From: Pseudomonadota bacterium
GTDB lineage: Bacteria > Pseudomonadota > Alphaproteobacteria > Acetobacterales > Acetobacteraceae
NCBI GenBank assembly: GCA_021781835.1
Contig: JAJXWD010000030.1
Span: forward strand, 1 to 35,253
DNA length: 35,253 bases
Direction of reading: 5' to 3'
The number at the start of each line of letters is the position of its first letter. Position 1 is the first letter of the stretch. The notes under the pieces were generated by a model, which was given only the letters and a program-made list of their open reading frames with translations, was not told the DNA's origin and did no database searches. A program made the position numbers and the translations under genes. Positions 1-35,253 of this stretch are shown piece after piece.

Positions 1-375
1 CTGCGCGGGGGCATGCGCGGGGGCAGAGGCGGCGGGTGCCGGGGCGGTGGTTATGGCCGGGGCGGGCGCCGGGGCCATGGGCGCGGCGGGAGGCGCGGCG
101 GGAGGCGCGGCGGGCATGGGGGGCGGGTTTGGCACATAGGCATCAAACGGGTCGGGCGCGGGGGTGCGCTGCCAGGGGGCCATGGGTTCCAGCGCTTCGG
201 CGCCCGGGACGGCATTGGCCCAGGCCTGCTCCCAGGCCGCCGGCTGGCCGCCGGGGGCATTGCGGGGCGGCCAGCTGGTATCCTCCCAGGGTTGCAGCTC
301 GGAGGGGGCGCTGGGCGCGGCGGGCGCAGGCGGCGGGGGCGGCTCGGGCGGTATCATCACGGAATTGTTAACCAT
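1..375 (-). CDS. Pro/Ala-rich protein, N-terminal part (runs off the window)
   Basis: This is an open minus-strand frame of 125 codons with no stop, entering the window edge. The most upstream in-frame ATG is at 375, just after an in-frame TAA at 376-378; ATG at 357 is an alternative and no clear Shine-Dalgarno precedes either. The protein opens with a few polar residues and then a Pro/Ala-rich, low-complexity segment containing several Trp and acidic residues (ELQPWEDTSW, AAWEQAWANAVPGAE, PDPFDAYVPN), followed by repeated PPAA units. No signal peptide or domain is visible. Such linkers occur in many envelope and division proteins, so I assign no function. It is divergent from the serpin gene. 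The ordered Trp/acidic motifs and clean frame argue for a real gene, but only its N-terminus can be judged. Confidence 0.5.
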   Translation of the reverse strand, partial: MVNNSVMIPPEPPPPPAPAAPSAPSELQPWEDTSWPPRNAPGGQPAAWEQAWANAVPGAEALEPMAPWQRTPAPDPFDAYVPNPPPMPAAPPAAPPAAPMAPAPAPAITTAPAPAASAPAHAPAQ

Positions 376-471
376 TTACCGAAGCCGCCGCGACCCTTCG
401 GCTGGCCGGAGAGGCGCGCCCGATGATAGGATAACGGAAAAGTGATCCCCTTTACCGCAAAGGTGCCGCCG

Positions 472-1629
472 ATGATCCGGCCTGCCTGTCTGCTGGCTTT
501 GCTGCTCGCCCTGCCCGCCGCCGCCCAAACCCCGCCCGCCGGCCAGGGCTTTGCCATCCGGCTGTATCAGGCGCTCGACGGGGGCACGGGTAATCTGGCG
601 CTGGCGCCGGGCTCGGTGGCGGCGGCGGTGGCGCTGGCCGGCATGGGGGCCGAGGGCGCGACCCAGGCGGGCATGGAGACCGCGCTGGGGGTGAACGGCG
701 TGGCCGGGCTGGACGCCCTGGGCGCCGCGCCCGGCGGAGGGGTGCGCGCCGCCAATGCGCTGTGGGTGGCGCGCGATTTTACCCTCAAAGCCAGGTACCA
801 GGCGGTGGCGGCGCGCGATTTTGGCGCCAAGACGGCCGGGCTGGATTTTACCGACGGCACGGCGGCGGCACGTATCATCAATGGCTGGGTGGCGGCCCAC
901 ACGGCGGGCAAGATCACCGATCTGGTATCACCCGCGACCATGAGCGCCGATACCCGGCTGGTGCTGACCAATGCGGTGTATTTCAAGGGAAGCTGGCAGG
1001 TTTTTGACAAAAGCGACACTGACCAGCAGCGCTTTCATAGCGCCCCCGGCCAGGATGAGACGGTGGCCATGATGCATGGCACGGGGGATTTCGTGCTGGC
1101 ACAGACCCGGGAGGCGGCGGTGCTGGCCCTGCCTTATGAGGGCGGGCAGGCGGAGCTTGATGTTGTTTTGCCGCGCGGCGAATTTGGGCTGGCGAAGCTG
1201 GAGACGGGGCTGAGCGCCGCGAAGCTGGCGGGATGGCTGGCCAGCGCCCAGGCCATGCCGGTGGATGTGAGCCTGCCGCGCTTTACGGTGACCGGAAATT
1301 TCGAGCTGAGCGGGGCGCTGAGCGGGCTTGGCATGGGCCGCGCCTTTGATGCCGGGCACGCCGAATTTGGTGGCATGGCGGTGCTGGCACCGGGGCGGCG
1401 TTTGTTTATTTCGGCGGTGCTGCACAAGGCTTATGTGACGGTGGACGAGACCGGCACGGAGGCGGCGGCCGCGACCTCGGTGCAGATGACGATGGCCACC
1501 GCCGCCCCGCCCGGCTTGGCGGTGACGCCGGTGGCGTTTGTCGCCGATCATCCGTTTTTGTTCATCATCCGCGCTTTGCCCAGCGGGGAGATTTTGTTCA
1601 TCGGGCGGGTGGAGAGCGTGGACGGGTGA
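472..1629 (+). CDS. Secreted serpin-family serine protease inhibitor
   Basis: The 385-residue product is a serpin, a suicide inhibitor of serine (or cysteine) proteases. ATG at 472 is chosen because AAAGGTG (459-465) precedes it and it begins a good signal peptide (MIRPACLLALLLALPAAAQ, cleavage near residue 19); an in-frame GTG at 442 would spoil this. Serpin landmarks are the breach/shutter motif TNAVYFKGSW, the hinge of the reactive centre loop (E326-T-G-T-E-A-A-A-A-T, matching the P17-P8 consensus of inhibitory serpins), and the C-terminal HPFLFIIR...ILFIGRV. The small-residue hinge predicts an inhibitory serpin. Counting from the hinge puts P1 near Ala343, but the loop is about eight residues longer than in alpha-1-antitrypsin, so the target cannot be fixed. 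Location is probably periplasmic or extracellular. Confidence 0.93.
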   Translation: MIRPACLLALLLALPAAAQTPPAGQGFAIRLYQALDGGTGNLALAPGSVAAAVALAGMGAEGATQAGMETALGVNGVAGLDALGAAPGGGVRAANALWVARDFTLKARYQAVAARDFGAKTAGLDFTDGTAAARIINGWVAAHTAGKITDLVSPATMSADTRLVLTNAVYFKGSWQVFDKSDTDQQRFHSAPGQDETVAMMHGTGDFVLAQTREAAVLALPYEGGQAELDVVLPRGEFGLAKLETGLSAAKLAGWLASAQAMPVDVSLPRFTVTGNFELSGALSGLGMGRAFDAGHAEFGGMAVLAPGRRLFISAVLHKAYVTVDETGTEAAAATSVQMTMATAAPPGLAVTPVAFVADHPFLFIIRALPSGEILFIGRVESVDG

Positions 1630-1643
1630 GCGGGACCGGATCA

Positions 1644-1662
1644 GCTTGCGTCTGCCGACTCA
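1644..1662 (+). repeat. Fragment of the 107-bp repeat family
   Basis: The 19 bases GCTTGCGTCTGCCGACTCA match the central arm of the interspersed repeat (ACTTGCGTCTGTCGACTCA in copy 2) with two differences. The fragment lies directly between the serpin stop and full copy 1 and suggests an older, decayed insertion at the same spot. Confidence 0.4.
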
Positions 1663-1680
1663 CCCCACCCCACGATCGAT

Positions 1681-1787
1681 CTAGAGCGGGATGCGGTGCA
1701 ACGCACCCGCTCCAGGCATGTTTTAGCGATCAATTTCATTGGTTTAGCTTGTGTCTGTCGACTAAATCTAAACCAATATCGCTCTAG
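1681..1787 (+). repeat. 107-bp MITE-like interspersed repeat, copy 1
   Basis: The element is bounded by perfect inverted ends CTAGAGCG (1681-1688) and CGCTCTAG (1780-1787). Inside are a GC hairpin (GCGGGATGCG with CGCACCCGC) and a 10-bp inverted repeat ATTGGTTTAG (1738-1747) with CTAAACCAAT (1768-1777). A second, diverged copy in opposite orientation lies at 17361-17466 and fragments lie at 1644-1662 and 10161-10190. No coding capacity is visible. Its right end supplies the TAG stop codon of coq7 (1784-1786). Confidence 0.8.
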
Positions 1788-2287
1788 ATGATCTCGCTCA
1801 ACCCGATGGCGGCCTTGCAGCCCAGGCTGACGAGCTTGTGCAACACCGGATAGGCGGGCGCCTGACGGGCGCCATTTTCGTAGCCGATGTCGCGGTGCTC
1901 GACCTCCTCGAGGCGGAATTGCTCGATGGTCTCGCGCAGGGGGGCCTCATCGGGGGCCAGGGCGTCACGCTGTTTGGCGTAATGGGCGTCGATCGTTTCC
2001 TCGACCGCGACGGTGCAGGCCATGGCGGCCTCGGGGCCGAGCGCGGCGGTGAGGGCGCCGAGCGCGAAGCCCGCCACGTGCCAGAGCGGCAGCAGCGCCG
2101 TGGGGCGGCCGCGGCGCTCGGCGATCAGCTTGGCGAATGTCTCGAGATGATGGTCTTCCTGCGCCTTCATGTGGCGGAGCTGGGGGCCGTGCTTGCCGCG
2201 CCCCAGCACCGCCAGCTGGCCGCTGTAAATGCGCACCGCGCCATATTCGCCGGCATGATCGACGCGAATGAAAGTCTGCACGCTCAT
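1784..2287 (-). CDS. coq7: Demethoxyubiquinone hydroxylase Coq7 (di-iron monooxygenase)
   Basis: Coq7 hydroxylates demethoxyubiquinol at C6 in the penultimate step of ubiquinone synthesis at the inner membrane. The 167-residue protein contains the di-iron ligand pattern of the family: E14 in DHAGEYGAVRIY, E44-x-x-H47 in AQEDHH, E96 in VEETIDAHY and E127-x-x-H130 in EEVEHRD. The ATG at 2287 overlaps the dsbB stop as ATGA, so the gene is the last of the hslV-hslU-dsbB-coq7 chain and is probably translated by coupling; GAGAGGCGG lies upstream. Its stop codon lies inside the end of the interspersed repeat at 1681-1787, so the insertion may have set the C-terminus (ends GLSEII). Length is at the short bacterial end of the family (about 170-215 residues). 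Confidence 0.93.
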   Translation of the reverse strand: MSVQTFIRVDHAGEYGAVRIYSGQLAVLGRGKHGPQLRHMKAQEDHHLETFAKLIAERRGRPTALLPLWHVAGFALGALTAALGPEAAMACTVAVEETIDAHYAKQRDALAPDEAPLRETIEQFRLEEVEHRDIGYENGARQAPAYPVLHKLVSLGCKAAIGLSEII

Positions 2288-2844
2288 CTGAAATACCGCC
2301 TCTCGCGGCGCAGACCGTAAAACAGCAACGCGCCCGCGAACAGGGCGGCGAAGATCATGTCCATCATCGCCATGGAGACCGGCAGGCCGGTGAGCAGATA
2401 GGCCGGGCGGTCGCACGGGACGGCGGGGGTGAGCGGCAGCGCCGCGCCGGGGGTGAGGATGCCGTTGCACTCGGGCAGCGGCGAAGGCCACCAGCCCTGC
2501 TCCACCCCCACATGCAGGAAGGCAACGCCGACACCGCCCAGCATCACCAGCCCGGCGAGCACCAGGAAAATTCTGGTGGTGGCCGGACGGCCGAGCGCGC
2601 CCAGCACGCCCAGCGCCGCGGCCAGCCGGTAGGGCCAGCGCTCCCACAGGCACAGCTCGCACGGCACGCGATGCAGCCCGTATTGCACGTAATAGACGAA
2701 ACCCAGCACCGCGAGCGCGACGGCCGCGGTCAGCAGTCCTGCTAACCGATTGTTCATGAATGCGCTTGTAGCGTTATTTTGTACACAAGACAAAGTGTCG
2801 TCCCCGGCGCCGGGGCCTGTATCGGAATTAGACATGTTTCTCAC
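2284..2844 (-). CDS. dsbB: Disulfide bond formation protein B
   Basis: This inner-membrane quinone reductase would reoxidise DsbA and pass electrons to ubiquinone. The 186-residue protein has four predicted helices, the first-loop pair P-C62-E-L-C65 next to the first membrane helices, and the second-loop pair C126 (PLPEC) and C144 (VPCDRP), the arrangement expected for DsbB. The longest start is a GTG at 2844 that overlaps the hslU stop as GTGA; ATG at 2835 or 2757 are alternatives, and about 30 polar residues precede the first helix if the longest start is used. An extra Cys20 exists only in that extension. Ubiquinone use links it loosely to its coupled downstream neighbour coq7. Confidence 0.9.
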
Positions 2845-4157
2845 AGAATAAAGCGCGACAGATCGCCTTTGGCGGCCAGCGGGGCGACCCGCTCATCGAC
2901 ATAGGCGCCGGTGATGGTGATGGCCTCGCCGCCGCGGTCTGTGGCGGTGAAGCTGATTTCCTCCAGCAGCCGCTCGATGACCGTGGCGAGGCGCCGCGCG
3001 CCAATATTCTCGACACGGTCATTGATGTCGAACGCCAGGCCGCTGATGGCGTCGATCGCGTCATCGGTGAAGGTGAGGGTGACGTTTTCGGTGGCCAGCA
3101 GGGCGCTGTATTGCTTGAGCAGGGAGTGCTCGGTGTCGGTGAGGATGCGGCGGAAATCGTCACGCGTGAGGGAGTTCAGCTCGACGCGGATGGGCAGGCG
3201 GCCTTGCAGCTCGGGCAGCAAATCCGAGGGTTTGGCGACGTGGAAGGCCCCGGACGCGATGAACAGGATGTAATCGGTTTTCACCGGGCCGTATTTGGTC
3301 GAGACCGTGGTGCCCTCGATGAGGGGCAGCAGGTCGCGCTGCACGCCTTCGCGCGAGACATCGCCGCCCTTGAAGCCGGCATCGGAGCGGGCGCAGATCT
3401 TGTCGATCTCGTCCAGGAACACGATGCCGTTCTGCTCGGCATGTCTCACGGCGTCCTTGGTCAGGGCCTCCGAATCGAGCAGCTTGTCGGCCTCCTCGCG
3501 CAGCAGGGCGCGGCGGGCCTCATCGACCCGCAATTTCTTCTTTTGGGGCGCGCGGCCGAACATGGTCTTCATCATGTCGCCGATATTGACCGCCCCGCCC
3601 GCCTGGGGGGTGGACAGGTCGATCATGCCGATCGGCGCGCCGCCCTCGGAGATGGCGATGTCGATCTCCTTGTCCTCCAGCTCGCCCGCGCGGAGCATGC
3701 GGCGGAATTTGACCCGCGTGTCGGCGGAGGCCCCCTCGCCCACCAGCGCGGTGATCAGCCGCTCCTCGGCGTTCAGCTCGGCCTTGGCCTCGACGCCCTT
3801 GCGGTTGGCCTCGCGCAGCATGGTGATGCTGGCCTCGATCAGATCGCGCACGATGCTCTCGACATCGCGCCCGACATAGCCGACCTCGGTGAATTTGGTG
3901 GCCTCGACTTTCAGGAACGGCGCCTGGGCGAGCTTGGCCAGGCGGCGCGCGATCTCGGTTTTGCCGCAGCCCGTCGGGCCGATCATGAGGATGTTCTTGG
4001 GCACCACCTCCTCGCGCAGCCCTTCGGGCAGTTGCAGGCGGCGCCAGCGGTTGCGCAGCGCGATGGCGACGGCGCGCTTGGCGTCGTTCTGGCCGATGAT
4101 GAAGCGGTCGAGCTCGGAGACGATCTCGCGCGGGGAATAGACGGGGGTCTCGGTCAC
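2841..4157 (-). CDS. hslU: HslU, ATPase/unfoldase of the HslUV protease
   Basis: HslU is the AAA+ unfoldase that feeds proteins to the HslV peptidase in the cytoplasm. The 438-residue length is typical. Walker A is G60-P-T-G-C-G-K-T67, Walker B ends in D249-E250 (VFLDEIDKI), the I-domain lies between them, and the C-terminus (GDLSRFIL) is the conserved tail that inserts into HslV. The start is a GTG at 4157 forming a GTGA overlap with the hslV stop; GAGGTG sits a few bases upstream inside hslV. The unusual start and coupling suggest HslU output is tied to HslV translation. No key residue is missing. Confidence 0.97.
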
Positions 4158-4711
4158 TTGATCACCTCAACGGTGAGATTTTCGTTGGTGTAGATGCAGA
4201 TGTCGGCGGCGATCTTCATGGCGCGGCGCGCGATGTCCTCGGCCGAAAGGTCGGGCACGGTGACCAGCGCGCGGGCCGCCGAGAGGGCGTAATTGCCGCC
4301 CGAGCCGATGGCGATGATGCCATCCGCCGGTTCCAGCACGTCGCCATTGCCGGTCAGGGTGAAGCCGCGCTCCTTGTCGACCACGATGAGCATGGCCTCC
4401 AGCCGGCGCAGATAGCGGTCGGTCCGCCAATCCTTGGCGAGCTCGACACAGGCGCGCTCAAGCTGGTTGGGGAAACGCTCGAGCTTGCCTTCCAGACGCT
4501 CGAGCAGGGTGAAGGCATCGGCCGTGGCGCCGGCGAAACCGGCGATGACCCCGCCCCCGCCAATGCGCCGCACCTTGCGGGCATTGCCCTTGACCACCGT
4601 GTTGCCGAGCGAGACCTGGCCATCGCCCGCCACCACAACCTCTGAACCGCGGCGCACCGAGAGAATGGTGGTGCCATGCCAGCCAATGGGATCGTGAGAA
4701 TTCTCTGTCAT
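4154..4711 (-). CDS. hslV: HslV, peptidase subunit of the HslUV protease
   Basis: HslV is the proteasome-like threonine peptidase that forms a double hexamer capped by HslU. The 185-residue product begins with a short propeptide, then [11 protein letters not shown]; removal of the first 13 residues would expose catalytic Thr14 followed by Thr15, as in the family. Conserved [21 protein letters not shown] and [14 protein letters not shown] segments are present. ATG at 4711 is preferred over an in-frame TTG two codons upstream; neither has a strong Shine-Dalgarno site. It heads the hslV-hslU-dsbB-coq7 unit and is divergent from the regulator gene at 4877. Confidence 0.96.
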
Positions 4712-4876
4712 GGCCAAGAGATGGCACCAGGCCAGGAGCTTGCCAAGTCCGGCACCGGGGGGCGGTTTTACCTTTAGGGCATGAAATATAATTCACTTAT
4801 TTTTGTGACACTCTTTTCACGGCGGGAAAAAAACTGCTATGAGCGCGCTCGCTTCCGAATTGAATGCCTGATTATC

Positions 4877-5758
4877 ATGAACCAACCCCAAGCCTCCGAC
4901 CTGCTTTCTGGCCTTGGCCAGCGTGTGAAATTGCTGCGTGCCCGCCGGGGCATGACGCGGCGCGTGCTGGCAGAGGAGGCCGATGTCTCGGAGCGGCATT
5001 TGGCCAATCTGGAGTCGGGGACCGGCAATATCTCGATTTTGGTGCTCGAGCAGGTGGCGTGCGCGCTGGACTGCCCGCTGGCCGAATTGCTGGGCGATGA
5101 AACCACCACCACGCCGGAATGGCTGATGATCCGCCGGCTGCTGCATGGCCGCTCGCCCGCCGAAATGGCCCGCGCGCAGGAGACGCTCTCGGCGCTGTTT
5201 GGCGATGAGACGACCCCGCGCGAGCGCGCCCAGCGCATTGCCTTTATCGGGCTGCGGGGCGCGGGCAAGAGCACGCTCGGGCGCATGACCGCCGAGGATC
5301 TGGGGCTGCCCTTTGTCGAGCTGCGCTCGGAGATTACCCGCATCGCCGGCTGCGCGCCGGCCGAAATCCAGGCGCTTTACGGCTCGGTGGCCTATAGCCG
5401 CTATGAGCGCGAGGCCCTGCAGGAGACGCTGCAAACCCATGCGGCCTGTGTCATCGCCACCGCCGGCGGGCTGGTGGCCGATGCCAAGACCTTCGATATT
5501 CTGCTCAAAAGCTGCTTTACCGTGTGGCTGCGGGCCGAGCCCGAGGACCATTTCTCGCGCGTGCTGGCCCAGGGCGACCAGCGGTTGATGCCGGGTAACC
5601 GCAACGGCGTTGAGGATATCAAGCTCACGCTCGAGAGCCGCGCCGGTTTTTACGCCAAGGCGGATCTGACGTTTGATACTTCGGGGAAAACGCTGGAGCA
5701 GGCTTTTGAGGGGCTGACCGCGGCGCTGCGCCCCGCCCTGGCCGAGGCCGGGCGGTGA
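4877..5758 (+). CDS. XRE-type regulator with shikimate-kinase-like C-terminal domain (BoxR/BzdR architecture)
   Basis: The 293-residue protein fuses an N-terminal XRE helix-turn-helix (about residues 13-70, GQRVKLLRARRGMTRRVLAEEADVSE region) to a P-loop domain resembling shikimate kinase (about 118-285), with Walker A G125-L-R-G-A-G-K-S-T133. This is the architecture of BzdR and BoxR, repressors of benzoate degradation whose kinase-like domain binds benzoyl-CoA. No benzoate or benzoyl-CoA genes are in the window, so the ligand and targets are open. ATG at 4877 is chosen because the HTH starts soon after; the frame is open further upstream. A possible -35/-10 pair (TTTTCA, 18 bp, TATGAG) lies in the region shared with hslV. 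Confidence 0.85.
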   Translation: MNQPQASDLLSGLGQRVKLLRARRGMTRRVLAEEADVSERHLANLESGTGNISILVLEQVACALDCPLAELLGDETTTTPEWLMIRRLLHGRSPAEMARAQETLSALFGDETTPRERAQRIAFIGLRGAGKSTLGRMTAEDLGLPFVELRSEITRIAGCAPAEIQALYGSVAYSRYEREALQETLQTHAACVIATAGGLVADAKTFDILLKSCFTVWLRAEPEDHFSRVLAQGDQRLMPGNRNGVEDIKLTLESRAGFYAKADLTFDTSGKTLEQAFEGLTAALRPALAEAGR

Positions 5759-5851
5759 GCCAGACGAATTTCGGACGGTTTTGAGGCTTTTTTTCAACCG
5801 CGCCGCGCCCCGCGCCGTTAGAAACCGCGCCCCAAGCGCCGCAATGTTTTT

Positions 5852-5870
5852 TAATAATTTCAAATTATTA
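5852..5870. repeat. Perfect 19-bp AT-rich palindrome, operator-like
   Basis: TAATAATTT, a central C, then AAATTATTA form a perfect 9-bp inverted repeat in the 222-bp gap between the BoxR-like gene and the next gene. The surroundings (about 5845-5890) are strikingly AT-rich for this genome and include TATAAAAGATTA. It could be a repressor operator, a promoter element or a weak transcript hairpin; there is no direct evidence for which. Confidence 0.45.
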
Positions 5871-5980
5871 TAAAAGATTACGTTTAAAACAGTCTCTAAG
5901 ACCGCGCACGCCCGGCGCCGCCCAGGGCGGGACACAAAGTTTTGATTGGCGCCGACCGCAAGCCGGGTAAACATGCGGCG

Positions 5981-6892
5981 ATGGTGGAATGCGACAATCC
6001 TTATTTCGATCCCGGCTGGGAAACCAGGCTGGCCCATGCCGAGGCCCGGCTGGCGCGTATTGAAGTGGCCGCGGAAGCCGAGGCCGCGCGCACGGGGTTT
6101 GGCTCCTTTACCCACCGCGAGGCGCTGCGCCACTATAGCGAGGCGCTGAACGACGTGAAGGCCGCCCGGCGGGCCAGCTTTCAGACCATTGCCGCCTATG
6201 CCCGCGCCGCCTTCGCCGTGGTGGGCAGCTCGGCCGACGGCTTTGCCGTGCTGCCCGATTACGAGGCGTTCGACACGATCGAGGAGGTGGACGAGGCGGT
6301 GGAGCGCGCCATACGCCAGGCCAGGCTCGGGCTGCTGGCCGAGGCCGGCCTGCTGCCCACCCGCCAGCCGCCGGGTTTGGCGGCGTTTTCACACGCGGCG
6401 CAGGTGCTCTCGAGCTGGCGGCGCTTTGGCGCGGGCAAGGAAAGCGTGGATTGCCTGGTCGGGCTCGATGAATGGGGCGGCGACTATCATTTTTGCCTGA
6501 CCCAGTGCTGGCACCGGCTGGGGGTCTTCTCGAACGAGATTTTTGTCCGCATCGCCACCCAGCTCGCCCGCGAGGGGCTGGAATTTCTGCGCCCCGGCGC
6601 CGCCAAGCTGTTTGCCAATGACCAGCACCGCATGGCCGCCAATCTGGAGCTGATCCGCGAGGTGAACCAGCTGGCGCGGCGGTTTCATTTCTACCGCCAC
6701 GCGCTGGCCGATGCCGGGGTGAAGGAAAGCTTCATGCATGTGCCCATGCATTGGGAAGGGGCGAATTTTCTCGATCCCGACTGGGAGGGCATGCTCTACC
6801 CCAGCCTGCCCGAAGCCTTGCGCGACAGCCTGAACCAGCCACCCCCGCCCGCCATTGGCCACGACCTGCCGGCACGCAAGAGCCAGGATTGA
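5981..6892 (+). CDS. Uncharacterised cytoplasmic protein, helix-rich
   Basis: I do not recognise this 303-residue protein. It has no signal peptide or membrane segment. The first half is Ala/Glu-rich and helical (ETRLAHAEARLARIEVAAEAEAAR and the stretch around LRHYSEALNDVKAARRASFQTIAAYARAAF), the middle contains a run of aromatic and Cys residues (DEWGGDYHFCLTQCWHRLGVF), and the end holds MHWEGANFLDPDWEGMLYPSLPEAL. ATG at 5981 is used; an in-frame TTG at 5942 with GGGCGGG upstream would add 13 residues. Codon use matches the neighbours. It stands between the regulator and the deoxyribosyltransferase on the same strand, but the gaps (222 and 45 bp) do not prove an operon. Confidence 0.7.
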   Translation: MVECDNPYFDPGWETRLAHAEARLARIEVAAEAEAARTGFGSFTHREALRHYSEALNDVKAARRASFQTIAAYARAAFAVVGSSADGFAVLPDYEAFDTIEEVDEAVERAIRQARLGLLAEAGLLPTRQPPGLAAFSHAAQVLSSWRRFGAGKESVDCLVGLDEWGGDYHFCLTQCWHRLGVFSNEIFVRIATQLAREGLEFLRPGAAKLFANDQHRMAANLELIREVNQLARRFHFYRHALADAGVKESFMHVPMHWEGANFLDPDWEGMLYPSLPEALRDSLNQPPPPAIGHDLPARKSQD

Positions 6893-6937
6893 CCGGCGCG
6901 GGCCGGGCGCCGAAAATTGGCGCCGGAGGAGACTGCC

Positions 6938-7492
6938 ATGCTGCGCGTTTATCTCGCCGGACCGGATGTGTTTTGGCCCAATGCCCTGGAGATCGCCCAA
7001 GCGAAAGAGGCGATTTGCGCGGCGCACGGGCTGGCGGGGCGGGCACCTTTCAATGCCGGGCTCGATACCAGCCTGCCCCAAGCCGCGCTGTGGCGGCGAA
7101 TTTTTGCCGATAACGCGGCCCTGATGCGAGAGGCCGATGCCGTGATCGCCAATCTCACCCCGTTTCGGGGCGCCTCGGCGGATGCCGGAACGCTGGTCGA
7201 GATCGGCTGGTTTTGGGGGGCTGGCAAAACCGTGTTCGGCTACTCGAACGACCCCGCGCCCTTTGCCCAGCGGACCCGCGCGCTGTGCCGGGCTTGGCCA
7301 GATGAACAGCCCGGCATGGCGGTGGAGGAATTCGGGCTGGGCGATAATCTGATGATTCCCGGCGCGATCGAGGCGAGCGGGGGGCTGTTTGCCATGCCCG
7401 AGGACCATGAGGCGCGGGCGTTTGACGATCTGGGCGTGTTCGAGGCGCTGGTGAAACGGGTGGCGGGGTGGGAAGCAGGGGCCGCGCGCTGA
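6938..7492 (+). CDS. Nucleoside 2-deoxyribosyltransferase family protein
   Basis: Members of this family transfer or hydrolyse the N-glycosidic bond of deoxyribonucleosides or nucleoside monophosphates in salvage or nucleotide cleaning. The 184-residue protein shows the N-terminal Rossmann-like LRVYLAGPDVFWPNA, the Asp/Asn-rich ANLTPFRGASADAGT loop and the catalytic Glu, here E88 in GTLVEIGW, followed by GKTVFGYSND. ATG at 6938 has an excellent Shine-Dalgarno sequence GGAGGAG at 6925-6931, which decides the start over an upstream in-frame codon. It is cytoplasmic. The exact substrate cannot be read from the sequence. Confidence 0.88.
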   Translation: MLRVYLAGPDVFWPNALEIAQAKEAICAAHGLAGRAPFNAGLDTSLPQAALWRRIFADNAALMREADAVIANLTPFRGASADAGTLVEIGWFWGAGKTVFGYSNDPAPFAQRTRALCRAWPDEQPGMAVEEFGLGDNLMIPGAIEASGGLFAMPEDHEARAFDDLGVFEALVKRVAGWEAGAAR

Positions 7493-7508
7493 GGCGCGGG
7501 GGAAGCTT

Positions 7509-7533
7509 GGGGCGCTGTTTGGAAAAGCGCCCC
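7509..7533. terminator. GC-rich hairpin between convergent genes
   Basis: GGGGCGCT (7509-7516) pairs with AGCGCCCC (7526-7533) across a 9-base loop. It lies 17 bases past the deoxyribosyltransferase stop and before the end of the convergent small gene. No T-run follows on either strand, so it may be a Rho-assisted or processing hairpin, not a classical intrinsic terminator. Confidence 0.4.
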
Positions 7534-7585
7534 ACCCGCGCAAAAACTTATCGATAATTCAGATGGTTGGCGTGCGTTTGCCGCC

Positions 7586-7825
7586 TTACTCGATCACATC
7601 CGTCACGGGCCGGTCCGTGCCGCGCACCGTCTCGGTGTGCCATGTGCCATCCACTGCCTGAAATTCGATGGTCCGTCCCTCGCCGGGCACGCTCTGCTCA
7701 TGGGCCACCCGCCGCGCCGCCTTGAGCGCCGCCTCGCGGGTTGGGAAGCTTTCCGAAAACACGCCATCAAACGTGTAGGCCCAGCCGCCATCATGCGGCG
7801 TGATGCGATAATGAACGAGGCTCAT
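7586..7825 (-). CDS. Small DUF2188-like protein
   Basis: A 79-residue cytoplasmic protein: MSLVHYRITPHDGGWAYTF, then the conserved-looking FPTREAALKAARRVAHEQ and EGRTIEFQAVDGTWHTE. The pattern of a Gly-Trp strand, a helix starting with F-x-T-x-x-x-A, and a short C-terminal strand resembles DUF2188/YdaT-type small proteins. ATG at 7825 is chosen because GAGGAGGG lies 6 bases upstream. Function is unknown. It is transcribed away from the GGDEF-EAL gene start and towards the deoxyribosyltransferase. Confidence 0.75.
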   Translation of the reverse strand: MSLVHYRITPHDGGWAYTFDGVFSESFPTREAALKAARRVAHEQSVPGEGRTIEFQAVDGTWHTETVRGTDRPVTDVIE

Positions 7826-7912
7826 GCGCGCCCTCCTCATTGTTGGTGGCCGTGCGGCCCCTGCCCACGGCAAATTGTAATATAAGCCTTGCCCGCGCCC
7901 AGAACCAGAGGG

Positions 7913-9832
7913 TCAGGCGGGTCTGGGCAGCGCGTCATTCCGCCCGGCGAAAACCCGCTCGAACTCGACGGCGCTCATCGGCTTGCCGTAAAAAAAACCT
8001 TGCCCCTCGGTGCAGCCCTCCCCCGCGAGCCGCAGGGCCTGGGCTTGGGTCTCTATGCCCTCGGCGGTCACATCCAGCCCCAGCCCGCCGGCCAGCCCGA
8101 TCACGGCGCGCACGATCTCGGCCTCGGCGGTGTTTTCGCAGATCAACCGGGTAAAGCTGCGGTCGATCTTCAGCCGCGAGACCGGATAGCGCGTGAGCAT
8201 GGAGAGCGAGGCAAAGCCGGTGCCGTAATCATCAAACGCCACCCCCACGCCGCGTGCGCGCAAGGCTTGCAGCGGCGCCACCACATCGTCCTCATGGCGT
8301 AAAATCAGCGCCTCGGTAATCTCGATCTCGAGCGCCGCCGGAGGCAGGACGGTCTTGGCCAGCGCCGCCTCCACCCAGGCGGCGAGGTTGCCGCTTCTGA
8401 ACTGCGCGCCAAATAAATTCACCGCCATGCGTAAATCCGGCTTCAGCGCGGCGCGCCAGCGCACCGCCTGGGCGCAGGCGGTCTCGATCACCCAGGCGCC
8501 CACGCGCGCGCCCAGCATCCCCTCTTCCAGCGCGCCCAGAAACGCCGCTGGCGCCAGCAGCCCCTGGTGCGGATGGCGCCAGCGCAGCAGCGCCTCCGCG
8601 CCGGTCAGCCGGCCATCGCTCAGCCGCACCAGCGGCTGGTAAAAAATCTCGAACTCGCCCTCATCCAACGCCTGGCGCAGCTCTGAGTCGCGGCGCGCAC
8701 GGTCCTGGGCCAGGTTGCGCAACTCGGCGCTGAACACCCGCGCGCAATGGCGCCCCTCGGCCTTGGCCCGGTACAAAGCGAGGTCGGCATTGGCGTAAAT
8801 CTGGCCCGCCTCGTTGCCATGCAGCGGGGCGAGCGCGATGCCGATGCTGGCCCCGGCATTGACCGGCTGGCCATCGAGCAGCACGGGCTGGGTGATTTCG
8901 TCGATCAGCCGCTCCGCGGCCCTCATCGCCTGGGCGCTGGTGGTCACGCCGCCGAGCAGCAGGGCGAACTCATCGCCGCCTAAGCGCGCGGCATCGTCAT
9001 GCTCGCGCGCCGAGGCGCGAATCCGCCCCGCGATCTCGACCAGCACCTCATCGCCCGCGCCATGGCCGAGCGTGTCATTGATGAATTTGAACCCGTCGAG
9101 ATCGATCAGCAGCAGGGCCACCGGCTGCTGGGCGCGCATGGCCTCGCGCAGGCGCGCGCGCAGCGCGTCGCGGTTGAGCAGGCCGGTCAGCGTGTCTTGC
9201 TGGGTCAGCTGGTAGAGCCGGGCCTCCTGGGCGTCGCGTTCGGCCATGTGGTGGCGCACGGCCGCCAGCTCGGCCCGGCGCGCCCGGGTGCTGCCCAGCC
9301 AAAGCTGCGTGACGTTGAAGGTGAAATAGGCCCCGCCCAGCACCAGGCTGGTAAAGACCAGGGAGGGCGGCGTCGCGGCGGTGCCGGGCCGTATGAAGGG
9401 CAGCGCCGCGGCATAAAGCAGCGGCGGCAAAGACAGCGCCACCGCCCCGTCCGGGCAGCCAATGGTCGAGAGCACGGCGCTCGAGGCCGTGGCGGTGATG
9501 AAATACACCGCCATCACCTGCCCCCAGGGGCCAAATGTTTCCACCAGCAGCGGCACGGGGGTGCAAAACAGCAGCGCGTTGGCAAACATCAGGGTCAGCA
9601 CGGCGGCGCGCGCGCGGGGCGCCTCGGCGCGGGCCGGGTGCTCGCCGAACCAATGCGCCTCGATCAGCTGCAAGGCGGCATAGGCCGCGCCATACCCCGC
9701 CATCAGCGCCCAGCCCAGCACCGGGCCCAGCGTGAGCGTGATCACGGTGGCCGCGCCGAGCCGCACCATCAGCTGCCGGCGGCGCAGCCGCAGCATGTCG
9801 GTCAGGCTTGCCTTGTCGCTGGTCAACAGCAT
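7913..9832 (-). CDS. Membrane-bound GGDEF-EAL protein (cyclic-di-GMP synthesis/hydrolysis)
   Basis: The 639-residue protein starts with a membrane region of about six hydrophobic segments (roughly residues 22-180), followed by a GGDEF domain (about 210-370) and an EAL domain (about 383-630). The diguanylate cyclase motif GGDEF is intact at 285-289, and an inhibitory I-site R276-x-x-D279 sits exactly five residues before it. The EAL domain has E413-A-L, FDDYGTG, LKIDRSF, TAEGIET and EGQGFFYGKPM, the metal and catalytic residues needed for phosphodiesterase activity. Both activities are therefore possible. The membrane part resembles a 7TM-like sensor of unknown ligand. ATG at 9832 is the first in frame; Met13 is an alternative. 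No adjacent c-di-GMP effector is seen. Confidence 0.93.
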   Translation of the reverse strand: MLLTSDKASLTDMLRLRRRQLMVRLGAATVITLTLGPVLGWALMAGYGAAYAALQLIEAHWFGEHPARAEAPRARAAVLTLMFANALLFCTPVPLLVETFGPWGQVMAVYFITATASSAVLSTIGCPDGAVALSLPPLLYAAALPFIRPGTAATPPSLVFTSLVLGGAYFTFNVTQLWLGSTRARRAELAAVRHHMAERDAQEARLYQLTQQDTLTGLLNRDALRARLREAMRAQQPVALLLIDLDGFKFINDTLGHGAGDEVLVEIAGRIRASAREHDDAARLGGDEFALLLGGVTTSAQAMRAAERLIDEITQPVLLDGQPVNAGASIGIALAPLHGNEAGQIYANADLALYRAKAEGRHCARVFSAELRNLAQDRARRDSELRQALDEGEFEIFYQPLVRLSDGRLTGAEALLRWRHPHQGLLAPAAFLGALEEGMLGARVGAWVIETACAQAVRWRAALKPDLRMAVNLFGAQFRSGNLAAWVEAALAKTVLPPAALEIEITEALILRHEDDVVAPLQALRARGVGVAFDDYGTGFASLSMLTRYPVSRLKIDRSFTRLICENTAEAEIVRAVIGLAGGLGLDVTAEGIETQAQALRLAGEGCTEGQGFFYGKPMSAVEFERVFAGRNDALPRPA

Positions 9833-10160
9833 CGTCGCGGCCGCGTCTCCCTGTTTCCGTGCCCGGCGCCCGGGCGTCTCCGTGTTGCAGTGTGCCAGTG
9901 TTGCCGTGTTTCAGCGCCTGATATGAAGGTGCCAGGATGCGGTTGCCCCGGGCGGTTCCGCCGCCGGCCAGCCCGCCTGTCAGGTCAGCCATTCAGCCAT
10001 AGATTGGCACGCACGTTCTCATGCCGCAAGTTTAATGGGAAGTATCTTAATGTGTCATGATCGGAGGTTGATATTTCCCCCTTCAAGCCCGGCGCGTTGA
10101 ACCGCGCGGGGACTATGCTTAACTCCCTGACGGGGAGACGTTAGTCGGGGGTTCAGGCGG

Positions 10161-10190
10161 GAGCGGGATGCGTTACGACGCCCCCCGCTC
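10161..10190 (+). repeat. GC-hairpin fragment of the 107-bp repeat family
   Basis: GAGCGGGATGCG, then TTACGA, then CGCCCCCCGCTC. The sequence corresponds to the terminal GC hairpin of the interspersed repeat (copy 2 reads GCGGGATGCGTTGTAACG at the same place). The rest of the element is absent here, so the copy is truncated or only this module was inserted. Confidence 0.6.
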
Positions 10191-10216
10191 TTGTGGATAC
10201 CAGGAAAATCAATAAC

Positions 10217-10265
10217 CTTATGTCCTGATTCTGAAATCCGTTAGGTTTCAGAATCAGGACATAAG
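10217..10265. repeat. Perfect 20-bp inverted repeat upstream of ispD
   Basis: CTTATGTCCTGATTCTGAAA (10217-10236) and its exact complement (10246-10265) enclose a 9-base loop TCCGTTAGG. The hairpin ends 23 bases before the ispD ATG. There is no T-run after either arm, so it is not a standard terminator. Its perfection and non-GC-rich composition suggest a recently inserted palindromic element or a selected RNA structure in the ispD leader. Confidence 0.8.
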
Positions 10266-10288
10266 TGCCGTTGCGGCAGGAGGCGCGC

Positions 10289-10969
10289 ATGAATATTGGT
10301 TTGATCGTGGCGGCGGGGCGGGGCTATCGCGTGGGGGGGCCGCTGCCCAAGCAATATCTGCCCCTGGCGGGCGAGCCTATCTTGCGCCACACCATCCGCG
10401 CGCTCACCCGCCATCCCGGCATAGATGCCGTGCAGGTGGTCATCCACCCCGACGACGTGCCGCTCTACGAGGACGCCACCAAAGACCTCGAAAAACTCCG
10501 CCCGGTGCTGTTTGGCGGCACCGAGCGCCAGGATTCGGCGCGGCTCGGGCTCGAGGGGCTGGCCGGGCAGCAGCCGCGCACCGTGCTCATCCACGATGCC
10601 GTGCGCCCCTTCGTCTCGGCGCCGATCATCAGCGCCGTGCTCGCCGCGCTCACGCGCGGTCCCGCCGCGCTGGTCGGCGTGCCGCTGGCCGATACGCTCA
10701 AATGTGTCGAGGATGGCATGGTCACCGCCACCGTGCCGCGTGCCGGGCTGTGGCGGGCGCAAACCCCGCAAGGTTTCCGCTATGCCGACATATTGCGCGC
10801 CCACCGCCACGCCGTGCACAGCGCCCCGGGGGTGGATTTCACCGATGACGCCATGATCGCCGAACATGCGGGGTTGCGCGTCGAAATGGTGCCGGGTTCG
10901 GAGGATAATTTCAAAATCACCACGGCCGCCGACCTCGCGCGCGCAGAAACCATGCTGCAAGGCGCCTGA
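10289..10969 (+). CDS. ispD: 2-C-methyl-D-erythritol 4-phosphate cytidylyltransferase
   Basis: IspD converts MEP and CTP to CDP-methylerythritol in the non-mevalonate isoprenoid pathway, in the cytoplasm. The 226-residue product has the nucleotide-binding N-terminus AAGRGYRVGGPLPKQYLPLAGEP, then FGGTERQDSARLGL, the HDAVRPFV motif, and WRAQTPQGF plus TDDAMIAEHAG towards the end. ATG at 10289 follows AGGAGG (10278-10283) at 5 bases, which rules out the longer frame. Many alphaproteobacteria carry an IspD-IspF fusion; here the frame stops cleanly after the IspD domain and a tRNA gene follows, so IspF must be encoded elsewhere. It provides precursors for the ubiquinone side chain. Confidence 0.95.
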   Translation: MNIGLIVAAGRGYRVGGPLPKQYLPLAGEPILRHTIRALTRHPGIDAVQVVIHPDDVPLYEDATKDLEKLRPVLFGGTERQDSARLGLEGLAGQQPRTVLIHDAVRPFVSAPIISAVLAALTRGPAALVGVPLADTLKCVEDGMVTATVPRAGLWRAQTPQGFRYADILRAHRHAVHSAPGVDFTDDAMIAEHAGLRVEMVPGSEDNFKITTAADLARAETMLQGA

Positions 10970-10976
10970 CCCCCGC

Positions 10977-11005
10977 TTGGCAGGCGCCGCGCCCGCCGCT
11001 ATAGG
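10977..11005 (+). promoter_or_regulatory. Sigma-70-type promoter of tRNA-Leu
   Basis: TTGGCA (10977-10982) and TATAGG (11000-11005) are separated by exactly 17 bases. The -10 box ends 12 bases before the mature tRNA 5' end, so transcription would start within a few bases of the tRNA. It begins 7 bases after the ispD stop codon. Confidence 0.7.
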
Positions 11006-11017
11006 GAGGCACGGTTC

Positions 11018-11104
11018 GCGGGTGTGGTGGAACTGGTAGACGCGCCGGACTCAAAATCCGGTTCCAGTAATGGAGTGTCGGTTCGATTCCGACCACCCGC
11101 ACCA
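11018..11104 (+). tRNA. tRNA-Leu (anticodon CAA)
   Basis: The 87-base gene has acceptor GCGGGTG/CACCCGC, D-arm GTGGAACTGGTAGACGC, anticodon stem CCGGA/TCCGG with loop CTCAAAA (anticodon CAA at 11052-11054), a long class II variable arm, T-arm GTCGGTTCGATTCCGAC, discriminator A and an encoded CCA end. It reads UUG codons. It has its own promoter just upstream. Confidence 0.97.
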
Positions 11105-11157
11105 ACCGTCCCTTTCAGCCCCGCCTGTCCAAGCCAGCCTGTCCAGCCCTGGCCGGG

Positions 11158-11649
11158 CTATTCCCCCACCACGTTGATGCCATCCATGCCCGCGGCCAGC
11201 GCGGCCAGCGCGTCCTCGCGGCTCACGCCGATGCAGCCTTCGGTCGGCGCGTAGCCCGGCGGGGCGATGTGGAAAAAAATCGCCGAGCCGCGCCCAGGCG
11301 TGATGGGGCCGAGATTCCAGTCCAGCACGCCGATCAGGTCATAGCGCCCATCCTCGCGCCACAGCACCTCGTGCCCGGCCTCGAAAGGCAGCCGCACCAG
11401 CCGGTTATAATCGGGGTGGGCGGGGTCGTCGCACCAGCCGTCCTGGCTCGAGAGCGGCACCATCGGCACGCTCGCCTTGGGGCGGGCGGCGAAACGGTCT
11501 GGGCGGTAAAACACCCGCACCAGCCGCATCCGCGCCTTGGGCGTGGCGCCGTCGCCCTCGCGCTTCAAATCCCCCGCGACCACGCCGCTCCGCCCGCAAC
11601 AGGCGCGCAGCACCAAGCCCCCACCCGCCAGCATGCCGCGGTTATACAT
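11158..11649 (-). CDS. L,D-transpeptidase (YkuD-fold) family protein
   Basis: The 163-residue protein matches the compact family of L,D-transpeptidase-like proteins with KREGDGATP near the start, VFYRPDR, DDGWCDDP-like SSQDGWCDDPAHPDYNR, and the catalytic region GRGSAIFFH127 followed by PTEGC139IGVS, in which Cys139 would be the nucleophile and His127 its partner. L,D-transpeptidases form 3-3 cross-links or attach proteins in peptidoglycan. No signal peptide is visible with ATG at 11649, which lies 4 bases after the ribA stop; an ATG at 11706 would add residues overlapping ribA. Without export a cytoplasmic or non-classical role is possible, and substrate is unknown. It is probably co-transcribed with ribA. 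Confidence 0.82.
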   Translation of the reverse strand: MYNRGMLAGGGLVLRACCGRSGVVAGDLKREGDGATPKARMRLVRVFYRPDRFAARPKASVPMVPLSSQDGWCDDPAHPDYNRLVRLPFEAGHEVLWREDGRYDLIGVLDWNLGPITPGRGSAIFFHIAPPGYAPTEGCIGVSREDALAALAAGMDGINVVGE

Positions 11650-11653
11650 GAAG

Positions 11654-12793
11654 TCAGCCAAGCCAATGTCCAAAGCGTTTCGCCTTGGTCTCCAGATATG
11701 AATCATTCACCCCGTTGGGCGCGAACTCATGCGCCACACGCTCGACAATCTCGATGCCGCAGGCGGCGAGCGAGGTGAGCTTGGCGGGATTATTGGTCAG
11801 CAGCCGGATGCGCGCAATCCCAAGCCCGCGCAGCATCGAGGCGGCGATGTGAAAATTGCGCTCATCGGCGTGCCAGCCGAGCGCCTTGTTGGCGTCCAGC
11901 GTATCCAGCCCGCGATCTTGCATCGTATAGGCGCGCAGCTTGTTGATCAGCCCGATTCCGCGCCCCTCCTGGGCGAGATAAAGCACGATGCCCGCGCCCT
12001 CGCGCCCCATGCGGGCAATGGCGCCCTGCAATTGCGGCCCGCAATCGCAGCGCAGGCTGCCCAGCAGATCGCCGGTGAAGCATTCGGAGTGGATGCGCAC
12101 CAGCGGCGCCTCCTGCCGCTCGGGCTCCCCCACCACGATCGCCATGTGCTCAATGCCCTGGTCGAGCGCCCGGAAGGCGACCAGCCTGGCATCGCGCGCG
12201 GCTTCGAGCGGCACCGGCACCTCGGCCACGCGGGTGAGCGAGGCGGCCAGATTGAGCGGATAGGCCGCCAGATCATGGGCCGGCACGCTCAGCAGGTCGG
12301 CGCCCTCGCGCCGCTGCGCCCAGCCCGGCTTCACGCGCGCGGCCACCATGGCGGGCAGCAGCCGGGCCAGCTTGGCCAGGGTAAGCGCGGCCTCGGCCTC
12401 CTCGGGGGCGCCGGTCAGCTCGAATTCGGGCAAAATCTGTTCAAGCGTCGGGTCGGCGGCGCGCTTCAACGTCTCGGCGTCGATCAGCGGCCGGGCCAGC
12501 TTCAGCGCCACCACCTCGGGGCTGGCGGGGGGCGTGCCCTGGGGCATCGCGGTTTCGGGCATCACGGCCTCGGCGCGCGAGCGGGCCAGCAGCAGTTTCG
12601 GCGTGCCCTCGGAGAGCAGATCGATCAGCCGCAAGCCTTCCGCGCCCACCGTCTCGGCGGGGGCGATGATGAGCGGGTGCCTGGCGGCCAGCACCACCGG
12701 CACGCCACGCCTGGCCTCGGCCACCGCGCGGTGCACGGCGCGCGTGCGGGGCGTGCCCAACGGGCTCGCCTGGGTTTGGATCGTCTCGATCAT
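11654..12793 (-). CDS. ribA: GTP cyclohydrolase II with extra N-terminal domain
   Basis: RibA opens GTP to the pyrimidine precursor of riboflavin. The C-terminal half (about 185-379) has the zinc ligands C238, C249 and C251 in HSECFTGDLLGSLRCDCG, then YLAQEGRGIGL and the substrate-binding ARIRLLTNNPAKL. The N-terminal 180 residues have the outline of a DHBP-synthase-like domain, but the RibB active-site DDE(x)RENE-type acidic motif is not visible. It is therefore probably a degenerate RibB domain, and RibB function should come from another gene. This longer form is common in Rhodospirillales. ATG at 12793 faces the CenR-like gene across a 116-bp divergent gap. Confidence 0.92.
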   Translation of the reverse strand: MIETIQTQASPLGTPRTRAVHRAVAEARRGVPVVLAARHPLIIAPAETVGAEGLRLIDLLSEGTPKLLLARSRAEAVMPETAMPQGTPPASPEVVALKLARPLIDAETLKRAADPTLEQILPEFELTGAPEEAEAALTLAKLARLLPAMVAARVKPGWAQRREGADLLSVPAHDLAAYPLNLAASLTRVAEVPVPLEAARDARLVAFRALDQGIEHMAIVVGEPERQEAPLVRIHSECFTGDLLGSLRCDCGPQLQGAIARMGREGAGIVLYLAQEGRGIGLINKLRAYTMQDRGLDTLDANKALGWHADERNFHIAASMLRGLGIARIRLLTNNPAKLTSLAACGIEIVERVAHEFAPNGVNDSYLETKAKRFGHWLG

Positions 12794-12909
12794 GGCCCTT
12801 CACATAAGATGCCCCGCCCCGCTTGGCCAGAGCGCCCCCCGCGTGCCGCAGTGCTGACAGAACGCTGAAACACACTTATAGTCGACAGAGGAGGCGGAAG
12901 GAGAAGCGA

Positions 12910-13599
12910 ATGTCTGGTCAACGTCCCTTGCTGGTGATCGATGACGATGATGCCCTGCGCACGGCGCTCATCGAGCAGCTGGAGCTGGAGGGCGAATTCG
13001 CCCCCGATGAAGCCGACTGCCTCGCCATGGCCGAGAAAAAACTTGCCGCCGGCAAGAGCTACGATGCCGTGATCCTCGATGTCGGCCTCCCCGACGGCGA
13101 CGGCCGCGATTTTTGCCGCAAGCTGCGTGAGCGGGGCCTGAAAATGCCCATCATCATGCTCACCGGCGTCAGCGAGGAAAGCGACATCGTGCGCGGGCTC
13201 GATGCCGGGGCGAATGATTACGTCGCCAAGCCCTTCCGCATCAACGAGCTGTTTGCCCGCCTGCGCGCCCAGCTGCGCAGCTTCGAAACCTCCGAGGATG
13301 CCACCTTCAAAATCGGCCCCTACCAGTTCCGCCCCGCGCTCCGCCAGCTGCTCGATGGCCAGGGCAAGCGCATCCGCCTGACCGACAAGGAAGCCGCGAT
13401 CCTCAAATTCCTCTACCGCGCCGAGGGCAAGCCGGTCAGCCGCCAGCAGCTTCTGGGCGAGGTATGGGGCTATAATGCCGGGGTCACCACCCACACGCTC
13501 GAGACCCATATTTACCGGCTGCGCCAAAAAATCGAGCCCGACCCCGCCACCGCCCGCCTGCTCATCACCGATGGCGGCGGCTACCGCCTCTGCCCGTAA
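12910..13599 (+). CDS. cenR: OmpR/PhoB-family response regulator, CenR-like
   Basis: The 229-residue regulator has a receiver domain (about 5-120) with acidic D11-D13, phospho-acceptor D57 in VILDVGLPDGDG, a conserved Thr in MLTG and Lys in AKPF, and a winged-helix DNA-binding domain (about 130-229; EVWGYNAGVTTHTLETHIYRLRQKIE, then LLITDGGGYRLCP). The sequence fits CenR, the alphaproteobacterial regulator of envelope integrity in Caulobacter, more closely than PhoB or CtrA as I recall these families. ATG at 12910 has GGAAGGAG 6-7 bases upstream. No sensor kinase is adjacent. A membrane-protein gene follows after 10 bp and is probably co-transcribed. Confidence 0.9.
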   Translation: MSGQRPLLVIDDDDALRTALIEQLELEGEFAPDEADCLAMAEKKLAAGKSYDAVILDVGLPDGDGRDFCRKLRERGLKMPIIMLTGVSEESDIVRGLDAGANDYVAKPFRINELFARLRAQLRSFETSEDATFKIGPYQFRPALRQLLDGQGKRIRLTDKEAAILKFLYRAEGKPVSRQQLLGEVWGYNAGVTTHTLETHIYRLRQKIEPDPATARLLITDGGGYRLCP

Positions 13600-13609
13600 G
13601 GCCCCTGGC

Positions 13610-14071
13610 ATGACCGACGGCAAAGCCCGCCTGTTCGTCGCCTTCGCCGCCGCCGCCCTGGCGCCCGGCCTGGCCGTTGGGGTGTTTCTCGATGTGGTGC
13701 TGAACATCCTGTTCGGCGCCTCCTTCCACACACCCTTCGCCGCCACCCCCGAGGGCGGGCTGATGCTGCTGCTCGGCCCCTTCATGGGCATGCTCTATGG
13801 CTGCGTCTATTCCGTGCCGCTGCTGCTCATTCTGGGCCTGCCCGCGCATCTGGCGCTTCGCCGCCTCCACCTCGCCACCGGCTGGGCCTATATGCTGGCC
13901 GGCGCGCTCATCGCGCTGGTCGGCGCCAGCATCGTGCCGGGCTTTCTGGTGTTTGCCTCGCCGCTCGCCTCGCCCCACGGGCTGGTCAGCGCCTTGCCGG
14001 GCGCACTCTCGGGCGGGCTGTTCTGGCTCATCGCCCGCCCTGACCGCTTGATTTATACAAGTCAGCCCTGA
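13610..14071 (+). CDS. Small four-helix membrane protein of unknown function
   Basis: The 153-residue protein is almost entirely hydrophobic, with segments at about 8-30, 45-70, 90-112 and 122-140 separated by short loops. The second hydrophobic stretch reads LLLGPFMGMLYGCVYSVPLLLILGLPAHLAL, containing Gly/Pro kinks. I cannot assign a family. ATG at 13610 lies only 10 bp after the CenR-like gene, so it is likely in the same transcript. A hairpin overlaps its stop codon. An envelope role would fit the neighbour but is only inference. Confidence 0.75.
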   Translation: MTDGKARLFVAFAAAALAPGLAVGVFLDVVLNILFGASFHTPFAATPEGGLMLLLGPFMGMLYGCVYSVPLLLILGLPAHLALRRLHLATGWAYMLAGALIALVGASIVPGFLVFASPLASPHGLVSALPGALSGGLFWLIARPDRLIYTSQP

Positions 14072-14103
14072 GGCGGACTTGTATGCGCGTGGGGGCGCTT
14101 TTT
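14055..14103 (+). terminator. Two hairpins ending the CenR-like operon
   Basis: A perfect 9-bp inverted repeat ATACAAGTC (14055-14063) with GACTTGTAT (14076-14084), extended by GCC/GGC inside, spans the stop codon of the membrane protein. Just after it, GCGC (14085-14088) and GCGC (14095-14098) are followed by TTTTT (14099-14103), a possible intrinsic terminator for the plus strand. The region separates the convergent pssA gene. Confidence 0.55.
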
Positions 14104-14109
14104 CCCAAC

Positions 14110-14940
14110 TCAGCTGGCGGGGTCTGGCTCGGGCTGGTCGGCGGCGGCGCGGCGCTCCTCGGCCTCGCGCGCCAGCTTGCGGTAGCTTTGCAGAGAAAAT
14201 GGCAGCATCGCGACATAGACAATGTCGAGCAGCACGCCGGCGCCGAACGGGTCCGCGAAAATGGCGGCGGCCAGCACCACCACGCCCACCAGAACCGGCA
14301 ACACGCTGCTGGCCGGAACCTTGAAGTTCTTGAAGCTCCACACTGGCAGGGTGGACACGCACAACCCCGCCACCGCCACCAGCACCGCGCCCGTGAAGAG
14401 CGGGAACGCCACCAGGCTGTGCAGCCAGGATAAATGGAGCTGGTCGGCCTCGAGCCCGATGAACAGCGGGAACAGCGCCAGCCCGGCCCCGGCGGGCGCC
14501 GGGACGCCGGTGAAGAAATTATAGGCGAACGCCGCCTTGGGCGCCGAATCGAGCGCCGCGTTGAAGCGGGCGAGGCGCAGCGCCATGGAGGAGGCATACA
14601 TGAGCGGCGGCAAAAACCCGACCGCGCCCCAGCTTTGCAGCGACCACATATAGAGCAGCAAGGCCGGCGCCACGCCAAAGCACAGGAAATCGGCCAGGCT
14701 GTCGAACTCGGCGCCGAAGCGCGAGGTGGCCTTGAGCAGGCGGGCCAGGCGGCCATCCAGCCCATCGATGACCGCCGAGACGGCAAGCGCGATGACCGCC
14801 GCGCCGAACCGGTCATTCAGCCCCAGCCGGATGGCCGAGAGCCCGATGCACAGGCCCAGCAGGGTCATCATGTTGGGCAGCATGCGGTTGAAGCTTTGGC
14901 CGGAAAAGCGCTTCCGCTGCGGCAGGCGGCGGGCGTTCAT
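14110..14940 (-). CDS. pssA: CDP-diacylglycerol-serine O-phosphatidyltransferase
   Basis: PssA makes phosphatidylserine from CDP-diacylglycerol and serine at the inner membrane; Psd then decarboxylates it. The 276-residue protein carries the CDP-alcohol phosphotransferase signature D62-G63-x2-A-R-x8-G-x3-D80-x3-D84 in the stretch from DGRLARLL to SLAD, which binds the metal and CDP. About eight hydrophobic helices follow. The ATG at 14940 overlaps the psd stop as ATGA, giving the coupled order psd-pssA. A basic N-terminus (RRLPQRKRF) precedes the first helix, and the C-terminus is an acidic tail. Confidence 0.95.
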   Translation of the reverse strand: MNARRLPQRKRFSGQSFNRMLPNMMTLLGLCIGLSAIRLGLNDRFGAAVIALAVSAVIDGLDGRLARLLKATSRFGAEFDSLADFLCFGVAPALLLYMWSLQSWGAVGFLPPLMYASSMALRLARFNAALDSAPKAAFAYNFFTGVPAPAGAGLALFPLFIGLEADQLHLSWLHSLVAFPLFTGAVLVAVAGLCVSTLPVWSFKNFKVPASSVLPVLVGVVVLAAAIFADPFGAGVLLDIVYVAMLPFSLQSYRKLAREAEERRAAADQPEPDPAS

Positions 14941-15677
14941 GGCGCGTCGGAGGGCGGGTCTACGGGGGTGTCGTCCTCGACGGGTTCAACCGGGGCCGAG
15001 GCGGCGCTGGCCGGCAGCTCGGCGATCACCGTCTCGCCGCCGATCATGCGCTGGCCGACCGCGACCAGCGGCGTGGCGCCGGGGGGCAAATAGAGATCGG
15101 TGCGGGAGCCGAAGCGGATGATGCCGAAACGCTCGCCGGTGGCCAGGGTCTGGCCTTCGCGCACCTCGCACAAAATGCGCCGCGCGATCAGCCCGGCGAT
15201 CTGCACCACCGCGATGCGCGCGCCGTTTTCCAGGCGCATGAGCAGGGCGTTGCGCTCATTGTCGTCCGACGCCTTATCCTCGGCGGCGTTGAGGAACAGG
15301 CCGGGATGGTAGGCGATTTTCTCGACCACGCCCGCGATGGGCGCGCGGTTGACGTGGACATCGAGCACCGAGAGGAAGATGGCGACGCGGGTGAGCGGCG
15401 CGGTCTCGAAACCGAGCTCGGCGGGGGGCACGGCCTGCTCGATGGAGACCACCAGACCATCGGCCGGGGCGACGAACACATCCGCCCGGGGGGGCAGGAT
15501 GCGGTCGGGGTCGCGGAAGAAATACAGGCAGAACACCGCGAAGGCGAGGCCGAGCCACGCCAGGGGATGCCAGATGAGCAGGCCCAGAACGGCAACCGCG
15601 ATGCCGCCGCCAATGAACGGGTAGCCCGCGCGGTGCGGCGGGCTCATCACCGATTTGATACTCTCGACAATGTCCAT
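14937..15677 (-). CDS. psd: Phosphatidylserine decarboxylase (short, PSD-A type)
   Basis: Psd converts phosphatidylserine to phosphatidylethanolamine using a pyruvoyl group made by self-cleavage. The 246-residue protein has an N-terminal membrane helix pair (about 18-55), the conserved YFFRDPDR and APADGLV segments, DVHVNRAP, and the cleavage motif R-F-G190-S191-R-T-D, where Ser191 would become the pyruvoyl group of the small alpha chain. The C-terminus has an extra acidic, Pro-rich tail (PVEPVEDDTPVDPPSDAP). It lies 5 bp after the LysM gene and overlaps pssA, so the three genes form one operon. Confidence 0.95.
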   Translation of the reverse strand: MDIVESIKSVMSPPHRAGYPFIGGGIAVAVLGLLIWHPLAWLGLAFAVFCLYFFRDPDRILPPRADVFVAPADGLVVSIEQAVPPAELGFETAPLTRVAIFLSVLDVHVNRAPIAGVVEKIAYHPGLFLNAAEDKASDDNERNALLMRLENGARIAVVQIAGLIARRILCEVREGQTLATGERFGIIRFGSRTDLYLPPGATPLVAVGQRMIGGETVIAELPASAASAPVEPVEDDTPVDPPSDAP

Positions 15678-15682
15678 TGAAC

Positions 15683-16750
15683 TCAGCCTTTTGGTTTGGG
15701 CAGCACGAAGGTCTGGCCCGGGAAGATCAGATTGGGATCGTGGATCTGTGACGAATTGGCCGTGTAGATGAGCGTGTACATCAGGCCGTTGCCGTAAATG
15801 TGACGCGCGATCAGCCAGAGATTGTCGCCGGGCACGATGATGACCTGGCCGTTGGCGAAGGCCTGGGCCAGGGCCTCGGGGGCGAAGGGCTGGGTGACGG
15901 GCGGCAGGATGCTGCCCGAGGCCGTCTCGCCGGTGACGACGAGCATGCCCGGCGCTGCCGGCGTGGCGGCGGCGATGTGCCAGTGGCCCGAGGCATCGGC
16001 CTTGGCGCTGCCCAGCAGCGTGTTGCCCAGATGCAGCGAGACGCTGGTGCCCGCCGGCGCGGTGCCCGCGAAGATGGCATGGCCCTTGGTGTCATAATCG
16101 ACCGCGCCGAGGGCGAGCGCGCCCGCCGCCGGGCCCTGGCCGGAGAGCACCTGCGAGCCGTTGGGGCCAGACAGCACGGTGAGCACCTGGCCGCCATTGG
16201 CCGGCACGCTCACCTCGGCGCTCTCGACGCCCGCTTGCGGCTTGCCGTTGGGGAGGGCGGCGGAGAGGGTGATTTCATGCGAGCCCACCGCCAGCGGGCT
16301 GGCGGGCAGGAACACGAAGGCGCCTTGACCATCGGCGGTGACGGTGCCGAGCGGCTTGCCGTTATCGAGGATGGTGACCGTGGCGCCGGGCGCGGCGCGA
16401 CCGGCGATGACCGTGTTGCCCTGCTGATCGACGCGCACGACATCGAAGCTGGGCGCCGTGGCGGCGGCGGGGGCGGGCGCGGCGCTGGGCGCGGCGGGCG
16501 CGGGGGCGGCGCTTTTCGCGGCGGGCGGGGCGTGCGGGGTGCGCAACTGCCAGCCAACCACCACGAGGCCGAGCAGGATGAGAACCGCCGCCGCGATTCG
16601 CAGCGGGTTGGCGCCACCACGCGACGGGCGGGGCGGCAGCGGCGCGGCGCCGGAAGGGGCCTGGCCTTGCAGGTCTGGCCCGCCAGCCGGCGCGGCCGGG
16701 CTGGAGGAGGCCGGGGGAAGATCGTGGGGGGGAAGTTGATCGCTTGCCAT
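15683..16750 (-). CDS. LysM-domain envelope protein with Ig-like repeats
   Basis: The 355-residue protein has a Pro/Ala-rich cytoplasmic start (1-48), one membrane helix (about 50-67), a Pro/Ala linker, two Ig-like or carboxypeptidase-regulatory-like modules (about 100-180 and 210-275; e.g. GNTVIAGRAAPGATVTILDNGKPLG and GHAIFAGTAPAGTSVSLHLGNTLLG), and a C-terminal LysM domain (about 303-350; IIVPGDNLWLIARHIYGNG, NLIFPGQTFVLP). LysM binds peptidoglycan, so the protein probably spans from inner membrane to wall. ATG at 16750 is divergent from the LOG gene. It heads the operon with psd and pssA, linking wall and phospholipid genes; the precise role is not known. Confidence 0.9.
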   Translation of the reverse strand: MASDQLPPHDLPPASSSPAAPAGGPDLQGQAPSGAAPLPPRPSRGGANPLRIAAAVLILLGLVVVGWQLRTPHAPPAAKSAAPAPAAPSAAPAPAAATAPSFDVVRVDQQGNTVIAGRAAPGATVTILDNGKPLGTVTADGQGAFVFLPASPLAVGSHEITLSAALPNGKPQAGVESAEVSVPANGGQVLTVLSGPNGSQVLSGQGPAAGALALGAVDYDTKGHAIFAGTAPAGTSVSLHLGNTLLGSAKADASGHWHIAAATPAAPGMLVVTGETASGSILPPVTQPFAPEALAQAFANGQVIIVPGDNLWLIARHIYGNGLMYTLIYTANSSQIHDPNLIFPGQTFVLPKPKG

Positions 16751-16804
16751 CTCATCCCTAGCCTGCCACGAACAGGGCCGAACTGGAAGCGAAGGCAGGG
16801 CATT

Positions 16805-17356
16805 ATGGGGCGTTTTTCCGTCACCGTCTTTTGTGGGGCATCATTTGGGGGCGACGAAACCTACAAAAACGCGGCCCTGGCGCTGGGCGCGGGGCTGGCC
16901 GGACGCGGCATGCGGCTGGTGTTTGGGGGCGGCAATGTCGGGCTCATGGGCACCACGGCGGGCGCCGTGATGGAGGCCGGGGGCGAGGTGGTCGGCATCA
17001 TCCCTGATTTTCTGCGCCAGAAGGAAGTGGAGTATCACGGCCTGACGGAGCTGATCGTCACCGATTCGATGCACACCCGCAAGCGCCGGCTGTTCGCGCT
17101 GGGCGATGCGTTTGTGGTGATGCCGGGGGGGCTGGGAACTTTTGATGAAACCATCGAGATTTTGACCTGGAAGCAGCTCGGCCAGCACGGCAAGCCGATT
17201 ATTTTGGTGGATGTGCTGGGCTGGGCGCAGAATTTCGTGCGCATGATCGAGGAGACCATCGCCCGGGGGTTTGCCAAGCCCGAGGTGCGCGGGCTGTTTG
17301 AGGTGGTGGACAACGTGGCCGCCGCGCTCGACCGGCTGGAGACCATTCGCGGGTAA
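16805..17356 (+). CDS. LOG-family protein (nucleoside 5'-monophosphate phosphoribohydrolase)
   Basis: LOG proteins hydrolyse cytokinin riboside monophosphates or, in bacteria, other nucleotides, giving free base and ribose 5-phosphate. The 183-residue protein has the Rossmann core VTVFCGASFGG, GGGNVGLMG, the signature P-G-G-L-G-T-F-D-E-T with the catalytic Glu, and SMHTRKRRLF, all in the usual order and length of the TIGR00730 family. ATG at 16805 begins where the family begins; the open frame continuing upstream is a shadow of the LysM gene. Whether it makes cytokinin-like bases or serves nucleotide salvage cannot be told. Confidence 0.93.
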   Translation: MGRFSVTVFCGASFGGDETYKNAALALGAGLAGRGMRLVFGGGNVGLMGTTAGAVMEAGGEVVGIIPDFLRQKEVEYHGLTELIVTDSMHTRKRRLFALGDAFVVMPGGLGTFDETIEILTWKQLGQHGKPIILVDVLGWAQNFVRMIEETIARGFAKPEVRGLFEVVDNVAAALDRLETIRG

Positions 17357-17360
17357 CGCC

Positions 17361-17466
17361 CTAGATCAATATTGGTTTGGCTTGAGTCGACAGACGCAAG
17401 TTAAACCAATGAAATTGATCGTCAAAACATGCTTGGAGCGGGGGCGTTACAACGCATCCCGCGCTA
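17361..17466 (-). repeat. 107-bp MITE-like interspersed repeat, copy 2
   Basis: Read on the minus strand this matches copy 1 (1681-1787) over its whole length: the GC hairpin GCGGGATGCG, the core CATGTTTTGACGATCAATTT, the inverted repeat ATTGGTTT/AAACCAAT and the CTAG end. The inverted ends have decayed. The stop codon TAG of flbT (17464-17466) lies at its border, as coq7's does in copy 1. It fills the gap between the convergent LOG and flbT genes. Confidence 0.8.
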
Positions 17467-17865
17467 ATGTCCGTCGAGCGGCTGGGTGGTGAAATCCTCG
17501 GCGCGGATCATCTGGCGGGCGATTTTGAGCGCCTCGAACCCGGCTTCGGTTTCGGTGGCCTTGAGCAGCGCGTTCCATTCGGGGTGTTGGGGCGGCGGGG
17601 CATGGTCGCGCAGGCTGGTGATGAGCCGGCGGGCGGCGGCCAGGGCGTCCGGCCGTTCGGTCTCGGCGCCGACATAGGCTTGTTGTACGGCGAAATAAGC
17701 CCGCCGGGCGGGGGTGGCGGCGTCTTCCTCGCGCATGATCTGTTTGCCAAACAAAAACCGCGCCTGGGTGTTCAGCTCCAGCCGCGTGCGGGTTTTGAAG
17801 CGAATGACCGCGCCATTCAAAATCATCGATTCGCCTTGTTTAAGCTCCAAGATCAGCGCCGACAT
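17464..17865 (-). CDS. flbT: FlbT-like flagellin regulator
   Basis: FlbT in Caulobacter binds flagellin mRNA and controls its stability and translation together with FlaF. The 133-residue product begins MSALILELKQGESMILNGAVIRF, followed by LNTQARFLFGKQIMREEDA, and a helical C-terminal half (LKIARQMIRAEDF), which fits the family in order and length. ATG at 17865 has a G-rich run upstream (GGGGG). Unusually, no flaF, flagellin or other flagellar gene lies nearby; it stands between a repeat element and a YmdB-like gene. The lack of flagellar neighbours leaves open another RNA-related role. Confidence 0.88.
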   Translation of the reverse strand: MSALILELKQGESMILNGAVIRFKTRTRLELNTQARFLFGKQIMREEDAATPARRAYFAVQQAYVGAETERPDALAAARRLITSLRDHAPPPQHPEWNALLKATETEAGFEALKIARQMIRAEDFTTQPLDGH

Positions 17866-17952
17866 CAAACCCCCGGGACAAGCGAACTGCCGTTTGGAGA
17901 GGCAGCTTGCCATGGGGGGCTTAACGCCGGGTGAAAAGTTTCGGGGGATTTG

Positions 17953-18768
17953 TCAGAGGGCCGGCATCGCCGGGGCCAGGCGGCCGCCGAGGCGCACGGG
18001 CGCGATGCGCTTGGCGAGGCCGGTGGCGTCATCGGTTTGCACGAAGGCGCCGCAGAGCGTGGCGGGGCCTTCGGCGGGGCTTAATTTATCGCCCGGCAGC
18101 TTGCGGATGAAGCGGCCGAGCGCCGGGGCCTTATTCATGCCGATGACCGAATCATAATCGCCGCACATGCCGAGATCGGACGCATAGGCGGTGCCGCCGG
18201 GGAGGATCTGGTGGTCGGCGGTGGGGATGTGGGTGTGGGTGCCGGTGACGCTGCTCACCCGGCCATCGAACGCATGGGCGTAGGCCATTTTCTCGGAGCT
18301 GGCCTCGGCGTGGATGTCGAGGAGGATGGCCTGCACGGTGACGCCCAGCCTGTGGCGCGAGAGCAGATCGTCGGTGCCGCGAAAGGGGCAGTCCAGCGGG
18401 TCCATGAACAGCCGGCCCATGGCCTGGGCGACCAGGACTTTGCGGCCATCGGGGAGGGCGACGACGCAGGCCCCCTGCCCCGGCGTGCCGGGCGGGAAAT
18501 TGAGCGGGCGCAGCAGGCGGGGCTGGCTGGCGATGTAGGGGATGATCTCCTTGCGGTCCCAGGCATGGTTGCCGAGCGTGATGACATCGGCCCCGACGGC
18601 GAACAGCGCATCGGCCATGTCGGGGCCGAGGCCGAAGCCGTGGGAGGCGTTCTCGGCGTTGACCACCACGAAATCGAGCTTGAGCGCGGCGCGCAGCTCG
18701 GGGATGTGTTTGAGCGCGGCCTCGCGGCCGACGCGGCCGAGCAGGTCGCCCAGAAGGAGAATGTTCAT
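17953..18768 (-). CDS. YmdB-type metallophosphoesterase
   Basis: This 271-residue protein belongs to the calcineurin-like family of YmdB (TIGR00282), which hydrolyses 2',3'-cyclic nucleotides and affects RNA turnover and development in Bacillus. Metal-binding motifs are present in order: GDLLGRVGR near the start, NAENASHGFG, GNHAWD, and TGTHTHIPTAD. Length is normal. The ATG at 18768 overlaps the recF stop as ATGA, so it is probably translated with recF, a combination that links a nucleotide-processing enzyme to the dnaN-recF transcript. AAGGAG lies 7 bases upstream of the ATG. Confidence 0.93.
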   Translation of the reverse strand: MNILLLGDLLGRVGREAALKHIPELRAALKLDFVVVNAENASHGFGLGPDMADALFAVGADVITLGNHAWDRKEIIPYIASQPRLLRPLNFPPGTPGQGACVVALPDGRKVLVAQAMGRLFMDPLDCPFRGTDDLLSRHRLGVTVQAILLDIHAEASSEKMAYAHAFDGRVSSVTGTHTHIPTADHQILPGGTAYASDLGMCGDYDSVIGMNKAPALGRFIRKLPGDKLSPAEGPATLCGAFVQTDDATGLAKRIAPVRLGGRLAPAMPAL

Positions 18769-19901
18769 GCCGGGTGTATAGTGCTTTCGGCCACGACATA
18801 ACAGGCGCCCGCCAGGCCGGCGAAGGGCTGGGCATCGGTGCCGGTGAGAAAGGCCGGGGCGGGCGAGGCGTTGAGCGCGGCGATGAGGGCGGCGCGCCGG
18901 GCCTCGTCGAGATGGACCAGCGGCTCATCGAGCAGCAGCAGCGGCGGGGCGGCACGCAGGCGGCCAACCAGCGCGGCATGGCCCAGCACCACGCCAATGA
19001 GCATGGATTTTTGCTGGCCCGTGGAGGAAAGCGCGGCGGGGCGGGCGGTGTGGCTGTCGGTGAGCAGGAAATCGGCGCGCTGGGGGCCCAGCGTGGCGGC
19101 GCGGGCGGCGCCATCTTGCGGGCGGGCGCGGGCGAGCGCGGCGCGCAGCCCGTCTTCGACCTCTATGGCCGGATGGGCGTCCAGCCTGGCGGCGATGGCG
19201 CAATCCAGCGCCAGGGTGACGCGGGGGAACGGGTCGGCGGCGCCTTCGGCCAAGGTGGCGTTGAGCGCGCGGATGAGGGCGAGGCGCGCCGCCGTGGCCG
19301 CGACGGCGTGGCGGGCCATGGCGTCTTCGAGCGCCGAGAGCCAGCCAGGATCGGGGCGCTCCTGCAAGAGCCGGTTGCGCTGGGCGCTGGCGCTCTCGAA
19401 GGCGGCGATCTCGCGCGCATGTGAGGGCTCGAGCGCGACCACCAGGCGGTCGAGGAATTTGCGGCGGGCGGCGGCGGGGTCGGTGAACAGCCGGTCCATT
19501 TGCGGGGTCAGCCAGACGGCGGCGAGTTGCTCGGCCACCTGGGCCTGGGCGCGGGGCTTGACGCCGTTCAGGCGGAATTCGCGCCGCTCGGGGGCGTTTT
19601 CGGCCTGGGCGGTGCCGATTTCGAGCCCGTCATCGAACCGCGCGGCGACGGCCCAGCTCTGGCTGGCATCGGCCCCGCGGCGGGCCAGCTCGGCGAATTT
19701 GGCCCCGCGCAGGCCCCGGCCCGGCACCAGCAGGGAGAGCGCCTCGAGCAGATTGGTTTTGCCCGAGCCGTTGGGGCCGGTGAACAGGCAAACGCGCGCG
19801 CCGGGCTCGAAGCGCAGCGCCTTGTAGGAGCGGAAATCGGTGAGGGTGAGGCGGGTGAGCAAGATGGTAGACGATTTGCAGGCTGGAGGGCTAAGCGGCA
19901 A
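18765..19901 (-). CDS. recF: DNA replication and repair protein RecF
   Basis: RecF loads RecA at gapped DNA with RecO and RecR. Walker A is GPNGSGKTN, the ABC-type signature region reads ALSSTGQQKSMLI, and Walker B is LLLLDEP, followed by the conserved HLDEARR; the total is 378 residues with the longest start. That start is TTG at 19901. The family normally begins MxLTRLTLTDFRxY, which would correspond to a second TTG at 19862, so the first 13 residues may not be translated; both lack a strong ribosome site. Its usual neighbour dnaN is separated from it by the CatB-type acetyltransferase gene. Confidence 0.93.
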   Translation of the reverse strand: MPLSPPACKSSTILLTRLTLTDFRSYKALRFEPGARVCLFTGPNGSGKTNLLEALSLLVPGRGLRGAKFAELARRGADASQSWAVAARFDDGLEIGTAQAENAPERREFRLNGVKPRAQAQVAEQLAAVWLTPQMDRLFTDPAAARRKFLDRLVVALEPSHAREIAAFESASAQRNRLLQERPDPGWLSALEDAMARHAVAATAARLALIRALNATLAEGAADPFPRVTLALDCAIAARLDAHPAIEVEDGLRAALARARPQDGAARAATLGPQRADFLLTDSHTARPAALSSTGQQKSMLIGVVLGHAALVGRLRAAPPLLLLDEPLVHLDEARRAALIAALNASPAPAFLTGTDAQPFAGLAGACYVVAESTIHPA

Positions 19902-19917
19902 GTCCCCCGCCGTCTTT

Positions 19918-20496
19918 TTACGCCGCCACGGCGCGCCTTGCCCTTACGGCGGAAACAAGCGCCTCGATGTCGGTGGACATGATGAGGGGCAGCAGCTCAT
20001 CGATGACTTCATCCGGCAAATCCCACCAGCGTATCTCTTCGAGCGCCTCGATCTGGGCGGCGGGGAAGCGGAAGCGGATGAGCTGGGCGGGGACGCCCGC
20101 GACGATGGCATAGGCCGGAACGTCTTTGGTCACCACGCTTTTGGCGCCGATAACGGCGCCATTGCCGATGGTGATGCCGGGCGAAATGAGGGCATCGGTG
20201 CCGATCCACACATCGTTGCCTATGACGATGTCACCTTTGCCGACATGGTCTTCGCCCCCCCCCGCTGACGGCCAGTACTCGCGAAGCGATCTGAAGGGGT
20301 AGGTTGACGCAAAATCAGTGCGGTGATTTCGGAACACGATCTTGACGCCGTTGGCGATGGCGGTGAACCGGCCGATTTTCAGTTTGGTCTCCGGGCCGGC
20401 ATCAATGATCTCGGGATGACCATAGCTGCGCGTGCCGATTTCCCAGCCCTGCTTGTCTATCTGTGCCTTAAAGCGGGCGCGTGTGTCGCCCTTCAT
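19918..20496 (-). CDS. CatB-type O-acetyltransferase (left-handed beta-helix)
   Basis: The 192-residue protein has the hexapeptide repeats of a left-handed beta-helix (KIGRFTAIANG, GDIVIGNDVWIG, ALISPGITIGNGAVIGAKSVVTKDVPAYAIVAGVPA) and the catalytic His58 in FRNHRTDF, as in CatB/xenobiotic acetyltransferases, which move an acetyl group from acetyl-CoA to a sugar or antibiotic hydroxyl. ATG at 20496 is the best start but has only an A-rich stretch upstream; the frame is open for 32 more codons. It is inserted between dnaN and recF, its upstream part is relatively AT-rich, and it carries a run of nine G (20255-20263 on the plus strand as C). These suggest a later arrival. Substrate unknown; resistance is not implied. 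Confidence 0.88.
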   Translation of the reverse strand: MKGDTRARFKAQIDKQGWEIGTRSYGHPEIIDAGPETKLKIGRFTAIANGVKIVFRNHRTDFASTYPFRSLREYWPSAGGGEDHVGKGDIVIGNDVWIGTDALISPGITIGNGAVIGAKSVVTKDVPAYAIVAGVPAQLIRFRFPAAQIEALEEIRWWDLPDEVIDELLPLIMSTDIEALVSAVRARRAVAA

Positions 20497-20560
20497 CTTT
20501 TTTTTGCCAAACCGCCAGCGCAAATTTATCGTCCTTGATTTTGACGAAACAGCCTGTGAC

Positions 20561-20586
20561 TGGTGTGGGGATTGCACCCCACACCA
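20561..20586 (-). terminator. Perfect 10-bp hairpin just after dnaN
   Basis: TGGTGTGGGG (20561-20570) pairs perfectly with CCCCACACCA (20577-20586) over a 6-base loop. It begins 6 bases past the dnaN stop codon (20593-20595) on the minus strand. No immediate T-run follows, so it may act as a partial terminator or as a 3'-end stabiliser separating dnaN from the acetyltransferase. Confidence 0.55.
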
Positions 20587-20592
20587 AACCAC

Positions 20593-21717
20593 TCACACCC
20601 GCATCGGCATGAGCACGTAGACGGCGGAGTTGTCGTCCTGGTCGCGGACCAGGGTGGGGGCGGCGCCGTCGGCGAAGACGAACTCGACCTTGCCTTTGAT
20701 CTGGTCGGTGACATCGGACAGATAGCGGGCCTGGAAGCCGATTTCGAGCGGGCCGGACTGGTAATCGACCAGATCGCCGCCGAGCTCCTCGGCGGCGGAG
20801 CCCTGCTCGGCGGAGGCCGCCGAGATGACCAGCAGATCCTTGGCCAGAGAGAGCTTCACGGGGCGGTGCTTCTCGGCGGAGATGGCCGAGACGCGGCCGA
20901 CCGCGTCGTTGAAATCCTTTTTATCGACGCGCAGGATCTTGTCATTGCCGCGCGGGATGACGCGGTCATAATCGGGGAAGGTGCCGTCGATCAGCTTGGA
21001 GGTGAGCTTGAGGGCGCCGATGGTGAATTGGATGCGCGTCTCGGACAGGGCGATTTCGATTTCACCCGAGGCCTCGTCGAGCAGTTTGCGCAGCTCATTG
21101 ACGGTTTTGCGCGGGATGATGATGCCCGGCATGCCGGATGCGCCGGCGGGCAGCGGCTCCTCGACGCGGGCCAGACGGTGGCCGTCGGTCGCCACGGCGC
21201 GCAGCACCGGGCCGGCATCGCCATCGATGGCGTGGAGGTAGATGCCATTGAGGTAGTAGCGCGTTTCCTCGGTCGAGATGGCGAAGCGCGTGCGGTCGAT
21301 CAGCCCGCGCAACTCGGCGGCCGAGACCGCGAAATGATGCGAGAGCTTGCCGGCATCGAGCTTGGGGAACTCATCGACCGAGAGGGCGACGAGGCTGGTG
21401 GCGTAGCGCCCGGCGCGCAGCGCCAGCGGCGCGTCGCCGCCCGGATGATCAAGCTCGATGACCGCATTGTCGGGCTGGCGGCGCACGATCTCGTAGAGCG
21501 TGGCGGCGGGCACGGTGATGGCGCCCTCACGCGAGATTTCGGCGGCCACTTCCTCGACCACCGAAATTTCCAGATCGGTGGCGGCGATGGTGAGTTTGCC
21601 GTCGGCCACCTTGAGCAGCACGTTGGCGAGGATGGGAATGGTGTTGCGCTTCTCGACCACGTTTTGCACATGGGCCAGAGACTTGATCAGCGTGGCGCGA
21701 TCGGCCTTGAATTTCAT
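20593..21717 (-). CDS. dnaN: DNA polymerase III beta subunit (sliding clamp)
   Basis: DnaN is the ring-shaped processivity clamp of DNA polymerase III. The 374-residue length and three-domain pattern are typical: it starts MKFKADRATLIKSLAHVQNVVEKRNTIPILANVL, has DGHRLARVE in the second domain, and ends in the conserved YVLMPMRV tail. ATG at 21717 has GAGGG 5 bases upstream. It follows dnaA with a 214-bp gap that has a hairpin of its own, so it probably has a separate promoter. A strong hairpin follows the stop codon. Confidence 0.98.
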   Translation of the reverse strand: MKFKADRATLIKSLAHVQNVVEKRNTIPILANVLLKVADGKLTIAATDLEISVVEEVAAEISREGAITVPAATLYEIVRRQPDNAVIELDHPGGDAPLALRAGRYATSLVALSVDEFPKLDAGKLSHHFAVSAAELRGLIDRTRFAISTEETRYYLNGIYLHAIDGDAGPVLRAVATDGHRLARVEEPLPAGASGMPGIIIPRKTVNELRKLLDEASGEIEIALSETRIQFTIGALKLTSKLIDGTFPDYDRVIPRGNDKILRVDKKDFNDAVGRVSAISAEKHRPVKLSLAKDLLVISAASAEQGSAAEELGGDLVDYQSGPLEIGFQARYLSDVTDQIKGKVEFVFADGAAPTLVRDQDDNSAVYVLMPMRV

Positions 21718-21872
21718 GCTACCCTCAAACCGATTCTTTTTAGGACCGAATCGTGCATGGGTGCCGACTCGTGCGCCAGCGTAGCAAGGGTTTCAGGGCC
21801 TGCAAAGACCGACTCGGGCGGCTGGCATGGGGATAAGTTATTGAAAGTTTTTGCCCGCAAAGACCAAAAGAC

Positions 21873-21900
21873 GTGGACCCTTTTTATAAAAAGGGTCCAC
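21873..21900 (-). terminator. Terminator-like palindrome after dnaA
   Basis: GTGGACCCTTTTTA and its exact complement form a continuous 28-base palindrome (21873-21900) in the dnaA-dnaN gap, about 30 bases after the dnaA stop. In RNA the stem GUGGACCC/GGGUCCAC would be closed by an A/U-rich loop; on the minus strand TCTTTTGG follows nearby. It is symmetric, so it could work on either strand. The remaining gap (21718-21872) should hold a dnaN promoter that I cannot place. Confidence 0.6.
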
Positions 21901-21931
21901 ACCCCCAAAAATTTTTAATTAATTCAATAAA

Positions 21932-23371
21932 TTAGTTTTCGAGCGTGCGCTTGAGAAGCTCGACATCCTCGGCAAACGCCGCATCCTGGGCAATGAGCTG
22001 GGTGATGCGGTTGACCGCATGCATGACCGTGGTGTGGTCGCGGTCGCCAAAATGGCGGCCAATGTCGGGCAGGGATTTCGAGGTCAGGATTTTAGCCAGA
22101 TACATCGCCACCTGGCGCGGGCGGGCGATGTTGCGCGCCCGCCGGGCCGAGGACATCTCGGCGATGCGGATATTATAATGTTCGCACACGCGCTTCTGGA
22201 TCTCCTGGATGGAGATCTTGCGGTCATGGGCCTTGAGCACGTCGTGCAGCACTTCGTGCGCGGTTTCCAGCGTCAGCGGGCGGTTGAACAGATTGGCGTG
22301 GGCGACCAGACGGTTGAGCGCGCCTTCGAGCTCGCGGTTGTTCGAGGTGATCTTGCGGGCCAGGAATTCCAGCACCTTGGGCGCCACATCCACCCCAGCC
22401 CGCTGGGCCTTGGCTTCGAGAATGGAGTAGCGCAGCTCGAAGGTGGTGGCGTGCAGATCGGCCACCATGCCGCAGCCAAGGCGCGTGCGCAGACGGTCCT
22501 CGAGCCCCGAAAGATCGGAGGGGGATTTGTCGGCCGAGACCACGATCTGCTTGCCGGCATCAACCAGCGCGTTGAACGTGTGGAAGAATTCTTCCTGGGT
22601 GTTGTCCTTGCCGATGAGGAATTGCAGATCGTCGATCATCAGCACATCGACACTGCGCAGCTCGTTCTTGAATTCGAGCGTGGATTGCGAGCGCAGCGCG
22701 TTGATGAAGCGGTACATGAATTTCTCGGCCGACATATAGGCGACCGAAACCGGCGCGCGGCCGGGCTGTCTGGTGGACAGCTCCCAGGCGATGGCGTGCA
22801 TGAGGTGGGTTTTGCCCAAACCCACGCCCCCATAAAGAAAGAGCGGATTAAAGCCGGCCGAGGCCGGCGCCTCGGCCACGCGCCGCGCGCAGGCATAGGC
22901 AAACTCGTTGGGTTTGCCGACCACGAAAGTGTCGAAGGTGAAGCGCGGGTCGAGCGGGGCCGATGAGCCTTCGGGCTTGGCCGAGGGCGCCGCCGGCACG
23001 GGCGCCGCCACCGGCTCGGCCAGGCTCGGCGCGTTGCTGCGCGCCGAGGCCGGGGCGGTGCGGAACTCCACCCGCCGCACGGCACCGTTTTCGGCCTGCC
23101 AAAAGGCAGTGATCAGCTCGCCATATTCCTTGTTGACCCAGTCGCGCAGAAAGCGCGTGGGCAGGGTGACCACCAGCTCATCGCCCGTGAGACCCGAGAG
23201 TGTGACCTGCTTGAGCCAGGTGCGGTACTCGACCTCACCCACCTCGGCCAGCAGGCGGGCCCGCACGCGCGCCCAATCCTCGGCCAGGTGATTCTCGCCC
23301 AGAGACGCCATCGGCTCAAATTCGCTCTCGCGCTTAGACGCTCTCTCCAGGCTCATGACCCAACTTCCCAT
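21932..23371 (-). CDS. dnaA: Chromosomal replication initiator DnaA
   Basis: DnaA binds DnaA boxes and opens the chromosomal origin. The 479-residue protein has domain I (WARVRARLLAEVGEVEYRTWLKQV), a Pro/Ala-rich domain II linker, an AAA+ domain III with Walker A GGVGLGKTH and Walker B LMIDDLQF, and domain IV with the DnaA signature IGRHFGDRDHTTVMHAV. ATG at 23371 is preferred because GAGG lies 5 bases upstream; TTG at 23398 and ATG at 23356 or 23311 are also in frame. A terminator-like hairpin lies directly upstream in the leader, and a perfect DnaA box lies about 210 bp upstream, pointing to autoregulation. Confidence 0.97.
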   Translation of the reverse strand: MGSWVMSLERASKRESEFEPMASLGENHLAEDWARVRARLLAEVGEVEYRTWLKQVTLSGLTGDELVVTLPTRFLRDWVNKEYGELITAFWQAENGAVRRVEFRTAPASARSNAPSLAEPVAAPVPAAPSAKPEGSSAPLDPRFTFDTFVVGKPNEFAYACARRVAEAPASAGFNPLFLYGGVGLGKTHLMHAIAWELSTRQPGRAPVSVAYMSAEKFMYRFINALRSQSTLEFKNELRSVDVLMIDDLQFLIGKDNTQEEFFHTFNALVDAGKQIVVSADKSPSDLSGLEDRLRTRLGCGMVADLHATTFELRYSILEAKAQRAGVDVAPKVLEFLARKITSNNRELEGALNRLVAHANLFNRPLTLETAHEVLHDVLKAHDRKISIQEIQKRVCEHYNIRIAEMSSARRARNIARPRQVAMYLAKILTSKSLPDIGRHFGDRDHTTVMHAVNRITQLIAQDAAFAEDVELLKRTLEN

Positions 23372-23408
23372 TTCAGCCTCATCCTGCGGCACAAGCAACC
23401 CCGCAAAG

Positions 23409-23428
23409 AAAAAAGCCTTGTGAAGGCT
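23409..23428 (-). promoter_or_regulatory. Terminator-like hairpin in the dnaA leader (possible attenuator)
   Basis: On the minus strand, the sense strand of dnaA, AGCCTT, a CAC loop and AAGGCT are followed at once by TTTTT and then C-TTT. This is a compact intrinsic-terminator shape placed 38 bases before the dnaA ATG. Since the rpsT terminator is about 220 bp further upstream, this hairpin belongs to the dnaA leader and could lower read-through into dnaA. Confidence 0.5.
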
Positions 23429-23640
23429 CTTTTCTTCTCAATAATTAGACACAAGGTCGGTGCGTTTGATCCGCCCAAGTTAGGGCGAAACAGCCCCTAG
23501 GTGCAAGCGCCCGATTCGTCCACAGGGACGAACAACCCTCTGAATCACGGGAATAATCTAGCAAAATCAATGCTAAAATTATCCACAACTTTATGAATCG
23601 GAGGTTTAGGGTTTATGGCACGGGGTTAATGAACAATTGA
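23429..23640. promoter_or_regulatory. dnaA upstream region with DnaA box, candidate origin or autoregulatory region
   Basis: The gap contains a perfect DnaA box TTATCCACA (23579-23587), a degenerate box-like TCGTCCACA (23517-23525) inside a hairpin TTCGTCC/GGACGAA (23515-23532), an AT-rich segment around 23550-23600, and TTAA-N7-TTGA (23626-23640), one base from the CtrA consensus TTAA-N7-TTAA. One strong box is enough to suggest DnaA autoregulation. It is too few to claim a chromosomal origin with confidence. Confidence 0.4.
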
Positions 23641-23645
23641 CGACA

Positions 23646-23685
23646 AAAACCGCCGTCACTCTGTATTTACAGTTGAGTGACGGCG
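23646..23685 (-). terminator. Intrinsic terminator of rpsT
   Basis: CGCCGTCACTC (23651-23661) and GAGTGACGGCG (23675-23685) form a perfect 11-bp stem with a 13-base loop. On the minus strand the stem is followed directly by GTTTTTG, a classical U-tract. It lies about 57 bases downstream of the rpsT stop codon and insulates dnaA from rpsT transcription. Confidence 0.85.
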
Positions 23686-23741
23686 GCGATGTATCGTCTA
23701 ATTTTTGCGACCGGATGCGACCTTCCGGGCAATGCCCCTTT

Positions 23742-24008
23742 TTAGGCGGCGACGGCCTTCACGGCGGCCGAGAGACGCGAGATCTTGCGCGACACGGCAT
23801 TGGCCTTCAGCACACCCTTGCCGGCGGCGCGCTGCAGCTCGACCTGGGCGGCGCGGAACGCGGTCTGGGCGTCTTCCTTCTTGCCGGAAGCGACCGCTTC
23901 CTCGACCTTGCGGACGAAGGTGTGGACGCGCGACTTGCGCGCCTTGTTGCGCGCGGTGCGCTTGGCGGTCTGACGGATGCGTTTCTCAGCGGATGCGATA
24001 TTGGCCAT
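23742..24008 (-). CDS. rpsT: 30S ribosomal protein S20
   Basis: S20 binds 16S rRNA early in 30S assembly. The 88-residue, Lys/Arg/Ala-rich protein begins [26 protein letters not shown] and ends in a helix containing [20 protein letters not shown], as expected. It has its own sigma-70-type promoter (24044-24072) and a strong terminator (23646-23685), so it forms a single-gene unit. Position upstream of dnaA is common in alphaproteobacteria. Confidence 0.98.
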
Positions 24009-24043
24009 GATGTCCGAAACAAAAAGTGTACGTTGAAGGGTGC

Positions 24044-24072
24044 GCTCTAGCGGCGCGGGAGGGAGTCGTCAA
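24044..24072 (-). promoter_or_regulatory. Sigma-70-type promoter of rpsT
   Basis: On the minus strand TTGACG (24072-24067) and TAGAGC (24049-24044) are separated by exactly 17 bases, 36 bases before the rpsT ATG. The near-consensus -35 box and spacing make it the best protein-gene promoter in the window. Confidence 0.65.
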
Positions 24073-24085
24073 GGGTTTCTTGCCG

Positions 24086-24436
24086 CTATTCGCGGATCAC
24101 CCAGGATTTGCGCACATCGCTCAGCACCTCCCAGGTGCCGGTGAAGCCGGGCTCGATGACGAAGCAGGCGCCGGGTCCGGCCTCGAGGCGCGACCCGTCA
24201 TCGCCCTCGACGATGCAGCGCCCCTCGAGGATCCGCATATACTCCCACTCGGTGTATGAGAGCCGCCATTTGCCCGGCGTGGCCTGCCACTCGCCCACGT
24301 AAAGCCGCTCGGCCTCGTTGGCGTATAGCAGGGTGGTGCGCGTTTGCGGGCTGCCCGAGACCAGCTTTTCGGTCGGCACCGGCTCCCAGGCGCCCGGCAC
24401 GCCCGGCGCCAGCGCGACGAGGCGGGACGGGCTCAT
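24086..24436 (-). CDS. Cupin-domain protein (DUF861-like)
   Basis: The 116-residue protein is a single small beta-barrel cupin of the ureidoglycine-aminohydrolase-like (DUF861) type: GEWQATPGKWRLSYTEWEYMRILEGRCIVEGDDGS in the first half and LEAGPGACFVIEPGFTGTWEVLSDVRKSWVI in the second. The family lacks the usual His-rich metal motif in many members, and here the first motif has E/Y in place of His residues. Enzyme activity is therefore uncertain. The ATG at 24436 overlaps the lipoprotein stop as ATGA, making it the last gene of the hslO-lipoprotein-cupin unit. Confidence 0.85.
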   Translation of the reverse strand: MSPSRLVALAPGVPGAWEPVPTEKLVSGSPQTRTTLLYANEAERLYVGEWQATPGKWRLSYTEWEYMRILEGRCIVEGDDGSRLEAGPGACFVIEPGFTGTWEVLSDVRKSWVIRE

Positions 24437-25164
24437 TGGCCGTTGCCAGACACCGGCAGCACGCCCAGCACACCTCCCGCCGGCTGGCCGGCGGGGGCGG
24501 GCATGGGCGCGCTGGGGGCGGCGGCGCCGGTATCGGGGGTGGTGGCGCCGGGGGCGGTGAGCGGGGCGGATTGAATGGCGCCGCCCGCGCCGGCATCGCC
24601 ACCCAGGCCGAGGCCGCCAGCTTGCGGGTTGGACCAGGAGAGCCAGGCCTGCAGGCTGTGCTGGAGCTGGTAGGGCAGCTGCACGTTCATCAGGTCCATC
24701 AGATGCTTGGTCAGGTGGTAGAGGGCGGTCTGGCCGTCGGCGCTGGTGAGGTCATCGGGGGCCTGCTCGGTGGCCGAGACGCTGGCCTCGGCGAAGCCGG
24801 CGGCGCCGCGCGGGCCTTGCAGGTTGATGTCGACCGTCATGGTGCCCGTGAGCATGCCGTTGGCCTCGGTGATCGCGGCGTTTTGCACGGTCACGGTGCC
24901 GGTGCCCGGCGCGCCCGAGGCGACCAGCCGGTGCTGGAGCATGGCCTGGAGCGTGGCCGCGGGGGAGACGGGATCGTTATTCAGGACCGGCTGGGCATCG
25001 GGGCCGGGTGTGTAGTTGTTGACCACACTGAGATTGGCGACCTTGAGTACATAGGGGCGCAGGTAGGAATAATCGAGCGGCGGGAAGCTCGGCGGCGGGC
25101 TGGAGGAGCAGCCCGCCAGCGTGGCGAGCAGGGCGGCGGCGGCAAGGCGGGGGGCGCGGGTCAT
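24433..25164 (-). CDS. Lipoprotein of unknown function
   Basis: The 243-residue product starts MTRAPRLAAAALLATLAGCSSS, a clear type II signal with lipobox LAGC, so the mature protein would be lipid-anchored at Cys20. The central part (about 30-180) contains PLDYSYLRPYVLKVANLSVVNNYTPGPDAQPV, TVDINLQGPRGAAGFAEASVSAT and a helix LYHLTKHLMDLMNVQLPYQLQHSLQAWL, and a Gly/Pro/Ala-rich tail ends the protein. No named family recognised. The ATG at 25164 overlaps hslO by ATGA. Export is a secure reading, function is not. Confidence 0.85.
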   Translation of the reverse strand: MTRAPRLAAAALLATLAGCSSSPPPSFPPLDYSYLRPYVLKVANLSVVNNYTPGPDAQPVLNNDPVSPAATLQAMLQHRLVASGAPGTGTVTVQNAAITEANGMLTGTMTVDINLQGPRGAAGFAEASVSATEQAPDDLTSADGQTALYHLTKHLMDLMNVQLPYQLQHSLQAWLSWSNPQAGGLGLGGDAGAGGAIQSAPLTAPGATTPDTGAAAPSAPMPAPAGQPAGGVLGVLPVSGNGQ

Positions 25165-26108
25165 GCTGGGTCTCCGGGACGGCCGGTGAGGGTGGAGCGG
25201 GTGAAGCAAAAGGCGAAATTGCAGAATTCGCAGGTCATCTTGATCTCGCCCTCGACGGCCATGTGGTCGAGATCATCGGTGGTGAAGCCTTCGAGGATGC
25301 CGCCCAGGCGCTGGCGCGAGCAGCGGCAGCCGAAGGAGAGCGGGCGGGGCTTGGAGGTGGCCACGCCCTCGGCGCCGAACAGGCGATAGAGCAGGTGCTC
25401 GGGCGTCAGGGCATCGTCGAGCAGTTCGGCTTCGGTGATGGTGTCCGCCAGCAAGGTGGCGGTGAGCCAGGCATCGTCCTGCTCGGCCTGACTGAGCGCC
25501 GGGTCTATGCCCCCTGCCCCGGCCACGCGCTCCAGCACCAGGGCCGAGGCGCGCCAGCCATGCGCCGTCTCGCCGGCGGCGAGGTGGATTTTGGCGCCCA
25601 GCTGCTCGGAGGTGGTGAAATAATGCGCCGCCATGTCGGCCAGGCTCTCGCCCTCGATGGAAACGATGCCCTGGGTGGGCTCCTTGTTCAGCCCCTGATC
25701 GACGGTGAAGGCCAGGTAACCTTCGCCCAGCAGGTCGCGGGCGGTGGCGGCATTGGGGATTTCGGCATCGTCGGTGACGCGCACATAGCCGCGCAGGGCG
25801 CCGGTTTCGGTGCAGTCGGTGACCAGCATGGGCACCAGCCCCTTGCCGCGCGCCTGCACGGAAAAGGAGCCGGTGAATTTGAGCGCCGTGGCCAGCGCCG
25901 CCGCCAGCGCCAGCGCCTGGCCGAGCAGGGCCTTGACGGGCGGCGCGTGCTCATGGCGCGAGAGCAGGGTGGCGGCCAGCGGCCCCAGCCGCACCAGCCG
26001 GCCGCGCACGGGGCGGTTGGGCAGGTAAAAGGGCAAAACGCCGCGCGGCACCGAAAGATCGGGGACATCGGGGCGGGAGGTGTCGAGGAAAGCGGGAAGG
26101 TCAGTCAT
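25161..26108 (-). CDS. hslO: Redox-regulated chaperone Hsp33
   Basis: Hsp33 is a holdase activated when oxidation releases zinc from four cysteines. The 315-residue protein has the N-terminal chaperone core (DLLGEGYLAFTVDQG, QGIVSIEGESLADMAAHYFTTSEQL) and the C-terminal redox switch with C-x-C in FGCRCSRQR and C-x-x-C in TCEFCNFAF. Length is slightly above the usual 290. The ATG at 26108 is 104 bp from the divergent hldE start. It heads a coupled unit with the lipoprotein and cupin genes. Confidence 0.95.
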   Translation of the reverse strand: MTDLPAFLDTSRPDVPDLSVPRGVLPFYLPNRPVRGRLVRLGPLAATLLSRHEHAPPVKALLGQALALAAALATALKFTGSFSVQARGKGLVPMLVTDCTETGALRGYVRVTDDAEIPNAATARDLLGEGYLAFTVDQGLNKEPTQGIVSIEGESLADMAAHYFTTSEQLGAKIHLAAGETAHGWRASALVLERVAGAGGIDPALSQAEQDDAWLTATLLADTITEAELLDDALTPEHLLYRLFGAEGVATSKPRPLSFGCRCSRQRLGGILEGFTTDDLDHMAVEGEIKMTCEFCNFAFCFTRSTLTGRPGDPA

Positions 26109-26212
26109 TGGAAGGAGATTTAGCCAGCTTTGCCCGCGCTTACCAGCGGGCGCGGGCGGGCGGGCGCGTGAACGGCGTTGCCAGAACCGGCGCGAAGGGT
26201 TAGCGGTTTGTC

Positions 26213-27727
26213 ATGACCTCTGAGCCGATGCCCGATCCCGCCATGCCCGGCGCCCATGACCTTGGCACCCATGACCTTGGCGCACATGACCTTGGCGCGC
26301 ATGTGCGCAAATTTAACCGCGCCAGCGTGCTGGTGGTGGGCGATGCCATGCTCGACCGGTACGTATATGGCGAGGTGACCCGCGTGAGCCCCGAGGCGCC
26401 GGTGCCCATTCTCACGGTCACGCGCGAGATCGCCATGCCGGGCGGGGCGGGCAATGTGGTGCGCAACCTCATCGCGCTCGACGGGGCGGCGGCGTTTGTG
26501 TCGGTGGTGGGGGATGACCAGGCCGGCTCGGAACTGACCGGGCTGGTGGGCGGGCAGGAGCGCGTGGAGCCCTGGCTGCTGGTGCATGGCGGACGCACCA
26601 CCACGCTGAAAACCCGCTACATCGCCCAGGGCCAGCATCTGATGCGCGCCGACCGCGAGGAAACCCGCCTGCTGCCCGAAAAACTGACCGAGCGGCTGAT
26701 CCGCATCGCCATAGATGCCATGGCGGCCACCACGGTCACGGTTCTGTCCGATTACCGCAAGGGCGTGCTCAGCCCCGATGTGGCGGGCGCGCTCATCACC
26801 AATGCCAAAAAACTCGGGCGCAAGATCATCGTCGATCCCAAGGGGCGGGATTATTCGCTCTACCGGGGGGCTGATGTGATCACGCCCAACCGCAAGGAGC
26901 TGCACGAGGCCACCCTGATGCCCACCGGCACCGATGCCGAAGTGGTGGCCGCCGCGCGCGCGCTGATCGAGCGCCATGAGTTCGGCGCCGTGCTGGCCAC
27001 CCGCGCCGAGGATGGCATGAGCCTGGTGACCCGCGACGAGGCACATCATTTTCCCGCCGAGGCGCGGGAGGTTTACGATGTTTCGGGCGCGGGCGACACG
27101 GTGGTGGCGACGCTGGCCACGGCGCTGGCGGTGGAGGTGCCGCTGCCCGAGGCCGCGAGGCTGGCCAACATCGCCGGGGGCATTGTGGTGGGCAAGGTGG
27201 GCACGGCGGTGGCGCGGCCGAGCGATCTGCTCGCCGCCATCTCACCCGTGACCGGCACGCTGACCAAGGTGGTGACACCCGCCGCCGCCGCCGAGGCCGC
27301 CGAACGCTGGCGGCTGCGGGGCTATAAGGTGGGCTTCACCAATGGCTGTTTCGACCTGCTCCATCCCGGCCATGTGCATCTGCTCGAGCAATGCCGGGCC
27401 ATGTGCGACCGGCTGATTGTCGGCATCAATTCCGATGCCTCGGTGAAGCGCCTGAAAGGCCCGGCCCGCCCGGCCCAGACCGAGGCCGCGCGCGCCGCCG
27501 TGCTGGCCTCATTGGCGAGCGTGGATCTGGTGTGTTTGTTTGAGGAGGACACGCCGATCGAGCTGATCCGGCAGATCAAACCCGATCTGCTCATCAAGGG
27601 CGCGGATTATACGCGCGCCACCGTGGTGGGGGCGGATCTGGTGGAAAGCTGGGGCGGCAGCGTGGCCCTGGCCGAGCTGCTGCCTGGGCACTCGACCACC
27701 GCGACCCTGGCGAGGCTACGCGGATGA
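26213..27727 (+). CDS. hldE: Bifunctional D-beta-D-heptose 7-phosphate kinase / D-beta-D-heptose 1-phosphate adenylyltransferase
   Basis: HldE makes ADP-heptose, the lipopolysaccharide inner-core sugar donor. The 504-residue protein has a PfkB-type kinase domain (about 35-340; GGAGNVVRNL, DPKGRDYSLY, and VYDVSGAGDTVVATL with the catalytic Asp) and a cytidylyltransferase-like domain (about 355-504; NGCFDLLHPGHVHLLEQ with the HxGH motif, LIKGADYT, and GHSTTATL near the end). ATG at 26213 is used. The N-terminus carries a 15-bp tandem repeat coding HDLG(T/A) three times, absent from typical HldE; the true start could lie after it (VRKFNRASVLVVGDAM). An acetyltransferase gene overlaps its end by ATGA. 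Confidence 0.96.
   Translation: MTSEPMPDPAMPGAHDLGTHDLGAHDLGAHVRKFNRASVLVVGDAMLDRYVYGEVTRVSPEAPVPILTVTREIAMPGGAGNVVRNLIALDGAAAFVSVVGDDQAGSELTGLVGGQERVEPWLLVHGGRTTTLKTRYIAQGQHLMRADREETRLLPEKLTERLIRIAIDAMAATTVTVLSDYRKGVLSPDVAGALITNAKKLGRKIIVDPKGRDYSLYRGADVITPNRKELHEATLMPTGTDAEVVAAARALIERHEFGAVLATRAEDGMSLVTRDEAHHFPAEAREVYDVSGAGDTVVATLATALAVEVPLPEAARLANIAGGIVVGKVGTAVARPSDLLAAISPVTGTLTKVVTPAAAAEAAERWRLRGYKVGFTNGCFDLLHPGHVHLLEQCRAMCDRLIVGINSDASVKRLKGPARPAQTEAARAAVLASLASVDLVCLFEEDTPIELIRQIKPDLLIKGADYTRATVVGADLVESWGGSVALAELLPGHSTTATLARLRG
26255..26299 (+). repeat. Tandem 15-bp repeat in the 5' end of hldE
   Basis: Three near-identical units of CATGACCTTGGCRCN (26255-26269, 26270-26284, 26285-26299) sit at the start of hldE and code for HDLGT/HDLGA repeats. 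Unit number can change by slippage in steps of five residues without shifting the frame. A weaker related unit (CATGCCCGG...) precedes them. Confidence 0.8.
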
Positions 27728-28410
27728 GCGCCCTGCCGGTTGGCCCGGACGTGGATGGCTGGCCCCGCCCCCTGCCCTCGCGCGAGCGGATTAAGGGCGG
27801 GCGCATGACGCTGGAGCCGCTGAATAAACGCCATGTCGGGGATTTGTGGGAGGCCGCCAAGGGGGCGGATGAGAGCTTTACCTATATGGGCTACGGCCCG
27901 TTCAGGGACCGGGCGGGGGTGGAGGCGTTTGTGGCCGCCCACACGGCGCGCGCCGACATGGCCATGTGGGCGGTGCGCCCGGTGGTGACGGGGCGGGCGG
28001 CGGGCTGGCTGTCGCTCATGAACATCGAGCCGGGGAATGCGGCCATCGAGCTGGGCAGCATCTGGTTCGGGCCGGAGCTTCAGCGCACCCGCGCGGCCAC
28101 CGAGGCGATGTTTTTGCTGCTCCGCCACGCCGCCGATGAGCTGGGCTACCGGCGGCTGGTGTGGAAATGCGACGCGCTGAACGCCGCCTCGCGCCGCGCC
28201 GCGCTGCGGCTGGGGTTTGTGTATGAAGGCACGCTGCGCGCCCACATGGTGGTGAAGGGCCGCGCGCGCGACACCGCCATGTTCTCGATTACTGCGCCCG
28301 AATGGCCGGCGCGGCGCGACGCCCTGCTGGGCTGGCTGAGCGCGGATAATTTCGACGATGAGGGCAATGCGCGGCGGAGCCTGGCCGCCTTACGCGGTGA
28401 GCCGGCGTAA
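27724..28410 (+). CDS. GNAT-family N-acetyltransferase (RimJ/RimL-like)
   Basis: The 228-residue protein resembles RimL-type GNAT enzymes: RMTLEPLNKRHVGDLWEAA at the start, GWLSLMNIEPGNAAIELGSIWFGPELQRTRAATEAMFLLLRHAADELGYRRLVWKCDALNAASRRAALRLGFVYEG through the core, with the acetyl-CoA-binding loop in QRTRAATEA and the typical Asn-x-x-S-x-x-x-A-x-x-x-GF-x-x-EG motif. Likely substrate is a protein or peptide N-terminus or small amine. The ATG at 27724 overlaps hldE as ATGA. The start segment (1-25) is Pro-rich and uncertain. It converges on the uracil-DNA glycosylase gene, overlapping it by 21 bases at the ends. Confidence 0.9.
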   Translation: MSALPVGPDVDGWPRPLPSRERIKGGRMTLEPLNKRHVGDLWEAAKGADESFTYMGYGPFRDRAGVEAFVAAHTARADMAMWAVRPVVTGRAAGWLSLMNIEPGNAAIELGSIWFGPELQRTRAATEAMFLLLRHAADELGYRRLVWKCDALNAASRRAALRLGFVYEGTLRAHMVVKGRARDTAMFSITAPEWPARRDALLGWLSADNFDDEGNARRSLAALRGEPA

Positions 28411-28968
28411 TTCGGCGCGCAAGGCCGGCAGGGTGATCTCGGTGAACCAGGGGTTCTGGCGCTCCCACAACCCGGTGCGCCAGCTGGGGTGGGGCAGCGG
28501 CCAGACCTTGCCCACCCGCCCAGCCTGAACGCCAGCCCGGACATGGGCGGTCATCAGCCCTGGGCCAAGATAATGTTTGATGGCGTATGAGCCGACCAGC
28601 AGCACCAGCTCGATTTGCGGCAGCAGCGCCAGGAAGCGCCGATGCCAGAGCGGCGCGCAGACCGGGCGGGGCGGGCAATCTCCGCCTTTGGGCAGGCGGC
28701 CCGGATAGCACAGCCCCATGGGCAGGATGCAGAGCTTGGCGGGGTCGTAGAAAATCTCAGGGGTGATGGCGAGCCAGGCGCGCAGGCGATCGCCCGAGGC
28801 ATCGGTGAAGGGGCGGCCGGAAATATGCGCCTTGGTGCCCGGCGCCTGGCCGATGAGCAGCACCCGCGCCGTGCCCGAAACCTGGAAAACCGGCCCGGGG
28901 CCAAGCGGCAGATCCGGGCAGACGGTGCAGGCACGGGCCTCGCGGGCCAGCTCGTCGAGCGCGTTCAG
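28390..28968 (-). CDS. Uracil-DNA glycosylase family protein, probable CTG start
   Basis: The protein (192 residues from the proposed start) has the uracil-DNA glycosylase superfamily motifs: GQAPGTKAHISGRPF with the active-site loop (G40-Q-A-P-G44), MGLCYPGR, and the second loop LPHPS-W-R near the end. Cys14 and Cys17 (ACTVCPDLPLGP), with further Cys in GGDCPPRPVCAP, suggest a [4Fe-4S]-type (family 4/5) enzyme. The first in-frame ATG/GTG/TTG is GTG at 28863, which would remove both N-terminal Cys and start inside the first beta strand. In the open frame the only good start is CTG at 28968, overlapping the petC TGA as CTGA, like ten similar junctions here. I therefore propose CTG initiation. 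It is the last gene of the petABC transcript. Confidence 0.8.
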   Translation of the reverse strand: MNALDELAREARACTVCPDLPLGPGPVFQVSGTARVLLIGQAPGTKAHISGRPFTDASGDRLRAWLAITPEIFYDPAKLCILPMGLCYPGRLPKGGDCPPRPVCAPLWHRRFLALLPQIELVLLVGSYAIKHYLGPGLMTAHVRAGVQAGRVGKVWPLPHPSWRTGLWERQNPWFTEITLPALRAELRRLTA

Positions 28969-29666
28969 CTCTGGGCGCTCCAGGCCCGGCGCTTCACGGC
29001 CAGGGCCACCAGGAACAGGAAGCCGAAGAAGATGAGCGCCCGCAGGCCGATTTCATGGCGGATGGTGAGGGTGGGGTCGGCCGCCCAGGTGAGAAACTCG
29101 GCGACATCGGCGGCTTCCTGGGCGGTGGTGGGGGAGGTGCCGTCGGCGTAGGTCACGGCGCCGTCATGCAAGGGGGGCGGCATGGCGATCTGCCCGCCCG
29201 GATAGGCGCTGTTGTAATAATGGCCGGGCATGATGGCCAGGCCGGCCGGGGCCGGGGTGTAGCCGGTGAGCACGGCATAAATATAGGCCGCGCCACCCGG
29301 GCGCTGGGCGGCGATGCTGGAAAGATCGGGGGGGAGGGCGCCGCCAAAGGCGCTGGCGGGCACGGCGGCGGGTTTGAAGGGGCTGTCGGGCGTGGCAAGG
29401 CTGCCGTCGGCCAGCTTGATGCCCGACGCGATGCCCGCGACCTGCGCGGAGGTCAGCCCCAGCCCCTCGAGGTCGCGGTAATGCAGGGCGCCCAGCGAAT
29501 GGCAGGCGGAGCAGGCGCTTTCATAGACCGCGAAGCCGCGCTGGGCGGCGGCATCGTCGATATGGCCGAAGGGGCCGCTGGAGGGAAAGGACGGCGCGCT
29601 TTGCGCCATCGCCGGGGCGGCGCCCGCGAGCAGGGCCAGCAGGGACAGAGTGAACGGGCGCATCAT
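28965..29666 (-). CDS. petC: Cytochrome c1 (PetC), intact heme motif
   Basis: Cytochrome c1 passes electrons from the Rieske protein to cytochrome c in bc1 complexes. The 233-residue protein has a cleavable signal (ends APAMA-Q), the heme-attachment motif C52-S-A-C55-H56, PPDLSSI, the axial Met162 in AMPPPL, WAADP near the C-terminus and a final membrane helix (about 207-225) anchoring the soluble domain to the periplasmic side. It is somewhat shorter than typical c1, lacking a loop before GGALPPDLS. The ATG at 29666 overlaps petB by ATGA. Unlike petA and petB, none of its key residues is changed. Confidence 0.93.
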   Translation of the reverse strand: MMRPFTLSLLALLAGAAPAMAQSAPSFPSSGPFGHIDDAAAQRGFAVYESACSACHSLGALHYRDLEGLGLTSAQVAGIASGIKLADGSLATPDSPFKPAAVPASAFGGALPPDLSSIAAQRPGGAAYIYAVLTGYTPAPAGLAIMPGHYYNSAYPGGQIAMPPPLHDGAVTYADGTSPTTAQEAADVAEFLTWAADPTLTIRHEIGLRALIFFGFLFLVALAVKRRAWSAQS

Positions 29667-30757
29667 TTGGCCTTCCCCCAGGTGACGAGCGGCAACAGCA
29701 CCAGGAAATGCAGAAATATGTAGAGGGTGAGCAGCGAATCGAGCATGGGGGCCACCGGGCAGCCGGGCAAGGCGCCATCGAGGCCCAACGCCACCACCAC
29801 CACGCCAAGCAGCCAGGTGAGCGCCTGATGCAGCCGGCTGGGCGGCGCCCCGGGCGGTGCCAAGTCCAGCCAGGGGGTGGCGTAGAGCGTGGCCACCAGG
29901 GCAATGACCACGCCAATGCCGCCCCAGCTGCCATGAAAACCGCCCGCCGCCGCGCCGATGGGGGCGAGATACCAGGGCAGGCCCGGATTGGCGGCGAAGC
30001 TGAGCCCGCCGCCCGGCACCGCGGCGAGCGCGGGCATGCCCAGATGCGGGAAAAACCCGATGAGCAGCGCGCCCACAAACCCCAGCGCGCACAGCGCCAC
30101 CATGTATTGCGTGGCGTAATAGGGGCAAAACCGCACGCCCTCGCCCGCCGCCGGCACAGGCCGGACCTTGGCGCGCGCGGCCAGCCACACCCACAGCGCC
30201 AGCCCGAGCGACAGGGCCAGCAGCATATGCAGCACCAGCAGCTTGGGCAGGCCGCCGCTCAAGCCCCACAAGGCCAGCGCGCGCGCCGCGCCGTGGAGTT
30301 GCAGGGCCGCCATCATGGCGCGCTGATAGGACCAGTAACCCCCTGCCCCGCCGGCCAGCACATAGCCGAACCACGAGGCGGCCAGCAGCACGGCCAGCAG
30401 CTTGACACCCACCACCCAGGCATATTCGCCGGGCGCGCGGTAGGCGCGGGTGAGCAGGCCGTGAAACAGCCAAAGATAGACCAGCCCCGCCAGCAGCGTG
30501 GTGCCGCTGGCATGATAGGCGCGCACCAGCCAGCCCTGGGGCACGTTGTGGCTGAGGAATTGCAGGCTGGCGATGGGGGCGCGGGCATCATAGGCCGCCA
30601 GCAGCACAAGCCCCGAGGCCAGCACCAGCAGGGTGGTGACGGCGATGAGGAACGGCACGGCGCCGAAATATGCCCCGCCCTTGGCGCGGGGGGGGCAGGC
30701 GCAGCCCAGGCCCGGGATGCGGCTTTGCGCCCAGGATGAGGCGGGATGATCGGTCAT
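29663..30757 (-). CDS. petB: Divergent cytochrome b (PetB) lacking predicted heme bH ligands
   Basis: This 364-residue, multi-helix membrane protein is recognisable as cytochrome b of the bc1 complex: helix A (TTLLVLASGLVLLAAY), the region after it ending QGWLVRAYHASG, YRAPGEYAWVVG, GYVL, and PWLDLAP. Key residues differ. Helix B keeps H82 but has W96 fourteen residues later, where YLH is expected (YLWLFH). Helix D keeps H177 but has W191 at the expected second His. H82/H177 correspond to the heme bL pair, while both predicted bH ligands are Trp. PEWY reads L260-P-W-Y, so the Glu is gone, and GYVLPWGQMSFW is GYVLAGGAGGYW. The gene is otherwise clean. ATG at 30757 follows petA by 10 bp. I infer a complex unable to run a Q cycle. 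Confidence 0.9.
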   Translation of the reverse strand: MTDHPASSWAQSRIPGLGCACPPRAKGGAYFGAVPFLIAVTTLLVLASGLVLLAAYDARAPIASLQFLSHNVPQGWLVRAYHASGTTLLAGLVYLWLFHGLLTRAYRAPGEYAWVVGVKLLAVLLAASWFGYVLAGGAGGYWSYQRAMMAALQLHGAARALALWGLSGGLPKLLVLHMLLALSLGLALWVWLAARAKVRPVPAAGEGVRFCPYYATQYMVALCALGFVGALLIGFFPHLGMPALAAVPGGGLSFAANPGLPWYLAPIGAAAGGFHGSWGGIGVVIALVATLYATPWLDLAPPGAPPSRLHQALTWLLGVVVVALGLDGALPGCPVAPMLDSLLTLYIFLHFLVLLPLVTWGKAK

Positions 30758-30767
30758 GGGGCCTCCG

Positions 30768-31316
30768 TCAGCCAAGCTGGATCTGGTCGGCGTTGAGGAA
30801 TTTATACGGCGGAATGGCGAGGTTGGCGCGCGCCGGCCCCGCGCGCAGACGGCCCAGCGGGTCGTAGGCGGAGCCGTCGCACGGGCTGAGCCAGCCATCG
30901 AAGGGGCCGCGCGGGTCGGTGGGGGCGTTGCCCTCGAGTTCGCAGGGCACGCCGGTATTGAGCCCGACCACCACCACCACCCCCTCGTGGCCCGGTTGCA
31001 CGCGGGCGGCGTAGCTGGCGGGATCAGGCAGGGTCGAGGGCACGATCTCCTGGTTGTCGCTCATCTGCTGGGCGGTGAGCTTGCGGATATAGACGGGCAG
31101 CCCCGCCCACTGCACGGCGATGGCGCTGTTCTCGGCGATGCCCGAGACGGTGACGACCAAACGCTCGCCGGCGCTGGCGTCGCCATCGGGGGTGAGCGCG
31201 TCGATGAGCGGCCAGGCGATGGCGGCGGACGCCACCAGCCCGCCGGCGGTGGCCAGAATGGTCAAGAAATCGCGCCGATCAACGGCGCCCTCTGCGGTGG
31301 TCGCTGTTTCAGCCAT
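30768..31316 (-). CDS. petA: Rieske-like protein (PetA) missing all [2Fe-2S] ligands
   Basis: The 182-residue protein matches the ubiquinol-cytochrome c reductase Rieske subunit along its length: a Tat-like N-terminus R14-R-D-F-L, the membrane segment AGGLVASAAIAWPLIDAL, the head domain, and the tail GPARANLAIPPYKFLNADQIQLG. The cluster-binding boxes are altered. Box I, normally C-T-H-L-G-C, is N120-T-G122-V-P-C125. Box II, normally C-P-C-H-G-S, is S144-P-C146-D147-G-S. Thus both ligand Cys and both ligand His are gone, while the two cysteines that form the structural disulfide (C125, C146) remain. ATG at 31316 has GGGGGAAA upstream. It starts the petABC unit, divergent from hemF. Confidence 0.92.
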   Translation of the reverse strand: MAETATTAEGAVDRRDFLTILATAGGLVASAAIAWPLIDALTPDGDASAGERLVVTVSGIAENSAIAVQWAGLPVYIRKLTAQQMSDNQEIVPSTLPDPASYAARVQPGHEGVVVVVGLNTGVPCELEGNAPTDPRGPFDGWLSPCDGSAYDPLGRLRAGPARANLAIPPYKFLNADQIQLG

Positions 31317-31409
31317 TTTTGTTTCCCCCAGGGGTGGGCCCCCGTGAACGCAGCAAAGCCGCACTGGGGGAAAATTTCAAGAGTGGATGCGCGCGGGCGC
31401 AACGGTTAA

Positions 31410-32282
31410 ATGGCGCTCATGACCGATCATACCCACCCCCCCCTGACCCACGAGACCCTGAAACCAGAAGCCGCCGCCTGGTTCGCCAGCTTGCGCGACC
31501 GCATTTGCGCCGAATTCGAGGCGGTGGAGCGCGAGGCGGGCGGAGATGCGGTTTTTACCCGCACCGGCTGGGAGCGGCCGGGCGGCGGGGGCGGCGTGAT
31601 GAGCGTGCTGCGCGGCGCCGTGTTTGAGAAGGCCGGGGTGAATATTTCGGTGGTCGAGGGCAGTTTCTCGGCCGAATTCGCGGCCAAGATTCCAGGCGCG
31701 GACGAGGATCCGCGCTTCTGGGCGGCGGGCATTTCGCTGGTGGCGCATCCGCGCTCGCCCAAGCTGCCGGCCGTTCATATGAATACCCGCCTGATCGTGA
31801 CGCAAAAAGGCTGGTTCGGCGGCGGTGGCGACCTGACCCCCCTGCAACCCGGCACCGAGGAGGCCAGGGAAGACAGCGCGACCTTTCATGCCGCCTACCG
31901 CGCCGCCTGCGACAAGCACGACCCCGGCTATTATCCGCGCTTCAAGGCCTGGTGCGACGAATATTTCTTTCTGCCCCACCGTAACGAGCCACGTGGCGCG
32001 GGGGGGATTTTTTACGACTATCTCGATTCGGGCGATGTGGCGGCGGATTTCGCCTTTACCCGCGATGTCGGCGAGGCGTTTCTGGCCGGCTATTTCCCCA
32101 TTGCCCGGCGGCGCTGGGCCGAAGCCTATACGCCAGAAGAGCGCGAGGCCCAGCTCATCCGCCGCGGGCGCTATGTGGAGTTTAATCTGCTCTATGACCG
32201 GGGCACGATGTTTGGGCTGAAAACCGGCGGCAATACCGAGGCGATTTTGATGTCCATGCCGCCCGAGGTGAAATGGCCCTGA
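31410..32282 (+). CDS. hemF: Oxygen-dependent coproporphyrinogen III oxidase
   Basis: HemF converts coproporphyrinogen III to protoporphyrinogen IX with O2 in heme synthesis. The 290-residue protein has the family's conserved blocks: [77 protein letters not shown], and ending [41 protein letters not shown] at 31410 is the first codon; ATG at 31419 is possible, and no clear ribosome site separates them. It is divergent from petABC, whose products need heme. The presence of HemF indicates growth with oxygen. Confidence 0.97.
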
Positions 32283-32305
32283 GCGCGCCCACAAGCCCCC
32301 AAATG

Positions 32306-32332
32306 AAAACCCCGCCCTTTTGAGGGGCGGGG
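32306..32332 (-). terminator. Intrinsic terminator of the repeat-protein gene
   Basis: CCCCGCCC (32310-32317) pairs with GGGCGGGG (32325-32332) with a 7-base loop; on the minus strand TTTT follows at once (32309-32306). It lies between the convergent hemF and the repeat protein, 12 bases past the stop codon of the latter. Confidence 0.75.
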
Positions 32333-32343
32333 AATGACGGCCG

Positions 32344-33210
32344 TTACGGCGTGACGGTGACGCCGCCGGGCGTGATGACGATGGAGGGCACGGGCACCAC
32401 CACCGCCGGCGGGGCCGGCTGGTAATAATAGCCGGGCGGCTCGGGGTAGTAATCCTCGGCGTCGGGGGACCAGATGGGCGGCGGGCCGAAATAGCCAAAG
32501 CCCGGCCCCCAGCCGAAGAACCAGTGCCAGCGATGGTCGGCGTCCCACCAGCCATGATGGCGCCAGTCATGGTAGTCCTCATCGCCATCCCACGGAGCGG
32601 GCGCGGCCACGGGGGGCAGCATGCCGCCATGGTCGCGGTACCAGTCGCCATGGGGCTGCTCGTGCCAGTCGGGCGGGCCGCCATGCCATTGGCGGTCACC
32701 CTGGCCTTGCCACGGATGATCGCCCCCGCCGGGGCCGCCTTGCCATTGCGGCGGACGGGGCTGGCCGCCGTCCTGGCCTTGCCAGGGATGGTCATTGCCT
32801 CCCGGACCGCCCTGCCATTGCGGCGGGCGGGGCTGGCCGCCGCCAGGGCCTTGCCAGGGATGGTCATTGCCTCCCGGGCCACCCTGCCATTGCGGCGGGC
32901 GGGGCTGGCCGCCGTTCTGGCCTTGCCATTGCGGCGCCCTGGGTTGGCCGCCGCCAGGGCCTTGCCAGGGATGATCATTGCCGCCGGGGCCGCCTTGCCA
33001 TTGCGGGTGCTGCCCGCCGCCAGGCCCACCGCCGCCCTGCGGCTGGTGGCCGCCACCACCATCTGGCGGCGGCGGGTGGCCGCCACCGCCCTGGCCCTGC
33101 CATTGGTGGTCACCCCCGCCATTTTGCCAGTTCTGCGCCCAGGCCGGCGCGCCGGCCAAGGCCAGCCCGGCCACCAGGGCGAGGTAGCTCAAGCGTGTGA
33201 GGGGTCTCAT
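32344..33210 (-). CDS. Secreted Gly/Pro/Trp/His-rich repeat protein
   Basis: I recognise no family. The 288-residue protein has a signal peptide (MRPLTRLSYLALVAGLALAGAPAWA, cut near residue 25), then a Gly/Gln/Pro/His segment and four 24-residue units of the form P-P-Q-W-Q-G-G-P-G-G-N-D-H-P-W-Q-G-P-G-G, plus a 13-residue partial unit. The C-terminal third is rich in aromatic and charged residues (DWRHHGWWDADHRWHWFF and PEPPGYYYQPAPP) and ends in hydrophobic PSIVITPGGVTVTP. His/Asp/Trp clusters could bind metal or polymer; that is inference. ATG at 33210 has AAGGA 9 bases upstream. It is probably periplasmic or surface-bound. Confidence 0.8.
   Translation of the reverse strand: MRPLTRLSYLALVAGLALAGAPAWAQNWQNGGGDHQWQGQGGGGHPPPPDGGGGHQPQGGGGPGGGQHPQWQGGPGGNDHPWQGPGGGQPRAPQWQGQNGGQPRPPQWQGGPGGNDHPWQGPGGGQPRPPQWQGGPGGNDHPWQGQDGGQPRPPQWQGGPGGGDHPWQGQGDRQWHGGPPDWHEQPHGDWYRDHGGMLPPVAAPAPWDGDEDYHDWRHHGWWDADHRWHWFFGWGPGFGYFGPPPIWSPDAEDYYPEPPGYYYQPAPPAVVVPVPSIVITPGGVTVTP
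32741..33005 (-). repeat. Tandem 72-bp coding repeats
   Basis: The conserved TTGCCATTGCGG core (plus strand) recurs with spacings of 72, 72, 39 and 72 bases (near 32741, 32813, 32885, 32924 and 32996). The units are almost identical at DNA level, including at codon third positions, so copies have been duplicated or homogenised recently. The number of units is likely to vary between strains. Confidence 0.85.
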
Positions 33211-33431
33211 CAGGTCATTCCTTTCAACTCTCGCGAGGTTTATCGCGGATGAACACGGCGAAATCGCGCCCCGAGTGAGGCTGGACCATGGCGGGGGGAC
33301 GCGCGGCAAATTCATTAATAAATTCATTAAAATCATGCTAATATCACAAAAACCCGTTGCGGAACAGAGCAAAACTGGGCAAGAGTTTTGCCGTTCAGTC
33401 AACCGTCGCAAAAAACGCCGAGGCCGTTTCC

Positions 33432-33755
33432 GTGCTGCGCAGCTTCAAGACCCATTTCCACTCGAGCCTGCCGCCGGCGATCTTTCTCGCCATCACCTAT
33501 TATTTCGGGTGGAACGCGGTGCATGGCAAGAGCGGGCTGGAAGCCCAGGCGACCCAGCGCCAGGAATTGGCCCAGGCACAGGCGCAATATAACGCGACCG
33601 ACAGTTTGCGCCAGCAATGGGCCACCAAGATCAGCGATCTCTCGGCGCAATCCATCCAGCGCGACATGCTGGAGGAGCAGGCCCGCGCCGTGCTCAACCT
33701 CGCCGATCCCAACGATCTGGTCATTGACCTCGCGCCGTCAAAGCCGGCCCAATAA
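33432..33755 (+). CDS. ftsB: FtsB/DivIC-type septum formation initiator
   Basis: FtsB forms a membrane complex with FtsL and FtsQ in the divisome. The 107-residue product has a short basic start, one membrane helix (about 14-28, LPPAIFLAITYYFGWNAV), a Gln/Ala-rich coiled coil (about 32-75, EAQATQRQELAQAQAQYN) and the conserved end QRDMLEEQARAVLNLADPNDLVI, as in alphaproteobacterial septum formation initiators that sit upstream of pdhA. GTG at 33432 with GAGG upstream gives the usual length; TTG at 33357 would add 25 residues not found in the family. The gene is followed by pdhA after 236 bp, a typical pairing. Confidence 0.9.
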   Translation: MLRSFKTHFHSSLPPAIFLAITYYFGWNAVHGKSGLEAQATQRQELAQAQAQYNATDSLRQQWATKISDLSAQSIQRDMLEEQARAVLNLADPNDLVIDLAPSKPAQ

Positions 33756-33991
33756 TCCGTTTATTTTTCCTGTACCAGGGATGGATGCGTGCGGGCGGGC
33801 GTCCGTGCGCGAAATATTGTTGCGTGAAGCCCTTGGCCAGACTTGCTGAATCAAGATACTTAACCAAAAACAAGTTAATTGAAATTTTCGCAGCGCAACA
33901 TGAGGGGTTTTAAAAATCTTGCTTGCGCGGCGGGGTAACGCTGGCTTAGAGGCGGGCAGGCAAAAACCTTGAGAAAAGGGAACTTCCGACC

Positions 33992-35005
33992 ATGGCCGTA
34001 ACGCCGGACAAGAGCCGAAAATCCGCCCGCAAGCCCGCCGACGCGATGGACCGCGACGAGCTGCTAAAAGCCTATGAAACCATGCTGCTGATCCGCCGCT
34101 TCGAGGAGAAGGCCGGGCAGCTTTATGGCATGGGGCTGATCGCGGGCTTCTGCCATCTCTATATCGGCCAGGAGGCCGTGGTGGTGGGCATGCAGCATTG
34201 CATTGGCGAGGGGGATGAGATCATCACCTCGTACCGCGACCACGGCCATATGCTGGCCGCGGGCATGGACCCCAAGGGGGTGATGGCCGAGCTCACGGGC
34301 CGCATTGGCGGCTACTCGAAGGGCAAGGGCGGCTCGATGCATATGTTCTCGAAGGAGAAGGGCTTTTTTGGCGGCCACGGCATCGTGGGCGCGCAGGTGT
34401 CTCTGGGCACCGGGCTTGGCTTCTCGAACTGGTATCGCGGCAATGACCGCGTCAGCCTCACTTATTACGGTGAGGGCGCCTCCAACCAGGGGCAGGTTTA
34501 TGAGAGCTACAACATCGCCGCGCTGATGAAGCTGCCGGTGGTCTATATCATCGAGAATAACCGTTACGCGATGGGCACCAGCGTCGAGCGCGCCTCGGCC
34601 TCGCGCGATCTCTCGCTCAACGCCGTGCCCTGGGGCATGCCCAGCCTGTCGGTGGACGGCATGGACGTGCTGGCCGTGAAACAGGCGGGCGCCGAGGCCG
34701 TGGCCCATTGCCGCGCCGGCAAGGGGCCGTTTCTGCTCGAGATGAAGACCTACCGCTATCGCGGGCACTCGATGTCTGACCCGGCGAAATACCGCACCCG
34801 CGAGGAAGTGCAGCGCATGCGCGCCGAGCATGATTGCCTGGACCAGGCCAAGGCCAAGCTGGCCGCGCTGGGGCTGAGCGAGGCCGAGCTGAAGGCGCTC
34901 GATGACCGCGTGAAGCTGAGCGTGCAGGAGGCTGCGGATTTCGCGCAGGTTTCGCCCGAGCCCGACGCCGCCGAACTTTACACCGACGTGCTCGTGGAGG
35001 GCTGA
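33992..35005 (+). CDS. pdhA: Pyruvate dehydrogenase E1 component, alpha subunit
   Basis: PdhA with PdhB forms the thiamine-diphosphate-dependent E1 that decarboxylates pyruvate and acetylates the lipoyl arm. The 337-residue protein has RRFEEKAGQLYGMG, YRDHGHMLA, GKGGSMHMF, and the ThDP signature G160-E161-G162-A-S-N ending at N189-N190. The first Asp of the usual GDG is Glu here. Metal binding is probably kept, but this is a notable change. Further landmarks are YRYRGHSMSDPAKYR. ATG at 33992 has AAAAGGGAA upstream. The lipoyl-bearing next subunit begins 5 bases after the stop. The 33756-33991 gap should hold the promoter. Confidence 0.97.
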   Translation: MAVTPDKSRKSARKPADAMDRDELLKAYETMLLIRRFEEKAGQLYGMGLIAGFCHLYIGQEAVVVGMQHCIGEGDEIITSYRDHGHMLAAGMDPKGVMAELTGRIGGYSKGKGGSMHMFSKEKGFFGGHGIVGAQVSLGTGLGFSNWYRGNDRVSLTYYGEGASNQGQVYESYNIAALMKLPVVYIIENNRYAMGTSVERASASRDLSLNAVPWGMPSLSVDGMDVLAVKQAGAEAVAHCRAGKGPFLLEMKTYRYRGHSMSDPAKYRTREEVQRMRAEHDCLDQAKAKLAALGLSEAELKALDDRVKLSVQEAADFAQVSPEPDAAELYTDVLVEG

Positions 35006-35009
35006 GACC

Positions 35010-35253
35010 ATGCCGATCGATATTTTGATGCCCGCGCTCTCGCCCACCATGACCGAGGGCAAGCTGGCCAAATGGCTGAAGAAAGCCGGCGACGAGATCA
35101 AGTCTGGCGATGTCATCGCCGAGATCGAGACCGACAAGGCGACCATGGAAGTGGAAGCCGTGGATGAGGGCACGCTTAGCGAAATTCTGGTCGCGGAAGT
35201 CCCCGAGGGCGTGCCGGTGAACAGCGTGATCGCGCGGATGGGCGGCGAGGCCG
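35010..35253 (+). CDS. pdhB: Lipoyl-domain subunit, probable pyruvate dehydrogenase E1 beta (partial)
   Basis: The last 81 codons of the window form a lipoyl domain: MPIDILMPALSPTMTEGKLAKW, then DVIAEIETDKATMEVEA, where Lys43 in the ETDKA turn carries lipoate. In many alphaproteobacteria PdhB (E1 beta) has such an N-terminal lipoyl domain and directly follows pdhA, which is why I name it pdhB. An E2 (PdhC) begins the same way and cannot be excluded from this fragment. ATG at 35010 has GGAGGG 8 bases upstream (34996-35001) inside pdhA's end. The gene runs off the window. Confidence 0.8.
   Translation, partial: MPIDILMPALSPTMTEGKLAKWLKKAGDEIKSGDVIAEIETDKATMEVEAVDEGTLSEILVAEVPEGVPVNSVIARMGGEA

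Follow-up and report, generated by a model that had tools for sequence, protein, structure and literature searches.

A deranged cytochrome bc1 complex of Acidocella, without conventional Rieske or heme bH ligands, may persist as a scaffold for cytochrome c1

Why would a bacterium keep a cytochrome bc1 operon whose products lack the conventional ligands for the Rieske cluster and for heme bH? The question is raised by the 35,253-nucleotide stretch of DNA analyzed here (the window), which is the whole of one contig (G000:C20) of a 2.9-Mb genome (G000; completeness, 99.3%) placed in the genus Acidocella. The argument turns on the following features.

30771..31316, minus strand: petA, Rieske-type subunit; cluster ligands replaced (N120, G122, S144, and D147), TAT signal and disulfide cysteines C125/C146 present
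29666..30757 (open frame 29663-30757), minus strand: petB, cytochrome b; bL pair H82/H177, bH positions W96/W191, LPWY in place of PEWY
30470..30472, minus strand: codon of W96, the former bH ligand in helix B (cca on the plus strand; placed by alignment and position arithmetic)
30185..30187, minus strand: codon of W191, the former bH ligand in helix D (cca on the plus strand; placed by alignment and position arithmetic)
28965..29666, minus strand: petC, cytochrome c1; CSACH and axial Met162 (PF02167, 3.1e-60), the heme site appearing intact
31410..32282, plus strand: hemF, a neighbor divergent from petABC and one of three dN/dS controls

The petB frame encodes a 364-amino-acid cytochrome b that matches the cytochrome b families of Pfam weakly (PF00033, 1.4e-13; PF13631, 3.6e-09). 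As the original prediction had described, H82 and H177 are each followed 14 residues later by a tryptophan (W96 and W191), and this register was upheld by aligning a profile of 18 Acidocella PetB proteins with solved cytochromes b (best E value, 2.7e-57; helices B and D free of gaps). In that alignment, position 82 is the bL histidine of HANGA and position 96 the histidine of YLH. His occupies all four heme columns in the 35 Acetobacteraceae rows outside the two deranged genera considered here, so a shifted register is unnecessary. A bH register using H99, or a helix D histidine one residue further on, was examined and rejected: position 99 is the Arg of FRG in relatives, His99 and His192 each occur in 4 of 34 Acidocella proteins, and the window's protein has H177 as its sole helix D histidine. 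By alignment, H82/H177 is the bL pair, and the bis-His ligation of bH is lost.

The survey of Acidocella covered 38 genomes, 36 of them with a PetB match; PetA and PetB were aligned in 34, leaving out G031 and G033 (no petB match) and G007 and G034 (no petB locus retrieved). The bL histidines, residues from which heme binding is predicted, are present in 34/34 (H82) and 33/34 (H177) of the aligned proteins. The bH columns are highly variable, with 12 different residues at position 96 (besides His, Trp, and Gly: L, Y, A, V, T, S, K, F, and Q) and 10 at position 191 (besides His and Trp: A, L, Y, I, S, Q, R, and G). His96 occurs in 9 of the 34 and His191 in another 9, never together, and 16 have neither. 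Relatives thus do carry His at these codons singly, but in no case as a pair.

This variability bears on the two tryptophans, which had been taken for matched His-to-Trp changes filling a vacant bH pocket. Both positions are Trp in the window, and W191 is common to the nearest relative, G020, whose PetB is 86% identical. However, the Trp96/Trp191 pair is found in 1 of the 34 aligned genomes, the window's own; G020 has Gly at position 96, and Ala, Gly, or Ser is found at both positions in other Acidocella species, so that bulky filling is not required. The genus survey therefore largely contradicts an adaptive matched substitution, which we consider very improbable. Judging from the alignment, both tryptophans look like chance occupants of a disused heme site in one lineage, the spread of residues reflecting relaxed constraint at a vacated position.

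Read from the translation, the cd loop of the window's PetB is AGGAGGYW and the PEWY motif is LPWY, both as first reported; xPWY, with Glu replaced by Pro, occurs in 34/34 Acidocella. The PetB of another member of the Acetobacteraceae, G090, has PPWY alongside intact bL, bH, and Rieske ligands, and loss of the PEWY Glu alone is therefore no marker of a dead complex. An AlphaFold2 model of PetB, built on an alignment of 18 sequences (mean pLDDT, 61; pTM, 0.50; Foldseek TM, ~0.5), was of too low a quality for heme pockets. As a separate observation, G027 (genome 77% complete) has the sole aligned Acidocella PetB that also lacks a bL ligand (H177 replaced by L) and hence has neither b heme pair.

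In the window's PetA, the motif CTHLGC...CPCHGS has become NTGVPC...SPCDGS, which replaces 4/4 Rieske cluster ligands and leaves both disulfide cysteines. N120, T121, C125, C146, and D147 are invariant in 34/34 Acidocella PetA proteins; position 122 is G in 28 and A in 6, with C (22) or S (12) at position 144, and at most one of the four ligands of CxH...CxxH is present in any of them (C144, in those 22). Loss of the PetA ligands (N, G/A, C/S, and D) thus runs through the whole genus, whereas the W96/W191 pair, whose co-occurrence with it had been proposed for a survey, is confined to a single genome. A complex that lacks conventional ligands for both the cluster and bH can have no Q cycle, as was originally concluded on chemical grounds from its cytochrome b together with the cluster-free PetA.

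Despite these replacements, PetA is recognizable as a Rieske relative by profile and fold. In Pfam, the window's protein matches just the TAT-signal family of the Rieske subunit, and PF00355 (Rieske) gave no match in the three Acidocella PetA proteins scanned. A profile of PetA relatives finds the solved Rieske subunits of the PDB (E value, 1.6e-41), and in the predicted model the Rieske fold of the head domain is preserved (131 columns superposed on 1RIE at 1.7 Å; TM, 0.91 on the target). Moreover, the protein scores 114.6 bits against TIGR01416 of NCBIfam (ubiquinol-cytochrome c reductase iron-sulfur subunit; cut-off, 97.4) without any cluster ligand. Automatic annotation will therefore mislabel such proteins as iron-sulfur subunits, a warning that comes out of this survey. 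In PetC, CxxCH is found in 33/33 Acidocella and the axial Met in 29/33, the remaining four sequences ending at the locus end. We also observed that the second Rieske His (position 147) is Asp in 34/34 Acidocella and Asp or Asn in four genomes of a sister genus, g120, while Cys144 varies; from this pattern, the Asp/Asn replacement may be selected in its own right.

The petA, petB, and petC frames are present in 34/34 Acidocella loci, and no stops within petB or petA were seen among the matches listed. Two PetA peptide patterns, scanned over 84,980 species genomes, returned 34 loci, of which 16 are labeled Acidocella, 17 bear broader names, and 1 is Rhodovastum (L067). A second bc1 complex in the window's genome was considered and rejected, since the genome gives a single cytochrome b match and a single PetA match. 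No new conserved operon partner was seen: beyond petA, petB, petC, and merged reverse-strand frames (including hemF), no frame family exceeded 22 of the 34 loci, some of which end at contig ends.

Is the operon being maintained? Values of dN/dS (Nei-Gojobori) for petA, petB, and petC lay between 0.02 and 0.40 in 39/39 gene-by-pair comparisons from 13 species pairs, among which some genomes recur. The G000/G020 values were 0.36 (petA), 0.28 (petB), and 0.21 (petC), against 0.09 each for hemF, pdhA, and hldE. Going by these substitution rates, petABC is under purifying selection, relaxed yet not dead. The subunits also differ in their conservation: in a comparison of one genus as the test set with 16 different genera that we picked as controls, petB came last in conservation among the three subunits in 362 of 378 pairs from 28 Acidocella but in 0 of 120 pairs from the intact-ligand genera, where it came first in 96. 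Mean identities for petA, petB, and petC were 65.1, 53.5, and 66.6% in the 28 Acidocella and 73.1, 78.8, and 63.5% in the 16 genera, petC being alike in both sets. The Acidocella set leaves out five genomes with PetC cut at the locus end and one without PetC; the controls are 16 of 24 intact-ligand rows, after setting aside six distant rows with a long ISP and two that are fragmentary or doubtful. Within Acidocella, PetA is nearly as conserved as PetC, and selection may thus act on PetA itself. On the PetB tree, which leaves out two outgroup second copies (G111b and G228b), the stem to G000 and G020 exceeds all others within Acidocella, at 0.86 changes per column, an unusually fast change for cytochrome b in this lineage. 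The PetA tree leaves out five rows (fragments or spurious), and the PetC tree leaves out eleven (fragments, spurious, or second copy).

A crippled bc1 complex in Acidocella is already known and thus not new in kind. The deranged bc1 of this genus was published in 2023 by Degli Esposti et al. (PMC10715153), and its authors propose that the complex acts structurally toward Complex I, with iron oxidation providing a bypass. The complex described there and that of the window share genus and operon, an ISP without three or four ligands and with its disulfide cysteines, loss of the bH ligands, and an intact c1; the loss of 4/4 ISP ligands and Trp at both bH positions set the window apart, going by the paper's text description. 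The Acidiphilium complex of the same paper, described there as having no ISP gene and no bH His, shares the loss of bH ligands, whereas Acidocella keeps a full-length petA beside petB. With canonical alphaproteobacterial bc1 (PDB IDs 2YIU and 1ZRT), the window has in common the sequence-profile kinship of the three subunits, the bL ligands, and the c1 heme site, but it lacks the Rieske ligands, the bH ligands, and the PEWY Glu. Engineered Rhodobacter bH knockouts (H212N; PMC4330944) likewise have a cytochrome b with bL and without bH. Unlike in those knockouts, the loss in the window is natural and includes the cluster ligands. The Rhodobacter mutants reportedly have the Rieske cluster. Our survey adds the retention of the bL histidines, the selection data, the inverted rate of petB, the ligand pattern of g120 and its member G254, and the counts of changes on the PetB tree. 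Among the papers retrieved by searches naming Acidocella, no title concerned the biochemistry of the complex.

A natural bc1 without cluster ligands, bH site, or Qo Glu, yet under selection, suggests a function independent of the Q cycle. We propose, with about even confidence for and against, that petABC is a deranged bc1 typical of Acidocella in which a bL-held cytochrome b and PetA scaffold cytochrome c1, c1 being kept for the cytochrome c/aa3 branch and Trp96/Trp191 being neutral. Heme bL would be retained as the cofactor that keeps the cytochrome b helices bundled. During assembly in yeast, the bL site is the first to receive its heme (PMC9502982), and bL reduction is still seen in a Rhodobacter knockout that lacks both bH hemes (PMC4330944); in the latter study, however, fused dimers with both bH sites removed failed to assemble, which means that a cytochrome b with bL alone can be unstable. 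PetB and the cluster-free PetA would act as anchor and scaffold for cytochrome c1. Cytochrome c1 would be the selected part; in the cytochrome c/aa3 oxidase branch, it would be either a membrane-bound cytochrome c or a docking site and could be fed by non-quinol donors, e.g., the iron pathways proposed in PMC10715153. Trp96 and Trp191 would then be a neutral filling of the vacant heme site.

The oxidase side of this proposal can be followed across genomes. G000 encodes an aa3 oxidase, with CtaD and CoxB models above curated cut-offs and a CuA-type motif in subunit II (read by eye). Of 31 tested genomes whose cytochrome b is deranged, 29 have CtaD above its cut-off (19/20 Acidocella, from the 38 in the genus, and 10/11 g120), against 6 of the 19 that lack a cytochrome b match, a contrast between two related genera and a mixed set in which the counts ignore kinship. 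Two genomes that lack cytochrome b, G267 (99% complete) and G160 (one contig), also have aa3, which hence can exist without the petABC complex. We treat the association as a lead, not proof. G254, which has intact Rieske ligands, has no CtaD above the cut-off and a partial match only.

An inactive bc1 might instead be kept as a supercomplex partner that stabilizes Complex I, the role offered in PMC10715153. NuoD is present at an E value of 1e-40 or better in 34/38 Acidocella and in 3/3 g120 genomes tested, as this published proposal would have it. Other members of the family argue against it: 25 of 200 genomes have no PetA match, and of the 17 without a cytochrome b match among the 20 of these that were listed, some of them fragmentary, 13 have NuoD at E < 1e-100. 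G160, on one contig and 99% complete, has NuoD and NuoH without cytochrome b, and G107, G186, and G208, likewise with no cytochrome b match, are also single contigs. Conversely, G015 (96% complete) has petABC without a strong NuoD or NuoH, which one missing contig could explain. Complex I thus fails to separate keepers (37/41, a set including two Acidocella in which no petB was found) from losers (13/17 among those listed). Its occurrence in these relatives, which gave no cytochrome b match, shows that Complex I does not need bc1 in this family, and the published role fits poorly; we hold it to be unlikely in general, and a role restricted to Acidocella is possible.

The operon could also be on its way out and have no role at all. 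The free drift at the bH positions, the standing of petB as the least conserved subunit, and the G000/G020 dN/dS values, two to four times those of the three neighbors, are what plain decay would produce, and g120 includes both several petB loci without recognizable PetA and 2 genomes out of 13 without cytochrome b. Nevertheless, the selection test speaks against decay, as do the three frames kept in every Acidocella locus, the lack of stops among the listed petB and petA matches, the five invariant PetA residues, and the retained c1 heme site, and we regard decay as improbable. A further candidate is a one-way quinol:cytochrome c1 reductase working through heme bL alone, in favor of which stand the retained bL histidines and the heme site of c1; linear transfer with bH absent is discussed in PMC10715153. 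Against such an enzyme, there is no known carrier from Qo to c1 without a Rieske cluster, and Pro stands in place of the PEWY Glu throughout Acidocella. The distance from bL to c1 is, in addition, too long for tunneling. We find this activity scarcely credible in Acidocella; on the basis of its ligands, G254 might act in this way, and Acidocella should not.

The sister genus bears on how the complex was dismantled. On the PetB tree, g120 is sister to Acidocella, with the bH ligands in 0/11 and the bL ligands in 11/11. The 24 rows outside the two deranged genera that were read for both proteins all have intact Rieske ligands in addition to the four His. Within g120, G254 (L167:783-2613) has a PetA with the full set of four Rieske ligands (CPHRGC...CPCHGA; Pfam Rieske, 1.6e-08), encoded in the same operon as a PetB with E96/G191/PPWY; this PetA clusters with its kin (support, 85; long branch). 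This genome might therefore encode a natural linear quinol:cytochrome c reductase, a candidate put forward from its motifs. Four other g120 PetA proteins have lost the ligands otherwise (over six columns, DACDCN in three and AQCDCD in one) and retain the disulfide cysteines; in the remaining g120 genomes, no PetA was recognized beside petB. Members of g120 without PetA and bH ligands fit the account of Acidiphilium in PMC10715153. The claim made there that loss of bH ligands in acidophilic taxa always comes with ISP changes is contradicted by G254, if ligand changes are meant, and the intermediate Acidisoma taxon of that paper may be the same as, or similar to, the organism of G254.

Within Acidocella, the PetB tree, a quick tree with long-branch warnings on which regains of His are possible, requires at least 5 changes for His96 and at least 3 for His191 by a fewest-changes count in which gain and loss are indistinguishable. 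Since different lineages keep different single histidines, the Acidocella ancestor probably had both, which makes separate losses of bH in the two genera probable. A wider scenario would have the bc1 complex dismantled separately and in opposite order in these acidophile sister genera, the Rieske cluster going first in Acidocella (where all 34 PetA proteins share the N and D replacements and the bH sites would have decayed afterwards along different lineages) and bH first in g120 (where the order rests on one genome, G254). The bL pair and heme c1 would survive in both, leaving a novel c1 module that serves the cytochrome c/aa3 branch without a Q cycle; we offer this tentatively, as a doubtful extension. 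Because named Acidocella strains carry the deranged bc1, a structural role of complex III is testable by gene removal.

Finally, 37 of the 38 Acidocella genomes have a second, distant NuoD homolog in an open frame mostly of ~500 amino acids (e.g., G000:C8:4169-8332). A distant NuoH homolog is found near it in G000 and in some of the others, possibly as part of a group 4 hydrogenase-like complex.
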